Shown one piece after another: positions 1 through 64,000 of a stretch of DNA of 64,000 nucleotides. Position 1 is the first letter of the stretch. Every line of letters starts with the position of its first letter. The notes under the pieces were generated by a model. It saw nothing but the letters and a program-made list of their open reading frames with translations, did not search any database and was not told where the DNA came from. The position numbers and the translations under genes are program-made. Source of the DNA: Microterricola viridarii (GTDB taxonomy: Bacteria > Actinomycetota > Actinomycetes > Actinomycetales > Microbacteriaceae); the NCBI RefSeq assembly GCF_900104895.1, contig NZ_LT629742.1, positions 186,001 through 250,000 on the forward strand, given 5' to 3'.

Positions 1-730
1 CGGCACCCTCCTCGATATCGAGCATGGCCTCGCGCAGACCCTCCCGACGGTTGCCGGGGTCGAGCTGGTAGCTGCGGCGGTCGCCGTCCAGCGTCGACTC
101 GACGGCATCGCGGAACGGACCGTAGAACGCCGAGGCGTACTTGGCCGAGTAGGCGAGGATGGCGGTGTCGACGAACCCGGCTCCGTCGAGCGTCTCGCGC
201 ACGGCGGCCACCTGGCCGTCCATCATGCCGGAGAGGCCGAGCAGCGCCGAGCCGGATGCCGCCTGCACCAGCGCCATCTCGCGGTAGCGCTCGAGCGTCG
301 CGTCGTTGTCGACCCGGCCGAGGGCGTCCAGCACCCCGCAGTGGCCGTGGTCGGTGAACTCGTCCAGGCAGAGGTCGGTCTGCACGACGAGTGCGTCGCC
401 GACCTCGTCTGCGACCACCCGGGTGGCGCGGTTGAGGATGCCGTCCGGGTGCGTGGCGCCGCTGCCCGTCGCATCGCGCACGCTGGGCACGCCGAAGAGC
501 ATCACGCCGCCGATTCCGGCGGCCGCGGCGTCCTGAACCGCCCCCCTCACGCTGTCGAGCGTGTGTTGCACGACGCCCGGCATCGAGGCGATCGGCATCG
601 GGCCACCCTCCTCACGAACGAAGAGCGGGAGCACCAGCTGGGCCGGGTGGAGGCGCGTCTCTGAGGCGAGGCGGCGGATCCCGGGATTGGCGCGCAGACG
701 ACGGGGGCGAATACGGGGGTTTGCGGTCAC
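1..730 (-). CDS. hemB: Delta-aminolevulinic acid dehydratase (porphobilinogen synthase), 3' end cut by window edge
   Basis: HemB condenses two 5-aminolevulinate molecules to porphobilinogen in the cytosol, the second common step of heme synthesis. About 243 codons are present. The protein opens with [14 protein letters not shown] and [12 protein letters not shown], typical HemB N-terminal blocks. It then carries the metal-site segment [14 protein letters not shown] (about residues 117-130) and the first active-site lysine block [15 protein letters not shown]. The Schiff-base lysine region lies beyond the left edge. The start is taken as the GTG at 730-728, whose last two bases are also in the TGA stop of the upstream crtEb (GTGA overlap), so translation is probably coupled to the carotenoid operon. 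Identity is certain from the motifs; the exact start is inferred. Confidence 0.95.
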
Positions 731-1659
731 CCGAACAGACTACGTGTATCGACTGCGCTGAAGATGAGAAGGAGCGTCGCGAGGAACCCGACCGCGTAGT
801 TGACCCAGAGGAAGTGCCGCCAGCCGCCCGTGGCCGCCGCCGAGTCGGCGTCGCTCACCGAGCGGTACGGCCAGGCCAGCACCAGGTAGGGCACGACGAG
901 CAGGGCCGCGAGGGCGCCGGGCCAGCCGTAGCCCAGCGGAATCAGCAGGAGCAGCACCACCCCCGCCACCGCCCAGCAGGCCAGCGCCACGCGCACGGTG
1001 GCCGCCGCGCCGAGCGCCGTCGCGATCGAACCGATGCCCGCCGCCCTGTCTGGCTGCACGTCCTGCACGGCGCCGAAGGCGTGGCTCGCGACGCCCCAGA
1101 GGAAGAAGGCGAGCAGAACGATGACGGCCACCGGGCCGAACGGCGCGCCGGCGAGCACGATCCCGTAGACGGCGGGCGAGACGAAGTGGGTGCTCGAGGT
1201 GAGCGAGTCCAGAACCGGGATCTCCTTGAAGCGCAGCCCGGGCACCGAATAGGCGGCCACCGCGAACAGGCTCACCGCGAGCACCAGCCAGGAGGCCGGC
1301 GAGCCGAGCAGCACCAGCGCCAGCACGAACGGGGCGCAGAGCAGCACGGCGGCCAGCAGCGTCGCCCGGTGCAGCCGAGGCGCCAGCAGTGCGCCGTGTG
1401 CGCCGCCCTTGCGTGGGTTGGCCACGTCGGAGGCGTAGTCGAACACGTCGTTCACGCCGTACATGGCCAGGTTGTACGGCACCAGGAAGAACAGCGTGCC
1501 AATGACGAGGGCCGCGTCGATCCGGCCAGTGCTCAACAGGTAGGCCGCGGCAAAAGGGAACGCCGTGTTGATCCAGCTCAGCGGCCGCGAGGCCAGCAGC
1601 AGCTGGCGGGGCAGGCTCTGGCTGGGCGGGCTCTGCCTCGTGCTGCTCTCAGCCGACAT
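727..1659 (-). CDS. crtEb: Lycopene elongase, UbiA-family prenyltransferase of C50 carotenoid synthesis
   Basis: A 310-residue integral-membrane prenyltransferase of the UbiA superfamily. The aspartate-rich motif NDVFDYASD lies near residues 70-78 and about eight hydrophobic segments follow. CrtEb-type enzymes add C5 units to both ends of lycopene to give the acyclic C50 flavuxanthin. Its place directly after crtYe/crtYf in a crt operon supports that role over menaquinone prenylation. The chosen ATG (1659) overlaps the end of crtYf by 11 bases; a longer reading frame upstream is a shadow of crtYf. Its stop overlaps the hemB start. It is slightly longer than the corynebacterial enzyme as known for the family. 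Confidence 0.9.
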
Positions 1660-1993
1660 CCGCGCTCTCCTTGACTGTGACCGGGCGGCGCGCCGGGCCG
1701 AGCAGCGCCCAAAGCGATGGCAGCAGGATGACGGCCGCCAGCGGGTAGGCGAAGTCCTCGATCGGGGCCAGGCCGATCGACCAGCCAAGCAGGTGTTCCC
1801 CGCTGTACTCCATCAGCCCGCCGGCGATCATCAGGCTGTCGAACAGCGCCGTCAGCACGAACAGCGCCGCGGCCGTGACGCCCGCGGACGCGAGGGCCGT
1901 GCCGAGCCGGGCCGGCCGCCGCAGCAGCAGGGCGGATGCCGCGACCAGCAGCACCACGGCGAGCATCACCAGGTTCAGCACCGTGTACGTCAT
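1649..1993 (-). CDS. crtYf: C50 carotenoid cyclase subunit (CrtYf/LbtB-like)
   Basis: A 114-residue membrane protein with three hydrophobic stretches and the family-typical segment LAPIEDFAYPLAAVILLPSLW (about residues 75-95) containing the IEDF acidic motif. Lycopene-cyclase subunits of this family work as heterodimers with the neighbouring CrtYe and cyclise C50 precursors. Whether the ring is epsilon, gamma or beta (decaprenoxanthin, sarcinaxanthin or C.p.450 type) cannot be read from the sequence. The ATG overlaps the crtYe stop as ATGA; the 3' end overlaps crtEb by 11 bases. Confidence 0.88.
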   Translation of the reverse strand: MTYTVLNLVMLAVVLLVAASALLLRRPARLGTALASAGVTAAALFVLTALFDSLMIAGGLMEYSGEHLLGWSIGLAPIEDFAYPLAAVILLPSLWALLGPARRPVTVKESADVG

Positions 1994-2313
1994 GCCGGCC
2001 TCCTCGCGGTGAGCAACCGCTGCGTTCCCCGGAACAGCACCATGCTCAGGTAACAGAGGAAGACGAGGAAGACGAGTTCCTCGACCGGAAAGTGCGGCCC
2101 GAGCAGCAGGCCGGTCGAGATCTCGTTCTGCCCGCGCAGGAAGATGCCGAGGGCGATCCCCGCGATGTCCCAGAGCACGAAGAAGAGGGTCCCGAGCGCG
2201 AGCACCAGGGCAGCACGGCGCGGCTCGCTCCAGAAGAACAGCGTGAAGCGGCGGTCCAGCACCACCATGCAGCCGAGCGAGGCCAGCAGTAACGCGAGGT
2301 AGAGCAGGCTCAT
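1990..2313 (-). CDS. crtYe: C50 carotenoid cyclase subunit (CrtYe/LbtA-like)
   Basis: A 107-residue membrane protein, the expected size for the first subunit of heterodimeric C50 carotenoid cyclases. Three hydrophobic helices are visible. The acidic motif FPVEELVFLVFLCYLS (about residues 75-90) matches the PxEE signature of the family. It forms the active cyclase with crtYf, encoded immediately downstream. Both ends overlap neighbours as ATGA, so it is translated as part of the polycistronic crt message. Confidence 0.88.
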   Translation of the reverse strand: MSLLYLALLLASLGCMVVLDRRFTLFFWSEPRRAALVLALGTLFFVLWDIAGIALGIFLRGQNEISTGLLLGPHFPVEELVFLVFLCYLSMVLFRGTQRLLTARRPA

Positions 2314-3974
2314 CGCGGGGCCGCCCCGGCCGCGGTGCGCGCCGCGTGCGCGGAGAGCGGCGCGGCCAGCGGCGCACCGCTCCGGTCGCCGCGCAGCTTC
2401 TTGATGACGAGTTCCGCGCTGATCAGGCACATCGGCAGCCCGATGCCGGGGATGGTGCTGCCGCCGACGTAGTAGAGCCCGTCGACAAAGGTGGAGCTGT
2501 TCCGGCCGCGGAAGAAGGCGCTCTGCCGCAGGGTGTGCGCGGGGCCGAGCGCACCGCCGCGCCAGGAGTTCAGGTCCTCGGCGAAGTCTGCCGGGCCCAC
2601 GGTGCGGCGCAGCACGATGCGCTGTGCCAGATCGGGGATTCCGGCCCACTGTGCGATCTGCTGGATCGCCGCGTCCGCGGCCCGCTCAACGCGCGCGGAG
2701 CCGCTGCGGCCGAGCCCTCCCGACCCGATCTCCGGGTCGGCCGGCACGGGCACCAGCACGAACAGGTTCTCGTGGTTGGGCGGTGCCGCACCGGGGTCTG
2801 TGGCGCTGGGCCGGCAGACGTAGATGGATGCCGGTTCCGGGACGAAGCTCGGGTTGCCGTAGATCGCCGAGAAGTTGTCCTCCCAGTTGTCGACGAAGAA
2901 CAGGTTGTGGTGCTCGAGCTCCGGCAGCGCGCCGCGCACGCCGAGCATCACGAGCACGGCCCCCGGACCCGGATTGCGCTGCTCCCACCACTCCTCTGGG
3001 TAGCTCCGCAGTTCCGGCGACAACAGCGCCGTCTCGGTGAAGTGGAGGTCGGCGGCCGAGACCACGATGTCGCTCTGGATCTCGTGCTCCGCACCCTGTG
3101 CGTCCCGGTAGCGCACCCCTGTCGCGGCGGCGCGTGGGCGGCGCCGGCGCCGGCCGTGCTTGGCGCGCCGTGCGGCGGCACTGCCGCCAGCCGTGCTGCC
3201 GGCATCCGTCGTGATCTCGGTGGCCTGCGCCCCGGTGAGCACACGAACACCCGCCGACTCGGCCAGCCCCGCGATGCTGTCAATGATCGTGCTGAAGCCG
3301 CCCTGCGGGTAGTAGACGCCGTCGCCGAAGTCGAGATGGCTCATCAGGTGGTAGAGGCTCGGCACCTCGAACGGAGAGGAGCCGAGGAACACGGCCGGGT
3401 AGCCCAGCACCTGCTGCAGACGCGGGTCGCGCACGTGCTTCTGGATCAGGCCGTGGAGCGAGCGGGCGCCCAGACCCGCGAGCGCGGGCGCGCGGCGCAG
3501 TACCTCGGGCCCGATCAGGCTGCGCGGGTCGTCAAAGGTGTTGTAGAGGAAGCGGCCGAGTGCCAGCTCGTAGGCGTCAGAGGCCGAGGCGACGTAGCGG
3601 CGCAGCTCGGCTCCCGCGCCGGGCTCGATCGACTCGAACAGGGCGACGTTGGCCTCGAAGTCGGCCACGATGTCGATCGGCGCAGCGCCGGTCTCGGCGA
3701 AGACGCGGTAGCCGGGGTCCAGCCGTTCCAACGCGAGCTGCTCGCCTGCGGAGGTGCCGAGCAGGGAGTAGAAGTGCTCGAAGACCTCGGGCATCAGGTA
3801 CCACGACGGCCCGGTGTCGAAGCGGTAGCCGTCGGCCTCCCACAGCCCGGCCCGGCCGCCCAGCACGCCGCGTGCTTCGAGCAGCGTGACGTCGTAGCCG
3901 TCTGCTGCCAGCAGCGCGGCCGTCGCCAGCCCGGCGATGCCGCCGCCGATCACGCTGGCGGTTGGCGCGCTCAT
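2310..3974 (-). CDS. crtI: Phytoene desaturase (lycopene-forming)
   Basis: A 554-residue FAD-dependent CrtI-type desaturase that converts phytoene to lycopene at the membrane. The N-terminal dinucleotide fold GGGIAGLATAALLAADGYDV is at residues 10-29, with the E/R-rich follow-on LLEARGVLGGRAG. The C-terminal carotene-desaturase block VGGSTIPGIGLPMCLISAE is present. An unusual low-complexity basic stretch rich in Ala/Gly/Ser, then RRAKHGRRRRRPRAAA, sits at about residues 258-285 where relatives have a short loop. The start ATG at 3974 overlaps the crtB stop (ATGA). The C-terminus ends in an Ala/Pro-rich tail. Confidence 0.95.
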   Translation of the reverse strand: MSAPTASVIGGGIAGLATAALLAADGYDVTLLEARGVLGGRAGLWEADGYRFDTGPSWYLMPEVFEHFYSLLGTSAGEQLALERLDPGYRVFAETGAAPIDIVADFEANVALFESIEPGAGAELRRYVASASDAYELALGRFLYNTFDDPRSLIGPEVLRRAPALAGLGARSLHGLIQKHVRDPRLQQVLGYPAVFLGSSPFEVPSLYHLMSHLDFGDGVYYPQGGFSTIIDSIAGLAESAGVRVLTGAQATEITTDAGSTAGGSAAARRAKHGRRRRRPRAAATGVRYRDAQGAEHEIQSDIVVSAADLHFTETALLSPELRSYPEEWWEQRNPGPGAVLVMLGVRGALPELEHHNLFFVDNWEDNFSAIYGNPSFVPEPASIYVCRPSATDPGAAPPNHENLFVLVPVPADPEIGSGGLGRSGSARVERAADAAIQQIAQWAGIPDLAQRIVLRRTVGPADFAEDLNSWRGGALGPAHTLRQSAFFRGRNSSTFVDGLYYVGGSTIPGIGLPMCLISAELVIKKLRGDRSGAPLAAPLSAHAARTAAGAAPR

Positions 3975-4873
3975 CGTGACCTCAGCAGCACGCCGGCCAG
4001 GATGCGCACCTTCTGCGGCCCCGGGACGCGCACCCGTTGGCCGGCAAGCGCGGCCGCTGGCGTCGCGTCGACGCGGTCGGTGAGCTCTGCGAAGAATGCG
4101 GATGCCGCGCGGATCGCCCTCCGGCAGCTGGCGGGCAGCCGCGGGATCACCGCATCGGCCGCGAACAGGTCGGCCCGGATGCCGGCGACGATGTTCGCCT
4201 TCTGCTCCTCGGTGATGGCCAGCGGGTCGACGCCGGGAAAGTAGCGGCGGCCGAGGGCGGTGAAGTCGGCCGAGATGTCGCGCAGGAAGTTGATCTTCTG
4301 GAACGCGGCACCGAGCCGACGGGCGCCGTGCTCCAACCGCCTGCGCTCGTTGTCGTTGATGTACTCCCCGTTCAGAAACACCCGCAGGCACATCAGGCCG
4401 ATCACCTCGGCGGAGCCGTAGATGTAGTCGCGCAGTTCCTCCGCGCCGAACGGCGCCGGATCGAGGTCGCGGCGCATCGAGGCGAAGAAGGGGCTGAGCA
4501 GCTCCGCGGTGATGCCGGCGCGTCGCGCGCTCAGCGCGAAGGCGTGCACGACGAGGTCGCTGCTGTAGCCGCGCTGCAGTGCACGAACGGTCTCGGCCTC
4601 CATGGCGTCGAGGCACTCCCGCTGCTGGGCGATGCTCAACCCGGCGGCGGCGGCGGTGCCGTCGACGATCTCGTCGGCCACCCGCACCAGGGCGTAGATG
4701 TTCTCGATCTCGGGCCGGATCTGCGGGGCGAGCAGCCGGCTGGCCAAGCCGAAAGAGGTCGAATACTCCCGGATGACGACGGCGGCCCCCCGGTGCGCCG
4801 CGCGCTCGTAGAGCGCCAGTTCGCGGGCGCCGGCGAGTGCGGGCACGCTCCCCCGCTCCAGTGGCCTGGTCAT
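3971..4873 (-). CDS. crtB: Phytoene synthase
   Basis: A 300-residue squalene/phytoene synthase-family enzyme that joins two geranylgeranyl diphosphates head-to-head to give phytoene. The two Mg-binding aspartate motifs are visible: DEIVD at about 67-71 and RDISAD at about 199-204, followed by LGRRYFP. Length matches bacterial CrtB. It is fifth from the end of a fully overlapping operon. The start ATG overlaps the crtE stop as ATGA, and its own stop overlaps crtI in the same way. Confidence 0.95.
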   Translation of the reverse strand: MTRPLERGSVPALAGARELALYERAAHRGAAVVIREYSTSFGLASRLLAPQIRPEIENIYALVRVADEIVDGTAAAAGLSIAQQRECLDAMEAETVRALQRGYSSDLVVHAFALSARRAGITAELLSPFFASMRRDLDPAPFGAEELRDYIYGSAEVIGLMCLRVFLNGEYINDNERRRLEHGARRLGAAFQKINFLRDISADFTALGRRYFPGVDPLAITEEQKANIVAGIRADLFAADAVIPRLPASCRRAIRAASAFFAELTDRVDATPAAALAGQRVRVPGPQKVRILAGVLLRSR

Positions 4874-5943
4874 GAGACGCGCACCGCCGCCCGGTGGGCG
4901 AGCTCCGCGAGCTCGGCCCGGAGCCCCGCCGGCACGAGCGGCTGCTCGAGCAGCGCGAGCGCCTCCGCGACGAGGTCGGCGATCAACCGTTCCGCGTAGC
5001 CGAGTGCACCGGAGTCGACCAGCAGCACGCGCACCCGATCGATGTCGCCCGGCCCGCCCGGCCCGATCAGCAGTCGCAACTCGGCCCAGCTGGCCGTGGT
5101 TCGGGCAAAAGCCATCATCGCCGTCATCTTCCCCTCTCTGGCATCGCCGATCGTGCTCTTGCCGGTCAGCTGCTCGTCGCCGAAGACGCCGAGCACGTCG
5201 TCGCGCAGCTGGAAGGCCGTGCCGATGAGACCGCCGAACTGCTCCAGCAGCAGCCCCAGCTCTGCGGGCGCGCCGGCCAACACCGCTCCGGCCCGAAGCG
5301 GCGCCGCGAACGAGTAGGGGGCCGTCTTCCATCTCGTCATGTCCAGGACCGCCGGCACCTCGGGGCTCACGGCGCCGGCACTCAGCCCCACGTCGCTCAG
5401 CTCGCCTGCCGCGGAGGCGAAGACTGCGGCGTCGAGCAGGTCGAGCAGCCCGAGTCGCACGGGCTCGGGCACGGCGAGACGCGCCACCATCGACTGCGCA
5501 TCGTGGATCAGCAGGTCGCCGGCGAGAATGGCGGATGCCTGGGCCCAGCGTGCCGCGTTTGCCGCGCCGAGCCCCGCGGCCACGCCCTCGTCGAAGCGTT
5601 CGCCGGCGAGATTGCTCTGGCCGCGGCGAACGAAATCGTTGTCGATGACGTCATCGTGCAGCAGGAAGGCGGTGTGCAGCAGTTCGAAGGCGGCGGCCAG
5701 CTCGACCGCGGCGCCCCGGAGCGGCGCGGCGTCGACGCTGAGCTCCTCATACGCGCAGAGCACGAGAGCGGGCCGCAGCAGCTTGCCACCGTGGGCCGAC
5801 CGCTCGATCGCCGCCCAGAGCCGGGAGTAGTCCTCGCCGAAGGCCTCGGCCGCCGCGCGGCGCTTCTGCCAGTGCCCGGCCAGCACGCCCTCGATCCGGG
5901 CGGCATCCTCGGCGGTCACGAAGCGACTCATGACGATGGTCAT
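4870..5943 (-). CDS. crtE: Geranylgeranyl diphosphate synthase (polyprenyl synthetase)
   Basis: A 357-residue trans-isoprenyl diphosphate synthase. The first aspartate-rich motif HDDVIDND is at about 96-103; the second, QLRDDVLGVFGD, is at about 246-257. In this operon it should make the C20 diphosphate for phytoene. The ATG at 5943 overlaps the idi stop (ATGA); an internal in-frame ATG at 5931 is a weaker alternative. Product chain length is inferred from operon context. Confidence 0.93.
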   Translation of the reverse strand: MTIVMSRFVTAEDAARIEGVLAGHWQKRRAAAEAFGEDYSRLWAAIERSAHGGKLLRPALVLCAYEELSVDAAPLRGAAVELAAAFELLHTAFLLHDDVIDNDFVRRGQSNLAGERFDEGVAAGLGAANAARWAQASAILAGDLLIHDAQSMVARLAVPEPVRLGLLDLLDAAVFASAAGELSDVGLSAGAVSPEVPAVLDMTRWKTAPYSFAAPLRAGAVLAGAPAELGLLLEQFGGLIGTAFQLRDDVLGVFGDEQLTGKSTIGDAREGKMTAMMAFARTTASWAELRLLIGPGGPGDIDRVRVLLVDSGALGYAERLIADLVAEALALLEQPLVPAGLRAELAELAHRAAVRVS

Positions 5944-6512
5944 GGCCGCATTCTCCCTTCGAGTGCGGCTGTCTGCAAGACCAGCCAGGGGCTGAACGCC
6001 CACGGGGTGCTGGCGATGGATGTCGCCAGCGACTCCGGCGCCACCCACGCCAGCTCCATCACCTCGGCGGGGTTCGGTGTCGGGATCTCGTCGGTCATGG
6101 CCGTGTAGACGGGGCAGATCTCGTTCTCGACGATCCCCGCGGGGTCAACGGCCCGGTAGCGAAAGTCGGGGAGCTCGAGCGTCAGCTGGTGGCGGACCGG
6201 GTCCAGCTGCAACCCGAGCTCGCTCCGGCCATGGCGCACGAGCGCGGCCTCGATGCTCTCGCCCGGTGCGGGGTGGCCGCAGAAGGAGTTGGTCCAGACG
6301 CCGGGCCAGCTGCGCTTGCCCAGAGCCCGGCGGGTGACGAGCAGCTCGCCGGCTGAGTTCGCGATGTGGCAGGAGAAGGCCAGGTGCAGGGGCGTCTCGG
6401 CCGTGTGCAGTGCCTCTTTGGCCGCCGTGCCCGATGCCTGCCCGTTCTCGTCCAGCAGCACGACGTACTCACCCGATGTGTCAGGAACAGGTGACGCGAT
6501 CAGACCACTCAT
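5940..6512 (-). CDS. idi: Isopentenyl-diphosphate delta-isomerase, type 1
   Basis: A 190-residue Nudix-fold isomerase that interconverts IPP and DMAPP and feeds crtE. The active-site cysteine block TNSFCGHPAPGES and the metal-binding ENEICPVY block are both present. The ATG at 6512 is preferred over an in-frame TTG at 6527 because GGGGAG lies six bases upstream of it. It heads the crt operon and is divergent from the marR gene across a 78-base intergenic region full of inverted repeats, so the whole operon is probably controlled there. Confidence 0.93.
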   Translation of the reverse strand: MSGLIASPVPDTSGEYVVLLDENGQASGTAAKEALHTAETPLHLAFSCHIANSAGELLVTRRALGKRSWPGVWTNSFCGHPAPGESIEAALVRHGRSELGLQLDPVRHQLTLELPDFRYRAVDPAGIVENEICPVYTAMTDEIPTPNPAEVMELAWVAPESLATSIASTPWAFSPWLVLQTAALEGRMRP

Positions 6513-6533
6513 TGAGACTCCCCACAAAATTAC

Positions 6534-6584
6534 CTAACTAAGTTAGCTACTAGCTAAGCATGACACACTCTGCGCAAGTACACT
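6534..6584. promoter_or_regulatory. Overlapping palindromic operators and marR promoter in the idi/marR intergenic region
   Basis: Two perfect inverted repeats overlap: CTAACT-A-AGTTAG (6534-6546) and TTAGCT-N3-AGCTAA (6543-6557). They are much more AT-rich than the surroundings. TACACT at 6579-6584 ends six bases before the marR ATG and looks like the -10 of a leaderless message. The palindromes sit in the idi promoter region on the other strand. A MarR dimer binding here would repress both directions; that is inference from position. Confidence 0.75.
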
Positions 6585-6590
6585 GATGCC

Positions 6591-7190
6591 ATGTCCAAGG
6601 CGAATTCCACGCGCTGGGATCCGGCTGCCTCCATGCTGGATCCGCGCATCGTCGACCCGACGGGCAGTTATGTGCGCTATGCCGGACTGCCCCCGGAGGA
6701 GTTGGACCAGGTCGTCGCCGTGCTCACCGCCATCAAGGCGTGGCGGGAGTCAGAGGATCGCACCAGCCTGCAGTCACGCAGCTACATGCGGCTGAACGAG
6801 ACGGATATGCGAGCGCTGCGATTCGTGATCGCCGCGAAGAATGCCGGCGTGCTTGTCACGGCCGGAATGCTCGCCGGTCACCTCCAGATCTCGACGGCAT
6901 CCATCACCAAGATGCTGGACCGGCTCGAGAAGGCGGGACACATCACCCGCACGCCGCACCCCGACGACCGACGTGCCGTGGTGATTGCCGTGACACCGGC
7001 CACCCACGCAGACGCACGCGCCACGATCGGGCGCAAGCACGCGCGGCGCTTCGACGTCGCCGCGGCGCTCTCCCCGGCCGAGCGCGAGGTCGTCATCGGC
7101 TTCCTGAACAGCCTGGCGGCGCTCGAAGAAGAAGCCGAGCCGATTGACGAAGAAGGGTCGGCCGAGCCGACCTCAGCGCAGACCGACTGA
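6591..7190 (+). CDS. MarR-family regulator, probable carotenoid operon repressor (CrtR-like)
   Basis: A 199-residue protein with a MarR winged helix. The recognition region is LAGHLQISTASITKMLDRLEKAGHI, followed by the wing HPDDRRAVVIAVT (about residues 100-140). An N-terminal extension of about 50 residues and an acidic tail flank it. In Corynebacterium a MarR-type regulator (CrtR) divergent from the crt operon represses it and responds to isoprenoid diphosphates; the same arrangement is seen here. Function is therefore inferred from synteny. No ribosome binding site precedes the ATG, and the -10-like TACACT lies exactly six bases upstream, suggesting a leaderless transcript. Confidence 0.85.
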   Translation: MSKANSTRWDPAASMLDPRIVDPTGSYVRYAGLPPEELDQVVAVLTAIKAWRESEDRTSLQSRSYMRLNETDMRALRFVIAAKNAGVLVTAGMLAGHLQISTASITKMLDRLEKAGHITRTPHPDDRRAVVIAVTPATHADARATIGRKHARRFDVAAALSPAEREVVIGFLNSLAALEEEAEPIDEEGSAEPTSAQTD

Positions 7191-7218
7191 TCTGCAGCGG
7201 CCAGACGCCGCGCGCCAC

Positions 7219-8022
7219 TCAGGCGCTGCGCTTGGCCTCGGCGGCCCGCACCAGCACCTCGATGAGCGACTCCGCGGTGCGCTCGTCGGCGACCGCGTCG
7301 ACGCGCAGGCCGATCGCGCCGGCATCCTTGGCGGTCTGCGGCCCGATGCAGACGACGAGCGTGCTCTCCGGGATCGGCCCCAGCTGGTTCTGCACCTGCT
7401 CTGCGACGCTCCCCGAGGTCACGAGGACGGCCTGGAAGCGACCCTCGGCCACCTCGGCCACGATGGACTCCTCGACGGGCACTCCGACGGTGCGGTAGGC
7501 GACGACGGCCTCGACGTGGTGGCCGATGCGAGCCAGGCCGACGCTGAGCAGCGGCTTCGCGATGGCGGAGCGCAGCGCGAGGACGCGCAGCGGAATGGCG
7601 CCGTCCGTGGCCGCCGTCCACTCCTCGAGCAGGCCCCGGGCGGAGTTGTCCTCCGCGGGGACGAGGGCGACCTGGTAGCCGGCGGCGATGAGCGCCGCCG
7701 CGGTGGTCTCGCCGACGGCGGCGACCTTCGTCGTCGGCGGCACGACCGCCTGGTGCGAGAACAGCACGTCGACGGTGGTGGCGCTGGTGACGGTGAGCCA
7801 GTCGAACTCGCCGGCGGCGAGGCGCTGGAGGGCGCCCTCCAGTGCGGCGGCGTCATCCGTTGGAGCAAAGTTGATCATCGGCGCCACCTTGGGCGACGCT
7901 CCGCGGGAGCGCAGGTTTGCCGCAACCCGGTCTCCCCATGGGCCGCCCCGCGGAACGAGCACGCGCCAGCCGGCGAGGGGTTTGTCGGCCTTCTCTGCCT
8001 TGCCGGCGGGGATCGAGGTCAT
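7219..8022 (-). CDS. hemD: Uroporphyrinogen-III synthase
   Basis: A 267-residue HemD-family protein that closes and inverts ring D of hydroxymethylbilane. The family is poorly conserved, but several segments fit: WRVLVPRGGPWGDRVAANLRSRGA, WLTVTSATTVDVLF, AVGETTAAALIAAGY and the C-terminal VVCIGPQTAKDAGAIGLRVDAVAD. The preceding gene is hemC. The start ATG at 8022 overlaps the hemC stop as ATGA. It is the last gene of the hemQ-hemH-hemC-hemD block and converges on marR with a 28-base gap. Confidence 0.9.
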   Translation of the reverse strand: MTSIPAGKAEKADKPLAGWRVLVPRGGPWGDRVAANLRSRGASPKVAPMINFAPTDDAAALEGALQRLAAGEFDWLTVTSATTVDVLFSHQAVVPPTTKVAAVGETTAAALIAAGYQVALVPAEDNSARGLLEEWTAATDGAIPLRVLALRSAIAKPLLSVGLARIGHHVEAVVAYRTVGVPVEESIVAEVAEGRFQAVLVTSGSVAEQVQNQLGPIPESTLVVCIGPQTAKDAGAIGLRVDAVADERTAESLIEVLVRAAEAKRSA

Positions 8023-9005
8023 GGCTTTCCCTTCAACACAGCAAGGTCTGCGGCGCCATTGCCCAGAAGTTCTTCGACAACACGGGATGCCACGTCGCGG
8101 GCGGCGTCGGCCAGGTGCTCGGCCCCGTGCCCCTCCGGGGTGGCGGCGTGGGAGCTGGTCAGCGACCGCTCGCCGTCCAGGCTGTAAACCGTCGCGGTCA
8201 GGAACAGCAGCTCGCTGTCCACCTCGGCCATCGCGGCGACGGGCGCGGAGCACCCGGCCTCGAGGCCGGCCAACACCAGGCGCTCCGCCAGCGTCGTCGC
8301 CGCCGTCGTGCCGTGGTTCACGGTTTCCAGCGCCGCGCGCACGGCCCGGTCCAGCGGCTCTCCGACGCCGTCTTCGCGCACCTCGATCGCGAGTGCGCCC
8401 TGCCCGGGCGCCGTCGGCCAGCCGGAGAGGTCCAGGTACTCGCTCACGTGGTCGAGCTTGCCCAGTCGGCCGAGCCCGGCGGCAGCGAGCAGGATCGCGT
8501 CCAGGCGCTGCGGGTCGTCAGCGTCGAGCTCGTCGCTGACGCGGGCCAGGCGGGAGTCGATGTTGCCGCGGATGTCGAGGATCTCGAGGTCGGGGCGGCG
8601 CTTGCGCAGTTGCGCGATGCGGCGCGGCGAGCCGGTGCCGATGCGGGCGCCCTCCGGCAGCGTGTCCAGGGTGTGCCCGTCACGGGAGCAGAGGGTGTCG
8701 CGGGCGTCGGCGCGCTTGGGCGTCGCGGCCAGGCGCAGCCCGGGGTAGCCGGCCGTCGGCAGGTCCTTCAGCGAGTGCACGATGATGTCGCACTCGCCGG
8801 CCAGCAGCGACTCGCGCAGCGCGGAGGCGAAGACCCCGGTGCCGCCGATCGTGGCCAGCGACTCCCGCGAGGTGTCGCCGTGGGTGGTGACCGAGACGAT
8901 CTCGATCTCGGCCTTCGCCGCACTGCCGATGCGGGCGGCGATGGCCTTCGTCTGCGCCATCGCCAGTGCGCTGCCGCGGGTGCCGACGCGGATCACCGTG
9001 CTCAT
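8019..9005 (-). CDS. hemC: Hydroxymethylbilane synthase (porphobilinogen deaminase)
   Basis: A 328-residue enzyme polymerising four porphobilinogens. Signature blocks include RVGTRGSALAMAQT at the N-terminus, VHSLKDLPT (about 76-84), the arginine-rich RIGTGSPRRIAQLRKRRPD and the catalytic aspartate region. The dipyrromethane cofactor cysteine is Cys252 in LEAGCSAPVAA. The start ATG at 9005 overlaps the hemH stop (ATGA), and the gene's own stop overlaps hemD. Confidence 0.97.
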   Translation of the reverse strand: MSTVIRVGTRGSALAMAQTKAIAARIGSAAKAEIEIVSVTTHGDTSRESLATIGGTGVFASALRESLLAGECDIIVHSLKDLPTAGYPGLRLAATPKRADARDTLCSRDGHTLDTLPEGARIGTGSPRRIAQLRKRRPDLEILDIRGNIDSRLARVSDELDADDPQRLDAILLAAAGLGRLGKLDHVSEYLDLSGWPTAPGQGALAIEVREDGVGEPLDRAVRAALETVNHGTTAATTLAERLVLAGLEAGCSAPVAAMAEVDSELLFLTATVYSLDGERSLTSSHAATPEGHGAEHLADAARDVASRVVEELLGNGAADLAVLKGKP

Positions 9006-10072
9006 GCGACACCACCGGGGTTGTCGAGGGTCGCCTCTGAGGCGCCGACCCTGGCGTGGTCCGGCCACGGGCCGAGGGTGGTCTCGTGCGGGCGCTCGGC
9101 ATCCGGCACGTCGTTCAGTCGCTCGACGACGAGGTCGATGAGCCCGGAGACGAAGGCGGGGTGCACGCCGGGGGTCGGCACGCGCACCGCGGCCATTCCA
9201 TGACCCTGTGCGGTGGCGACGGCCTCGTTGTCGAGGTCCCAGAGCACCTCCATGTGGTCGCTGACGAAGCCGAACGGCACGATCACGACGGCCTTGACCG
9301 AGCCGGCGACGGCGAGCTCGTCGATGGCGTCGTTGATGTCAGGCTCGAGCCAGGGCGTGCGGGGGTCGCCGGAGCGCGACTGGTAGACCAGCGACCAGGC
9401 CACGCCCGGTGCCGCCTGCTCCTGCACGCGCGCCGCGACGGCCAGGTGCTGGGCCACGTAGGCGCCGCCCGGGCCGAATTCGGGGCCGGATGCCTCGGCA
9501 GCCGTGTTCGGGATGGAGTGCGTGGCGAACAGGACGTGCACCGCGTCGCTGGGGATGCCCTCGGCCTTCAGCTGCTCCATGGCAGCGCCGACGCCCTCAA
9601 CGAACGGGGTGACGAATCCGGGGTGGTCGAAGAACTCGCGGATGCGGTCGATCGCGACCTCGTCGCCGAGGCCGGTCGTCTCCAGCGCCCGTTCGAAGTC
9701 CTCGCGGTACTGCTCGACGCCCGAGTAGGAGGTGTACGCGCTGGTCACCAGGCCGAGCAGGCGACGGTCGCCGGCGGCGTGCGCCTCGCGGACGGTGTCG
9801 GCGAAGAACGGCGCCGTGTTGCGGTTGCCCCAGTACACCGGCATGTCGATGCCGCGCGCGGCCAGCTCGGTCTCGAGCGCCGCCTTGAGCGCGCGGTTCT
9901 GCGCGTTGATGGGGCTCACGCCGTTGAAGTGGCGGTAGTGCGTTGCGACTTCCTCCAACCGCTCGTCGGGGATGCCTCGGCCGGCGGTGACGTTGCGCAG
10001 GAACGGGATGACCTCGTCCTGGCCCTCCGGACCTCCGAAGCTCGAGAGCAGGATCGCGTCGTACTGGGCCAC
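9002..10072 (-). CDS. cpfC: Coproporphyrin III ferrochelatase
   Basis: A 356-residue class I ferrochelatase (HemH/CpfC). In Gram-positive bacteria with HemQ, this enzyme inserts iron into coproporphyrin III rather than protoporphyrin IX. Seen blocks: LLSSFGGPEG at the N-terminus, HYRHFNGVSPIN, YWGNRNTAPFF, LVTSAYTSYSG, FATHSIPNTA (catalytic His region) and VPFGFVSDHMEVLWDLD with the conserved acidic residues. The GTG start at 10072 shares one base with the hemQ TAG stop (TAGTG). Confidence 0.96.
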   Translation of the reverse strand: MAQYDAILLSSFGGPEGQDEVIPFLRNVTAGRGIPDERLEEVATHYRHFNGVSPINAQNRALKAALETELAARGIDMPVYWGNRNTAPFFADTVREAHAAGDRRLLGLVTSAYTSYSGVEQYREDFERALETTGLGDEVAIDRIREFFDHPGFVTPFVEGVGAAMEQLKAEGIPSDAVHVLFATHSIPNTAAEASGPEFGPGGAYVAQHLAVAARVQEQAAPGVAWSLVYQSRSGDPRTPWLEPDINDAIDELAVAGSVKAVVIVPFGFVSDHMEVLWDLDNEAVATAQGHGMAAVRVPTPGVHPAFVSGLIDLVVERLNDVPDAERPHETTLGPWPDHARVGASEATLDNPGGVA

Positions 10073-10800
10073 TACTGCAGCACCTCCACAAGTTCAGCTG
10101 TTTCAATTCGGCGGCCCGTGTAGAACGGGACCTCCTCGCGTACGTGCATGCGGGCGTCGGTCGCGCGCAGCTCGCGCATCAGGTCGACGAGCTCGGTCAG
10201 CTCGTCGCTCTCGATCGGCAGCAGCCATTCGTAGTCGCCGAGCGCGAACGAGGCGACCGTGTTGGCGATGGCCCCGCGGAACGCGGCGCCCTTGCGGCCG
10301 TGGTCGGCGAGCATGGCGGAGCGCTCCTCCTCCGGCAGCAGGTACCACTCGTAGCTGCGCACGAACGGGTAGACCGTCATCCAACCCTTGGGCTCGATGC
10401 CGCGCAGGAAGCCGGGAACGTGGTTCTTGTTGAACTCTGCGTCACGGTGCACACCCATGGCGTTCCAGGTGGGCAGCAGGCTCTTGAGCATGCGGGAGCG
10501 GCGCAGCTCGCGCAGCGCCCACTGCAGGCCCTCGGCGTCGGGGCCGTGGATCCAGAGCATCACGTCGGCGTCGGCGCGGAAGCCGGACACGTCGTAGATG
10601 CCGCGCAGGGTCACGCCCTGCTCCTCGACGAGCGCGATGATGTCGTCGAGCTCGTTCACGAAGTGCGGCACGTCGTGACCGTCGAAGTCGTCCGGATTGG
10701 CCGGGTCGCGGCGAAGGACGGCGAACAAGGTGAAGCCCTGTGGCGCCGCCTCGTCCGCGGATGGATCGGATGCCGCCGCGCGAGCTGTCGGGTCAGTCAT
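10072..10800 (-). CDS. chdC: Coproheme decarboxylase (HemQ, chlorite dismutase-like fold)
   Basis: A 242-residue HemQ/ChdC that oxidatively decarboxylates coproheme to heme b, the last step of the coproporphyrin-dependent pathway. The actinobacterial catalytic tyrosine lies in YPFVRSYEWY (Tyr144). The likely axial histidine is His167 in MLADHGRKG, with the same 23-residue spacing as in known actinobacterial enzymes. GGAGGAG upstream of the ATG supports the start. It heads the chdC-cpfC-hemC-hemD block. Two hairpins lie in the 78-base region upstream. Confidence 0.95.
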   Translation of the reverse strand: MTDPTARAAASDPSADEAAPQGFTLFAVLRRDPANPDDFDGHDVPHFVNELDDIIALVEEQGVTLRGIYDVSGFRADADVMLWIHGPDAEGLQWALRELRRSRMLKSLLPTWNAMGVHRDAEFNKNHVPGFLRGIEPKGWMTVYPFVRSYEWYLLPEEERSAMLADHGRKGAAFRGAIANTVASFALGDYEWLLPIESDELTELVDLMRELRATDARMHVREEVPFYTGRRIETAELVEVLQ

Positions 10801-10816
10801 GCCCCTAGTCTCCTCC

Positions 10817-10872
10817 GCTTTGCCCTCGCGGGCAAAAGCGGGTGGGGCGCACGGCCGAATCGGCGGCGCCCC
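10817..10872 (-). terminator. Two hairpins between the DUF3618 gene and chdC
   Basis: Read on the minus strand, a 7-bp stem GGGGCGC/GCGCCCC (10844-10872, with a smaller inner stem) is followed by GCTTTTGCCC/GGGCAAAGC (10817-10839, one bulged A). They lie directly after the DUF3618 gene and just upstream of the chdC ribosome binding site. They could terminate the upstream operon or form a folded chdC leader. No clear T-run follows. Confidence 0.5.
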
Positions 10873-10878
10873 GCGCGC

Positions 10879-11271
10879 TCAGCGCCTGACGGCGCGGACG
10901 ATGCCCCAGACGCCGAGCCCGACGACCGCGGCGACGCCGAGGGCGATCGCGCCGAGGGCGATGGGGTTCTCCGCCGCGAGTCTGCGCACGCGCTCAGTGC
11001 CGCGCTCAGCGGCGAGCCCGATCTGCTTGGGAACGTTGAGCTTGTCCTCGATGGCGTCCAGCGTTGCGGCTAGATCGGCGCGGGCACGCAGCGTGTCCTG
11101 CTGCAGCTCGGCTCGGCTCCGCTTGGGCGCCGGGGCCGGCTTCTCCGCTGGCACGGCTGGCGGCGCGTTCTTGGCGACGGCCGCGCGCTTGGCTGCTGCG
11201 GCGTCCCTGGCGGCCTCGGCATTCTTGGCGGCTGCCGCGGCGTACTTGGCAGTGTCAGGCGCGTCGGTCAT
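10879..11271 (-). CDS. DUF3618 domain protein with C-terminal membrane anchor
   Basis: 130 residues. An Ala/Lys/Pro-rich N-terminal half is followed by the DUF3618 core, RSRAELQQDTLRARADLAATLDAIEDKLN (about 68-96). One membrane helix, IALGAIALGVAAVVGLGVWGIVRAV, forms the C-terminus. The ATG at 11271 overlaps the preceding holin-family gene by 17 bases. DUF3618 proteins usually sit next to holin-superfamily and YtxH-like genes in actinobacteria, as here. Their function is unknown; an envelope role is inferred. Confidence 0.8.
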   Translation of the reverse strand: MTDAPDTAKYAAAAAKNAEAARDAAAAKRAAVAKNAPPAVPAEKPAPAPKRSRAELQQDTLRARADLAATLDAIEDKLNVPKQIGLAAERGTERVRRLAAENPIALGAIALGVAAVVGLGVWGIVRAVRR

Positions 11272-11680
11272 AGGAACCCTCTCCCTTGAAAGCGTCGAGG
11301 TCGCGGCGCAGGTCAACGTCGAGCTCGCTCTTTGCCAGGCCGGCCTGGATGCGGCCCCGGCCGATCAGGATCAGCAGCACCGCCAGCACGAACAGCAGGG
11401 CGGCCACGATCAGCGCGGCCAGCCAGGCGGGCAGCACGAGTGCGAGCGCGAGCACGGCAACCGCCACGAGCACGGCCAGGCCGAAGAAGGCGAAGACCGC
11501 CGCAACGATGATGAGCCCGACCCCCAGGCCGATCCGCTGGCCCTTCTCGCTGAGCTCGGCCTTGAACTGCTGGAGTTCTGCGCGCAGGAGGTCGACGATG
11601 AGCCGGGGAAGATCGCCGACCAGGGCGAAGAGCGAACGGCGGCGCGCTGCGTTCAGGGGATTCGTGTCGTGTTCTGACAT
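11255..11680 (-). CDS. Phage holin-superfamily (DUF1469-like) membrane protein
   Basis: 141 residues: an amphipathic N-terminal part, SLFALVGDLPRLIVDLLRAELQQFKAELSEKG, then two long membrane helices (about 52-78 and 82-108) and a charged C-terminus. This is the layout of the actinobacterial phage-holin-family / DUF1469 proteins, which are chromosomal and not evidence of a prophage. It overlaps the DUF3618 gene by 17 bases and follows the YtxH-like gene by 32 bases; the three look like one operon. Confidence 0.8.
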   Translation of the reverse strand: MSEHDTNPLNAARRRSLFALVGDLPRLIVDLLRAELQQFKAELSEKGQRIGLGVGLIIVAAVFAFFGLAVLVAVAVLALALVLPAWLAALIVAALLFVLAVLLILIGRGRIQAGLAKSELDVDLRRDLDAFKGEGSYDRRA

Positions 11681-11712
11681 GTCGCACCCACCTTTCTAGC
11701 GATCTGGCGAGA

Positions 11713-12105
11713 TCAGTCGTTGCTGTTGGGCGTGCTCGGCTCCGTGCTCGCCGACTTCGTGGCCGACGGCTTCGTGGCCGCCGGCTTCGTGGTCGCCGGA
11801 GTGGGGCTCGCCGCGCTCGTGCCGGCCGGGGCCGTGCGAGTCGGGGTCTGCTGCTGCGGCGTGGAGGCGCCCTGCTTGGCGGCGGCGTTGACGAGCTTCT
11901 TGGCTCCGTCGAAGACGGCATCCGAGACGATGCTGACGCGTGCGAGCGCGAAGCCCTTGGCTTGGTCGACGCTCTGCTGGACCGTCGGCGTGTTCCAGAT
12001 CCCCGAAGCCGCCTCCTTGATCTGCTCGTAGCGCTTGCGCCCGGCGCGCGTGCCGAGCACGTAGCCGACTGCCGCTCCGGTAACGAAGAGAAGCTTGCCC
12101 TTCAT
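11713..12105 (-). CDS. YtxH-like protein with Thr/Pro/Ala-rich tail
   Basis: 130 residues. The N-terminal segment GKLLFVTGAAVGYVLGTRAGRKRYEQI is a short glycine-containing membrane helix followed by a basic anchor, as in YtxH-family proteins. The last ~50 residues are a disordered tail built from TPTRTAP, KPAATKPSATKSAS-like repeats. It is first of a three-gene set with the holin-family and DUF3618 genes. Function unknown; an envelope-associated role is inferred from company. Confidence 0.75.
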   Translation of the reverse strand: MKGKLLFVTGAAVGYVLGTRAGRKRYEQIKEAASGIWNTPTVQQSVDQAKGFALARVSIVSDAVFDGAKKLVNAAAKQGASTPQQQTPTRTAPAGTSAASPTPATTKPAATKPSATKSASTEPSTPNSND

Positions 12106-12269
12106 GAGACCCCGATCTGTGTTGTCGATCCGCTGCGTTGTGACGTTCTACCGCAGGGAAGGCTCTGTTTAGAGTAGCCCCGTTTCGGGTTCGCGGAAGA
12201 GGGGTTGTCTTAATATTCCATTTTTGTTATGCGTCGTCGTCGCCGCGGGCCGCAGGCGCCGGGCCCCGG
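12106..12269. other. Intergenic region between hemY and the YtxH-like gene, with an AT-rich patch
   Basis: 164 bases without a gene. The stretch 12209-12234 (AATATTCCATTTTTG and flanks) is strikingly AT-rich for this genome. Just after the hemY stop (minus strand) lies a GC-rich CCGGGGCCCGG palindrome that may be part of a terminator. The YtxH-like operon promoter should also lie here; no confident -35/-10 pair was found. Confidence 0.4.
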
Positions 12270-13766
12270 CTAGAGGTGCACGAAGTGGCGGCGGATGCCG
12301 CCGGCGGCCTCCGTGGCATCCGGAATCACCGAGGCGAGGCCGGTGCCGCCGAGCCAGGATCCGGTGACGGCGAGCGTCGGCTCCTCCTCGAGGCGGGCGC
12401 GCAGCGCCGCCACCCTGTCCTTCTGCCCGAGTGCGGCGTGCGAGAGCGCGTCGCGCCACGGCGTGCGCGCGGAGCCCACGAGCTGCGCGGCGTCCAGCTG
12501 AACGCCGAGGATGGCGCTCGCATCGCGCAGCGCGAGCACGGTGAGCTCGTCGTCGCCGAGCGCGGCGCTCGGGTTGGCCTCGCCGATGCGGCCGTAGGAG
12601 AGCCGCACGACGTGGCGCCCGGGGCCGGCGGCCTCGGCGAGCCAGGCCCACTTCGCGGTGGAGTGGGTGAGCGCCTTCGCCGTCGTGCCCGGGGTTCCCG
12701 CGCCGACGAGCACCCCGGTGCCGCGCGGTGCGCTGTCCAGGGCCGGCGCGTCGAGCACGAGGGTGACGATCTCGACCGAGGATCCGGCGGCCCAGTCGCC
12801 GTCGGCCTCGTCCCAGTCGGGGCGGGCGTCGGCGAGCAGGCCGAGCGCCGCGGTGGACGGCGTGGCCACGACCACGGCGCGGGCCGCGATCTGCAGCACT
12901 GCGGTCTCGGCGGCTCCCTCGGTGCCGGCCGATTCGGCGCCGGCTGATTCGGTGCTGACCAACCAGGAGCCGTTGGGCTCCTCACGCAGACCGACGGCCC
13001 GGGTGCCGAGGCGCACCTCGGCGCCGTAGTGGGCCAGTTCGGCCAGCAGGGCGTCGACGAGGCGGTGCATCCCGCCCCGGATGCCGCGCACCCCGGCGCC
13101 CGGCTTCGCCTCCGTCTTCAGCAGGCTCACAGCCCCGGAGAGGGACCCGGCCCGGGTGAACGCGGCGTTCAGGCCGGGCGCGACGGCGTCGACCTCGAGC
13201 ATGCGCGGGTCGGCGGAGTACACGCCGCCGGAGATCGGGGCGACGAGGCGGTCGAGCACCGCGCTGCCCATGCGCTTCTCCACCAGCTCGCCGAGGTTCT
13301 TCTCTGTGCCGATCGTGAGCACCGGGCGGAGCCGGTCCAGGTAGGCGCGGATGGCGGCCTTCCAGCCGATCGCGGCGACGACGTCGCTGGCCAGCGGGGA
13401 GCCGGGGATGCCGAGGAGGGAGAGCTTGGGCATCGGCACGGTGAGCGCCCCGTGGCCGTGCAGCGCGGGCAGGCGGAGCCACGCTCCGGCCGGGTTGGGA
13501 TCGACGATGTCGCCGCCCAGGCCGAGCTCGCCGAGCAGCGTCGCCACGGCGTCGTTGCGGGTGGCGAATCCCTCCGCCCCGGTGTCGAGGCTGAGGCCGG
13601 CGATCTCGGTGCGGCCGACGCAGCCGCCCGCGGCATCCGAGGCCTCGAGGACGAGCACCGAGAGGCCGAGCCGCGCGCAGGCGCGGGCGGCGACGAGGCC
13701 GGCGACGCCCGCGCCGATCACGACGACGTCGTGGCGGCCGTCGGCGCTGTTGCCCTGGACGCTCAT
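12270..13766 (-). CDS. hemY: Coproporphyrinogen III oxidase (HemY/CgoX)
   Basis: A 498-residue FAD enzyme of the HemY/CgoX type. In the coproporphyrin-dependent pathway it oxidises coproporphyrinogen III to coproporphyrin III, matching the cpfC and chdC genes nearby. The N-terminal FAD fold VVVIGAGVAGLVAARACARLG is at about residues 14-34, then VLEASDAAGG. The APISGGVYSADP block and the C-terminal GSWLGGTGLASVIPDA FAD block are present. A Gly/Ala/Glu repeat (ESAGAESAGTEGAAE) near residue 285 is a small low-complexity loop. The ATG at 13766 overlaps the hemE stop as ATGA. Confidence 0.94.
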   Translation of the reverse strand: MSVQGNSADGRHDVVVIGAGVAGLVAARACARLGLSVLVLEASDAAGGCVGRTEIAGLSLDTGAEGFATRNDAVATLLGELGLGGDIVDPNPAGAWLRLPALHGHGALTVPMPKLSLLGIPGSPLASDVVAAIGWKAAIRAYLDRLRPVLTIGTEKNLGELVEKRMGSAVLDRLVAPISGGVYSADPRMLEVDAVAPGLNAAFTRAGSLSGAVSLLKTEAKPGAGVRGIRGGMHRLVDALLAELAHYGAEVRLGTRAVGLREEPNGSWLVSTESAGAESAGTEGAAETAVLQIAARAVVVATPSTAALGLLADARPDWDEADGDWAAGSSVEIVTLVLDAPALDSAPRGTGVLVGAGTPGTTAKALTHSTAKWAWLAEAAGPGRHVVRLSYGRIGEANPSAALGDDELTVLALRDASAILGVQLDAAQLVGSARTPWRDALSHAALGQKDRVAALRARLEEEPTLAVTGSWLGGTGLASVIPDATEAAGGIRRHFVHL

Positions 13767-14944
13767 CGGCCGTGCACCAGTTCGACGATGCGGCTGAGCA
13801 CGTCGGGGTCGGTGTCGGGCGGCACGCCGTGGCCGAGGTTGAGCACGTGCGAGGGCGCGGCGTCGCCGCGGCGGAGCACGTCGAGCACGTGGGCCTGCAG
13901 CACCGACCAGGGGGCGCCGAGCAGCGCAGGGTCGACGTTGCCCTGCACGGGCACCGTGCCGCCGAGGCGGCGGATGCCCTCGTCCAGCGCGAGCCGGTAG
14001 TCCACGCCCACGACGTCGGCCCCGACCCCGTGCATGGCCGCCAGCAGCTCGCTCGTGCCGACGCCGAAGTGCACGATCGGCACGCTGCGCCACACCGTCT
14101 GCGGGTCGGCCGCGGCATCCGTCGTCTTCTCCCAGTAGCCGAGGTCGCGCACGAAGCTCAGCGCGTGCGCCGAGGCGGGGGCGACGTACTCCGCGTAGTC
14201 CTCGAGCGAGAGCGCGCCGGCCCAGGAGTCGAAGAGCTGGGCGGCGCTGGCGCCGGCCAGGATCTGGGCGCGGAGGAAACGGCCGGTGACCTCGGCGGTC
14301 CAGCGCATCAGCGCGGCCCACGCCTCCGGCTCGGAGTGCATGAGCGCCCGGGCGGCCAGGTGGTCCTTGGAGGGTCCGCCCTCGACGAGGTAGGCGGCGA
14401 GGGTGAACGGCGCCCCGGCGAATCCGATCAGCGGGGTGACGGATGCCGGCTCGCCGGCCACCCGGTGGCGCGGCGCGATCTCGGCGAGCGCCGCGACTGT
14501 GCGGGCGACGGCGTCCGAGATGGGTGCGAGCGCGGTGTCCAGGACGGCCGGGTCGAGCGCGGTGAGCTCGGCGACGTCGGCGGCGGTGCGCACAGCCTTG
14601 CCCATGACCGGGCCGCGGCCGGCCACGATCTCGACCTCGACGCCGACCAACTTGAGGGGCACGACGATGTCGCTGAAGAAGATGCCGGCGTCGACGCCGT
14701 GCCGGCGCACGGGCTGCAGGGTGATCTCGCTGGCGAGCGCCGGGTCGAGGCAGGCGTCGAGCATCTTCGTGCCGACGCGCAGCTCGCGGTATTCGGGCAG
14801 CGAGCGCCCGGCCTGGCGCATGAACCACACCGGCGTCACCTCGGGGCGGTCCCCGCGGTAGGCGCGGACGAGGCGCGACTGGCCGGTGAGGCCGGAGGCG
14901 AGCGGGTGCTGGGGCGGCAGGGTCTGGCGTGCGTCGTGGTTCAC
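13763..14944 (-). CDS. hemE: Uroporphyrinogen decarboxylase
   Basis: A 393-residue HemE converting uroporphyrinogen III to coproporphyrinogen III. Signature PVWFMRQAGRSLPEYRE lies near the N-terminus and GFAGAPFTLAAYLVEGG in the middle. The catalytic aspartate block FFSDIVVPLK and the C-terminal LNLGHGVPPDTDP are also present. The GTG at 14944 is chosen because GGGGGAGA lies nine bases upstream; the longer frame to 15007 would run into the hemA promoter. It is divergent from hemA with an 86-base gap. Confidence 0.95.
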   Translation of the reverse strand: MNHDARQTLPPQHPLASGLTGQSRLVRAYRGDRPEVTPVWFMRQAGRSLPEYRELRVGTKMLDACLDPALASEITLQPVRRHGVDAGIFFSDIVVPLKLVGVEVEIVAGRGPVMGKAVRTAADVAELTALDPAVLDTALAPISDAVARTVAALAEIAPRHRVAGEPASVTPLIGFAGAPFTLAAYLVEGGPSKDHLAARALMHSEPEAWAALMRWTAEVTGRFLRAQILAGASAAQLFDSWAGALSLEDYAEYVAPASAHALSFVRDLGYWEKTTDAAADPQTVWRSVPIVHFGVGTSELLAAMHGVGADVVGVDYRLALDEGIRRLGGTVPVQGNVDPALLGAPWSVLQAHVLDVLRRGDAAPSHVLNLGHGVPPDTDPDVLSRIVELVHGR

Positions 14945-15018
14945 GGGCCCATTCTCCCCCACGCGGCTCCGCGTCTGCCCGGTGAGCGTATGGGAACGCA
15001 TCGGCATACATCAAGCTG

Positions 15019-15024
15019 TAGAAT
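15019..15024 (+). promoter_or_regulatory. Putative -10 of a leaderless hemA transcript
   Basis: TAGAAT ends exactly six bases before the hemA GTG, placing the likely transcription start on the first base of the start codon. No ribosome binding site precedes the GTG. No good -35 was found. Confidence 0.6.
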
Positions 15025-15030
15025 TCTCAG

Positions 15031-16362
15031 GTGCTCATCTGCCTCTCTGCGAGTCACAAGAACTCACACTTTGACCTCCTCGAACAGCTCTCCGTCGACT
15101 CTGCCTCCATGGGCGAGCGCATCGTGCAGGAACACCGCGCCCTGAGCGGCGGCCCCGCCCTGGCCGGCGCCGTCGTCGTCGCCACCTGCAACCGTTTCGA
15201 GACCTACCTCGACCTCAACGCCCCGTTCGGCGTCTCGCCGCTGCCGACGGTGTTCGCCGCGATCGAGGCCGTCAGCGCGAGCACGGGCGTCGACGCCCAG
15301 ACGCTGCGCGAGAGCCTCGACCTCGTGCACGGCAACGGCGTCGCCGAGCACCTCTTCGCCGTCTCCTCCGGCCTGGAGTCCGTCGTGGTCGGCGAGGGCG
15401 AGATCGCCGGGCAGGTGCGCCGCTCGCTGGAGCAGGCCCGCTCGGTCGGCACGACGAGCCCCGAGCTCGAGCGGCTGTTCCAGCGCGCCTCGCAGACCTC
15501 GCGCGGCGTCAAGAACCGCACCGGCATTGGCTCGGCCGGCCGCTCGCTGGTGCGGCTCTCCCTCGAGCTCGCCGAGAGCCGGATCAGCGACTGGTCGGCG
15601 ACCAGCGTGCTGCTCGTGGGCACCGGGCGCTACGCCGGGGCCTCGCTCGCCGCGCTCCGCGACCGCGGCGCCGAGGACATCCGCGTCTACTCCCCCTCCG
15701 GCCGGGCCGCCCGCTTCGCCGCCAACCACGACATCGCCGCGGTGCAGGCGGCCGACTACGCCGCCGTGGCGGCATCCGTCGACGTCGTCGTCACCTGCAC
15801 CACCGCCGAGACCCACGTCATCGACGCCGCGCTGCTCGGCGCGGGCCGCGAGGTGCTCGGCGCGGAGGCCGCCGGCCGCCAGCTGCTGATCGACCTCGGC
15901 CTGCCGCGCAACATCGACCCCGACGTCGCCGGGGTCGAGGGCGTTGAGCTGCTCGACCTCGAGACGATCCGCATCCACGCCCCGCTGGAGGAGCTGAACG
16001 CCACCCACGAGGCGCGCGCAATGGTCGGCCAGGCCGCCCGCTCCTTCAGCGCCGCCACCGAGGAGCAGTCGCTCGCCCCCGCCGTCGTGGCGCTGCGCAG
16101 CCACATCTTCGGGCTGCTCGACGCCGAGATCGAGCGCGCCCGCGTCAAGGGCGACCCGGACGGCCGCATCGAGCAGTCGCTGCGCCACCTCGCCGGCGTG
16201 CTCCTGCACACGCCGATGACGCGCTCCCGCGAGCTGGCCCGCGCCGGCGAGCAACAGGCCTGGCTCGACGGGCTGGAGGCCGTGTTCGGCCTGCAGGTCA
16301 AGGCCCCGGACGCCGCGGCAGGCGGATGCCCGATCACCGGCCGCGGAGCGGCCACGGCATGA
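15031..16362 (+). CDS. hemA: Glutamyl-tRNA reductase
   Basis: A 443-residue enzyme reducing glutamyl-tRNA to glutamate-1-semialdehyde, the first committed step of the C5 heme pathway. The nucleophilic cysteine is in VVATCNRFETY (about residues 50-60). VVVGEGEIAGQVRRSLEQA and the NADP fold VLLVGTGRYAGASLAALRDRG follow. The C-terminal dimerisation domain is present. Translation starts at GTG; TAGAAT six bases upstream suggests a leaderless mRNA. The stop overlaps the following GNAT gene as ATGA. Confidence 0.95.
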   Translation: MLICLSASHKNSHFDLLEQLSVDSASMGERIVQEHRALSGGPALAGAVVVATCNRFETYLDLNAPFGVSPLPTVFAAIEAVSASTGVDAQTLRESLDLVHGNGVAEHLFAVSSGLESVVVGEGEIAGQVRRSLEQARSVGTTSPELERLFQRASQTSRGVKNRTGIGSAGRSLVRLSLELAESRISDWSATSVLLVGTGRYAGASLAALRDRGAEDIRVYSPSGRAARFAANHDIAAVQAADYAAVAASVDVVVTCTTAETHVIDAALLGAGREVLGAEAAGRQLLIDLGLPRNIDPDVAGVEGVELLDLETIRIHAPLEELNATHEARAMVGQAARSFSAATEEQSLAPAVVALRSHIFGLLDAEIERARVKGDPDGRIEQSLRHLAGVLLHTPMTRSRELARAGEQQAWLDGLEAVFGLQVKAPDAAAGGCPITGRGAATA

Positions 16363-17036
16363 GCGGCGCAGCGATGGACGAGCCGGTGACGCCGCCGCCC
16401 GGCTACTTCGCCGGATTCCCCTTCGACAGCGCCCCGCTCGCCCTCGCCCCGATCCAGACCGAGCGGCTGATCCTTCGCCCCCTCGCCGAGAGCGACATCG
16501 ACGACGTCTGGCAGTACCAGCGCATCGACGAGGTGCTCCGCTACATCCCGTGGCCCAAGCGCGACTTCGAGGCGGCCGCCGCGCACACCACTCGCCGCGC
16601 GGCGCTGCACACCCTCGATGCCGATGGCAGCGCGATCTTCCTGGCCTGCGTGCTGGCCCCGAGCCCGGATGCCGGCAACAACGCCGGCCGGGTGATCGGC
16701 GACGTCATGCTGCGCCTCAGCAGCGTCGAGACGGCCGAACTCGAGATCGGCTGGGTGTTCCACCCCGACTTCCACGGCCGCGGCTACGCGACCGAGGCTG
16801 CGGCGGCCATGCAGCGACTCGCCTTCGACGGCATCGGCGCGCACCGGCTCGTCGCCCACCTGGACCCGCGCAACGAGGCATCCGCCCGGGTCTGCGCCAA
16901 GCTCGGCCTGGCCCACGAGGGCACGCTGCGCGAGTCGTTCTATGACAAGGGTGAGTGGAGCGACGCCGGCCTGTACGCCATGATCGCCCGCGACTGGCGC
17001 GCCCTCGAGGACACCCCGGCCCCGCACACGCCCTAG
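16359..17036 (+). CDS. GNAT-family N-acetyltransferase (RimJ/RimL-like)
   Basis: 225 residues of the Acetyltransf_3 type. It opens the domain with TERLILRPLAESDIDDVWQYQ and has the acetyl-CoA loop HPDFHGRGYATEAAAAM (about 134-150), then HLDPRNEASARVCAKLGLAHEG and the catalytic-tyrosine-like SFYDKGEWSDAGLYAM. Relatives acetylate protein N-termini, antibiotics or small amines; the substrate here is unknown. The ATG overlaps the hemA stop (ATGA), so it is co-translated with hemA, but no functional link to heme synthesis is evident. Confidence 0.88.
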   Translation: MSGAAMDEPVTPPPGYFAGFPFDSAPLALAPIQTERLILRPLAESDIDDVWQYQRIDEVLRYIPWPKRDFEAAAAHTTRRAALHTLDADGSAIFLACVLAPSPDAGNNAGRVIGDVMLRLSSVETAELEIGWVFHPDFHGRGYATEAAAAMQRLAFDGIGAHRLVAHLDPRNEASARVCAKLGLAHEGTLRESFYDKGEWSDAGLYAMIARDWRALEDTPAPHTP

Positions 17037-17103
17037 CCGGGGGTCGGCCTCGGTCGCCCGCGCCAACGCGACAGCTGCCCGCTCCTCCCCCGCTCCTCCC
17101 CTG

Positions 17104-17207
17104 CTGGTCGAGTAGGCCCGCCAGGGCCGTATCGAGACCCGGTTTCCAGCGAGAAACCGTGCCCCGTGCGAGGTCTCGATACGCTCGTTCCTCGCTACTC
17201 GACCAAC
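17104..17207. repeat. Family-A intergenic repeat, copy A1
   Basis: The left arm starts GGTCGAGTAGGCCCGCC and runs to CGTATCGAGACC. The right arm starts GGTCTCGATACGC and runs to CTACTCGACC. The arms can pair at both ends and leave an internal unpaired bulge. The loop carries a secondary stem GGTTTC/GAAACC. Confidence 0.85.
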
Positions 17208-17326
17208 GGGATTGGGCAGGCTTCTGTCGCCCGCTCCCCCCGGGCCACCGTGGTGATCCCAACGGGATCGGGCAGGCGTCGGTCGCACGCTCCTCGCGCC
17301 AACGCGGCCGGTGCCCGCCCCTCCCG

Positions 17327-17430
17327 CTGGTCGAGTAGGCCCGCCAGGGCCGTATCGAGACCCGGCATCCCGCGAGAAACCGTGCCGCGTACGAGGTCTC
17401 GATACGCTCGTTCCTCGCTACTCGACCAAC
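17327..17430. repeat. Family-A intergenic repeat, copy A2
   Basis: Same two arms as A1. The loop is changed (GGCATCCCGCGAGAAACC), so the secondary stem is lost. Together with A1 it forms a pair spaced 223 bases apart. Confidence 0.85.
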
Positions 17431-17508
17431 GGGATTGGGCAGGCCTCTGTCGCCCGCTGACCCCGCGCCACTGTGGTGATCCCAACGGGATCGGGCAGGC
17501 AGCGGAGG

Positions 17509-18639
17509 CTAGGCGAGCGGCTCCAGCCGCACCTCGTGCAGCACCGCGCCGGAGAGGTCGCGCATGGTCAGCACCAGCTCGCCGGCGTTCGCCACGCCCT
17601 CGACCCAGGTCGCCGCCTCCTTCGAGCGGGCGCTGGCTTCCGGCCCCCCGCTGACGAGCTGGGCGTAGCCGAACTCGTCGCTCGGCGGGATCGAGGCCGT
17701 CTCGTGCATGTGCCCGGACACCACGATCTGGGCGCCCCACGCGCTGAGCGCGTCGTGCCACTCGTCGCGGCTCATCTTGCTGAAGCTGTCGTAGCCGCCG
17801 TGCTCGTAGTCGACCTCGTGCTCGTCCACCCAGCGCAGCGGGATGTGGCAGAACACCACCCGGTACGGGGCGTCGCGGATCTCGGGGCGGGCGGTCGCCT
17901 CGCGGAGCCACTGCGCCTGCTCGGCGCGGAGCGCCTCGAACGCGACCCGGCCCTTGAAGCTCGGATGCCCGTCAGGCTTGTCCTCGCCGGTGTGCAACAC
18001 GATGCCGGCGACCGGGCCCACGCGGAACGCCGTGTACGGCCGCCCCTCCGGCGTGGCCACGTACTCCTGCAGCTGGTACGCCCAGGTGCCGCGCACGTCG
18101 TGGTTGCCGAGCGAGATGGTGAGTGGCCGTCCGCGGCTCACATCGCAGCCGGCCGGGTCCAGCACGGTGTCGACGAAGGTCGACGGGTGCTTCCAGTCGT
18201 TGCAGAGGTCGCCGTTCCAGATCAGCATGTCGACCTCGGGCGTCGCGGCGTGCAGCGCCCTCAGGGTCTTCTTGTGGCGGTGCGTGTCGTTCCACACGGC
18301 GAAGTGCGCGCTGCCCGCCGCCGGGTCGAGCGTGCGCACCGTCTTCCACTCGCTCTCGTGGCGCTCGGCCGCGCCCTTCACGCCCCTGCCGGTGACGGCC
18401 TCGGTCACGGCGCGCACGCGCACCTCGGCGCCGGCCGGCATCCCGTTCAGGCGCACCCGCAGAACGCGGTCGCTCTGCGGCACCATGCCGAAGGCGTCGG
18501 AGTAGGCCACGCCGGCCTCCTCGCCCGTGGCCCACTCCAGCCGCCCGCGGCTCAGCCGGCTGACGCCCCAGACCACCTCGAAGCCGTCGGCGCGGGGGGC
18601 CATCACGACGGCGGGGCTGGTCACGAGTGGCTTCTTCAT
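17509..18639 (-). CDS. Metallophosphoesterase with N-terminal beta domain
   Basis: 376 residues. About 110 N-terminal residues look like an all-beta (fibronectin-like) domain. A calcineurin-type phosphoesterase follows, with WNDTHRH (D-x-H), NGDLCND (GD), SLGNHD (GNHD), CHIPLRW and SGHMHE (GHxH) in order. No signal peptide is visible. It overlaps the DUF5054 gene as ATGA and ends a three-gene minus-strand operon with GH13 and DUF5054 genes. Its substrate is unknown; a role in breakdown of a phosphorylated glycoside is a guess from context. Confidence 0.85.
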   Translation of the reverse strand: MKKPLVTSPAVVMAPRADGFEVVWGVSRLSRGRLEWATGEEAGVAYSDAFGMVPQSDRVLRVRLNGMPAGAEVRVRAVTEAVTGRGVKGAAERHESEWKTVRTLDPAAGSAHFAVWNDTHRHKKTLRALHAATPEVDMLIWNGDLCNDWKHPSTFVDTVLDPAGCDVSRGRPLTISLGNHDVRGTWAYQLQEYVATPEGRPYTAFRVGPVAGIVLHTGEDKPDGHPSFKGRVAFEALRAEQAQWLREATARPEIRDAPYRVVFCHIPLRWVDEHEVDYEHGGYDSFSKMSRDEWHDALSAWGAQIVVSGHMHETASIPPSDEFGYAQLVSGGPEASARSKEAATWVEGVANAGELVLTMRDLSGAVLHEVRLEPLA

Positions 18640-20744
18640 CGCTTCTCCTCGGCGTTGCTGTGGAGCTCGAGCACGAATCGCGAGCGCAGGTCGTCGTCGA
18701 ACCACATGGTGAAGTTTGTTCCCCAGACATTGTTGTGCAGGTTGACGTGGAATCCGGCATCCGGGTCGGGGACCGCGTTGTCGAAGCGGAAGAGTTTCGG
18801 CTCGCCGACGGCGACGAGCGGCGAGTCGAGCGGCTGCAGGCTGAGGCCGCCCGCGGCGCCCTCGCCTCGGTGTCGCACCGCGCCCACGGCGTGCAGGGCG
18901 TGCCCGCCGTTCCGCACGACGTCCTGTGGGTCGACGGCCGTGCCGAGCTTGTCGAGCCGCCACTCGCCCGCGCCGGTGCGGGGCCGGAAGCCGAGCCAGC
19001 CGGCCTCTGGCAGCCGGGAGGCGTCCTTGCCCGCGAGGTCGAGCGTGATCTGGATCGGGCCGGGCCGGTGCGGGAAGCGGTAGGACAGCCGGATGTCGCG
19101 CGCGCCGCCCCAGTGCTCGCACGCCTCGGCCGGAAGCTCGAGGCGCAGCGCCAGGGTCGTGGCGTCACCGTCGTCGTGCCGCGAGGCGGAGGCGACCCGC
19201 GGTGCGAACACCGTGGCCGGCAGCGTCTCGGCGATGGCCAGGCCCGGCTTCGAGAAGTCGGGGATCGCCCACATGCCGGTGGCCTCCCGATCGCGGTTGT
19301 ACTCCCCCATCCAGCGCTGCTCGTCGCGCTCGTCGAAGGTCTGATAACGGTAGGCGGCGAGCGGGTGGCCGGGGTCGGCCCACTCGACGCCCTGGCCATC
19401 GACGAGCGACACGAGCGCGCCGTCCTCTCCAATGCGCACAGTGTACGCGCCGGCGCGGTGCGCCGCCGCCGGGTCGACCTCGCTCCACGCCTCCCCCGCG
19501 AGCGCCAGCCCGTCGGGCCGGCAGCTCTCCAGCGCGGCGACGGCCTGTGCGCGCCGCGCGGGTGCCAGCGCCGCCAGGGCGCGGTCGATGTGTGCCCGTT
19601 GCTCGGCCCAGGAGGCCTCGAAGGCGGAGTAGCTGAGCCCTTCCGGCCGCGGGTGCTCCGTGTAGGCCCAGGCAAAGGCGTCGAACTCGGCCGGATTCTG
19701 GCTGGGGTCGATCCGGTCGGCGGCCCGGGCCCGGGCGAAGTCGGCCTTCTCGTAGTTCACGTAATCGGCCAGGTGGGTCTTCAGGTCTTCCCCCCAGGTG
19801 TGCTCGGGCACGAGCAGCAGGCCGTCGCTGAAGGCGTCGCACTCCGGCGTGCCGGGAACCAGCTGGCCGGAGGCGACCCAGTGGCTGCGCAGCCGCAGCA
19901 GCTCGCGCAGGCGCGCGGTCAGCACCGGGTCGCTGCCGGCGCCGTGGATCCACGAGTCGCCGATCTCCTGCTCGAGCACCGGCAGCCGGTCGCGCGCCGC
20001 GAGCACCGCCTCGGCGAAGGAGTCCAGCGTGGACGCGATGATGCGCGCGCCCGGGTAGGCGGCGGCGAGGCCGACGAACAGCTCCTCCACGCTCTCGGCG
20101 GAGGGCGGCCCGAAGTTGTCGCCGGTGTGGGCGAGGTGCATGGCGTCCTCGCCGCCGGGCACAACGGCCACGCCGAACTCCGTGGCGGCGCCGTAGCTCT
20201 GCGCGTAGTTGACGACGACCTCGCTGCCATCCGGCGCCCGCCAGACGAAGAACTCCGGCACCTCGGGCACGGCGGATGCCCCGTTCACCCCGAGGTGGAG
20301 GTACTCCAGCCCCGCGCGCTGCAGGAACGGGACGAGCCCGATCGTGTGGCCGGGCACGTCCGTCATCTTCGCCGCGATGGTGTGCGTGCCGAAGCGGGCG
20401 TCGAGGGCGCGGCCGATGGAGATGCCGTGCTCCAGCAGGCCGGCGTCCATCAGCTCGGTGTGCGTCGTCATCGGCAGGCCGTGCCAGCGCACCTGGCCGG
20501 CGCGGATCGCCGCTTCGAGGGCAGCCTGTTCCGAGGCGCTGCCGAGCCGCAGCGCCTCGTGGATGAGCCACGAGCCGGTCGTCCAGACGAAGCGGGCTGC
20601 TCCCCCGCGGCGGTCCAGCTCGGCGGCGAGCTCGATCGCGCGCGGCAGGAACTCGTGCACGTAGCGGTCGGTGACGTTCTTGGCCGTGTCCGTGAAACCC
20701 AAGTCGAGGTGGGTTTTGAAGATAACGTGGACGGTAGTGATCAT
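18636..20744 (-). CDS. DUF5054 protein with GH38-like N-terminal domain
   Basis: 702 residues. The opening MITTVHVIFKTHLDLGFTD resembles the zinc-binding H-x-D start of family 38 alpha-mannosidases. The segments KMTDVPGHTIGLVPFLQ and GSEVVVNYAQSYG also suit this fold. A C-terminal beta-rich half follows. The enzyme activity of DUF5054 proteins is not established to my knowledge. Both ends overlap neighbours by ATGA, so it is tightly co-translated with the GH13 enzyme and the phosphoesterase. An alpha-mannosidase-like or related glycosidase role is inferred. Confidence 0.8.
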   Translation of the reverse strand: MITTVHVIFKTHLDLGFTDTAKNVTDRYVHEFLPRAIELAAELDRRGGAARFVWTTGSWLIHEALRLGSASEQAALEAAIRAGQVRWHGLPMTTHTELMDAGLLEHGISIGRALDARFGTHTIAAKMTDVPGHTIGLVPFLQRAGLEYLHLGVNGASAVPEVPEFFVWRAPDGSEVVVNYAQSYGAATEFGVAVVPGGEDAMHLAHTGDNFGPPSAESVEELFVGLAAAYPGARIIASTLDSFAEAVLAARDRLPVLEQEIGDSWIHGAGSDPVLTARLRELLRLRSHWVASGQLVPGTPECDAFSDGLLLVPEHTWGEDLKTHLADYVNYEKADFARARAADRIDPSQNPAEFDAFAWAYTEHPRPEGLSYSAFEASWAEQRAHIDRALAALAPARRAQAVAALESCRPDGLALAGEAWSEVDPAAAHRAGAYTVRIGEDGALVSLVDGQGVEWADPGHPLAAYRYQTFDERDEQRWMGEYNRDREATGMWAIPDFSKPGLAIAETLPATVFAPRVASASRHDDGDATTLALRLELPAEACEHWGGARDIRLSYRFPHRPGPIQITLDLAGKDASRLPEAGWLGFRPRTGAGEWRLDKLGTAVDPQDVVRNGGHALHAVGAVRHRGEGAAGGLSLQPLDSPLVAVGEPKLFRFDNAVPDPDAGFHVNLHNNVWGTNFTMWFDDDLRSRFVLELHSNAEEKR

Positions 20745-22408
20745 GAGTGCATCCAAACAGCGGTGTTGGGGGAAAGGGTACGGTCGTGGATCGGTGCGCT
20801 CGCAAGCAGGATCTCGCCAGCGGGGAGCGCGGCGGCGGACTCCCCCATGTTCACGAGCACGGTGACGCCGGCAGAGCGGAACGCCAGCACGCCGTCGGGG
20901 TGGCCATCCACCCACTCCAGCTGCCCGGCCCCGAGCGCGTGCTCACGGCGCAGGGCGATGGCCGCCTGGTAGAGGCTCAGCACGGATTCCGGGTCGCCCT
21001 GCTGGCGGTCACGCGCGAGCCGCGCCCAGCGCTCGGGCTGCGGCAGCCAGGATGCCGGCCCCGGGCCGAAGCCGTACGACGGGGCCTCGGCCTCCCACGG
21101 GATCGGCACCCGGCATCCGTCACGGCCGTACTGCTCGCCCTGTGTCCGGAAGAACGTCGGATCCTGCCGGAGCTCGTCGGGAATCTCGGTCACCTCTGGC
21201 AAGCCGAGCTCCTCGCCCTGGTAGACGTAGGCGCCTCCGGGAAGCCCGAGATTGAGGAGCGCCTGCGCCCGAGCCCGGGGCAGGCAGTCGTCGTAGTCCG
21301 GCACGTCAGGCGTGCGCGGCCCGATGCCACCGTACGGCGCATCCGGGAACGAGAGCGAGGTCGCGTGCCGCACCGAGTCGTGGTTGGATGCGACCCAGCT
21401 CGCCGGGGCGCCGACCGCCGAGAATGCGGCGAGGGTCGCATCGATGCGCGCGCGCAGCGCCGGGGCGTCCCACACGTCGAAGAGGTCATTGAACGCCTGG
21501 TGCATCTCGTCGGGGCGCACCCACTCCGCCCGGCGGCTGAGCGGCTGCACCCAGGCCTCGGCCACGAGAATGCGGTCTCCGGGGTAGCCCTCGAGCAGGG
21601 CACGCCAGTCGCGGAAGATCTCATGCACGCCGGGCTGGCCGCTGTGCGGCTCGTACTGCGGGTCGGCGTCCGGGTCAATGTCGGGGAGGCCGTCGGCCTT
21701 GACGAGGCTGCTCGCCACGTCCACCCGGAAGCCGTCCAGCCCGCGGTCGAGCCAGAAGCGCAGCACCCGGCGGAACTCCTCGCGCACCTCCTCACTGGAC
21801 CAGTCGAAGTCGGGCTGGGAGCTGTCGAAGAGGTGGAGGTACCACTGGCCGGGCTGGCCGTCATCGCCACCGAGCCGGGTCCACGCGGGACCGCCGAACC
21901 ACGACTGCCAGTTGTTCGGTGGCTCGTTCCCGCCCACGCCGCGCCCGTCGCGGAAGTGGTAGCGCGCCCGCTCGGGGCTGCCGGGGCCCGCGGCCAGTGC
22001 CGCCTGGAACCACGGATGCCGGTCACTGGAGTGGTTGGGAACCAGGTCGGCGATCACGCGCATGCCCCGGGCGTGCGCCTCGGCCAGCAATGCGTCGAAG
22101 TCGGCGAGTGTGCCGAACAGCGGGTCGACGTCGCAATAGTCGGACACGTCGTACCCCCCGTCTCGCTGCGGGGACGGGTAGAAGGGAGAGATCCACACCG
22201 CGTCGACCCCGAGCGCCTGCAATGCGCCGAGCCGCGCGGTGATTCCGGGCAGATCACCGATGCCATCGCCATCAGAGTCGGCGAACGAGCGCGGGTAGAC
22301 CTGATAGATGACGGCGGTGCGCCACCACTCGGATCCGGCGCGCGACTCCGCGAGCGAGAAGGGGGACAGATCCCCTGATTCTCGGGGCTGCGAGGGGGTT
22401 GACAGCAA
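20741..22408 (-). CDS. GH13 alpha-glucosidase (oligo-1,6-glucosidase type)
   Basis: 555 residues. WWRTAVIYQVYPRSFADSDGDGIGDLPGI at about 27-55 is the typical family 13 opening. Catalytic elements are DGFRVDVASS (nucleophile Asp), ILVAEAW (acid Glu) and ASNHDSVRH (transition-state Asp). No signal peptide, so intracellular hydrolysis of imported oligosaccharides is expected. The TTG at 22408 is chosen since AAGGAG lies six bases upstream; a longer frame to 22498 would include the operator region. Substrate within family 13 is not decided. Confidence 0.88.
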   Translation of the reverse strand: MLSTPSQPRESGDLSPFSLAESRAGSEWWRTAVIYQVYPRSFADSDGDGIGDLPGITARLGALQALGVDAVWISPFYPSPQRDGGYDVSDYCDVDPLFGTLADFDALLAEAHARGMRVIADLVPNHSSDRHPWFQAALAAGPGSPERARYHFRDGRGVGGNEPPNNWQSWFGGPAWTRLGGDDGQPGQWYLHLFDSSQPDFDWSSEEVREEFRRVLRFWLDRGLDGFRVDVASSLVKADGLPDIDPDADPQYEPHSGQPGVHEIFRDWRALLEGYPGDRILVAEAWVQPLSRRAEWVRPDEMHQAFNDLFDVWDAPALRARIDATLAAFSAVGAPASWVASNHDSVRHATSLSFPDAPYGGIGPRTPDVPDYDDCLPRARAQALLNLGLPGGAYVYQGEELGLPEVTEIPDELRQDPTFFRTQGEQYGRDGCRVPIPWEAEAPSYGFGPGPASWLPQPERWARLARDRQQGDPESVLSLYQAAIALRREHALGAGQLEWVDGHPDGVLAFRSAGVTVLVNMGESAAALPAGEILLASAPIHDRTLSPNTAVWMHS

Positions 22409-22444
22409 GCGTAACTCCTTCGTTACTTTCGAATGTGCAAATTC

Positions 22445-22458
22445 TGTTTGCGTAAACA
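22445..22458. promoter_or_regulatory. LacI-type operator O1 in the divergent GH13/ABC promoter region
   Basis: TGTTTGCGTAAACA, an inverted repeat around a central CG typical of LacI/GalR operators. It lies between the GH13 operon and the ABC operon and shares its half-site with O2 and O3. Confidence 0.75.
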
Positions 22459-22479
22459 TGAAGTTAGCCCGTACAGTCA

Positions 22480-22493
22480 TGTCAACGCAAACA
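22480..22493. promoter_or_regulatory. LacI-type operator O2
   Basis: TGTCAACGCAAACA; on the other strand it reads TGTTTGCGTTGACA, matching O1 and O3. Its centre is 35 bases from O1. It lies just upstream of the ABC operon. Confidence 0.7.
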
Positions 22494-22513
22494 TTCACGA
22501 AGGAGTGAGGGGA

Positions 22514-22561
22514 ATGACGAAGTCGTCACCCGCCCAGAGCGCATGCGAGACTCTCGCATGA
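22514..22561 (+). CDS. Short upstream ORF (15 residues) coupled to the first permease gene
   Basis: AAGGAGTGAGGGGA precedes an ATG that opens MTKSSPAQSACETLA and stops at TGA. This stop overlaps the permease ATG as ATGA. The strong ribosome binding site belongs to this ORF, not to the permease start, so it may act as a leader peptide that delivers ribosomes to the permease. It could also be spurious if the permease uses the ATG at 22543. Confidence 0.45.
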   Translation: MTKSSPAQSACETLA

Positions 22562-23532
22562 CGACGGGCTCGTTAAATACTGAACTGGTCGTCACCGGCG
22601 CCCCGAAGGCCGGCGCGAAGCTCATGCCGCGCACCGCGCACCGTCGCCGCGATTGGTCGGGCTGGCTGTTCGTCGGCCCGTTCATGGCGATCTTCCTGCT
22701 CGTGCTGATCGCGCCGCTCATCTACGCGATCTTCCTCAGCCTGTTCCGCGAGACCCTGGTCGGAGGCAACTCCTTCGTCGGTCTGGAGAACTACGCGCAG
22801 GCCCTGACGGACCCGAAGTTCTGGGACGGCCTGCTGCGCGTCACGATCTTCCTCTTCGTGCAGGTGCCGATCATGCTGGGCCTCTCACTGTTCGCGGCGC
22901 TCGCCCTGGACAGCGCGCGACTGCGGTGGGTGCCGCTGTTCCGGCTCTCGATCTTCCTGCCGTACGCCATTCCCGGCGTCGTGGCCGTGATGATCTGGGG
23001 CTACATGTATGGCTCGCAGTTCGGTCTGGTCGCGGACCTCAACGACCTCCTCGGATTCAAGCTGCCCGAACCGCTCTCGAACAGCTACCTCATGGCAGCG
23101 ATAGGAAACATCGTGACCTGGGAGTTCGTCGGCTACAACATGCTGATCTTCTTCTCCGGCCTCAAGGCCATTCCGCAGGAGCTCTACGAGGCGGCGGAGA
23201 TTGACGGCGCCGGCCCTTTCCGCACCATCTTCAGCATCAAGCTGCCCAGCATCCGCGGCGCCCTGGTCATCGCGACGCTGTTCTCGATCATTGGCAGCTT
23301 CCAGCTCTTCAATGAGCCGACGATGCTGCGCGCGATCGCCCCGAACCTGATCTCGAGCTACTTCACCCCGAACATCTACGCGTTCAACCTCTCGTTCTCC
23401 GGCTCCATGTTCAACTACGCCGCCGCGATCGCGATCCTCTCGGGCATCATCACGATGATCGTCGCCTTCATCGCCCAGAACCCCGAGGGTTTCAACTTCA
23501 AGAAGAAGTCCAAGAAGGAGGAGCAGGCATGA
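22558..23532 (+). CDS. ABC sugar transporter permease (MalF-like)
   Basis: 324 residues from this ATG. An N-terminal cytoplasmic stretch is followed by six predicted membrane helices, from WSGWLFVGPFMAIFLLVLIAPLIYAIF onward. The ATPase-contact EAA loop YEAAEIDGAGPFRTIFSIKLP is present. It forms the membrane channel with the next gene, which it overlaps as ATGA. The ATG at 22543 is an alternative start. The regulatory region upstream contains two LacI-type operators. Confidence 0.93.
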   Translation: MTTGSLNTELVVTGAPKAGAKLMPRTAHRRRDWSGWLFVGPFMAIFLLVLIAPLIYAIFLSLFRETLVGGNSFVGLENYAQALTDPKFWDGLLRVTIFLFVQVPIMLGLSLFAALALDSARLRWVPLFRLSIFLPYAIPGVVAVMIWGYMYGSQFGLVADLNDLLGFKLPEPLSNSYLMAAIGNIVTWEFVGYNMLIFFSGLKAIPQELYEAAEIDGAGPFRTIFSIKLPSIRGALVIATLFSIIGSFQLFNEPTMLRAIAPNLISSYFTPNIYAFNLSFSGSMFNYAAAIAILSGIITMIVAFIAQNPEGFNFKKKSKKEEQA

Positions 23533-24479
23533 CCGCCGCAGAAAGCGTGACGCGCACGGCACGCACACCCAGCCGCCTGGCGAGCGGGCAGCTGCCGGCC
23601 GCCGCCCGCACGCCAAAGCGCAAGCCCGGCGGTTCGCGGCATCGGCGGGCATCCGTCTCGCTGACGATCTTGATGACGCTGATGCTCCTGTACTGCCTGG
23701 TGCCGCTGTTCTGGCTGATCGCAAACGCGAGCAAGAGCCGCGAGAACCTCTACAACTCGTTCTCGCTCTGGTTCGCCGGGGACTTCGCACTCTTCGAGAA
23801 CATCGGCAGGGTCTTGACCTATCACGACGGAATCTTCGTGCGCTGGTTCGGCAACACGATCCTGTACGTCGTCGTCGGTGCCGGCGGCGCAACGCTGCTG
23901 GCCACCCTGGCTGGCTACGGGCTCGCGAAGTACCGCTTCCCCGGGCGCCGGGCCGTGCTCGCCATCATCCTCGGCGCCATCGCCGTTCCCAACACGGCGC
24001 TCGCTGTGCCGCAGTTCTTGCTGTTCAGCAAGCTCCAGCTGACCAACACCCCCTGGGCCGTGATCATCCCCTCACTCGTGAGCGCCTTCGGCCTCTACTT
24101 GGTCTGGGTCTACGCGGCAGAGGCGATACCCGACGAGCTGCTTGAGGCCGCCCGGCTCGACGGAGCCGGCGAGCTGCGCATCTTCTTCTCCATCTCCCTG
24201 CGCCAGCTTGCACCCGCTCTGATCACCGTGCTGATGTTCTCGGTGGTCGCGACCTGGAACAACTACTTCCTCCCGCTGATCATGTTGAGCGACCAGAACT
24301 GGTATCCGCTCACGGTCGGCCTGAGCCAGTGGGCCTCCGCCTCCAGCTCCATCGGCGGCGAGGCGATCCCCGAACTGGTCATCACCGCCTCGCTGCTCAC
24401 CGTCATCCCGATCGCCGGCGCCTTCCTCTATCTGCAGCGCTACTGGCAGTCCGGGCTGACCAGCGGCGCCGTGAAGTAA
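23529..24479 (+). CDS. ABC sugar transporter permease (MalG-like)
   Basis: 316 residues with a basic, proline-rich N-terminus (PSRLASGQLPAAARTPKRKP) and six membrane helices. The EAA loop LEAARLDGAGELRIFFSISLRQL is present. It is the second permease of a carbohydrate-uptake-1 family importer. No gene for an ATPase is found in this locus; actinobacterial importers of this type often share a single MsiK-like ATPase encoded elsewhere. Confidence 0.93.
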   Translation: MTAAESVTRTARTPSRLASGQLPAAARTPKRKPGGSRHRRASVSLTILMTLMLLYCLVPLFWLIANASKSRENLYNSFSLWFAGDFALFENIGRVLTYHDGIFVRWFGNTILYVVVGAGGATLLATLAGYGLAKYRFPGRRAVLAIILGAIAVPNTALAVPQFLLFSKLQLTNTPWAVIIPSLVSAFGLYLVWVYAAEAIPDELLEAARLDGAGELRIFFSISLRQLAPALITVLMFSVVATWNNYFLPLIMLSDQNWYPLTVGLSQWASASSSIGGEAIPELVITASLLTVIPIAGAFLYLQRYWQSGLTSGAVK

Positions 24480-24541
24480 CGCCAGACCCTGAACTTCTCC
24501 ACCCGCATTCGCACCACCCCAACACCACGAGAGGAAACACA

Positions 24542-25867
24542 ATGAAGAACTCCCACAGCAACTGGATGAGGATTGGTGCCGTTCTCGGCGCCAGCGCCCT
24601 CCTCCTCGGCACGATGTCTGGCTGCGCCGCCGACGGCGGTTCAGCAGGCGGAAGCAAAGAGGACGTCGACGCGGCTCTCGATGTCGAGACCACACTGACG
24701 TGGTGGACCTGGGGCGACGACACCCAGGAGATGGCCGACGCCTTCACCAAGGAGAACCCGAAGATCAAGATCGACGTCGTCAAGATGGACAACCCGGACG
24801 CCGTCGTCACCAAGCTGCAGAACGCGGTCAAGGCGGGCACCGGCGCCCCCGACCTCGTTCCGGCCGAGTACCAGACCATCCCGCAGCTCACCATGGGCGG
24901 CGCACTGGCCGACATGAGCGAGTACGGCATCGACGACTTCGCAGCCGACTTCACCGAGTCGACCTGGAACGCCATGAACTTCGGCGGCAAGCAGACCGGC
25001 ATCCCGATGGACTCCGGCCCCATGGTCATGATCTACAACCAGGAGCTCTTCAACGCGGCCGGCATCACCGAGGCGCCGAAGACGTGGGACGAGTACGCCA
25101 CCGCCGCCGCCGCCATCAACGCCCACGACCCGGAGGCCTACATCGCCAACAGCGGTGACGCCGGCTTCATCACCAGCATGTTCTGGGCTTCGGGCGGCCG
25201 TCCGTTCCAGGTCGAGGGCGAGAACGTCACCATCGACCTGCAGGATGCCGGCACCAAGAAGTTCGCCGACTACTGGGGCACGCTCCTCACGGCCAACCAG
25301 CTCTCCCCGCTCTCGACGTGGTCGGACGAGTGGAGCAAGGCACTCGAGCAGAACAAGCTCGGATCGCTGCTGATGGGCTCCTGGATGATCTCGGGCATGG
25401 ACGACTACAGCCCCAACGGCACCTGGCGCGTCGCGCAGATCCCCTCGTGGGACGGCAAGTCCGCATCCGCCCAGAACGGCGGCAGTGGTCTCGCGGTCAC
25501 CGAGCAGAGCAAGAACAAGGCCGCTGCCGCTGCCGTGCTCGAGTTCATGGCTACCGGCACCGGTCGCGACATCCAGAACACCAAGGGCTTCCCGGGCACC
25601 ACCGCCATCATGGAGGACCCGGCCTGGCTCGACTTCGAGTTCCCCGCCTACGGCGGCCAGAAGGCCAACCAGGAGGGCAAGACCGCCTCGGAGAACGTGG
25701 TTGACGGATGGCAGTATCTGCCGTTCCAGGGCTACGCGAACAACATCTTCGGCGACACCGTCGGCAAGGCACTCGGCGAGAAGGGCGACATCAACGCCGG
25801 ACTCGTGGCGTGGCAGGCCGACCTCGTCGAGTATGGCAACGCACAGGGCTTCACGGTCAACAAGTAA
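24542..25867 (+). CDS. ABC sugar-binding lipoprotein
   Basis: 441 residues. The signal peptide has a basic start, a hydrophobic core and a lipobox ending TMSGC (Cys28). The mature protein is a family 1 extracellular solute-binding protein: TLTWWTWGDDTQEMADAFTKENP, then VKAGTGAPDLVPAEYQ and a C-terminal lobe. GAGAGGAAA precedes the ATG. It follows the permeases by 62 bases. Ligand is unknown; GH35 and GH36 neighbours suggest a galactose-containing oligosaccharide. Confidence 0.93.
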   Translation: MKNSHSNWMRIGAVLGASALLLGTMSGCAADGGSAGGSKEDVDAALDVETTLTWWTWGDDTQEMADAFTKENPKIKIDVVKMDNPDAVVTKLQNAVKAGTGAPDLVPAEYQTIPQLTMGGALADMSEYGIDDFAADFTESTWNAMNFGGKQTGIPMDSGPMVMIYNQELFNAAGITEAPKTWDEYATAAAAINAHDPEAYIANSGDAGFITSMFWASGGRPFQVEGENVTIDLQDAGTKKFADYWGTLLTANQLSPLSTWSDEWSKALEQNKLGSLLMGSWMISGMDDYSPNGTWRVAQIPSWDGKSASAQNGGSGLAVTEQSKNKAAAAAVLEFMATGTGRDIQNTKGFPGTTAIMEDPAWLDFEFPAYGGQKANQEGKTASENVVDGWQYLPFQGYANNIFGDTVGKALGEKGDINAGLVAWQADLVEYGNAQGFTVNK

Positions 25868-25902
25868 CCCGCACCACGCACCTAGAGATACGCAACAACG
25901 AG

Positions 25903-25934
25903 CGCGGGGGTCTGCTGCTCAGCAGGCCCCCGCG
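25903..25934 (+). terminator. Strong hairpin between the binding-protein gene and the GH35 gene
   Basis: CGCGGGGGTCTGCTG pairs with CAGCAGGCCCCCGCG with one T-G wobble and a tiny loop. No T-run follows. It could be a partial terminator or RNA stabiliser that keeps binding-protein mRNA above that of the downstream enzyme, a common need in such operons. Confidence 0.6.
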
Positions 25935-25972
25935 GTCATTCCCCCTCCTCCTCTGCACAGACCAGGACAGCC

Positions 25973-27748
25973 ATGCCCACTTTCGCCATCGGTGCCACAG
26001 ACTTCCTTCTCGATGGCGCGCCGTTCCGAGTTCTCTCCGGCGCGCTGCACTACTTCCGTGTGCACCCCGAGCACTGGGCAGACCGCATCCACAAGGCCAA
26101 GCTGATGGGCCTGAACACCATCGAGACCTACGTTCCCTGGAACGAGCACTCCCCCAGCCGCGGCGAGTTCCTCACGACCCCGCAGCTCGACCTCGCCCGC
26201 TTCCTCGACCTCGTGCACGAGGCGGGAATGCACGCCATCGTGCGGCCCGGGCCCTATATCTGCGCCGAGTGGACCGACGGCGGGCTCCCCGCCTGGCTGA
26301 CCGCCGACCAGTCGATGACGCTCCGCACGAACGACCCCACCTACGTCGCCGCCGTCTCCGAGTACCTCGAGGACGTCTACGCGATCGTCCGCCCGCGCCA
26401 GATCCAGCACGGCGGCCCCGTCATCCTCGTGCAGATCGAGAATGAGTACGGCGCCTATGCCTCCGACAAGGACTACCTGAGGGCCTTGACGGCGCTGACC
26501 CGCGCGGCCGGGATCGACGTGCCGCTGACGACTGTGGACCAGCCGAACGACGACATGCTCGAGAACGGAAGCCTCGACGAGCTGCACAAGACCGGCTCCT
26601 TCGGCTCCCGCGCGAGCGAGCGCCTGGCCACCCTGCGCCGGCACCAGCCGACCGGCCCGCTGATGTGCTCCGAGTTCTGGTGCGGCTGGTTCGATGCCTG
26701 GGGCGCGCCGCACCGCGTCGCACCCGACTCGGCCCGCGAGCTCGACGAGCTGCTGGCGGCCGGGGCATCCGTGAACATCTACATGTTCCACGGAGGCACG
26801 AACTTCGGCTTCACCAACGGAGCGGACGACAAGGGCACGTACCGCCCGACGATCACCTCCTATGACTACGACGCGCCGCTGGCCGAGGACGGCACGCCGA
26901 CCGAGAAGTACTGGCAGTTCCGCGAGGTGCTCGCCAAGTACGCCCCCGTGCCGGACGAGGCCCCGGCTGAGCGCACCGACGCCCCCGTCTTCGAGGTGGC
27001 ACTGAACCGCGGCATTCCGCTCTGGCAGGCGGGGCTGATCGCGGAGGGCAGCTTCGCCCACCTGCCCACTAGCAGCGAGTTCGCTGCGGCGCGCGGCTTC
27101 TCCTCCTACTCCACCGAGATCGAGCACGGCGGCCTGCTCGCCTTCGCCGAGGTGCGCGACCGCGCCCAGGTGTTCCTGAACGGCTCACCCGTCGGCACGC
27201 TGAGCCGCGACCACCACGAGCGCGTGGTGCCGCTGCCTGCCGATGCCCGCGGCACGCTGACGGTGCTCGTCGAGAACCTCGGCGGCGTGAACTACGGCCC
27301 CCGGATCGGCGAGCCGAAGGGCCTCATCGGCCCGGCCACGCTGAACGGGCGGCCTCTGACGCGCTGGAGCGCCGGTGCCGTGCTGCTGGACGACGCCGAG
27401 GCGATCCGGGAGGCGCTGGGTTCCGCGGTGGCCACGGTGGATGCGGCGGATGCGGCGGATGCGGCCCCCGGCCCACTCTGCGGCCCCGCTCTCGCGAGTG
27501 GGCGGTTCGAGCTTGCCGCCCCGGTCGACCTGCACCTGGACACCAGCGGCTGGGGCAAGGGCGTCGTCTGGGTGAATGGATTCAACCTCGGCCGTTACTG
27601 GAGCCGCGGGCCGCTCGCCACCCTCTACGTGCCGGGGCCGGTGCTGCACGCCGGCAGCAACGAGATCATCGTCTTCGAGACGATCGGCGCCGAGCGCGCC
27701 GCGGCCCGCTTCGTCGCGCGGCCAGTGCTCGGCTCCTCCGAGCCGTGA
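25973..27748 (+). CDS. GH35 beta-galactosidase
   Basis: 591 residues. The family 35 TIM-barrel signature is clear: HYFRVHPEHWADRIHKAKLMGLNTIETYVPWNEH. The proton donor is likely Glu158 in QIENEYGAY and the nucleophile Glu234 in MCSEFWCGWFDAWG. C-terminal beta domains end with GVVWVNGFNLGRYWSRGP. A small DAADAADAAP repeat occurs near residue 490. No signal peptide, so it cleaves terminal beta-galactose after import. It is downstream of the ABC genes and ends convergent to lacI. Confidence 0.93.
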   Translation: MPTFAIGATDFLLDGAPFRVLSGALHYFRVHPEHWADRIHKAKLMGLNTIETYVPWNEHSPSRGEFLTTPQLDLARFLDLVHEAGMHAIVRPGPYICAEWTDGGLPAWLTADQSMTLRTNDPTYVAAVSEYLEDVYAIVRPRQIQHGGPVILVQIENEYGAYASDKDYLRALTALTRAAGIDVPLTTVDQPNDDMLENGSLDELHKTGSFGSRASERLATLRRHQPTGPLMCSEFWCGWFDAWGAPHRVAPDSARELDELLAAGASVNIYMFHGGTNFGFTNGADDKGTYRPTITSYDYDAPLAEDGTPTEKYWQFREVLAKYAPVPDEAPAERTDAPVFEVALNRGIPLWQAGLIAEGSFAHLPTSSEFAAARGFSSYSTEIEHGGLLAFAEVRDRAQVFLNGSPVGTLSRDHHERVVPLPADARGTLTVLVENLGGVNYGPRIGEPKGLIGPATLNGRPLTRWSAGAVLLDDAEAIREALGSAVATVDAADAADAAPGPLCGPALASGRFELAAPVDLHLDTSGWGKGVVWVNGFNLGRYWSRGPLATLYVPGPVLHAGSNEIIVFETIGAERAAARFVARPVLGSSEP

Positions 27749-27789
27749 GCAGCGCCGCCGTGCACGGCCGGGCTGCGCCCACCCCTCGG

Positions 27790-28839
27790 CTAGCTCGTGC
27801 GGGCAGGGGCGGTGCTGTCGCGCACGACCAGGTGGGTCTGCACGAGCGCGTTCTGCGGCGCCGGCTCCCCGTCGATCAGCGAGATGAGCAGGCTCGTCGC
27901 CCGCTGTCCGACCTCGTCGAAGTTCTGGTGCACGGTGGTGAGGGCCGGCCAGTACGCCTCGGCGTCGTCAGAATCGTCGAAGCCGACCACGCTGATCTGC
28001 TCCGGGACCTTCCACCCGCGCTCGTGGAATGCGTGCAAGACTCCGAGCGCCATCTGGTCGTTCGCGACGAACACGGCGGTCGGCGGGTGCTCGGACGCCG
28101 CGATCTCGCGCCCGCGGGCCAGGCCCGACGCCGCGGTCCAGTCCCCGACGAGCGTCGGCGGGACGGTCAGCCCGGCCTCGGTCAGCACGCTGCGGTACGC
28201 CTCGGCGCGGCGTCTGGCCGAGTACGAGGACGCCGGGCCGGTGACGTGCGCGATCTCACGGTGGCCGAGGTCGATCAGGTGCTGCGTGGCCAGCCGGGCG
28301 CCCTGCTCCTGGTCGGTGTCGACGATCGTGTACGGCTGGGTCGCGTCGGAGTCGACGATGACCAGCGGCAGCCCGGCCGTGAGCCGCAACTCCTCCGGGG
28401 AGCCAATCTCGGCGGACATGATCAGGATGATGCCGTCGACGGCCTGCTCCTGCAGCCTGCCGAATGCACCGGCAACCTCGCTCTGGGTGGGGTCGGCGAC
28501 CGGCAGCAGGATCGTCGTGTATCCGGCGGCGGACGCCGATTCGGCCACGGCGTTGAGGGTGCGCTCGTTGCCGAGCGTCGTCATGTTGAACGTGACCAGG
28601 CCGATGCTGCGGAAACGACCGGCCTTGAGGTTGCGAGCGGCGCTGTTCGGGCGGTAGCTGAGCTCGTTCATGGCGGCAAGCACGCGCTCCCGGGTGGCCG
28701 GCCGCACATTGTTCATTCCGTTCGCAACCCGCGACACGGTCTGCGCCGACACGCCCGCCCGCCGTGCGACATCATTGATCGACGCACGGTCCCGCGGGGG
28801 CACGGCAAGCTCCATCGAAGTCTCTGATTCACGCGTCAT
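27790..28839 (-). CDS. LacI-family repressor of the galactoside locus
   Basis: 349 residues from ATG 28839 (an ATG at 28815 is also possible). The helix-turn-helix and hinge are SINDVARRAGVSAQTVSRVANGMNNVRPATRERVLAAMNELSYRPNSAARNLKAG, followed by a periplasmic-binding-protein-like effector domain. An operator of the same type as O1/O2 overlaps its start, suggesting autoregulation. It is divergent from GH36. The effector is probably a sugar freed by the locus enzymes; this is inferred. Confidence 0.92.
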   Translation of the reverse strand: MTRESETSMELAVPPRDRASINDVARRAGVSAQTVSRVANGMNNVRPATRERVLAAMNELSYRPNSAARNLKAGRFRSIGLVTFNMTTLGNERTLNAVAESASAAGYTTILLPVADPTQSEVAGAFGRLQEQAVDGIILIMSAEIGSPEELRLTAGLPLVIVDSDATQPYTIVDTDQEQGARLATQHLIDLGHREIAHVTGPASSYSARRRAEAYRSVLTEAGLTVPPTLVGDWTAASGLARGREIAASEHPPTAVFVANDQMALGVLHAFHERGWKVPEQISVVGFDDSDDAEAYWPALTTVHQNFDEVGQRATSLLISLIDGEPAPQNALVQTHLVVRDSTAPARTS

Positions 28840-28852
28840 GATAACGCAAACA
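28839..28852. promoter_or_regulatory. LacI-type operator O3 between lacI and GH36
   Basis: TGATAACGCAAACA (other strand TGTTTGCGTTATCA) has the same left half as O1 and O2. It covers the start of the regulator gene and lies 21 bases upstream of the GH36 ATG, so one dimer could control both. Confidence 0.68.
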
Positions 28853-28872
28853 CTACCTGAGAGGACCTCTTC

Positions 28873-31053
28873 ATGGCCACCCATCCCGCACTCGGCGTCA
28901 CACTTCGCTCCGCCGGCACCGCGCTCGTGCTCGACCTCAGCGACGGGCAGATCCCGGCGGTCCTGCACTGGGGGGCCGACTGCGGCGAGCTCTCGGCAGC
29001 CGGCTACCTCGCACTGCGGGACGCTGGCGAGCTGCCGCTCGCGCCCAGCGAGCCCGACGTGCCGGTGCGGGTGTCGCTGCTCCCCGAGCACGGCGCGGGC
29101 TGGTTCGGCCGCCCGGGGCTGAGCGGCTCCCGCTCCGGCACCGCGTGGTCTCCGCACTGGCAGACCACTCTCCTCACGCTGGACGGTGTGGCGCTGGACC
29201 CGGCATCCGCCGGGACAGTCCTCAACCACGGCGCGGGCACCCTCATCGCCACCGCCGAGGACGCGGCGGGCGGGCTGGGGCTGACGCTCACTGTCGAGCT
29301 CACCGCGGCGGGGGTGGTGCGCACCCGCGCCGCCGTGCAGAACCTCGGCGATGGGGAGTACCAGCTCGACGAGCTGCTGCTCTGCCTGCCGACCCCGATC
29401 ACCGCCAGCGAGGTGCTCGACTTCGCCGGGCGCTGGGGCCAGGAGCGCGCGCCGCAGCGCCACGCGATGACGGTCGGCACGCACCGCCGCGAGGGTCGCC
29501 TGGGCCGCACCGGGCTCGACGCGGCGACGATCCTGCACGCCGGCACCCCCGGCTTTGGCTTCGCGCGCGGCGAGGTCTGGGGCATCCACACGGCATGGTC
29601 TGGCAACCACGTGCACCAGCTCGAACGGGTGCTGAGCGGCGTGCAGCTGCTCGGCGGCGGCGAGCTGCTGCTGCCCGGCGAGGTGCGGCTCGCCCGCGGC
29701 GAGAGCTACGAGAGCCCGTGGGTGTACGGCATCTACGGAGACGGGCTCGACGAGTCGGCGCGCCGCATGCACCGGCAGCTGCGCGCCCGGCCGGGGCACG
29801 CGGCGGGCGAGCGCCCGGTCACCCTGAACACCTGGGAGGCCGTCTACTTCGACCACGATCTCGACACCCTGCGCGAACTCGCCGACACAGCCGCCGAGCT
29901 GGGCTTCGAGCGCTTCGTGCTCGACGACGGCTGGTTCGGCAGCCGCCGCGACGACCACTCCGGGCTGGGCGACTGGTTCGTCTCGCCGGACGCCTGGCCG
30001 AACGGGCTGCACCCGCTGATCGACCACGTGCGCGGCCTCGGCATGCAGTTCGGGATCTGGTTCGAGCCGGAGATGATCAACGTCGACTCCGAGCTGGCCC
30101 GGGCGCACCCCGAGTGGATCATGGCCACCGGCGCCCGGCTGCCGATCGAGGCCAGGCACCAGCAGGCCCTGAACCTCGGAATCCCGGAGTGCTACGCGCA
30201 CATCCTGGGCGCGATGTGCGCCGTCCTCGACGAGTACGAGATCTCCTACATCAAGTGGGACCACAACCGGAACCTCGTGGATGCCGGCACGCTGCCGAGC
30301 GGCCGGCCGGGTGTGCACGCGCAGACCCTCGCCTTCTACCGGCTCGTCGCCGAGCTGAAGTCGCGCTACCCCGGCCTCGAGATCGAGTCCTGTTCGTCCG
30401 GCGGCGGCCGGATCGACATGGGCGCACTGGAGAACACCGACCGCGTCTGGGTCTCCGACAACAACGACCCGCTCGACCGCCAGCGGATCAACCGCTGGAC
30501 CAGCCAGCTGGTGCCGCCGGAGATGATGGGCACCCACATCGCCTCGCAGACCTCGCACACGACCGGGCGCACGCACACACTGTCGTTCCGCGCGCTGACC
30601 GCCGTGTTCGGCCACCTCGGCGTCGAGTGGGACTTCCGCCGCTCCACCGCGGAGGAGCTGGCCGAGCTGCGGGAGTGGATCGCGCTGTACAAGCAGAGCC
30701 GGGCGCTGCTGCACGACGGCGACATCGTGCGGCTGGACCACTCCGACGAGACGGTGGCGGTGCACGGCGTCGTCGCGCGCGACCGGTCGGCCGCCCTGTT
30801 CTCGCTCGCCTCGCTGGCGGCATCCGCCGTCTCGAATCCCGGTCGGATCCGCTTCCCAGGGCTCGACCCGGCTGCCGGCTACCGCGTGGAGCCGCTGCCG
30901 GTCGGATCGACGCTGCAGAGCCTGGTGCCCGCCCCGTGGTGGGCCGACGCCCCGCTCGAGCTGAGCGGCGCCGCGCTCGGCACCGTCGGGCTCGCCGCCC
31001 CGCTGCTGCGACCGGAGCAGGGCGTGCTGTTCCGGGTCACCCGCGTCGGCTGA
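28873..31053 (+). CDS. GH36 alpha-galactosidase
   Basis: 726 residues. The N-terminal beta-supersandwich is followed by the barrel: NTWEAVYFDHDLDTLRELADTAAELGFERFVLDDGWFG, then the nucleophile in YIKWDHNR (Asp463) and the acid/base region VSDNNDPLDRQRINRW (Asp529/532). CSSGGGRIDMG is also family-typical. No signal peptide is seen. GAGAGGA precedes the ATG. It removes alpha-linked terminal galactose; paired with GH35 it would deal with mixed-linkage galactosides. Confidence 0.94.
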   Translation: MATHPALGVTLRSAGTALVLDLSDGQIPAVLHWGADCGELSAAGYLALRDAGELPLAPSEPDVPVRVSLLPEHGAGWFGRPGLSGSRSGTAWSPHWQTTLLTLDGVALDPASAGTVLNHGAGTLIATAEDAAGGLGLTLTVELTAAGVVRTRAAVQNLGDGEYQLDELLLCLPTPITASEVLDFAGRWGQERAPQRHAMTVGTHRREGRLGRTGLDAATILHAGTPGFGFARGEVWGIHTAWSGNHVHQLERVLSGVQLLGGGELLLPGEVRLARGESYESPWVYGIYGDGLDESARRMHRQLRARPGHAAGERPVTLNTWEAVYFDHDLDTLRELADTAAELGFERFVLDDGWFGSRRDDHSGLGDWFVSPDAWPNGLHPLIDHVRGLGMQFGIWFEPEMINVDSELARAHPEWIMATGARLPIEARHQQALNLGIPECYAHILGAMCAVLDEYEISYIKWDHNRNLVDAGTLPSGRPGVHAQTLAFYRLVAELKSRYPGLEIESCSSGGGRIDMGALENTDRVWVSDNNDPLDRQRINRWTSQLVPPEMMGTHIASQTSHTTGRTHTLSFRALTAVFGHLGVEWDFRRSTAEELAELREWIALYKQSRALLHDGDIVRLDHSDETVAVHGVVARDRSAALFSLASLAASAVSNPGRIRFPGLDPAAGYRVEPLPVGSTLQSLVPAPWWADAPLELSGAALGTVGLAAPLLRPEQGVLFRVTRVG

Positions 31054-31076
31054 CCCGGCCCCGGCCGCAGCCGCAG

Positions 31077-31157
31077 CCGGTTCGCGGATACGGCCGGTTC
31101 GCGGATACAGCCGGTTCGCGGATGCAGGCGGCCCGCCCGTGGCCGGTTCGCGGATGC
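31077..31157. repeat. 17-bp direct repeats downstream of GH36
   Basis: CCGGTTCGCGGATAC/GC recurs at 31077, 31094 and 31111 with an exact 17-base period, and again at 31143. The array lies after the GH36 stop and before the shared terminator. Confidence 0.8.
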
Positions 31158-31167
31158 GAGCCCGGGA

Positions 31168-31197
31168 ATGCCCCGAAAGCAGCAGTTTTCGGGGCAT
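31168..31197. terminator. Bidirectional hairpin terminator between GH36 and MFS genes
   Basis: ATGCCCCGAAA (31168-31178) pairs perfectly with TTTCGGGGCAT (31187-31197) around an 8-base loop. The A and T runs at the stem top suit termination for both converging genes. Confidence 0.75.
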
Positions 31198-31243
31198 CTC
31201 GGCGCCCGCATCCGCCGACCGGCTACGGGGCCCGACGGGGAAC

Positions 31244-32539
31244 TCAGCCCGCGACGGCGGGGGCCGCCGGCACCCGCTTCGCCCACAGCACCAGCAGCAT
31301 CACCGCGGCGACGAGGCAGAGCGCGATGCCGGCGGCCCCGACCGCCCACTGGATGCCGATCCACGCGCCGAGCACGCCGATCGTCACGCCGCTGCCGGCC
31401 CGCAGGCCCATGCTGGCCATGCCGTAGAGCCCGATCACCCGGCCGCGCTCTTCCGGTGGCGCCTCCAGCTGCACGATCGTCTGCGCCGTCGACGACGACA
31501 CCAGATTCACGACGCCGCCGACGAGCAGGGCAAGCAGCGAGAGCAGGTAGTTGTGCGAGAGTGCGAACACGACAATGACGAGCCCGTAGGCCAGCGTCGC
31601 CACCGCCGCCACCCGCACCGTCGGCCGGAACCGGCGCGACGACTCCAGCAGCACGCCGCCGAGCACGGCCCCGGCCGCCGTGGCCGCCATCAGCAGGCTG
31701 TAGGCGGCTCCGGCGTTCGCCCCGCCGAGCTGTGCGGCGAAGTCGGGCATGAGCGGGGCCAGCGCGACGCCGATCAGCAGCGAGGTCGAGCCGGAGAGCA
31801 CGATCATGCTCATGATCGGCACGTTGTGCCGCACCCGGGCGATCTCGGCGAAGGCCTCGCCGAGGCGCAGCCGCACCTTCGGGGCCGCAGCCACCCGGGT
31901 GTGGCCGGTGTACGGCATCCGGATCAACACGATCACCATCGGCAGGAAGCAGAGCACGTTGAGGAACATGCCGAGGTTCGGGCCGACGGTCAGCAGCAGG
32001 GTCGCGCCGACGAGCGGGCCGAGCAGCATGCCGACGTTGCGCCCGGTGGAGTTCAGCCGCACCGCACTCGGAAGTTCCTTCGGGCCGACGATGTCGTAGA
32101 GCATCATCTGGTCGGCCGGGTGCCAGATGGCGCTGGCCAGGCCGTGGATCACGAGCAGCACGCAGCAGTGCCAGGGCTCGAGGATGCCGGCGACGAAGAG
32201 CACGCCCCAGCCGAGGGAGGCCGTGATGAACGCCGCCTGCGCGATCTGGATGATGCGCCGGCAGTCGTACTTGTCTGCCAGCCCGCCGAACCAGACCGAG
32301 AGGAAGAGGTGCGGCAGCCAATGGCTGACGACGGCGAAGCCGGCCAGCAGCGGCGAGTGGAACAGCTGCCACATCACCCAGTAGCTGATGACGTGCTCGA
32401 TGTTGTCGCCCATCATGGCGACGGTTCCGCTCAGGATGAAGCGGCGGGCGTGCGGATGCCGGAACGCGGCGAAGCGGGCCTTCTGGTCGCCGGCCGGAAG
32501 CACTGTTTCGGCGGTGTCGGGTGTCGTGGCATCCGTCAT
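31244..32539 (-). CDS. MFS transporter (EntS/MFS_3-like exporter)
   Basis: 431 residues with about twelve hydrophobic segments. LVIHGLASAIWHPADQMMLYDIVGPKELPSAVRLNSTGRNVGMLLGP is characteristic of the MFS_3 group, which includes siderophore exporters. VWFGGLADKYDCRRI is the conserved loop between helices 2 and 3. GGAGGAGGG precedes the ATG at 32539. Substrate cannot be told; no siderophore genes are nearby. Confidence 0.87.
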   Translation of the reverse strand: MTDATTPDTAETVLPAGDQKARFAAFRHPHARRFILSGTVAMMGDNIEHVISYWVMWQLFHSPLLAGFAVVSHWLPHLFLSVWFGGLADKYDCRRIIQIAQAAFITASLGWGVLFVAGILEPWHCCVLLVIHGLASAIWHPADQMMLYDIVGPKELPSAVRLNSTGRNVGMLLGPLVGATLLLTVGPNLGMFLNVLCFLPMVIVLIRMPYTGHTRVAAAPKVRLRLGEAFAEIARVRHNVPIMSMIVLSGSTSLLIGVALAPLMPDFAAQLGGANAGAAYSLLMAATAAGAVLGGVLLESSRRFRPTVRVAAVATLAYGLVIVVFALSHNYLLSLLALLVGGVVNLVSSSTAQTIVQLEAPPEERGRVIGLYGMASMGLRAGSGVTIGVLGAWIGIQWAVGAAGIALCLVAAVMLLVLWAKRVPAAPAVAG

Positions 32540-32581
32540 CGTTGCCGCCCTCCTCCGCTGCGCCGGATTGCGCACTCTCCC

Positions 32582-32690
32582 AGTTGGCTTCGGTCGCCGG
32601 CTCCCTCGAGCCAACGAAATCACGTTGGCTTGAGGGAGCGCCAGCATTCTCACGTTGGCTCGAGGGAGCGCCAGCGACCGAAGCCAGGCT
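32582..32690. repeat. Three family-B repeats upstream of the MFS gene
   Basis: A full copy in reverse orientation (32582-32616, AGTTGGCTTCGGTCGCC to AGCCAACG) is followed by a truncated forward copy (32622-32645) and a full forward copy (32651-32687). Each full element begins GTTGGCT and ends AGCCAAC or a variant. The 263-base gap between glyQS and MFS otherwise shows nothing coding. Confidence 0.8.
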
Positions 32691-32770
32691 ACGCGAAACC
32701 GTTCGAGGTGGTTACGCGGTCGCGTCGCGTCCTCGCGGCTTCCTTGGTTCGGGCTGCCGCCTTTCGCCTG

Positions 32771-32802
32771 ACGGCGAATTGATCCACTGGATCAATTCGC
32801 CG

Positions 32803-32803
<1 letters not shown>
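32771..32803. terminator. Long perfect palindrome at the end of glyQS
   Basis: ACGGCGAATTGATCCA pairs perfectly with TGGATCAATTCGCCGT around a single central C. The outermost base is the first base of the glyQS TAA on the minus strand. A 16-bp perfect stem at a stop codon is probably a factor-independent terminator, though no T-run is present. Confidence 0.7.
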
Positions 32804-34188
<1,385 letters not shown>

Positions 34189-34311
34189 GGTGGCTCCAAT
34201 GGGGCGTGATCAGGGCTCAAAGGCCCGAGCGAACAGTCCGTCCAGTTTAGCCGCGCGCCGCTGGGTGCCGAATCGGGCAGCCCCGCACGATGCGGCTGCT
34301 TGAATGGGACG

Positions 34312-34749
34312 GTGACTTCCCCGCTGGATCCCGCCGCCCTGTCCGACATCCACGTGGCCGCCGTCGCCCTGATCCGCGACCGCCGGGTGCTCATGGTGAC
34401 CGCCAGGGGGCGCGACGTGTTCTTCATGCCGGGCGGCAAGATCGACCCGGGCGAGACGGTTCGGGATGCCGCGGCGCGCGAGGCCCGCGAGGAGGTCTCG
34501 ATCGAGCTGCCGACGAGCGCGCTCAGCGAGCTGTTCGTGGTGACCACGCAGGCACACGGCGAGCCGGAGGGTCGGCTCGTGCGGATGCACGTGTTCGGGG
34601 TGGACGCCGCCGTCGCGGCATCCGTCAGCCCGGAGCCGTCGGCTGAGGTGAGCGCCCTGCACTGGGTGACCGCGGCGGCGGTCGACCGCTGCCCGCCGGC
34701 CGGCGCCGACGTGCTGCAACGGCTGGCCGCCCTCGGGCTGATCGACTGA
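34312..34749 (+). CDS. Nudix hydrolase
   Basis: 145 residues from the GTG at 34312. The Nudix box is GKIDPGETVRDAAAREAREEVSI (about 44-66); the usual glycine after REAREE-x is Ser. It hydrolyses a nucleoside diphosphate linked to some group X, which cannot be told. An in-frame TTG at 34300 would add four residues. The GTG is preferred because TTGAAT ends six bases before it, as at the other putatively leaderless genes in the window. Confidence 0.85.
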   Translation: MTSPLDPAALSDIHVAAVALIRDRRVLMVTARGRDVFFMPGGKIDPGETVRDAAAREAREEVSIELPTSALSELFVVTTQAHGEPEGRLVRMHVFGVDAAVAASVSPEPSAEVSALHWVTAAAVDRCPPAGADVLQRLAALGLID

Positions 34750-34870
34750 TCCCAGCCCGCCGATAGGCCCGGCCCGCCGGTTGACCCTGTCGAAACCCTT
34801 CACGCATCGGTCGCGGTCCAGAGGATTCCTTGGACTGGGCTGCCGCCCTTCGCGACGCTGCGCGTCGCGC

Positions 34871-35794
34871 TCAGTGCACGTACTCCAGCAGGTCCAGGCC
34901 GACCTGGCGCATGCCGTCGAGCACCTCGAGCCGAGCCGCGAGCGTGGTGTCGGCGAACTGCATCGACACCATGTAGCTGACGCCGGCGCGCGGGCCGCGC
35001 AGCACGCCGACCTCGCTGCGGATGCCGGCGGCGGTGCCCGTCATGTTCACCAGCAGCAGGCCGTGGTCGCTCGCGCGGTGCGCGAGCGGCACCAGGCCGA
35101 AGGCGCTGGCGACCATGGAGAGGTCGGAGTGCAGCGAGAGCCAGCCGACGACCCGCTGCGAGACTTCCGGGCTGACGACTTCACCGCGGGCGAGCGCGGT
35201 GAACAGGGCGGCGAGCTCGCCGGCCGAGCCGACCGAGAGCTGCGGGGCGTCATCCGGCCCACGCCGGTCGCGCACGATGTCCAACAGCGCGGTGCGGCTG
35301 AGCCCGAGCGACTCGGCCCGGGTGCGCACGGCGTCGAGGCCGACGACCCGCAGCAGCACATTGCTGGCCAGGTTGTCGCCGGATGCCCCCACCAGGGCGG
35401 CCAGGTCGGCAACCGGCAGCGACGGCGCCTGCAGGTGCTGCCACAGGCCCTCCGCACCGACGGCGTCGCCGGCCGCACGGTCCAGGATCGCCAGCCCGCC
35501 GGCCATCGCCGGCTCGAAATCGGGGTCGCTCATCTGGGCGGCTACCTCGATGAGCAGCAGCACCTTGCCGATGCCGGCGGTGGGCACAGAGACGTGGTCG
35601 TCGACGGAGAAGAGCACGCGCCCGGTGGCGAGGTCGCTGGCGCGGGCCGTCAACTGCACGCCGTTGACAGCGAGATCGGCGAGTGCCGAGAAGCCGCGGC
35701 CGAAGTTGTCGTTCGCCTCGCCGCCCTGGTGCCGGCCCCGATCGAGCGCAGCCTGGCGCACGCGGCGTTCCGACTGCGGGGCAGGGCTGGTCAA
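34871..35794 (-). CDS. Beta-lactamase/PBP-fold protein lacking the catalytic serine
   Basis: 307 residues related to class A beta-lactamase-like serine hydrolases. The helical half includes the SxxK region, but it reads PTAGIGKVLLL, with Gly (GGC) where the nucleophilic serine belongs. The SDN-like motif is SGDN and the KTG-like motif is NMTGT, so Lys is also lost. No signal peptide is evident. The TTG start at 35794 has AAGGA eight bases upstream. It is probably not a hydrolase; a binding or regulatory role is possible. Assignment rests on overall fold-like pattern. Confidence 0.65.
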   Translation of the reverse strand: MTSPAPQSERRVRQAALDRGRHQGGEANDNFGRGFSALADLAVNGVQLTARASDLATGRVLFSVDDHVSVPTAGIGKVLLLIEVAAQMSDPDFEPAMAGGLAILDRAAGDAVGAEGLWQHLQAPSLPVADLAALVGASGDNLASNVLLRVVGLDAVRTRAESLGLSRTALLDIVRDRRGPDDAPQLSVGSAGELAALFTALARGEVVSPEVSQRVVGWLSLHSDLSMVASAFGLVPLAHRASDHGLLLVNMTGTAAGIRSEVGVLRGPRAGVSYMVSMQFADTTLAARLEVLDGMRQVGLDLLEYVH

Positions 35795-36002
35795 GCGGCA
35801 TCCTTCAGCTTGTATGGGCGGAGTGTCTCTGCGATTCGCCCGGCTCCCCTGGCCCGGCGGAAGTATCACCCGAAACAGGCACTGTCGCGGGTCATCACAG
35901 AGTGTAGCTGCCGAGGCTGAAAGCGCTGCGCTCCGCGCCCCACGTTGGCTCGAGGGAGCGCCAGCGACCGAAGCCAAGACCCGCGCAACCCGCTCCACAC
36001 CC

Positions 36003-36107
36003 GCTGGTCGAGTAGGCCCGCCAGGGCCGTATCGAGACCCGGTTTTCGGCGGGGGACTCTGTGCGGTGCGAGGTCTCGATACGCTCGTTCCTCGCTACTC
36101 GACCAGC
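36003..36107. repeat. Family-A intergenic repeat, copy A3
   Basis: Full arms GCTGGTCGAGTAGG and CTACTCGACCAGC. The loop is diverged (GGTTTTCGGCGGGGGACTC), with no secondary stem. Confidence 0.85.
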
Positions 36108-36291
36108 GAGGCTGGGCTGGACCGCGGAGCGCCAGCGACCGAAGCCACACGCGGTCCCGTTGACTCCCGGGCTTCGGGCGCTGCGCTGCTCCTTCGTCGC
36201 GGCGCGGCACCCTCCAGCCGACGTGAATTCCCCGTTGGCCCGAGGGAGCGCCAGCGACCGCAGCCAACACCCGCGCAGCCCGCTCCACACC

Positions 36292-36396
36292 GCTGGTCGA
36301 GTAGGCCCGCCAGGGCCGTATCGAGACCCAGTTTCCGGCGGGAAACCGTCACCCGTGCGGGGTCTCGATACGCTCGTCCCTCGCTACTCGACCAGC
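36292..36396. repeat. Family-A intergenic repeat, copy A4
   Basis: Full arms as A3. The loop retains GTTTC/GAAAC. The right arm has CGTCCCTCG in place of CGTTCCTCG. Spaced 289 bases from A3. Confidence 0.85.
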
Positions 36397-36578
36397 GAGA
36401 CTGGGCCGGACCACGGGAGCGCCAGCGACCCAAGCCACACGCGATCCCGTTGACTCCCGGGCTTCGGGCGCTGCGCTGCTCCTTCGTCGCGGCGCGGCAC
36501 CCTCCAGCCGACGTGAATTACCCGTTGGCTCGAGGGAGCGCCAGCGACCGAGGCCGACACCCGCGCAGCCCGCGAGCA

Positions 36579-38540
36579 TCACCAGATCGTGACGCGCTCC
36601 TCGGGCGGCAGCCAGGCGGCATCCGCCTCTGTCACGTCGAAGGCGCTGTAGAACTCGTCGATGTTGCGCACGATCTGGTTGCAGCGGAACTCGTTCGGCG
36701 AGTGCGGGTCGATCGCGAGCAGGCGGATGACCTCCTCGTCGCGTCCCTTCATCTGCCAGGCCTGCGCCCAGCTGAGGAAGAAGCGCTGAGCGCCGGTCAG
36801 GCCGTCGATGACGGGCGGCTCCGCGCCGTCGAGCGAGATCAGGTAGGCCTTCCAGGCGATGGCGAGCCCGCCGAGGTCGCCGATGTTCTCGCCGATGGTG
36901 AGGGCGCCGTTGACGTGGTGGTCCGGCACCTGGGCGGGCGCGAGGGCGTCGTACTGGGCGATGAGGGAGGCCGTGCGCTGCTCGAACGCGGCCCGGTCGG
37001 CCTCCGTCCACCAGTCGGTGAGGCGTCCGTCGCCGTCGTACTTGGAGCCCTGGTCGTCGAAGCCGTGCCCGATCTCGTGGCCGATCACGGCGCCGATCGC
37101 GCCGTAGTTGGCCGCGGCGTCCCTGTCCTCGTCGAAGAACGGCGGCTGCAGGATGGCGGCCGGGAAGACGATCTCGTTGAAGCCGGGGTTGTAATAGGCG
37201 TTGATCGTCTGCGGGGTCATGAACCACTCGTCGCGGTCGATCGGCTTGCCGATCTTGCCCAGCTCGCGGTTGAACTCGAACTCGCTGACCGCGCGCACGT
37301 TGCCGATCAGGTCGGTCGGGTCGATGCTGAGCGCCGAGTAGTCGCGCCACTTCACCGGGTAGCCGATCTTCGGCGTGAACTTGTCGAGCTTGTCGAGGGC
37401 CCGCTCGCGGGTCTCCGCGCTCATCCAGTCCAGCGTGGTGATCGACTGCCGGTAGGCCTCGACGAGGTTGGCGACCAGGCCGTCCATCGCGGTCTTCGCC
37501 GACTCGGGGAAGTGCTTGTCGACGTAGATGTGGCCGACGGCCTCGCCGAGCGCGCCCTCGACGAGGGAGACGCCGCGCTTCCAGCGCTCGCGCATCTCGG
37601 GGGTGCCGGTGAGGGTGCGGCCGTAGAAGTCGAAGTTCGCCTCGACGATCTCGGCGGTCAGGTAGGCGGCCGCGCCGCGGATCACCTGCCAGGACATCCA
37701 GTCGCGCCACTCGTCGAGGCGCTCCTCGACGAGCAGCTCGCTGAGCCCGCCGGTGAAGCTCGGCTGGCGCAGCACGAGCTCGTTGAACACGCCCGTCGGG
37801 GCGCCCATGGCGTCGCGCCAGATGGCGAGGTCGGCCTGGACGAGGCTCGCGGCATCCGCCCAGCTCATCAGGTTGTAGGTCTTCTCGCTGTCGCGGCTGG
37901 CGACGTTGTCCCAGTGCCGGCCGGCGATCGCGGTCTCCAGCGCGAAGACGCGCTCTGCACGCTCGGCGGGCTCGCTCAGGCCGGCCAGGCGGAACATGCG
38001 CTCGAGGTGGGCCAGGTAGGCGGTGCGGATGTCGGCGAACTTCTCCTCGCGGAAGTAGCTCTCGTCCGGCAGGCCGATGCCGCCCTGCTCGGCGAACACG
38101 AGGTAGCGCTCCGGGTCGCCCGGGTCGTTGTCGACGAAGAGCTGGTAGAAGCCGCTGACGCCGGCGCGCTCCAGCTCGCCGAGGGCGGCGAGGAACTGCG
38201 GGATGGAGCTGACGGACGCCGCGACGGCCAGCTGGCCGGCGATCGGCGCGACGCCGAGGTGCTCGATGCGCTCCTCGTCCATGAAGCTCGCGAACAGGTC
38301 GCCGATCTTGCGCGCCTCAGTGTCTGCCGGTGCGCCCTGCGACTCGTTGATGATGTCGCGCACGGCCTTCTCGGCCTCTTCGTGCAGCACGTAGAACGAG
38401 CCGTAGCGGGCCTTGTCGGAGGGGATCTCGGTGCGCGCGATCCACTTGCCGTTGACGTGGCGGAACAGATCGTCTTGCGGGCGCACGCCCGGGTCGAGTT
38501 CGTCGAGCACAATTCCGGAAGCAGTCGTCGCAGCGGTCAT
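36579..38540 (-). CDS. pepO: M13-family zinc metallopeptidase (PepO/neprilysin-like)
   Basis: 653 residues. The zinc site is HEIGH (about 488-492) in GAVIGHEIGHGFDDQG; the third ligand lies in GENIGDLGGLAIAWKAY. The N-terminal M13 domain starts DPGVRPQDDLFRHVNGKWIARTEIPSDKARYGSF, and the substrate-pocket NAYYNPGFNEIVFPAAILQPPFF is present. No signal peptide, so it is probably cytosolic and degrades peptides. TAGGCT ends six bases before the ATG, which suggests a leaderless mRNA. Confidence 0.95.
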   Translation of the reverse strand: MTAATTASGIVLDELDPGVRPQDDLFRHVNGKWIARTEIPSDKARYGSFYVLHEEAEKAVRDIINESQGAPADTEARKIGDLFASFMDEERIEHLGVAPIAGQLAVAASVSSIPQFLAALGELERAGVSGFYQLFVDNDPGDPERYLVFAEQGGIGLPDESYFREEKFADIRTAYLAHLERMFRLAGLSEPAERAERVFALETAIAGRHWDNVASRDSEKTYNLMSWADAASLVQADLAIWRDAMGAPTGVFNELVLRQPSFTGGLSELLVEERLDEWRDWMSWQVIRGAAAYLTAEIVEANFDFYGRTLTGTPEMRERWKRGVSLVEGALGEAVGHIYVDKHFPESAKTAMDGLVANLVEAYRQSITTLDWMSAETRERALDKLDKFTPKIGYPVKWRDYSALSIDPTDLIGNVRAVSEFEFNRELGKIGKPIDRDEWFMTPQTINAYYNPGFNEIVFPAAILQPPFFDEDRDAAANYGAIGAVIGHEIGHGFDDQGSKYDGDGRLTDWWTEADRAAFEQRTASLIAQYDALAPAQVPDHHVNGALTIGENIGDLGGLAIAWKAYLISLDGAEPPVIDGLTGAQRFFLSWAQAWQMKGRDEEVIRLLAIDPHSPNEFRCNQIVRNIDEFYSAFDVTEADAAWLPPEERVTIW

Positions 38541-38654
38541 GGCCTCAGCCTATTGGGCAGGCCGCTCCGAACCGGGGGGATTCCGCCAGTGGCGAAGTGT
38601 CGGCAGCGGCCGATGCGTGCGAAGCCGGGCCAGAACTGCTTCACTGGGAGAACT

Positions 38655-39026
38655 ATGAAGACGCTGCTCAACATCATCTGGCTCGTGCTCAGCGGCTTCT
38701 GGCTGTTCCTCGGCTACATGCTGGCCGGCATCGTCTGCTGCATCCTGATCGTCACGATCCCCTGGGGCATCGCCTCGTTCCGCATCGGTGTGTACGCCCT
38801 CTGGCCGTTCGGCAAGACCGTCGTGAACAAGCCGACCTCCGGCGTCTGGTCGTTCCTCGGCAACGTGGTGTGGGTCATCGTCGCCGGGCTTTGGCTCGCG
38901 ATCGGCCACATCGCCTCCGGCATCGCGCTCTGCATCACGATCATCGGCATCCCGCTCGGCATCGCCAACTTCAAGATGGTGCCCGTCTCGCTCGCCCCGC
39001 TGGGCAAGGAGATCGTCGACGTCTAG
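38655..39026 (+). CDS. YccF-family membrane protein
   Basis: 123 residues with four hydrophobic helices and the internal duplication typical of YccF/DUF307: CCILIVTIPWGIASFRIGVYALWPFG and LCITIIGIPLGIANFKMVPVSLAPLG. GGGAG lies upstream of the ATG. Function of the family is unknown. Transcribed divergently from pepO with a 114-base gap. Confidence 0.9.
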   Translation: MKTLLNIIWLVLSGFWLFLGYMLAGIVCCILIVTIPWGIASFRIGVYALWPFGKTVVNKPTSGVWSFLGNVVWVIVAGLWLAIGHIASGIALCITIIGIPLGIANFKMVPVSLAPLGKEIVDV

Positions 39027-39274
39027 GGCGCGGCTGCCGTGCACTCTGACGGCGGATGCCGCGGGTGCCGCGGGTGCAACTCGGTGCGCGGCCCGGTGCG
39101 GCTTGGGGGCGAACCCCGACGACTGCGGCATCCGGCACACATAACGTTTTCTCTCGGTGCGGCTGACAATCGTTTCGCATCGACTCGGTTCAGGGATTCT
39201 TGCGCCTCTCCTCCCGCCTCCTGCGACGGGACCAGGCCCCCTCCGGTCGCACCTCCTCCGAGAAGAAAGTCACC

Positions 39275-40735
39275 ATGTCCATCGCAGAATCGCCCGTATT
39301 CACCACGCTCGTCCCGCTGCACCCCGCCGCGTACGCCGAGTTGGCCGCCCGCATCGACGGCGTCGTCACGACGCCGAGCGACGCCGACTGGAACACCGCC
39401 AGACTCGCCTGGAACCTGAGCGCCGACCAACGCCCCGACGCCGTCGTGGCCCCCCTGCACGCGGAAGACGTCCGCACCACGCTGCTCTTCGCCCACGACC
39501 ACCAGCTGCGCGTCGTCCCGCAGGGCACCGGCCACCTGGCCAGCCCGCTCGGCGATCTGGCCGGCAGCATCCTGCTCCGCACCGGCGGCCTCCTCGGCAT
39601 CGACATCGACACCAAGGAACTCACCGTGCGGGTGGGCGCCGGCGTGCTCTGGGGCGACGTCACCGCGGCCCTGGCCGAGCGCGGGCTGATGGCCCTGGCC
39701 GGCTCCTCCCCCGATGTCGGCGTCGTCGGCTACCTGCTCGGCGGCGGCATCAGCTGGTTCGCCCGGAGCATGGGCCTGGCCACCTCGCACGTGACCGCGA
39801 TCGAGGCGGTCAGCGGCGATGGGCGGCTGTTGCGCGCGACGGCCGAGGAGGAGGGCGAGCTGTTCTACGCGCTCCGCGGCGGCGGCGGCAACTACGCCGT
39901 GGTCACCTCCATCACCTTCCGCGTCTTCGCCGTGCGCGACGCCTACGCCGGCATGATGATGTTCCCGATGGAACGGGCCGACGAGCTGCTCAGCGCCTGG
40001 GAGCGCTGGACCAGGGAGCTCGACGAGAGCGCGATGACCTGCTTCCGGCTGATGCGGGTGCCCGACCTGCCCGAGCTGCCCGAGTTCCTGCGCGGGCAGA
40101 ACCTCGTCATCATCGACGGGGTCGTTGCCATCGAGCAGGCGGAGGACGGCGACCCGACGGCGCCCACCGGGCGCACAGCGGATGCCGGGCGCACGGCGGA
40201 TGCCGAGGCGCTCCTGGCCCCGCTGCGCGCGCTCGGCCCCTTCCTCGACACCTTCGGCGTCATGCCCGTCAGCAGGCTCGGCGAGCTGCACATGGACCCT
40301 CCGGGGCCGGTGCCGGGAACCGGCGACGGCGTGAACCTCGACGAGCTGCCGCGCGCCGCCATCGACGCGCTGCTCGGGCTGACCGGGCCCGACGCCCAGA
40401 CCCCGCTGATGGTGGTCGACATCCGCCACATCGGCGGGCAGCTCGCCGTCGCCGCGCCGGACGGCGGCGCCGTCAACCGTTTGCACGGGCGCTTCCTGTT
40501 GTTCACGGGCGGCATGAGCCCGAGCCCCGCGGATGCCGCCGTGCTGCACGCCGCGGTGGCCCAGGTGCTCGAGGCGCTGGCACCCTGGCGGGCCGCCGCG
40601 GACTACCTCAACTTCCGCGAGGTGGCCACCCCGGCCGAGCGGCTCTACCCGGTGGACACCCTGGCCCGGCTGCGCGCGGCGAAGCGCCGCTATGACCCGT
40701 CCGGCCGGATCCGCTCGGCGCACCCGCTGCGGTAG
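39275..40735 (+). CDS. BBE-type FAD-linked oxidoreductase, paralog 1
   Basis: 486 residues. The PCMH-type FAD domain contains VVPQGTGHLASPLGDLAGSILLRTGG, then VRVGAGVLWGDVTAAL, SPDVGVVGYLLGGGISWFARSMGL and LFYALRGGGGNYAVVTSITF. A C-terminal berberine-bridge segment reads DYLNFRE and RLRAAKRRYDPSGRI. Such enzymes oxidise sugars, alkaloids or related alcohols; the substrate is unknown. Two GRTADAGRTADAE repeats lie near residue 300. The ATG at 39275 matches the start of paralog 2. Confidence 0.9.
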   Translation: MSIAESPVFTTLVPLHPAAYAELAARIDGVVTTPSDADWNTARLAWNLSADQRPDAVVAPLHAEDVRTTLLFAHDHQLRVVPQGTGHLASPLGDLAGSILLRTGGLLGIDIDTKELTVRVGAGVLWGDVTAALAERGLMALAGSSPDVGVVGYLLGGGISWFARSMGLATSHVTAIEAVSGDGRLLRATAEEEGELFYALRGGGGNYAVVTSITFRVFAVRDAYAGMMMFPMERADELLSAWERWTRELDESAMTCFRLMRVPDLPELPEFLRGQNLVIIDGVVAIEQAEDGDPTAPTGRTADAGRTADAEALLAPLRALGPFLDTFGVMPVSRLGELHMDPPGPVPGTGDGVNLDELPRAAIDALLGLTGPDAQTPLMVVDIRHIGGQLAVAAPDGGAVNRLHGRFLLFTGGMSPSPADAAVLHAAVAQVLEALAPWRAAADYLNFREVATPAERLYPVDTLARLRAAKRRYDPSGRIRSAHPLR

Positions 40736-40967
40736 GTCCGCCCGCCGGGAACGGGACCCCGGTCCCTCGTCTCGTCGATCTAGGTCGCCAATCGGGTTCA
40801 GGGACGGCCCCGAGGCCATCGGCATCCGCCCCGCCTACCGTAGGTTCTCGGTGCGGCCAGGGCCCGCTTCCCGTTCACCCGGATCAGGGCTTTTCCACCC
40901 GTCTCCCGACTGCCACGACGTGGGTCCGGCACTCTCCGACGCACCCCATCTCGAGAAGAAGGCTTCC

Positions 40968-42398
40968 ATGACCATTGAAGAATCCCCCTCGTCCAGCAGC
41001 GTCACCCCGCTGCCCGCCGAGGCGTTCGCCGAACTGTACGCACGCATCGACGGCGTCGTCACGACGCCCGGCGACGCCACCTGGGACGCGGCCAGGCAGG
41101 CCTGGAACCTGAGCGCAGACCAGCAGCCAGAGGCCGTCGTCGCCCCGCGAACCGCAGAAGACGTGCAGGTGGTCATCGGATTCGCCGAGGCCAACCGGCT
41201 GCGCGTCGTCGCCCAGAGCACCGGGCACCTGGCGGCTCCGCTCGGCGACCTGTCCGGCAGCATCCTTCTGCGCACCGCCGCCCTGTCCGGCATTGACGTC
41301 GACTCCGATGCCCTGACGGTGCGCGTGGGCGCCGGCGTGCTCTGGGGCGACGTCACCGCCGCCTTGGCCGAGCATGGCCTCATGGCCCTGGCCGGGTCCT
41401 CCCCCGACGTTGGCGTCGCCGGCTACCTGCTCGGCGGCGGGCTCAGCTGGTTCGCCCGCAGCAGGGGGCTGGCCACCTCGCACGTGACCGCGATCGAGGT
41501 CGTCGCGGGCGACGGACGGATGCTGCGCGCCGCCGCGGACGAGGAGAGCGAGCTGTTCTGGGCGCTCCGCGGCGGCGGCGGCAACTACGGCGTGGTCACC
41601 GCGATCACGATGCGCGTCTTCGCGGTGCGCGACGCGTACGCCGGCATGCTCCTGTTCCCACTCGAGCGCGCCGACGAGGTGCTCACCGCCTGGGAGAGCT
41701 GGGCCCGCGACGCCGACGAGGCCGCCACGACCAGCATCCGTCTGCTGCGCCTGCCGCCCCTGCCGGAGCTGCCCGAGTTCCTGCGCGGCCAGCGCTTCAT
41801 CGGCATCGACGGGGCAATCGCCGTCGCGCAGGGAGCGGGCGCCGCGGCGGAGCGGGTGGCCGCGGCCGTGGCCACGCTCGCCCCACTGCGGGAACTCGGC
41901 CCGATGATCGATAGCTTCGAGCTGATGCCGGCGGGCCGGCTCGGCGAGGTGCACATGGACCCGCCCGGCCCGGTTCCGGGCGTCGGCGACGGCGCGAACC
42001 TGGACGAGCTGCCGCGCGCCGCCATCGAGCGCATCCTGGAGCTGGCCGGCCCCGACGCGGACTCGCCCCTGCTCGCGGTGGAGATCCGCCAGATCGGCGG
42101 GGCCCTCGCGGTGCCGGCGGCCGACGGCGGCGCCGTGGACTCGATGCCCGGGCGCTTCTTGCTCTACGCGGTCGGCATCGCCCCGACGCCCGAGGTCGCG
42201 GCCATGGTGAAGTCGGCGACGACCGCGGTGCTCGACGCAACCCGGGACTGGCACAGCGGCGTTGACTACATCAACTTCCGGGAGTCGCAGGTCGCGCCGG
42301 AGCGGCTCTACCCCGCCGCGACGCTCACCCGGTTGCGCGCGGCCAAGAAACAGTATGACCCGGCCGACCGGATCCGCTCGGCGCACCCCATCCTCTAG
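40968..42398 (+). CDS. BBE-type FAD-linked oxidoreductase, paralog 2
   Basis: 476 residues, closely related to the preceding gene along its whole length: RIDGVVTTPGDATWDAARQAWNLSADQ, AQSTGHLAAPLGDLSGSILLRT, VGVAGYLLGGGLSWFARS, ALRGGGGNYGVVTAITMRVF, DYINFRES and RLRAAKKQYDPADRI. GAGAAGAAGG precedes the ATG. The upstream regions of both genes share GGGTTCAGGGA-like and GAGAAGAA sequence, consistent with tandem duplication including leader. The Ala/Gly-rich spacer of paralog 1 is absent. Confidence 0.9.
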   Translation: MTIEESPSSSSVTPLPAEAFAELYARIDGVVTTPGDATWDAARQAWNLSADQQPEAVVAPRTAEDVQVVIGFAEANRLRVVAQSTGHLAAPLGDLSGSILLRTAALSGIDVDSDALTVRVGAGVLWGDVTAALAEHGLMALAGSSPDVGVAGYLLGGGLSWFARSRGLATSHVTAIEVVAGDGRMLRAAADEESELFWALRGGGGNYGVVTAITMRVFAVRDAYAGMLLFPLERADEVLTAWESWARDADEAATTSIRLLRLPPLPELPEFLRGQRFIGIDGAIAVAQGAGAAAERVAAAVATLAPLRELGPMIDSFELMPAGRLGEVHMDPPGPVPGVGDGANLDELPRAAIERILELAGPDADSPLLAVEIRQIGGALAVPAADGGAVDSMPGRFLLYAVGIAPTPEVAAMVKSATTAVLDATRDWHSGVDYINFRESQVAPERLYPAATLTRLRAAKKQYDPADRIRSAHPIL

Positions 42399-42518
42399 CC
42401 CGGCTCGTCGCTGACGCTCCCCCAATCCCGTTGGCATGCGGGAGCGCCAGAATCCGTTGGCTCGAGGGAGCGCCAGGATCCGTTGGCTCGAGGGAGCGCC
42501 AGCGACCGAAGCCAACCC

Positions 42519-42576
42519 GCGCCACTTCCTCGCCCTCCGCGCCAGCCCAAATGGCGTAGAGCGCAGAAAGTGGCGC
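42519..42576. repeat. Family-C inverted repeat (GCGCAGAAAGTGGCGC)
   Basis: The left arm GCGCCACTTCCT at 42519-42530 pairs imperfectly with GCGCAGAAAGTGGCGC at 42561-42576. The identical 16-mer forms one arm of the hairpin at 61216-61272. Confidence 0.6.
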
Positions 42577-42598
42577 AGAGCGCCGCCCGCCCCTCCCC

Positions 42599-42703
42599 GC
42601 TGGTCGAGTAGGCCCGCCAGGGCCGTATCGAGACCCGGTTTCCGGCACGAAACCGAGCCTCGTGCGAGGTCTCGATACGCTCGTTCCTCGCTACTCGACC
42701 AGC
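42599..42703. repeat. Family-A intergenic repeat, copy A5
   Basis: Full arms with terminal GCTGG/CCAGC. The loop has GGTTTC/GAAACC stem and GAGCCTCGTGCGA, nearly identical to A6. Confidence 0.85.
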
Positions 42704-42765
42704 GGGGTTGTGAGGCTCCCGTCGGCTCGAGGGAGCTCCAGCGACCGAAGCCAACCCCCTCCCCG

Positions 42766-42868
42766 ATGGTCGAGTAGGCCCGCCAGGGCCGTATCGAGAC
42801 CCGGTATCCGGCACGAAACCGAGCCTCGTGCGAGGTCTCGATACGCTCGTTCCTCGCTACTCGACCAA
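42766..42868. repeat. Family-A intergenic repeat, copy A6
   Basis: Full arms, with ATGG/CCAA outer ends. The loop differs from A5 chiefly by TATCC for TTTCC. Spaced 167 bases from A5. Confidence 0.85.
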
Positions 42869-42999
42869 CGGGGTTGCAAGGCTCCCGTCGCCTCGCGGAG
42901 CGCGAGGATCCGTCGGCTCGCGGGAGCGCCAGAATCCGTTGGCTCGAGGGAGCGCCAGCGACCGAAGCCAACCCCGCGGGGCTGCGGGTGGGCGGGGTG

Positions 43000-44745
43000 C
43001 TAGCCGCCGAGGGCGACGTCGCGGCGGCGCACCAGCACGGCGGCGAGCGCCGACAGCGCCACGGCGATCAGCAGCATCACCCAGGCCGCGCTCCAGTCGA
43101 CGGGACCGGCACCCACGACCGGCGTGTGCGAGAACGGGGACGCGTCGCGCACGGCATCCGGCAGCCCGAGCAGCCCGCCGAACTGGCCGATGCCGATCGC
43201 CAGGATGGGCACCACCCAGCCGAGCCAGATCGTCGCGCGCGGCAGCGCGGCGAAGACGAGCGCCACGACAGCGAGCAGCACCAGCACGGCCGGCAGCTGG
43301 GCGAGCCCGGCCTGCGCGGCGACCGCGGCCCGGTCACCGACCCCGGCAGAGCGCGTGAGCCCGACGATCGCCCCGAGCACGGCGACCGCCAACACCAGCA
43401 CGGCCGTCAGCGCGCCGAGCACCAGGTAGCTGGCGAACCAGCGCAGCCGCGTGATGCGCGTCGCGAGCACCATCTCGGCGGTGCCGGCCGCCTCGTCCTG
43501 GCGGGCGCGCACCATGGCCTGCACCGCACCGACCGCGGCGATGATGCCGACCAGGCTGAACATCGCGGCGGTGAACAGGTCGATGAAGGAGCCGGCGGCT
43601 CCCGGCCCCGCGAACGATTTCAGCGTGTTACCGAGTGTGCTGCTCACCTCGTCGGCCGCGCCGTTGCCGGCCTGTACCAGATCGACCATCGTCTGGCCGA
43701 GCGCGCCGATGAGCAGCCCGAAGAGGGCGCCGGCCACCATCCAGCCGACCACGGCATTGCGCTGCAGGCGCCAGGCCAGGCCGATCGGCCCGGCCAGGCC
43801 GGCGGGGGCGTGCAGCCGGCCCGGCCGCTCGGGGATGACGCTCGAGTCGACGTCGCGGTGGGCCTGCATCCAGAGCGACACGGCGACGAGCCCACCGCCG
43901 AGCAGCACGCCCAGGGCGAGCGGCCAGGCGCGCTGGCCGTCCGGCGCGCCGGCGGAGAAGGGCGCGACGGCCTGCCCCCAGCCGATCGGGCTGAGCCAGC
44001 TCGGCCAGGACGCCGTCATGCTCACCCCGTCGGCGTGCACGGTGCCCGTCGCGTCGCCGAGGCCGCGCAGCACGTAGGAGACGGTCACGACGGCCGCGGC
44101 CAGGCCGTTCGCGCCGCGCGAGGTGCGCATGAGCTGGGCGCAGAACAGGCCGACGCCGAGGAAGGCGATGCCGGTCACGGCGAGCGCCGCACCGGCCAGC
44201 CAGCTGCCGTATGCGCCTGCCCCGCCGGCCAGGTAGCCCACGGCGGAGACCAGGCCGATCACGAGGCTGAGCGCGACGCCCTCGATCACGGTCGCGACGC
44301 TCGGCGTGCTGCGGCCGGCCGGCGTCGCCCCGACCAGCTCGGCCCGGCCGGACTCCTCCTCGGCCCGGCTGTGCCGCACAGCGAGGAAGGTCTGCATCAG
44401 GCCGATCAGCACGCCGAGGAAGGCGAACAACAGGAAGAACTGGAAGGCGTCGGCGGCGGGGCCCTGCGGGGTGCCGCGCAGCATCAGCACGGCGGGTGTC
44501 GACTGGATCAGCTTCAGCACCTCAACCCGCTGCGCCTCCGTGCCGTAGGTGCCGACGACGGCCGCGTTGCCGACGTAGGCGAGCAGCGCGAAGCCGGCCA
44601 CCCAGGCGAGCAGCTGCACCCGGTCGCGGCGGAAGCGCTGCGTCACGAGCGGCAGCAGCGTGTGCGGCGGCCTCCGCCCTGCGGATGCCGGGGCAAGCGC
44701 GCCGGCCGATCCGACGCGCCCTGCCGACGCGTGCGTTGCAGTCAT
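43000..44745 (-). CDS. ABC-2 type exporter permease (polyketide-antibiotic-exporter type)
   Basis: 581 residues with about twelve membrane helices in two halves, the layout of actinobacterial polyketide antibiotic ABC exporter permeases. Visible blocks: RRDRVQLLAWVAGFALLAYVGNAAV, HSRAEEESGRAELVGATP and its repeat RARQDEAAGTAEMVLATRITRLRWF. It works with the ATPase encoded just upstream; the start ATG overlaps that stop (ATGA). Substrate unknown; drug or toxin efflux is likely. Confidence 0.88.
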   Translation of the reverse strand: MTATHASAGRVGSAGALAPASAGRRPPHTLLPLVTQRFRRDRVQLLAWVAGFALLAYVGNAAVVGTYGTEAQRVEVLKLIQSTPAVLMLRGTPQGPAADAFQFFLLFAFLGVLIGLMQTFLAVRHSRAEEESGRAELVGATPAGRSTPSVATVIEGVALSLVIGLVSAVGYLAGGAGAYGSWLAGAALAVTGIAFLGVGLFCAQLMRTSRGANGLAAAVVTVSYVLRGLGDATGTVHADGVSMTASWPSWLSPIGWGQAVAPFSAGAPDGQRAWPLALGVLLGGGLVAVSLWMQAHRDVDSSVIPERPGRLHAPAGLAGPIGLAWRLQRNAVVGWMVAGALFGLLIGALGQTMVDLVQAGNGAADEVSSTLGNTLKSFAGPGAAGSFIDLFTAAMFSLVGIIAAVGAVQAMVRARQDEAAGTAEMVLATRITRLRWFASYLVLGALTAVLVLAVAVLGAIVGLTRSAGVGDRAAVAAQAGLAQLPAVLVLLAVVALVFAALPRATIWLGWVVPILAIGIGQFGGLLGLPDAVRDASPFSHTPVVGAGPVDWSAAWVMLLIAVALSALAAVLVRRRDVALGG

Positions 44746-45728
44746 CGCCGCGCCTCCTCGGTGTCCCCCTCGGCAGTTGCCCCGGCATCCGCCCCGTAGT
44801 GCCGGAGGAAGAGCTCCTCCAGCGACGGCGGGTTCACCGTGACGCCGGCCACGCGCAGCTCGGCGAGCGCGCCGAGCACCCGCGGCATGTCGTCGCTGTC
44901 GGCGGTGAAGCGCACCCGCCCGCCAGCGCGCACGAGCTCGTGCGCCGCGGGGATGCGGGCCAGCTGCTCCGGCGTGACCTCGCCCGCCTCCCCCACCGCG
45001 GCGAAGGCGATCTCGGTGCGGGTGAGGTGCCGCAGCTCGGCCAGCGTGCCGCTCTCGACGGTGCGGCCGGCGCGGATGATGCTCACCCGGTCGCAGAGGT
45101 GCTCCACCTCGCTCAAGATGTGGCTGCTGAGCAGCACGCTCGCCCCGTCGCCCAGCTGCAGGGCGATCTGCTCACGGAACACCGCCTCCATCAGCGGGTC
45201 CAGCCCCGAGGTGGGCTCGTCGAAGATGTACAGCTCGGCCGGGGTGGCGAGCGCCGCGATCAGCGCGACCTTCTGCCGGTTGCCCTTCGAGTAGGTGCGG
45301 GCCTTCTTCGACGGGTCGAATTGGAAGGCGGCGACGAGTGCCTCCCGCCTCGCGGCGTATGCGCGCTTGTCGGCGTCGCCGCCCCGCAGCCGGGTCAGCA
45401 GGTCGATGGCCTCGCCGCCGGAGAGGTTCGGCCACAGGCTCACATCGCCCGGCACGTAGGCGATCCGCGCGTGCAGCGCGGCCGCATCCGCCCAAGGGTC
45501 CTGTCCGAAGACGGATGCCGAGCCGCCGGATGCCCGCATCAACCCGAGCAACACCCGGATCGTCGTGGACTTGCCGGCGCCGTTCGGCCCGAGGAAGCCA
45601 TGCACCTCGCCGCGGGCGACGCTGAGGTCGAGGCCGTCGAGCGCCGCCACCCGTCCGAAATGCTTCTGCAGACCCCGCGTCTCGATCACAGGGATCTCAC
45701 CGACCGGGGTGTCCGTCACCGTGCTCAT
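44742..45728 (-). CDS. ABC exporter ATP-binding protein
   Basis: 328 residues. Walker A GPNGAGKSTT (about 49-58), Q-loop region AYVPGDVSLWPNLSGGEAID, signature TYSKGNRQKVALIAAL, Walker B LYIFDEPTSGLDP and H-loop SSHILSEVEHL are all present. A C-terminal DUF4162-like extension ends with SLEELFLRHYG. It powers the permease gene it overlaps. TAGCGT lies seven bases before the ATG and no ribosome binding site is evident, so its message may be leaderless. Confidence 0.93.
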   Translation of the reverse strand: MSTVTDTPVGEIPVIETRGLQKHFGRVAALDGLDLSVARGEVHGFLGPNGAGKSTTIRVLLGLMRASGGSASVFGQDPWADAAALHARIAYVPGDVSLWPNLSGGEAIDLLTRLRGGDADKRAYAARREALVAAFQFDPSKKARTYSKGNRQKVALIAALATPAELYIFDEPTSGLDPLMEAVFREQIALQLGDGASVLLSSHILSEVEHLCDRVSIIRAGRTVESGTLAELRHLTRTEIAFAAVGEAGEVTPEQLARIPAAHELVRAGGRVRFTADSDDMPRVLGALAELRVAGVTVNPPSLEELFLRHYGADAGATAEGDTEEARR

Positions 45729-45800
45729 ATGCGTGACGCTACGCCGCTCGGCGGCCACCGGGCAGAATTCTGACGAATTCCTTACGGCCATCGCGCGCCC

Positions 45801-45806
45801 TAGGCT
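45801..45806 (+). promoter_or_regulatory. Putative -10 of the MATE gene
   Basis: TAGGCT ends six bases before an in-frame ATC. Its own TAG is an in-frame stop, so the coding region cannot extend further upstream. The spacing matches a dozen other genes in this window. Confidence 0.5.
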
Positions 45807-45812
45807 CGGAGC

Positions 45813-47150
45813 ATCACTCTCTTCCGCCGCCGCCCCATCGATCGCGAGATCCTGCGCCTCGCCGTGCCCGCGCTCGGCGCGCTCATCGCCGAGCCGCTGT
45901 TCCTGCTCGCCGACTCCGCGATGATCGGCCACCTCGGCGCCGTGCCCCTGGCCGGCCTCGGCATCGCCAGCGCCGTGCTGCAGACGATCATCGGGCTCAT
46001 GGTGTTCCTCGCCTACAGCACCACCCCGGCTGTCGCCCGCCGGCTCGGTGCCGGCGACGAGCGGGGGGCCGTGGCATCCGGCATCGACGGCCTCTGGCTC
46101 GCCAGCGGCCTCGGAATCGTGCTGGCGATCGCCGGCTGGTTCGCCACACCCTGGCTGGCCGGGCTGTTCGGCGCCGAGCAGGCCGTCACCGAACAGGCCG
46201 TGATCTACCTCGGCATCTCGATGTTCGGCCTGCCCGCCATGCTGCTGGTCTTCGCGGCGACGGGCCTGCTCCGCGGCCTGCAGGACACCCGCACCCCGCT
46301 CTACGTCGCCGGCTTCGGCTTCGCCGCCAACATCGTGCTGAACTTCGTCTTCATCTACGGGCTCGGGCTCGGCATCGCCGGCTCGGCGATCGGCACCGTC
46401 GTGGCGCAGTGGGGCATGGCGGCGGTCTACCTCGTGGTCGCCGCCCGGCACGCCCGGCGCGTGGGGGCCGGGCTCCTCCCGCACCACGCCGGCGTACTCG
46501 GCGGCGCGGCCTCCGGCGGCTGGCTGTTCCTGCGCACGGTGAGCCTGCGCGCGGCGATGCTGCTCGCGGTGTTCACCGCGACGAGCCTCGGCTCCGACGA
46601 GCTGGCCGCCTTCCAGATCGCGATGACCCTGTTCGCCACGCTCGCCTTCGCCCTGGACGCCCTCGCCATCGCCGCCCAGGCGCTCGTCGGCAAGGGCCTC
46701 GGCGCCGGCGACACCGCCAGTGTGCGCGCCGTGCTCGCCCGCTGCCTGCAGTGGGGCATCGGCGGCGGCGCCGTGTTGGGCCTGCTCGTGATCGCGGCGA
46801 GCGGGGTGCTCGGCCTGGTGTTCACCAGCGACCCGGATGTCGCCGGGCTGCTGCCGCCGGCCCTCATCGTGCTCGGGCTCTCTGTGCCCCTCGGCGGGCT
46901 CGTCTTCGTGCTGGACGGCGTGCTGATCGGCGCCGGCGACGCGCGCTATCTGGCGCTCACCGGCATCCTGAACTTCGCCGTCTTCGTGCCGCTCGCCCTG
47001 CTCGTGCAGCAGCTGGCGATCCCGGATGCCGCGGGCCTGGCCTGGCTGATGGCGGCGTTCTCGTTCGGCTACCTCGGCGCCCGCGCGATCACGCTGGGCC
47101 TGCGCGCCGCGGGATCGCGCTGGATGGTCGTCGGCATGACACGGGCCTAG
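45813..47150 (+). CDS. MATE-family efflux protein (DinF-like), probable ATC start
   Basis: 445 residues if translated from ATC 45813; the first conventional start is GTG 45864 (428 residues). Twelve membrane helices and LFLLADSAMIGHLGAVPLAGLGIASAV mark the MATE family. The DinF-like family normally begins with a DREILRLAVPAL segment, and this is encoded upstream of the GTG (PIDREILRLAVPALG). No ATG, GTG or TTG lies between the in-frame TAG at 45801 and 45864. The protein exports drugs or metabolites using an ion gradient. Confidence 0.85.
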   Translation: MTLFRRRPIDREILRLAVPALGALIAEPLFLLADSAMIGHLGAVPLAGLGIASAVLQTIIGLMVFLAYSTTPAVARRLGAGDERGAVASGIDGLWLASGLGIVLAIAGWFATPWLAGLFGAEQAVTEQAVIYLGISMFGLPAMLLVFAATGLLRGLQDTRTPLYVAGFGFAANIVLNFVFIYGLGLGIAGSAIGTVVAQWGMAAVYLVVAARHARRVGAGLLPHHAGVLGGAASGGWLFLRTVSLRAAMLLAVFTATSLGSDELAAFQIAMTLFATLAFALDALAIAAQALVGKGLGAGDTASVRAVLARCLQWGIGGGAVLGLLVIAASGVLGLVFTSDPDVAGLLPPALIVLGLSVPLGGLVFVLDGVLIGAGDARYLALTGILNFAVFVPLALLVQQLAIPDAAGLAWLMAAFSFGYLGARAITLGLRAAGSRWMVVGMTRA

Positions 47151-47180
47151 CCCGGCCGCCGACGACCACCCGGGTCGCGA

Positions 47181-47804
47181 CTACAGGCTGATGAGCCCGG
47201 CGGTGGTGCTGCGCGCGCGCTCGAAGCGGGCGGCGACGTTCTGCCAGTCGACGATGTTCCAGAACGCGCTCACGTAGCTCGCGCGCACGTTCTGGTAGTC
47301 GAGGTAGTAGGCGTGCTCCCAGACGTCGAGCATGAGCAGCGGCACGAGGCCCGCGGGGAGGTTGCCCTGCTGGTCGTAGAGCTGCACGATGATCGGCTGC
47401 TGGCCGAGGGTGTCCCAGGCGAGGATCGCCCAGCCGGAGCCCTGCACGCCGAGCGCCGTGGCCGTGAAGTGCGCCTGGAACTTCTCGAAGGAGCCGAAGG
47501 TGTCGTCGATGGCCGCGGCGAGCTCGCCGACCGGCTTGTCGCCGCCGTCCGCGGACATGTTGGTCCAGAAGATGGAGTGGTTGACGTGCCCGCCGAGGTT
47601 GAAGGCGAGGTCCTTCTGCAGCTTGTTGACGTTGGTCAGGTCACCCGAGTCGCGGGCCTCGGCCAGCTGGGCGATGGCCGTGTTGGCGCCGGTGACATAG
47701 GCCTGGTGGTGCTTGCTGTGGTGCAGCTCCATGATGCGCCCGCTGATGGCCGGCTCCAACGCCGCGTAGTCGTAGCCCAGCTCGGGGAGTGTGTAGAGAG
47801 ACAT
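47181..47804 (-). CDS. sodA: Superoxide dismutase (Fe/Mn)
   Basis: 207 residues. Ligand regions are [13 protein letters not shown] (His28), [13 protein letters not shown] (His76) and [18 protein letters not shown] (Asp and His). GAAAGGAAACG precedes the ATG. It dismutates superoxide in the cytosol. Metal preference (Mn or Fe) is not settled, though [12 protein letters not shown]-like and [11 protein letters not shown] segments suit the Mn/cambialistic group. It adjoins the SoxR cluster, but no SoxR box is seen before it. Confidence 0.96.
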
Positions 47805-47875
47805 CGTTTCCTTTCAATCGGGCGCGCAGGTGCGCCCGGCCTGGTGATGACGGGAGGGGTGAAGTCGGGGGGCTC

Positions 47876-48385
47876 TCAGCCCAGGATGCTGTGCTGCTGC
47901 AGCCCGTGGAAGTTGCGGTCGTGGTAGACCAGCGGGTTGCCCTCGATGCCCTCGTCGATCTCGAGCACCTCGGCGATGACGAGGGTGGAGGCGCCGACCG
48001 CAACCGTGTTCACGATGGCGCAGCGCATCATCACCGCGGCATCCGGCAGCAGCGGCTCGCCGGTTCCGCGTGTGGTCCAGCCCTGCTCCTCGACGAAGCG
48101 CGGGGCGCCGCTGACGGCGAAGGAGCGGGCGATCTCGACGTTCTCCGAGCGCAGCAGGTGCACGACGCAGGTGGGCGCGGCCAGAATGCTCCCGGCCGAT
48201 CCGGCCGTCGTCGTGACCGAGAACACCAGCACGGGCGGTGAGGCTGAGACGGATGCGACGCTCGAGGCGGTCAGGCCGACCGGGCCGTCCGGGCCCTCAG
48301 CGGTGATCACGGCGACCCCGGCCGGGTGCCGGCGGAACGCCGCCTTGAACTGATCGACCATTGTTGCGGCGGCATCCTGGGCCAT
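47876..48385 (-). CDS. Flavin reductase-like FMN-binding protein
   Basis: 169 residues of the HpaC/flavin_reduct family: FRRHPAGVAVITAEGPDGPVGLTASSVASVSASPPVLVFSV, then VHLLRSENVEIARSFA and a C-terminal YHDRNFHGL. It reduces flavin with NAD(P)H for partner oxygenases or for redox-stress disposal. AGGAGC lies before the ATG at 48385. Its promoter contains a SoxR box in a 19-base spacer, so it is very probably SoxR-activated; flavin reductases are also SoxR targets in Streptomyces. Confidence 0.9.
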   Translation of the reverse strand: MAQDAAATMVDQFKAAFRRHPAGVAVITAEGPDGPVGLTASSVASVSASPPVLVFSVTTTAGSAGSILAAPTCVVHLLRSENVEIARSFAVSGAPRFVEEQGWTTRGTGEPLLPDAAVMMRCAIVNTVAVGASTLVIAEVLEIDEGIEGNPLVYHDRNFHGLQQHSILG

Positions 48386-48435
48386 TGTGCTCCTGTTCAC
48401 GCGCGGCAGCGAAGATTGTGCACCGCACATCCGTA

Positions 48436-48466
48436 ACGCTAACATCTCAAGTGCACTTGAGATCAA
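48436..48466 (-). promoter_or_regulatory. SoxR-type promoter for the flavin reductase gene
   Basis: On the minus strand TTGATC (48466-48461) and TAGCGT (48441-48436) are 19 bases apart. A 20-base perfect palindrome, ATCTCAAGTGCACTTGAGAT (48444-48463), fills the spacer. A stretched spacer with a central palindrome is the hallmark of promoters activated by MerR-family regulators, and CTCAAG/CTTGAG is the known SoxR half-site. Confidence 0.85.
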
Positions 48467-48479
48467 GGAGAACGTAACA

Positions 48480-48947
48480 ATGGCGGTTGACCCCGCAACA
48501 TCCGACCTGCTGCCGATCGGCCAGATCGCCCGGCGCGCCGGCGTTCCGGTGTCGACGGTGCGCTACTACGAGTCGATCGGGCTGCTTCCCTCCGTGCGTT
48601 CGGCCGGCAACACCCGCCAGTTTCCGCGGCACGTGCTGCGCCGCATCGCCTTCATCCAGATCTCGGTGCGCTACGGCGTCAGCCTGAGCGAGGTCGCCGA
48701 GATTCTGGCAACGCTGCCGGAGGAGCACCCGCCGACCCGCGCGGACTGGAAGCGCATCTCCGCCCGCTGGTCAGAGCACCTGGCCCGCCAGCAGGCCATC
48801 CTCGCGAGCATGCAGGAGGAGCTGACCGGCTGCATCGGCTGCGGCTGCCTCTCGCAGACGCGGTGCGCCGTCGTGAACTCGCGCGACCGGCTCGGCGACG
48901 ACGGGCCGGGGCCGCGCCGGGTGCTGGATGCCGGCCTCGGGGCGTGA
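48480..48947 (+). CDS. soxR: Redox-sensing MerR-family activator SoxR
   Basis: 155 residues. The N-terminal MerR helix-turn-helix reads IGQIARRAGVPVSTVRYYESIGLLPSVRS; a dimerisation helix follows. The [2Fe-2S] cluster motif is CIGCGCLSQTRC, with Cys118, 121, 123 and 129. Oxidation of the cluster by redox-cycling drugs switches the protein to activator. AAGGAG lies upstream of the ATG. It is divergent from the flavin reductase gene and followed by a ferredoxin gene; both have SoxR boxes. Confidence 0.96.
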   Translation: MAVDPATSDLLPIGQIARRAGVPVSTVRYYESIGLLPSVRSAGNTRQFPRHVLRRIAFIQISVRYGVSLSEVAEILATLPEEHPPTRADWKRISARWSEHLARQQAILASMQEELTGCIGCGCLSQTRCAVVNSRDRLGDDGPGPRRVLDAGLGA

Positions 48948-48976
48948 GCGGGCGGCGCGCTGAGCACCCCCACCGC

Positions 48977-49007
48977 TTGACCTCAAGCGCACTTGAGCTC
49001 GTACGGT
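48977..49007 (+). promoter_or_regulatory. SoxR-type promoter for the ferredoxin gene
   Basis: TTGACC (48977-48982) and TACGGT (49002-49007) are 19 bases apart. CTCAAG-N4-CTTGAG (48982-48997) lies in the spacer. The -10 ends six bases before the ferredoxin ATG, so the message is probably leaderless. Confidence 0.82.
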
Positions 49008-49013
49008 GAATTC

Positions 49014-49340
49014 ATGACCTACGTGATCGCACTGCCGTGCGTCGACCTCAAAGACAAGGCGTGCATCGACGAGTGCCCCGTTGACTGCATCTACGAGGGG
49101 GCCCGCTCGCTCTACATCCACCCCGACGAGTGCGTGGACTGCGGGGCGTGCGAACCGGTCTGCCCGGTCGAGGCCATCTACTACGAGGACGACCTGCCCG
49201 CCCAGTGGCAGGACTACTACACGGCGAACGTCGAGTTCTTCTCCGAGATCGGTTCGCCGGGCGGTGCCGCCCGGAGCGGCGCCCTGTCGTTCGACCACCC
49301 GATCATCGCCGCGCTGCCCGCGCAGCAGCCGTCCGCGTAG
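49014..49340 (+). CDS. fdxA: 7Fe ferredoxin (FdxA-like)
   Basis: 108 residues. The N-terminal cysteine motif is CVDLKDKACIDECPVDCIYEG and the second CVDCGACEPVCPVEAIYYEDDLP, as in seven-iron actinobacterial ferredoxins holding one [3Fe-4S] and one [4Fe-4S] cluster. It is an electron carrier. The ATG at 49014 coincides with the predicted transcription start. Placement under a SoxR-type promoter suggests induction by redox-active compounds, possibly to support reduction of SoxR, flavins or an oxygenase (inferred). Confidence 0.93.
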   Translation: MTYVIALPCVDLKDKACIDECPVDCIYEGARSLYIHPDECVDCGACEPVCPVEAIYYEDDLPAQWQDYYTANVEFFSEIGSPGGAARSGALSFDHPIIAALPAQQPSA

Positions 49341-49373
49341 CGCGCTCCCGCTGGCTCACGGGAGTGCCCCTCC

Positions 49374-49478
49374 GTTGGTCGAGTAGGCCCGCCAGGGCCG
49401 TATCGAGACCCGGTGCCCAGCGCGGACCGTTTCTCGTGCGAGGTCTCGATACGCTCGTTCCTCGCTACTCGACCAGCG
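49374..49478. repeat. Family-A intergenic repeat, copy A7
   Basis: Full arms. The loop GGTGCCCAGCGCGGACCG is almost identical to that of A8, showing recent local duplication. Confidence 0.85.
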
Positions 49479-49539
49479 GGAGCGGTCGCACGTTGGCTCG
49501 AGGGAGCGCCAGCGACCGAAGCCAACACGCCCCCTCCCC

Positions 49540-49644
49540 GTTGGTCGAGTAGGCCCGCCAGGGCCGTATCGAGACCCGGTGCCCAGCGCGGACTGTTTCT
49601 CGTCCGAGGTCTCGATACGCTCGTTCCTCGCTACTCGACCAGCG
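49540..49644. repeat. Family-A intergenic repeat, copy A8
   Basis: Full arms. The loop differs from A7 at only a few bases. Spaced 166 bases from A7. An extra CTCGACCAGCGGG fragment follows. Confidence 0.85.
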
Positions 49645-49796
49645 GGATGGGCTGCTCGACCAGCGGGTGTTACTGTCTCCCATTGACTCCCCGGCTTCGG
49701 TCGCTCGTTCCTCGCTCCCTCCAGCCGACGTGGAAGGGGAGCGGGGCCCGCTCATCCACGCTGGCTCGAGGGAGCGCCAGCGACCGAAGCCAAGGG

Positions 49797-50858
49797 TCAG
49801 CGGGCGGGCGGGGCCGTCGTGTTGCCGCGGTGGAAGACGCTGCTGAAGCAGGTGCCCTCCGGGTGCTCGCCGGCCAGCATCTGCACCAGCGCCTCCCCGG
49901 CCGCGCGCCCCTTCGCCGCCGACGGCTGCACCAGCGTCGTCAGGTCGTAGGGCGCGAGCCCGTCAACCCTGACACCGTCGAAGCCGAGCACGCTGACGTC
50001 GGCCGGCACCGCGAGGCCGAGCTCCTCCGCGGCACGGATCACGCCGGCGGCCAGCAGGTCGCTCTGCGCGATCACCGCCGTCGGCCGGGTCTCGGGGTCG
50101 GCCAGCAGCGCGAGGCCGGCCAGCCGCCCCTCCTCGACGTCGCTGGCGCCGGCGGTCACCCCACCGATGCCGGGGAACACGAGGCGGGCGCCGGCGATGC
50201 GCTCGCTCGTCGTCGCCGACGTGCTCTCCGCCTCGCGCTCGGGCGTGAGCGGACCGCGCGTGCGCTCGGGGTCGAGCGGCAGCGTGACGAGGGCGACCCG
50301 GCTGTGCCCGAGCTCCCGCAGGTGCTCGGCGCCGCGGCGCGTGGCATCCTCGTTGTCGATTGAGATCTCGATGATGTCGTCTCCGGCGTGGCCCTCGATG
50401 GCGACCATCGGGATGCCGCGCAGCCGGAGCTGCGCGACGGTGTGCGCGAGCCGCGGGCTGCAGCCGATCAGGGCGACCGCGTCGACGGGGGCATTGGCGA
50501 CGCTGACGGCGCCCTCTCCGGTGTCGGTGAGCAGCAACAGCCCGGCGCCGAGCGGCACGATGCCCTCCGAGATGCCGTCGAGCATCTGGATCTTCACCGG
50601 GTCGAGGAAGGCGGCGCGCACGCGCTCCTCGAGCACGACGCCGACGATCCCGGAACGGCCCCGGCGCAGCGACTGCGCGCGCGGGTCAGGGCCGGCATAG
50701 TCGAGCGCCTTCGCCGCCGCGAACACGCGCTCGCGGGTCGCATCCGAGACCGGCCCGGAGCCGCTGAAGGCCAGCGATGCCGTCGAGGCCGAGACGCCGG
50801 CGCGGGCTGCCACGTCGGCGAGTGTCGGGCGAGCGTGTGCTGCAGCGGCATCCGTCAT
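49797..50858 (-). CDS. LacI-family regulator of the adjacent MFS gene
   Basis: 353 residues. DNA-binding region: TLADVAARAGVSASTASLAFSGSGPVSDATRERVFAAAKALDY, then a sugar-binding-like effector domain. The usual SR-V after the second helix is SLAF here. It is divergent from an MFS gene and shares a 16-base palindrome with it. TAGACT ends six bases before the ATG (leaderless). The effector is unknown. Confidence 0.9.
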   Translation of the reverse strand: MTDAAAAHARPTLADVAARAGVSASTASLAFSGSGPVSDATRERVFAAAKALDYAGPDPRAQSLRRGRSGIVGVVLEERVRAAFLDPVKIQMLDGISEGIVPLGAGLLLLTDTGEGAVSVANAPVDAVALIGCSPRLAHTVAQLRLRGIPMVAIEGHAGDDIIEISIDNEDATRRGAEHLRELGHSRVALVTLPLDPERTRGPLTPEREAESTSATTSERIAGARLVFPGIGGVTAGASDVEEGRLAGLALLADPETRPTAVIAQSDLLAAGVIRAAEELGLAVPADVSVLGFDGVRVDGLAPYDLTTLVQPSAAKGRAAGEALVQMLAGEHPEGTCFSSVFHRGNTTAPPAR

Positions 50859-50864
50859 GTGGGT

Positions 50865-50901
50865 AGTCTAGATCGAATAAATCGAATCGATTCGATACTA
50901 T
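50865..50901. promoter_or_regulatory. Divergent promoters and shared operator of LacI and MFS genes
   Basis: TAGACT (minus strand, 50870-50865) is the -10 for lacI. ATCGAATCGATTCGAT (50881-50896) is a perfect 16-base palindrome with a central CG. It overlaps the lacI -35 region and abuts a TACTAT -10-like hexamer (50896-50901) for the MFS gene. One repressor could control both. Confidence 0.7.
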
Positions 50902-50949
50902 GGCTATCGCGCACACCGGATGCCACCCCCACCCGAACATCGGAACGCC

Positions 50950-52212
50950 ATGTCAGAGCCGATCTCCCCGCCCGCCATCGCCACCGCGCCGACCCAGCGG
51001 CACGGCCTGCTGGCCTGGCGCAACGCCGTCTTCGCCGTGTTCTTCCTGAGCGGCCTGAGCGTCGCCAGCTGGGTCTCGCGCATCCCCGCGGTCCGCGACG
51101 ACCTGCAGATCTCGCTGGAGACCGTCGGCCTGGTGATCCTCGGCATGTCGATCGGCTCGATCATCGGGCTCACCCTGTCGGCCGCCATCCTGGCCCGCTT
51201 CGGCGCGCGCCTCGGCATGATCCTCGCCCTCTGCATCGTCGCCACCGGGCTTGTGACGGTGGGCCTCGGCAGCAGCGTGTTCACCCTGCTGCCCGTCATC
51301 GTGGTCGGCATGGCGCTGTTCGGCTTCGGCAACGGCGCCGTCGACGTGATGATGAACGTCGAGGGCGCGGCGGCCGAGCGGGAGATCGGCAAGACGCTGA
51401 TGCCGCTGATGCACGCCTTCTTCAGCTTCGGCACCATGGCCGGCGCCGCGCTCGGCGCGGCCGCCTCCGCCCTGCACGTGCCCGTCGGCGCCCATCTGGC
51501 GATCATGGCGGCACTGATCGTCGCCGCCATCTTCGTCGCGGTCCGATATATTCCGATCCGCGAATCCGTCGGCGACGACCCGCACACCGCGGCGCCCCGC
51601 CTGCCCTGGGCCGCCCGGCTGCGCGAGAACCTGGCTGTCTTCGCGGACGCCCGCCTCCTGCTGATCGGCGTCATCGTGCTCGGTACCTCGTTCGCCGAGG
51701 GCTCGGCGAACGACTGGATCGCCCTCGCCGTCGTCGACGGCCACGGCTTCGACAACACGACGGGCGCCATCATCTTCGGCGTGTTCGTGACGGCGATGAC
51801 GGTCGGCCGCGTCGCCGGCGGCCCGATCCTCGACCGCTTCAGCCGCGTCCCGGTGCTGCGCGCCTGCGCCGCACTCGGCATCGTCGGCCTCGGCCTGTTC
51901 CTCTTCGGCGGCGGCGGCATGCCCGTCATCATCATCGGCACGATCCTCTGGGGCCTCGGCAGCGCCCTCGGCTTCCCCGTCGGGATGTCGGCCGCGGCCG
52001 ACGACGCGAAGCACGCGGCCGCCCGGGTCAGCGCCGTCGCCATCATCGGCTACGGCGCCTTCCTGGCCGGCCCGCCGCTGCTCGGCTTCCTCGGCCAGCA
52101 CTTCGGCATCCTGAACGCCCTCATCGTCGTGCTCGTGCTGCTGCTCCTGGCCGGGCTCTGCGCACCGGCCGCCCGCGAGGCCTCACGCCGGGCGCCTGCC
52201 CCCACCGCCTAG
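50950..52212 (+). CDS. MFS transporter (fucose permease/YbjJ-like)
   Basis: 420 residues with twelve hydrophobic helices. GLSVASWVSRIPAVRDDLQIS, IGLTLSAAILARFGARLGMI, GNGAVDVMMNVEGAAAERE and LMHAFFSFGTMAGAALGA are typical of the YbjJ branch of MFS. It is divergent from a LacI-type gene and so probably carries a sugar or related compound. GGAACG precedes the ATG at 50950; an upstream ATG at 50920 is possible. Confidence 0.88.
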   Translation: MSEPISPPAIATAPTQRHGLLAWRNAVFAVFFLSGLSVASWVSRIPAVRDDLQISLETVGLVILGMSIGSIIGLTLSAAILARFGARLGMILALCIVATGLVTVGLGSSVFTLLPVIVVGMALFGFGNGAVDVMMNVEGAAAEREIGKTLMPLMHAFFSFGTMAGAALGAAASALHVPVGAHLAIMAALIVAAIFVAVRYIPIRESVGDDPHTAAPRLPWAARLRENLAVFADARLLLIGVIVLGTSFAEGSANDWIALAVVDGHGFDNTTGAIIFGVFVTAMTVGRVAGGPILDRFSRVPVLRACAALGIVGLGLFLFGGGGMPVIIIGTILWGLGSALGFPVGMSAAADDAKHAAARVSAVAIIGYGAFLAGPPLLGFLGQHFGILNALIVVLVLLLLAGLCAPAAREASRRAPAPTA

Positions 52213-52299
52213 CGGCGAGGGGCGGCGAGCCGCCGCCCCTCCCCTGCCCCTGTTCCCGCGCCGCTCCCGCGCGACTCCCACCCGCGGATTCGGGCCGGC

Positions 52300-52366
52300 T
52301 TGACGTGAACCGCCGCGCTGACATACTCTTCCCTGCGGAAATGGAATCGATTCCGGGATCGATTCC
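52300..52366 (+). promoter_or_regulatory. Promoter with tandem LacI-type operators for the sulfatase operon
   Basis: TTGACG (52300-52305) and CATACT (52322-52327) form a plausible promoter. Just downstream lie GGAATCGATTCC (52343-52354, perfect palindrome) and GGGATCGATTCC (52355-52366), directly adjacent. Two dimers bound here would block transcription. The LacI gene at the operon's end is the likely owner. Confidence 0.7.
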
Positions 52367-52431
52367 AAATGACCCGGCTTGCACACACCACCCCCACATT
52401 TTGAGCTGGTCCACTGTCAATGAGGAGAGAA

Positions 52432-53784
52432 ATGGACACGACAATTTCGGCACAGAGCGCGCCGACGCAGCAGCAGCAGCGGCGATCGGCGACGCGCGCC
52501 GTCGCGGCCAGCACCGTCGGCTCCGTGCTGGAGTACTACGACTTCTTCGTCTTCGGCTCGCTCTCGGCCCTGGTGTTCGGCCAGGTCTTCTTCGCGGCCG
52601 ATGACCCCGCCGTGGCGACGCTGCTCTCCTTGGCCACCTTCACCGTCGGCTTCATCGCCCGCCCGCTCGGCGGCATCATCCTCGGCCACTTCGGCGACCG
52701 CGTCGGCCGCAAGCGCGTGCTGCTGTTCACCTTCATGCTCACCGGCATCGTCACGGTGCTGATCGGCTTCCTGCCCACCTACGCCCAGGTCGGCGCCATC
52801 GCGCCGATCCTGCTCGTTCTGCTGCGCATCCTGCAGGGCATCGGCATCGGCGGCGAGTGGGGCGGGGCGGCCCTGCTGGCCGTCGAGCACGCCCCGGCCA
52901 ACCGCCGCGGCCTCTTCGGCAGCATCGTGCAGGCCGGCGCCCCGATCGGCGTGATCCTCTCCTCCGGTGTCGTCGCGATCCTCACGGCGACCATGGGCAT
53001 CGAGGGCCTTGTCGCGGGCGGCTGGCGCATCCCGTTCCTCGCCAGCGCCGCACTGCTCCTCGTCGGTCTCTTCCTCCGCTTCCGCGTCGAGGAGACGCCG
53101 GAGTTCGCCGCCGTCAAGGAGGAGAAGAACGAGGCGAAGATGCCCGTGCTCGAGGCGCTGCGCAGCTACCCGAAGGAGATCCTGGCCGCGATCTTCATCC
53201 ACACCAGCGACACCACCCTGGGCCTGGTGCAGGGCGTCTTCGTGCTCGGCTACGCCTCCGGCGTGCTCGGCATGGACCCGACCATCGTGCTCCTGGCCAA
53301 CATCTTCTCCTCGGTCGTGAACCTCATCATCACGCCGATCGCCGGGCACTTCGGCGACAGCTACGGGCAGAAGCGCGTGCTGAGCGTCGGCCTGGTGGCC
53401 CTCGCCCTCTGGGCGTTCCCGATGTTCTGGCTGATCGGCACCGGCACCGTTGTCGGACTGTTCACCGCGACCGGCGTCAGCGGCTTGCTCGTCGGCACGC
53501 TCTTCAGCCAGCAGGCGACGCTCTTCGCCGACATGTTCGACCCGCGCGTGCGCTACTCCGGCATGTCGATGGGCTTCCAGCTCGGCACCGTGCTCGGCGG
53601 GGGCTTCGGACCGCTCATCGCCCAGTCGCTCACCTCGGCCACCGGCGGCGCGACGTGGAGCGTCTCGACGTACATCCTGTTCATCGCGATCGTCGCCCTG
53701 TTCTTCACGATCACGGTCAAGCCGCGATTCGGGGCCCACGCGCACGCCAACGTCGGCCGTCGCGCGGCCGTGCCCACCCGCTAG
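52432..53784 (+). CDS. MHS-family metabolite:proton symporter
   Basis: 450 residues. STVGSVLEYYDFFVFGSLSALVFGQVFF is the metabolite:H+ symporter opening. LGGIILGHFGDRVGRKRVL and GIGIGGEWGGAALLAVEHAP are further signatures, and twelve helices are present. Relatives import shikimate, proline/betaine or dicarboxylates. GAGGAGAG lies before the ATG at 52432. As first gene of an operon with a sulfatase and a nucleoside hydrolase it may import their substrate. Confidence 0.9.
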   Translation: MDTTISAQSAPTQQQQRRSATRAVAASTVGSVLEYYDFFVFGSLSALVFGQVFFAADDPAVATLLSLATFTVGFIARPLGGIILGHFGDRVGRKRVLLFTFMLTGIVTVLIGFLPTYAQVGAIAPILLVLLRILQGIGIGGEWGGAALLAVEHAPANRRGLFGSIVQAGAPIGVILSSGVVAILTATMGIEGLVAGGWRIPFLASAALLLVGLFLRFRVEETPEFAAVKEEKNEAKMPVLEALRSYPKEILAAIFIHTSDTTLGLVQGVFVLGYASGVLGMDPTIVLLANIFSSVVNLIITPIAGHFGDSYGQKRVLSVGLVALALWAFPMFWLIGTGTVVGLFTATGVSGLLVGTLFSQQATLFADMFDPRVRYSGMSMGFQLGTVLGGGFGPLIAQSLTSATGGATWSVSTYILFIAIVALFFTITVKPRFGAHAHANVGRRAAVPTR

Positions 53785-53837
53785 CCGCCCCGCGCGTCAG
53801 CCCACTCGTGACACCGCCCAGGAAAGGCTCTTCACCC

Positions 53838-56060
53838 ATGTCGACTTCTCCCGCAGGATTTGCCGGAATCATTGGCGAGACGGTCGCAGACTCGACGCCT
53901 TCCTGGGCGGAACCGAGCAGCGCCCGCGCCAAGCGGCCCAACGTGGTCGTGGTGATCCTCGACGACACGGGCTGGGCGGACTTCGGCTGCTTCGGCTCGG
54001 AGATCAGCACGCCCACGATCGACGCCCTCGCGGCATCCGGGGTGCGCTTCAGCAACTTCAACGTCACGCCGCTCTGCTCGCCGACCCGGGCCTCGCTGCT
54101 CAGCGGGCGCAACCACCACGCGATCGGCATGCGGTTCTTGGCCGACACCGACACCGGGTTCCCGAACTCCCGCGGGGCGATCCGGCCGGATGTCGCACTG
54201 CTGCCGCAGATCCTGCGCGAGGAGGGCTACGGCACCTACCTCGTCGGCAAGTGGCACCTCGCCCCGCTGCACGAGCTGACCCCGGCCGGCCCGTACCAGA
54301 ACTGGCCGCTCGCCCGCGGCTTCGACCGCTACTACGGCTTCCTCGACGGCTGCACCGACCAGTACGAGCCGGAGCTCTACGAGGACAACCACCCGACGGC
54401 CGTGCCCGACCGGCCGAACTACCACCTGAGCGAGGACCTCGCCGACAAGGCGGCCAGCTACGTGCGCAACCACGTCGCCTACCGACCGCACGACCCGTTC
54501 TACCTCCAGCTCGCGCTCGGCGCCACGCACGCCCCGTTCCAGGCGCCGCGGGAGTTCATCGACCGCTACGTCGACACCTTCACCACGGGCTGGGACGTCA
54601 CCCGGCGCGAGCGGCTGGAGCGCCAGATCGAGCTCGGCCTCTCCCCCGAGGGCACGACGCTGACCGATCGCGTCGACGGCGTCGCGGCCTGGGACGAGCT
54701 CGACGACGAGCAGCGCACCGTCTTCGCGCAGCTCCAGGCGGCCTTCGCCGGATTCCTCGAGCACGCCGACGCACAGCTGGGCCGATTCCTCGACGAGCTG
54801 AGCGCCCTCGGCGAGCGCGACAACACGATCGTGCTCGTGCTCTCCGACAACGGGGCCAGCCCAGAGGGCGGCGCAGGCGGTGACGTCGACACCAACGCGC
54901 CATACAGCGGCGTGCGCCGCAGCGCGGCCGAGCTGCTGCCCCTGCTCGACGAGCTGGGCTCCAGCACCGGCGGCGCGCACTACCCGACCGGCTGGGCGAT
55001 GGCCGGCAACACCCCGTTCCGGCGCTACAAGCAGTTCGTCGACCTCGGCGGCGTGCGCTCCCCGCTCGTCGTCTCCTGGCCGGCCGGCAACGTCGAGGCC
55101 GGATCGGTGCGTCCGCAGTTCGTGCATGCCATCGACATCGCCCCGACGCTGCTCGAACTGCTCGGCGTGCAGCCGCCCGCCCCCATGGACGGCTCCAGCG
55201 TCGCGGCGGCACTCACGAGCGACAGCCCCGAGATCGGGCGCAGCACCCAGCACTGGGAGATGCTCGGCCACCGGGCGATCTGGCACGACGGCTGGCGCGC
55301 GGTGACCAGGCACGTCTGCGGTGAGCCGTACGAGAACGACGAGTGGCGCCTCTACGACGCCCGCAACGACTTCGCCGAGTCCATCGACATCGCCGCGAGC
55401 GAGCCCGAGCGGCTGAGCGAGCTGCAGGAGCTGTGGTGGAAGGCCGCGCACGCGCACGACATGTTCCCGCTCGACGACCGGCCACTGCACGAGCTCATCG
55501 GCATCCGCGGCCCCGTCGGCCTCTACGCCGAGCGCCAGTTCGTGCTGCGCCCCGGCCAGGGCCACGTGCCGCTCTCCAGCGCCGTCACCGGCTCGAACCG
55601 CTCCATCGACGTCACCGCGCACTTCCTCGCCGACGCGAGCGCCGAGGGCGGGGTGTTGCTCTCCAGCGGCAACGTGCAGGGCGGCTTCCTGCTGCGCTGC
55701 GAGGCCGGCCGCCTCGTCTTCGAGCACTCCATGCTCGGCGAGCACGTCAGCGTCAGCTCCCCCGAGCCGCTCGGCGCCGAGGTGCGGACGGCCGGGTTCC
55801 GGCTCACCGCGCACGAGGACCGCACGGGCGACGTCGAGCTCGTCGTGGGCGAGCAGGTGGTGGCATCCGTGCACCTCGGCAACACCTCGGCCCACCTCTC
55901 CTTCTGGGGCATGGATGTCGGCGAGGCGCCCGTGAGCACGTTCAGCAGCGCCCCGCTGCACCCGGTGAGCGCCGGGCTGCTCGAGCGCATCGTCGTCGAC
56001 GTGCACCCGGCCGCCGACGACGCGCTGGAGCTGGCCGAGTCGATTCTGGCCAGCGAATGA
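53838..56060 (+). CDS. Type I sulfatase (arylsulfatase) with C-terminal beta domain
   Basis: 740 residues. NVVVVILDDTGWADFGCFG supplies the metal aspartates. CSPTRASLLSGR begins at Cys80, the residue converted to formylglycine by a maturase not encoded here. GKWHLAPLHE and LVLSDNGASPEGG complete the site. About 150 C-terminal residues form a separate beta-rich (lectin-like) domain. No signal peptide is evident, so the substrate is probably hydrolysed inside the cell after import. The stop overlaps the nucleoside hydrolase ATG. Confidence 0.92.
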   Translation: MSTSPAGFAGIIGETVADSTPSWAEPSSARAKRPNVVVVILDDTGWADFGCFGSEISTPTIDALAASGVRFSNFNVTPLCSPTRASLLSGRNHHAIGMRFLADTDTGFPNSRGAIRPDVALLPQILREEGYGTYLVGKWHLAPLHELTPAGPYQNWPLARGFDRYYGFLDGCTDQYEPELYEDNHPTAVPDRPNYHLSEDLADKAASYVRNHVAYRPHDPFYLQLALGATHAPFQAPREFIDRYVDTFTTGWDVTRRERLERQIELGLSPEGTTLTDRVDGVAAWDELDDEQRTVFAQLQAAFAGFLEHADAQLGRFLDELSALGERDNTIVLVLSDNGASPEGGAGGDVDTNAPYSGVRRSAAELLPLLDELGSSTGGAHYPTGWAMAGNTPFRRYKQFVDLGGVRSPLVVSWPAGNVEAGSVRPQFVHAIDIAPTLLELLGVQPPAPMDGSSVAAALTSDSPEIGRSTQHWEMLGHRAIWHDGWRAVTRHVCGEPYENDEWRLYDARNDFAESIDIAASEPERLSELQELWWKAAHAHDMFPLDDRPLHELIGIRGPVGLYAERQFVLRPGQGHVPLSSAVTGSNRSIDVTAHFLADASAEGGVLLSSGNVQGGFLLRCEAGRLVFEHSMLGEHVSVSSPEPLGAEVRTAGFRLTAHEDRTGDVELVVGEQVVASVHLGNTSAHLSFWGMDVGEAPVSTFSSAPLHPVSAGLLERIVVDVHPAADDALELAESILASE

Positions 56061-57034
56061 GCGCGGCAGCACGCCCGGTCATCCTCGACGTCGACACCGG
56101 GATCGACGACGCGCTCGCCCTCATGCTGGCGGGCCTCAGCCCCGCGCTCGACGTGCGGGCCATCACCTGCGTCGGCGGCAACGTCCACCTCGAGCAGGTC
56201 GTGCAGAACACGCTGCAGGTGCTGGAGCTCATCGGGCGCCGCGACATCCCCGTCGCCGCCGGGGCGCGCCAGCCCCTGCTCGAGTCGCCGATCGACGCCA
56301 GCTACATCCACGGCAGCAACGGCGTCGCCGACGCCGTGCTGCCGGCCGCGAGCCGCCAGCCGGAGGGCGTCCACGCCGTCGAGCTGCTGCGCCGCACGCT
56401 GCAGGATGCCGACGCCCCCGTCACGATCATCGCGCTGGCGCCGCTGACCAACATCGCACTGTTCGTCACCATGTACCCGGAGCTGCTGCCCCGCATCGAG
56501 CGCATCGTGTTCATGGGCGGCGCCGTCGGTGCCGGGAACGCCACCGCCAGCGCCGAATTCAACGTCTGGCACGACCCGGAGGCCGCCGCCATCGTGCTGC
56601 GCAGCGGTGTCGCCACCACCATGTACGGCCTGGAGGCGTTCTACGCCGTCACCTGCTCGGCCGAGCAGATCGCCGCGCTCAGCGCTGCCGCACCCGGCTC
56701 GGTCGCCTCGACGGTCGGCACCCTGCTGGCCCACCTGGCGGTCGTGACCGAGAACGAGGAGCGGATCGCCGGAGTCGGCGCCGCGGCCATCGGCGATGCC
56801 GGAACCGTCTGCGCCGTGATCGACCCGGACGGCCTCACCCTGCGCCGCGCGCAGGTCGAGGTCGCGCTGGCGCCGGGGATCACCCGCGGCCAGACCGTCG
56901 TGGACCTGCGCACCGGCCTCGGCGCCGGCGGCTCGGAGACGCACGAGGCCGCAGGCAACGTCGATGTCGTGCTCGCGGTGCGGGGCGAATCGTTCTCCCG
57001 CCTCTTCCTCGAGACGATGACCGGGCCGTTCTGA
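56057..57034 (+). CDS. Nucleoside hydrolase (IUNH family)
   Basis: 325 residues. The calcium-site motif DVDTGIDDALAL is at about 10-21, then GGNVHLEQVVQNTLQVLEL, IIALAPLTNIALF and IVFMGGAVGAGNATASAEFNVWHDPEAA. It cleaves N-glycosidic bonds of ribonucleosides or a related glycoside. The ATG overlaps the sulfatase stop (ATGA), so the two proteins are made together; a sulfated nucleoside or ribosyl compound would make sense of this but is inference. Confidence 0.92.
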   Translation: MSAAARPVILDVDTGIDDALALMLAGLSPALDVRAITCVGGNVHLEQVVQNTLQVLELIGRRDIPVAAGARQPLLESPIDASYIHGSNGVADAVLPAASRQPEGVHAVELLRRTLQDADAPVTIIALAPLTNIALFVTMYPELLPRIERIVFMGGAVGAGNATASAEFNVWHDPEAAAIVLRSGVATTMYGLEAFYAVTCSAEQIAALSAAAPGSVASTVGTLLAHLAVVTENEERIAGVGAAAIGDAGTVCAVIDPDGLTLRRAQVEVALAPGITRGQTVVDLRTGLGAGGSETHEAAGNVDVVLAVRGESFSRLFLETMTGPF

Positions 57035-57080
57035 CGGCCCCGGCCCCGCCGCGGGCGCGGGCGACACTAAGATCGCAAGG

Positions 57081-58157
57081 ATGACAGGCAGAGACGCAAC
57101 AGCGGGCGCGGCGACGATTCTCGACGTCGCCCGCCTGGCCGGCGTCTCGCGCACGACCGTCTCCCGCGTGCTCAACGAGCCGGAGCGCGTCACCGCGGCA
57201 ACGCTCGACAAGGTGAACGACGCCGCCGCACGGCTCAACTACCACCCGAGCGCCGCGGCACGCACGCTGCGCATCGGGCGCACCGGCACCATCGCGCTCA
57301 TCGTCGGCGACATCGCCCAGCCGTTCCACGGCGCCCTCGCCCAGGTGATCGCCGCCGCGGCCGAGGCCCGCGGAATGACCGTCGCCCTGCACGACCTCGC
57401 CCACAGCCAGGGCCGCCTGGTGCGGGTGCTCGAGAAGCTGCCCAGCCAGGGCATCGACGCGGCGATCATCGCCACCGCCGACCCGATCGACTCCCCCGAG
57501 GCGCAGTCCGCCATAGCCGCGCTCGTGCGCCAGGGGATCCCCGTCCTCACCACGATGGGCACGTCGGGCGTGGAGGGCGCGCACGTCGCCGACAGCGGCC
57601 ACCTGGATTCCGCAGCACGGGCCACCGACGAGCTCATCGACTCCGGGGCCCGATCGGTCGCCCTCCTCGTCGGGCGTGCCGACGGCACGCACGCCGACAA
57701 GCTCCGCCTGGGCTACGAGCGGGCCCTCCGCCGCGTTGGTGCCCCCGCGATCGAGATCGACGGCGGGTACGACTTCGAGCTGTCCCGGCAGGCCGTGACC
57801 GCCCTGCTCCGGGAGCGCCCGGCCGTCGACGCCCTCGTGGTCGGCACGCTGCCCATGGCCCTCGGCGCCCTGCGCGCCGCGGAAGACCTCGGCATCCCCG
57901 TGCCGGGAGCGCTCGCCCTGATCTCCTGCGAGGAGGTGCCGCTGGCCGCCCAGGTGCGCCCGGCCGTCAGCACCGTCTGCATCGATGTCGGCGCCAACGG
58001 AGCCCAGATCATGCGGGTCCTGGACGCCGCGCTGAGCGGCGACGCCCCCACCGGCGACCCCTCCACGCCGGTCGCCGTTTACCGCGAGACCTTCGTCGGG
58101 CCCGCCCATCCGAGGCACAGCGCCGCGGCATCCGAGAGCACAGGTCGAAGCGTCTAA
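57081..58157 (+). CDS. LacI-family regulator of the sulfatase operon
   Basis: 358 residues. Its DNA-binding part reads TILDVARLAGVSRTTVSRVLNEPERVTAATLDKVNDAAARLNYHPSAAARTLR. The effector domain follows. It is last in the MHS-sulfatase-nucleoside hydrolase set, 46 bases after the hydrolase gene. TAAGAT lies seven bases before the ATG, so it can also be transcribed on its own. It is the best candidate to bind the tandem GGAATCGATTCC sites at 52343-52366. Confidence 0.9.
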   Translation: MTGRDATAGAATILDVARLAGVSRTTVSRVLNEPERVTAATLDKVNDAAARLNYHPSAAARTLRIGRTGTIALIVGDIAQPFHGALAQVIAAAAEARGMTVALHDLAHSQGRLVRVLEKLPSQGIDAAIIATADPIDSPEAQSAIAALVRQGIPVLTTMGTSGVEGAHVADSGHLDSAARATDELIDSGARSVALLVGRADGTHADKLRLGYERALRRVGAPAIEIDGGYDFELSRQAVTALLRERPAVDALVVGTLPMALGALRAAEDLGIPVPGALALISCEEVPLAAQVRPAVSTVCIDVGANGAQIMRVLDAALSGDAPTGDPSTPVAVYRETFVGPAHPRHSAAASESTGRSV

Positions 58158-58166
58158 ACTCAGACG

Positions 58167-58862
58167 GTGCGCCTTGTCATTGCTACCTGTTCCGTCGACT
58201 ACGCCGGCCGCCTCGCCGCCCACCTGCCGCTCGCGAAGCGCCTGCTGATGGTCAAAGCCGACGGCAGCCTGCTGGTGCACTCCGACGGCGGCAGCTACAA
58301 GCCGCTGAACTGGATGAGCCCGCCGTGCACGCTCGCCGCGAGCGAGCCGGACGAGGACCAGGCCGCGGCCGGCATCACCGAGCTCTGGACGGTCACGCAC
58401 ACCAAGACCGCCGACAAGCTCGTGGTCAGCATCTACGAGGTCGAGCACGACAGCGACCACCCGCTCGGAATCGACCCCGGCCTGCAGAAGGACGGCGTCG
58501 AGGCGCACCTGCAGAAGCTGCTGGCCGAGCAGATCGAGCTGCTCGGCGACGGCCACACCCTGGTGCGCCGCGAGTACATGACGGCGATCGGCCCGGTCGA
58601 CATCCTGGCCAGGGATGCCGCGGGCGGCGCCGTCGCGGTCGAGCTCAAGCGCCGCGGCGACATCGACGGCGTCGAGCAGCTGACCCGCTACCTCGAGCTG
58701 ATGAACCGCGACCCGCACCTCGCCCCCGTGCAGGGCGTCTTCGCGGCGCAGGAGATCAAGCCGCAGGCCCGCACGCTGGCCGAGGACCGCGGCATCCGCT
58801 GCCTCGTGCTCGACTACGACGCCATGCGCGGCCTCGACGACGGGCACCACCGCCTCTTCTAA
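58167..58862 (+). CDS. nucS: Mismatch-specific endonuclease NucS (EndoMS)
   Basis: 231 residues. The N-terminal DNA-binding domain begins [21 protein letters not shown]. The RecB-like nuclease domain has GPVDILARD (Asp145) and [22 protein letters not shown] (Glu159, Lys161). NucS provides non-canonical mismatch repair in actinobacteria that lack MutS/MutL, working with the sliding clamp. The start is GTG; TAAACT ends six bases before it (leaderless). Confidence 0.96.
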
Positions 58863-58911
58863 TCCGGTGTCGATAGGCCGACTCCCAGCGGCCGAACCGT
58901 AGGATGGCTCG

Positions 58912-59598
58912 GTGAGTACCCCCACCTTGACTACCGTGACGACCGCGACGAGCACCTGGTCCGCCATCCTGTTCGACCTCGACGGCACCATCACCGACTC
59001 GGCCCCCGGCATCACCGCCTCCCTGGCCCGCACCTTCGAGACCCTCGGCCGGCCGGTTCCGGATGCCGCCGAGCTGCTCGCCTACGTCGGCCCGCCCCTG
59101 CTCGACTCCTTCCGCGCGCGCGCCGGCATGGACGAGGAGCAGGCCTGGGAGGCCATGCGCACCTACCGCGCCGACTACAACGGCAGCGCCCTCGACACCG
59201 CCGTCTTCCCCGGGGTCGCCGGGCTGATCGAGCGCATCAAGGCGGCCGGCGTGCCGCTGGCCCTGGCCACCAGCAAGCCGGAGACCGTCGCGACGCGCAT
59301 CCTCGAGGCCTTCGACCTGGCCCAGTACTTCGACGTGATCTGCGGCGCCACCGAGGACGAGAGCCGCAGCGCCAAGGCCGACATCGTGGCCGAGGCCCTG
59401 CGCCGCCTGGAGGAGCAGGGGCACGACGTCTCCCGCGCCGTCATGGTCGGCGACCGCAGCTACGACACCATCGGCGCGGCCGCCAACGGCGTGCCGACGA
59501 TCCTCGTCGAGTGGGGCTACGGCTCCCCCGCCGAGGCCGCCGACGCCTACGCCACCGTGTACTCCACCGACCAGCTCGCGAAGAAGCTGCTCGGCTAA
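58912..59598 (+). CDS. HAD-family phosphatase (Gph-like)
   Basis: 228 residues. The nucleophile motif is ILFDLDGTITDSAPGI, motif II LALATSKPE, and the metal motif VMVGDRSYDTIGAAANGV. Relatives dephosphorylate phosphoglycolate or similar small substrates; specificity is not resolved. Starts at GTG with TAGGAT six bases upstream and no ribosome binding site (leaderless). Confidence 0.92.
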   Translation: MSTPTLTTVTTATSTWSAILFDLDGTITDSAPGITASLARTFETLGRPVPDAAELLAYVGPPLLDSFRARAGMDEEQAWEAMRTYRADYNGSALDTAVFPGVAGLIERIKAAGVPLALATSKPETVATRILEAFDLAQYFDVICGATEDESRSAKADIVAEALRRLEEQGHDVSRAVMVGDRSYDTIGAAANGVPTILVEWGYGSPAEAADAYATVYSTDQLAKKLLG

Positions 59599-59629
59599 AA
59601 AACCCGCCGCCACGAACAACGGAGTTCCC

Positions 59630-60742
59630 ATGACGCGCACCCAGACGACGACCGAACGCGAGATCACGGCGTCCGTTTCGCTCTGCCTGCCGAACGGCAG
59701 GCTGAACCCGGCCGCGGTCGGCTGGGTGCGGCATCCGCTGATCGACACCGATCGCATCGGCCGCGGCAGCTACGGCTGGGGCCGCAACAAGCGCTGGGAG
59801 TACTGGGCCGTCACCTCGCCGACCCACATCGTGAGCATCACCGTGTCGAGCCTCGACTACGCCAGCCTGCACCAGCTCTGGGTACGGGATCGGGCCACCG
59901 GCGAGGAGATCGACCTCGTCGCGATCAGCCCGCTGACCGGCAGCGCGACCCTGCCGGGAACGCTCGGCACCGGCCCGGCCCGGGCACGCTCCAAGGCGCT
60001 CACCATCGACATTGACGAGATGCATGCAGACGAGATGAATGCAGGCGAGATGAATGCAGGCGAGATGAATGCAGGCGAGCTGGATGCCGCCTCTGGCGCT
60101 CCGGCTGCCGACACGGGCGGCACCCGGCTGCGGGCAGCCTCGGCCCGGGTCAGCATCGACATCGTCGCCGAGCGGCCCGCCGGCCAGGAGGGCATGGGCG
60201 TCGTCGTGCCGTGGGGCGAGCGGCTGTTCCAGTACACCGTCAAGGACGTGGCCCGGCCAGCCCGCGGCAGCGTCACCATCGACGGCGTGCGGCACGAGCT
60301 GCCCGCCGGCGACTCCTGGGCGACCCTCGACCACGGCCGGGGCCGCTGGCCGTACTCGATGACGTGGAACTGGGGCGCGGCATCCGGCGTGGTCGACGGC
60401 AAGCGGATCGGCCTGCAGCTGGGCGGCAAGTGGACGGCCGGAACCGGGTCAACCGAGAACTCACTCGCCGTCGACGGCCGGCTCACCAAGTACGGCGACG
60501 AGCTGGTCTGGGAGTACTCGACGAGCGACTTCCTGGCCCCGTGGCGCATCCGCGGCGAGCACCTCGACCTCGTCTTCACCCCCGAGTTCGACCGCTCCTC
60601 GCAGACCAACATGCTCGTCGTCGGCTCCGAGACGCACCAGTGCTTCGGCAGCTACAGCGGCACGGCCACCGACGAGACCGGCGCCGTGCTGCGGGTCGAC
60701 GGCGTCTACGGCTGGGCCGAGCACGTGCACAACCGCTGGTAG
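59630..60742 (+). CDS. DUF2804 protein
   Basis: 370 residues. EREITASVSLCLPNGRLNPAAVGWVRHPL, GWGRNKRWEYWAVTSPTHIVSITVSSLDY and the C-terminal SYSGTATDETGAVLRVDGVYGWAEHVHNRW match the DUF2804 family, whose function is unknown. A five-unit pentapeptide repeat is inserted at about residues 129-153. ACGGAGTTCCC precedes the ATG. Confidence 0.85.
   Translation: MTRTQTTTEREITASVSLCLPNGRLNPAAVGWVRHPLIDTDRIGRGSYGWGRNKRWEYWAVTSPTHIVSITVSSLDYASLHQLWVRDRATGEEIDLVAISPLTGSATLPGTLGTGPARARSKALTIDIDEMHADEMNAGEMNAGEMNAGELDAASGAPAADTGGTRLRAASARVSIDIVAERPAGQEGMGVVVPWGERLFQYTVKDVARPARGSVTIDGVRHELPAGDSWATLDHGRGRWPYSMTWNWGAASGVVDGKRIGLQLGGKWTAGTGSTENSLAVDGRLTKYGDELVWEYSTSDFLAPWRIRGEHLDLVFTPEFDRSSQTNMLVVGSETHQCFGSYSGTATDETGAVLRVDGVYGWAEHVHNRW
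60014..60088 (+). repeat. In-frame 15-bp tandem repeat inside the DUF2804 gene
   Basis: Five units encode DEMHA, DEMNA, GEMNA, GEMNA and GELDA. Units two to four are nearly identical at the DNA level (GAGATGAATGCA with GGC or GAC). The array keeps the frame and is prone to slippage. Confidence 0.9.
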
Positions 60743-60757
60743 CGCCGCTTTCGGCGC
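60742..60757 (+). terminator. Small hairpin after DUF2804
   Basis: GCGCCG-CTTT-CGGCGC overlaps the last base of the DUF2804 stop codon. It is a compact stem without a following T-run. Confidence 0.5.
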
Positions 60758-60784
60758 GGTCGTCTGAGCGGGCAGAATTGTCTC

Positions 60785-61171
60785 ATGCTCACATTCGCCC
60801 TGATCTTCCTCGCCCTCGCCGCGCTGATCCATGTCTACATCTTCGTGCTCGAGTCGTTGCGCTGGACGGCTCCGTCGACCCGCAAGACCTTCGGCACGAG
60901 CGAGGCGGATGCCGCCACCACCCGGCAGCTCGCCTACAACCAGGGCTTCTACAACCTGTTCCTCGCCATCACCGTGGCGGTCGGCATCGGCTTCGCGGCC
61001 GCCGGCGCGCTGGCTCCGGGCGCCGCGCTGCTCTTCGCCGGGGCCGGATCGATGGTGGCGGCGGGCCTGGTGCTTCTCACCTCCGACCGCCGGAAGCTCC
61101 GCGCCGCCCTCATGCAGCTGACCCCGCCGCTGATCGGCCTGGTGTTGCTGCTGATCGCGCTGCTCGGCTAG
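60785..61171 (+). CDS. DUF1304 small membrane protein
   Basis: 128 residues with four hydrophobic helices. HVYIFVLESLRWTAPSTRKTFGTS and YNQGFYNLFLAITVAVG are diagnostic for DUF1304. The function is unknown. CAGAAT ends six bases before the ATG, so the message is probably leaderless. Confidence 0.9.
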   Translation: MLTFALIFLALAALIHVYIFVLESLRWTAPSTRKTFGTSEADAATTRQLAYNQGFYNLFLAITVAVGIGFAAAGALAPGAALLFAGAGSMVAAGLVLLTSDRRKLRAALMQLTPPLIGLVLLLIALLG

Positions 61172-61215
61172 GCCCGCGAGCGCCTCAGCACGCGCGCGCC
61201 CAGGACCGCGCCGCT

Positions 61216-61272
61216 GCGCCCCTTTCTGCGCTGCGCGCCGGCAGAGGTGGCGCGGGGCGCAGAAAGTGGCGC
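61216..61272. terminator. Long imperfect inverted repeat between convergent genes (family C)
   Basis: GCGCCCCTTTCTGCGC (61216-61231) pairs with GCGCAGAAAGTGGCGC (61257-61272) with one mismatch, around a 25-base loop. It lies between convergent genes and may terminate both. The right arm is identical to 42561-42576. Confidence 0.65.
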
Positions 61273-61297
61273 ACGGCGGATGCCGGCACCCGAGGGT

Positions 61298-62095
61298 CTA
61301 GGAGGCGATGCCCGGTACGAATCCCGGGGTCGAGCTGATGAACATGTCGATGATGGAGAAGACCCACACGATCGCCGCGACGGCGGTGATGACGTTGACG
61401 GCGAGCGCGACCCAGATCGGGGCGAGGCCACGCCCGGCCTGGCGCTTGACCACGATGGAGCGGCCGATCACGTAGACGAAGCTGCTCAGGATGGCCCACG
61501 CCCAGTGGAAGCGGCGCGGGTAGCCCTGCTGGCCGAGCCAGCGCCAGTCCAGCACGGCGAACACGATCAGGGCGGCGGCGAGCGCCCAGCTGCCGAGCGT
61601 CATCAGCGCGTAGCCGGGGTTCATCAGCAGCGTCGCCTCTGAAACGTCCGGGTTCTCCAGCACCAGCTGCAGGAACGACCGGAAGTCCCAGGTGAACAGG
61701 AGCAGCAGCGAGACGAGGGGCATCAGCACGATGGCCCAGATCTGCCACCCCGTCGTCGGCGCGCCCTGCCCGAGGCCCGGCTGTGCAGCCGACATCGAGT
61801 AGGGCTGCGAGCCGTACGGCTGGGCCAAGTACGGCTGCGCAGAATAGGGCTGCGCGGAAGAGGGGTGTGCGGCCGTGGCCCGCCCGCCGTACGCAGGCGC
61901 CCCCTGTGCCTGGGCGGCCGGGCTCACGTACTCACCGTAGGCCGGTGCGACGCGCGCAGGGGCGGTCGGCTGCGGCGCCGGGGAGGTGTGCGTGCTCCAC
62001 TGGGAGCCGTCCCACCAGCGCAGTTGCGCGGCGTCCTGCGGGTCTGCGTACCAGCCGGCGGCCGGCAGCGTGGCGTTCGGGGAGCTCAAGGTCAT
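61298..62095 (-). CDS. DUF2510 membrane protein
   Basis: 265 residues. The N-terminal DUF2510 motif AGWYADPQDAAQLRWWDGSQWSTHT (about 13-37) is followed by a Pro/Ala/Gln/Tyr-rich linker with four (S/L)AQPY-like repeats and about four membrane helices. Function unknown. GGAGATG precedes the ATG. It overlaps the HAD gene as ATGA. Confidence 0.87.
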   Translation of the reverse strand: MTLSSPNATLPAAGWYADPQDAAQLRWWDGSQWSTHTSPAPQPTAPARVAPAYGEYVSPAAQAQGAPAYGGRATAAHPSSAQPYSAQPYLAQPYGSQPYSMSAAQPGLGQGAPTTGWQIWAIVLMPLVSLLLLFTWDFRSFLQLVLENPDVSEATLLMNPGYALMTLGSWALAAALIVFAVLDWRWLGQQGYPRRFHWAWAILSSFVYVIGRSIVVKRQAGRGLAPIWVALAVNVITAVAAIVWVFSIIDMFISSTPGFVPGIAS

Positions 62096-62991
62096 CGCAC
62101 ATCTCCATCCTGGGCGGCCGTGCCGCGCACCATTTCAACCCAGCGGGCGAGGAAAGCCGCCCCCGCCTCGTCGTGAATCAGATTCCCGGCGGTCAGCACG
62201 GGGTAGGGCTTCTCCGGCACGCCATCGGCGGGCCGCACATCCACGTGCGCCACCGTGTAGCCCTGCTCGTTCAGCCAGTCGGCCATGGCGTAGTCGGTGC
62301 GTGAGTCACCGACGGTGCGCCACTGCAGCGGCAGCGGCCCGTTCGGTCGCAGCATCTCGAGCGCGCGCATCGCGCCGAGGTCCTTGCCGAGCTGGACCGA
62401 TTCAATGTCCGTGGAGATGATCGTCGTGTCGACCCGGTAGGCCACCTCGCCGTCGGATGCCGCGGCGCTCACCCCGTCGTGCTCGACGCCGAAGTCGTGG
62501 CGCCCCATCTCGGCGAAGGCCGCGGCGTCGAACGCCGCCTGTTGCGCCCGGTAGTCGGCGCTCTCGACGTGCTTGTGCTGCTCCACCGAGACCATGGCGC
62601 GCTTGGTCTGGTCGAAGAACATGTGCTCGGAGAAGCGCTCCGCGACGAGCTGCTCGATCGCTGCGCCGTAGGCGGCCGGAACGGCCAGCTCACTGGACAC
62701 GTGAATCTCGCCTGCACCCTCCGGGGTGATCGCGAACCAGACGGCGCCCTTCTCGCAGACCGCGAAGACGCGGGCGTGCTCCGGCAGGCCGGCCGCGACG
62801 AGCGGGGCGACGACCTCCTCGCGCAGGAAGGCGTCGGAGCGCCCCGTGTTGAACACGATGGGGATTCCGGCATCCGCCAGCGTCACCAGGTCGCTGATGA
62901 TCGATTCGATCGCGATCGTGCGCGTCACGGGACTGGCGATCGGGCCGTCGACGTCCAGGAGCAGGCCGAGCGGTGGTACGGAAACACTCAT
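62092..62991 (-). CDS. HAD-superfamily hydrolase (Cof/sucrose-phosphatase-like)
   Basis: 299 residues. LGLLLDVDGPIASPVTR holds the two catalytic aspartates, IVFNTGRSDAFL motif II, and VGDSRTDYAMADWLNEQG the metal site. The large cap domain suits a type IIB HAD hydrolase. The substrate is unknown. TAGCGT ends six bases before the ATG. It overlaps the DUF2510 gene by ATGA, so the two probably form an operon. Confidence 0.86.
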   Translation of the reverse strand: MSVSVPPLGLLLDVDGPIASPVTRTIAIESIISDLVTLADAGIPIVFNTGRSDAFLREEVVAPLVAAGLPEHARVFAVCEKGAVWFAITPEGAGEIHVSSELAVPAAYGAAIEQLVAERFSEHMFFDQTKRAMVSVEQHKHVESADYRAQQAAFDAAAFAEMGRHDFGVEHDGVSAAASDGEVAYRVDTTIISTDIESVQLGKDLGAMRALEMLRPNGPLPLQWRTVGDSRTDYAMADWLNEQGYTVAHVDVRPADGVPEKPYPVLTAGNLIHDEAGAAFLARWVEMVRGTAAQDGDVR

Positions 62992-63072
62992 ACTCCGACG
63001 CTACCGGGCGCGGCGGCCACTCCGTGACAGCGCCCCGGCGCAACTTGCGCTTTCCGTCGTGGCCCCGCCGGC

Positions 63073-63690
63073 TCAGAGCGCGGCGAAGCGCCGCCGCACA
63101 CCGGCGAGTGCCCGCGCCCGGCTGGCCGCGCCGCGCTGGGTGGAGCGGCCGATCGAGATGTGCCGGAAGCGGCGGATGCCGATCAGGCGGAAGGTGCCGC
63201 GGCCCAGGATGGCGGCGGCCGGCCGGCCGAACCACCAGCGGTAGAGCGTGTCATCCGTCGTCATCACCGAGACGACGCTCACCCCGCGCAGCCGCGGCAG
63301 CCTGCTGCGCAGGGCGCCGCCGATCCGCGGCTCGTCGAAGGCGAAGCCCTTGGCCAGCACCCGGTCGAGGAACCCCTTCGTGCCGGCCGGCATCGCCATC
63401 CACCAGACGGGGAACACGAAGACCAGGTGGTCGGCCGCGGAGAGCCGGCGCTGCAGGGCGCCGGCATCCTCCCGCATCGGCCCTCCGGTGCGCCAGGCGC
63501 GCAACTCGGCCGCGCTCATCACCGGGTCGAACCCCTCCGCGGCGAGGTCGGCGATGTCGACGCTGTGCCCGGCGGCCGCGAGCCCGCCCCGCACCGCGTC
63601 CAGCGCTGCGGCGGCCAGGCTGCGGTTGTGCGGCACGTTCTCGTGCGCCTCCGCACCGTAGGGGTGGTCGAAAACGACGAGAACATGCAT
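63073..63690 (-). CDS. NAD(P)H:quinone oxidoreductase-like flavoprotein
   Basis: 205 residues of the flavodoxin_2 fold. HVLVVFDHPYGAEAHENVPHNRSLAAAAL begins it, and LVFVFPVWWMAMPAGTKGFLDRVLAKGFAFDE is typical of MdaB/KefF-like reductases. It reduces quinones or nitro compounds with NAD(P)H. GAGAGG precedes the ATG. It is divergent from a MarR-like gene, with an inverted repeat between, so it is probably induced by electrophiles. Confidence 0.88.
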   Translation of the reverse strand: MHVLVVFDHPYGAEAHENVPHNRSLAAAALDAVRGGLAAAGHSVDIADLAAEGFDPVMSAAELRAWRTGGPMREDAGALQRRLSAADHLVFVFPVWWMAMPAGTKGFLDRVLAKGFAFDEPRIGGALRSRLPRLRGVSVVSVMTTDDTLYRWWFGRPAAAILGRGTFRLIGIRRFRHISIGRSTQRGAASRARALAGVRRRFAAL

Positions 63691-63752
63691 GACGGCCTCT
63701 CACTCGGGTGGACGGACGCCGAGCCGGTGCCGGGCGGCCGGATGCCACGCGT

Positions 63753-63785
63753 AACAGTTTCACCTGAAACAGTTGCTTGCGCAAC
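63753..63785. promoter_or_regulatory. Inverted repeats between quinone reductase and MarR genes
   Basis: GTTTCA-CC-TGAAAC (63757-63770), with flanking AAC and GTT extending the symmetry, is followed by GTTGC-N4-GCAAC (63772-63785). TTGCTT (63773-63778) and TAGACT (63795-63800) are the likely promoter of the MarR gene. The layout fits a MarR operator controlling both genes. Confidence 0.65.
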
Positions 63786-63806
63786 CGTGTTGGCTAGACT
63801 GGGGCC

Positions 63807-64000
63807 ATGGCAGACACCCCCGGCGCCGCCGGCAGACCCCCGGCCCCCCTCGACGCGGAGGAGCAGCTCATCGCGCTCTGGCTGCAGGCCCGGCACACGG
63901 CGGCGGCGATGGAAGCGGCGCTCGACGCACGACTGCAGCGCGAGCTCGGCGTGCCGCTGGCCCGCTACGCACTGCTCTGCACGCTCGACGACCCCGACTG
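63807..64000 (+). CDS. MarR-like regulator, N-terminal part only (cut by window edge)
   Basis: 64 residues are present. After an Ala/Pro-rich start come LDAEEQLIALWLQARHTAAAMEAALDARLQRELGVPLARYALLCTLDDPD, the first helices of a MarR protein; the winged helix lies outside the window. TAGACT ends six bases before the ATG, suggesting a leaderless message. It is divergent from the quinone reductase gene, the usual arrangement of such regulators. Confidence 0.75.
   Translation, partial: MADTPGAAGRPPAPLDAEEQLIALWLQARHTAAAMEAALDARLQRELGVPLARYALLCTLDDPD

Follow-up and report, generated by a model that had tools for sequence, protein, structure and literature searches.

A candidate leaderless AUC start codon conserved in a MATE transporter gene of Microterricola and related bacteria

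The transporter gene and its promoter region

The window, which is the whole stretch of 64,000 nt that was analysed, covers positions 186001-250000 of the 3.84-Mb single-contig genome of Microterricola viridarii and contains a MATE family efflux transporter gene. The product scored 281.8 bits against TIGR00797 (cut-off, 147.4) and 162.3 bits against Pfam MatE (PF01554), and its closest relative was a protein of M. pindariensis with 98% identity. The reading frame was intact throughout, with zero internal stop codons. The features of the region are listed below in window coordinates.

45736..45741, minus strand: -10 element TAGCGT of a divergent ABC-transporter ATPase gene, with ATG at 45728 and a spacing of 7 nt; TAGCGT-7-ATG is kept in congener G001
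45801..45806, plus strand: -10 element TAGGCT, read from the sequence; in 5/5 genus genomes, TAGAGT in most Cryobacterium
45807..45812, plus strand: six-base spacer CGGAGC before the predicted transcription start; in the genome's conserved leaderless genes, the commonest spacing is 6-7 nt
45813..45815, plus strand: ATC, the predicted mRNA +1 and start codon; 5/5 Microterricola, GTG/ATG at the corresponding sister-genus position
45813..47150, plus strand: MATE family efflux transporter gene, 445 aa counted from the ATC; TIGR00797, Pfam MatE
45816..45863, plus strand: N-terminal codons (TLFRRRPIDREILRLA) 5' of the first standard start; synonymous excess, alignment to solved MATE homologues
45864..45866, plus strand: GTG, rejected as the start; first of the standard start codons; GTA in L009 and L010; CTG, CTC, ATC, ATT or GTA in various Cryobacterium

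The window reads TAGGCT CGGAGC ATC ACT CTC TTC CGC CGC CGC CCC ATC GAT CGC GAG ATC CTG CGC CTC GCC GTG. The TAG at 45801-45803 shares the transporter's reading frame and doubles as the stop codon that closes it upstream, TAGGCT ends exactly six bases before the in-frame ATC, and the stretch from the TAG to GTG 45864 is free of in-frame ATG, GTG and TTG codons; all three points had been made in a sequence-only reading of this DNA and are directly visible in the letters. Neither the window sequence nor the variation in relatives revealed a Shine-Dalgarno sequence 5-9 nt before ATC 45813, and GGAG at 45808-45811 stops one base short of the ATC and is missing in Cryobacterium. The gene thus has a -10 element 6-7 nt before its predicted start codon and no Shine-Dalgarno sequence at a functional distance, as leaderless genes do, but not the ATG or GTG at +1, a codon choice that experiments in M. 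smegmatis give as a rule and that does not define leaderless genes in all phyla. The neighbouring ABC-transporter ATPase gene, whose start region lies at 45726-45741 on the minus strand, is an ordinary conserved leaderless ATG gene, so that the intergenic region would hold two leaderless promoters back to back.

Leaderless starts in the genome and the ATC codon in relatives

Approximately 0.84 Mb of the M. viridarii genome, sampled in stretches, was compared with the matching regions of congener G001, giving 454 orthologue pairs in two samples (216 and 238). Conserved TAnnnT elements preceded a conserved ATG or GTG by 6 nt in 53 pairs (26 and 27) and by 7 nt in 12 (7 and 5), with at most a few pairs at each of the other distances from 0 to 14 nt; TAGGCT was the most frequent conserved -10 hexamer in the first sample. 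This modal spacing exceeds what chance would give and indicates that -10-N6-7-RTG is the standard leaderless plan here and that the transporter has the same plan with ATC for RTG, and it agrees with the earlier remark that a six-base spacing is found at many ATG/GTG genes in this DNA. Conserved leaderless ATG or GTG starts were found in 65 of the 454 pairs, CTG or TTG never occurred at the leaderless start position, and a convincing ATC was limited to the transporter, with no second case among the 454 pairs, suggesting that leaderless ATC use is gene-specific. One other gene start, near 2,873,988 on the minus strand, had the arrangement TAAACT-7-ATC; it was rejected as ordinary because ATG directly follows the ATC, which is at the same place in G001 too.

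TAGGCT-N6-ATC was common to all five Microterricola genomes, comprising that of the window and four others (locus L008 was compared as its reverse complement). In congeners G001 and G003, an in-frame TGA with a single codon between it and the ATC closes the frame again, the codon corresponding to GTG 45864 reads GTA, and the next ATG, GTG or TTG lies 23 or 36 codons past the ATC; GTG 45864 therefore cannot be the general start. The arrangement extends to about 30 Cryobacterium species, in which a -10 element is followed after 5-7 nt by ATC (ATT in one); the element in Cryobacterium and Glaciibacter is TAGAGT (or TAAAGT, TAGTCT, TACTCT), with the ATC at 5-7 nt. ATC was present in 40 of the 41 distinct related loci tested and ATT in the remaining one. 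A third genus contributes two genomes (L102 and L103) with TAGCGT-6-ATC, and ATC occurs singly in L063 (Herbiconiux sp. SYSU D00978, TAGGCT-7-ATC), L138 and L146. GTG or ATG is found 6-7 nt after the -10 element in Plantibacter, Okibacterium, Mycetocola, most Herbiconiux, Subtercola, Humibacter and Microbacterium telephonicum; the sequence-only reading had proposed looking for a standard codon at this place in orthologues, and sister genera indeed have one at the equivalent +1 position. A hidden sequencing error, which that reading had named as a way in which it might fail, is excluded at the ATC since many independent genomes agree.

The 150 rows compared, duplicates included, comprised 53 with ATG or GTG, 55 with ATC, one with ATT, one with ATA, none with TTG or CTG, and 40 without such an arrangement; some rows had a spacing of 5 nt between the -10 element and the codon, which counts against a leaderless start. 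After deduplication, 19 distinct loci were devoid of ATG, GTG and TTG between the upstream stop and codon D+4 or beyond, counted from a conserved D; as in infC-type genes, these strict loci conserve an AUH start and offer no standard codon in its stead. On a quick protein tree, from which short loci were left out, the distribution of ATC takes seven or more gains or losses, for the most part at the level of whole clades; related genomes share history, and species counts are not equal to independent events. In the same tree, a MATE gene (L093) on a contig labelled Sporosarcina beigongshangi groups with Arthrobacter and is probably contamination of that assembly.

Several loci depart from the common pattern. 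Some Cryobacterium species have GTG, ATG or TTG three or four codons past the ATC, which counts against an ATC start there, and in these species the start may have been relocated. One Cryobacterium subclade (L018, L021, L022, L025 and L031) has ATG or GTG four codons past the ATC and may have reverted to a standard start preceded by a short leader. In L142 (genome G012), the equivalent site reads TACGCT-7-ATA, and the sole standard codon nearby is a GTG directly before the conserved D; the ATA is possibly another AUH start.

Coding character upstream of GTG 45864 and the choice of start codon

Codon changes were counted along a minimum spanning tree of 32 distinct loci in which ATC or ATT lies nine codons before the conserved D. 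Codons -8 to -2 had 29, 13 and 45 changes at codon positions 1, 2 and 3, respectively, and 28 of the 68 codon changes were synonymous, whereas 2000 simulations gave 14.1 on average and never more than 24. The stretch between the ATC and the conserved DREI motif is thus very likely translated, judging from its pattern of substitution, which sustains the earlier claim that family-conserved coding sequence extends upstream of GTG 45864. Further into the gene, 13 nonsynonymous and 107 synonymous codon changes indicated purifying selection. Alignments to MATE relatives of solved structure begin at query residue 3 (HvAACT1), 8 (the PfMATE group) or 10-13, and GTG 45864 is residue 18. Special conservation of the C in ATC 45813 was not shown, since ATC also predominates among the gene's remaining Ile codons. 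None of the start codons at the 41 distinct loci had turned into ATG, for which one C-to-G change would suffice, and G occurred in at least one species at 69 of the 74 fourfold columns with a majority C; this weakly suggests that ATG, a stronger start, is avoided at the transporter gene (approximately 7% by chance).

Our preferred reading, to which we assign a probability of roughly 0.8, is that the transporter mRNA is leaderless and begins with a conserved AUC start codon, its 5' end and first residue being predicted from comparative sequence data. The position and spacing of the ATC, its conservation, the coding character of the adjoining codons and the absence of another candidate are plain from the sequence and the comparison. 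The same view of the ATC in the sequence-only reading gains support from the conservation in the genus and Cryobacterium and from the loss of the GTG in two congeners. Translation from GTG 45864 on a short-leadered mRNA, with the upstream conservation incidental, would make use of the first standard codon, one that many relatives also have; it is nevertheless very unlikely, because this codon is GTA in two congeners and various other codons in several Cryobacterium, has no Shine-Dalgarno sequence at a suitable distance, follows codons that evolve as coding, and as a start would remove residues that align with solved MATE structures. The coding signature also reaches upstream of CTG 45852 and ATC 45837, and a start at one of these or at another non-standard N-terminal codon (CTC or ATT) is highly improbable: CTG 45852 is not conserved, and ATC 45837, although frequent in relatives, is replaced by GTT, GTG or GTC in G004, L020/L059 and L034.

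The two other alternatives leave the ATC in its place. Transcription might begin some bases upstream and yield a short-leadered mRNA that is still translated from the ATC, given that infC exemplifies leadered ATC use and that the -10 element was assigned by consensus alone; we consider this unlikely, as no Shine-Dalgarno sequence lies 5-9 nt from the ATC and the spacing from the -10 element is the leaderless one. It is also conceivable that the start has decayed and that no functional protein is made from the gene in these species, in keeping with the inactivity of ATC at +1 in M. smegmatis reporters (PMC4633059), but a frame that is whole, intact and under purifying selection makes this scarcely credible.

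Predicted initiation and comparison with known systems

If the leaderless AUC reading is correct, transcription from the TAGGCT element would start at A 45813 and produce an mRNA without a leader, and ribosomes, probably whole 70S particles as for other leaderless mRNAs, would start at its 5'-terminal AUC. The ordinary initiator tRNA would serve, its CAU anticodon pairing with the first two bases of AUC and mismatching the third; a pattern search in which the first anticodon base was left free gave no unusual initiator tRNA and only two CAU copies per genome. The protein would then begin Met-TLFRRRPIDREILRLAVPAL... and be 17 residues longer than that predicted from GTG 45864, and start prediction restricted to ATG, GTG and TTG would truncate it in many genomes. 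The AUC start is probably weak and may lead to low expression that is sensitive to IF3 and to 70S availability. Since IF3 disfavours leaderless mRNAs as well as non-canonical sites (PMC9031893), an IF3-sensitive start of low output is naturally expected. A leaderless AUC acting as a throttle or as an IF3-sensitive control is plausible; that it is a selected regulatory device coupling the efflux pump to the stringency of initiation (IF3 level and 70S availability) is doubtful. If such coupling existed, the pump would be made when normal initiation is disturbed, for example by ribosome-targeting compounds, and the link would be IF3, which many of these bacteria themselves make from an AUC start.

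In M. smegmatis, only ATG and GTG initiate at +1, where ATC served as a negative control, and ATC behind a Shine-Dalgarno sequence has low but detectable activity; in a mycobacterial selection, all but 547 of 343,242 reads had ATG or GTG at +1 (PMC4633059). According to a 2017 survey, leaderless mRNAs appear to require AUG, and its reconstruction of start codon changes in 36 genome groups lists no switch from AUG, GUG or UUG to AUC (PMC5622118). A review of leaderless translation makes no mention of AUC (PMC9031893), and our search of the open-licence literature turned up no leaderless AUC start described as conserved in Actinomycetota. The transporter gene resembles the mycobacterial leaderless genes (PMC4633059) and the Deinococcus-Thermus genes with a -10 motif (PMC12340547) in having TAnnnT about 6-7 nt upstream and no Shine-Dalgarno sequence, and differs from both in that its first codon is ATC. 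It is a natural and phylogenetically deep candidate counter-example to the AUG/GUG-only rule from actinobacterial reporter assays, and a concrete test case for how ribosomes decode the codon at the extreme 5' end of a leaderless mRNA and for a weak start as a conserved control.

Among the infC genes sampled in Micrococcales (L096-L100 and L216-L245), a Shine-Dalgarno sequence is followed after 5 to 7 nt by ATC, or in a few cases ATT, and the neighbourhood usually lacks a standard codon; AUC is a start codon in use in the order. The infC gene of the five Microterricola reads TAG ATG GAG ACT CGC ATC ACC GAT CCC CGT, and its start is uncertain because ATG directly follows the TAG, four codons before the ATC. 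The infC gene of E. coli is described as having a weak AUU start with autocontrol (Butler 1987, as cited in PMC9845219). The transporter gene is like infC in that an Ile-type codon is kept as the start, with reading by the initiator tRNA and sensitivity to IF3 expected; infC, in contrast, has a leader with a strong Shine-Dalgarno sequence and encodes a translation factor, whereas the transporter gene appears to be leaderless. The DnaA protein of Deinococcus reportedly starts from ATC, a finding said to come from N-terminal proteomics by Baudet in 2010. That too would be an ATC start where leaderless mRNAs abound, although in another gene and another phylum. Compared with other MATE transporters of TIGR00797, the product is a full match to the family, and the start codon alone is unusual.
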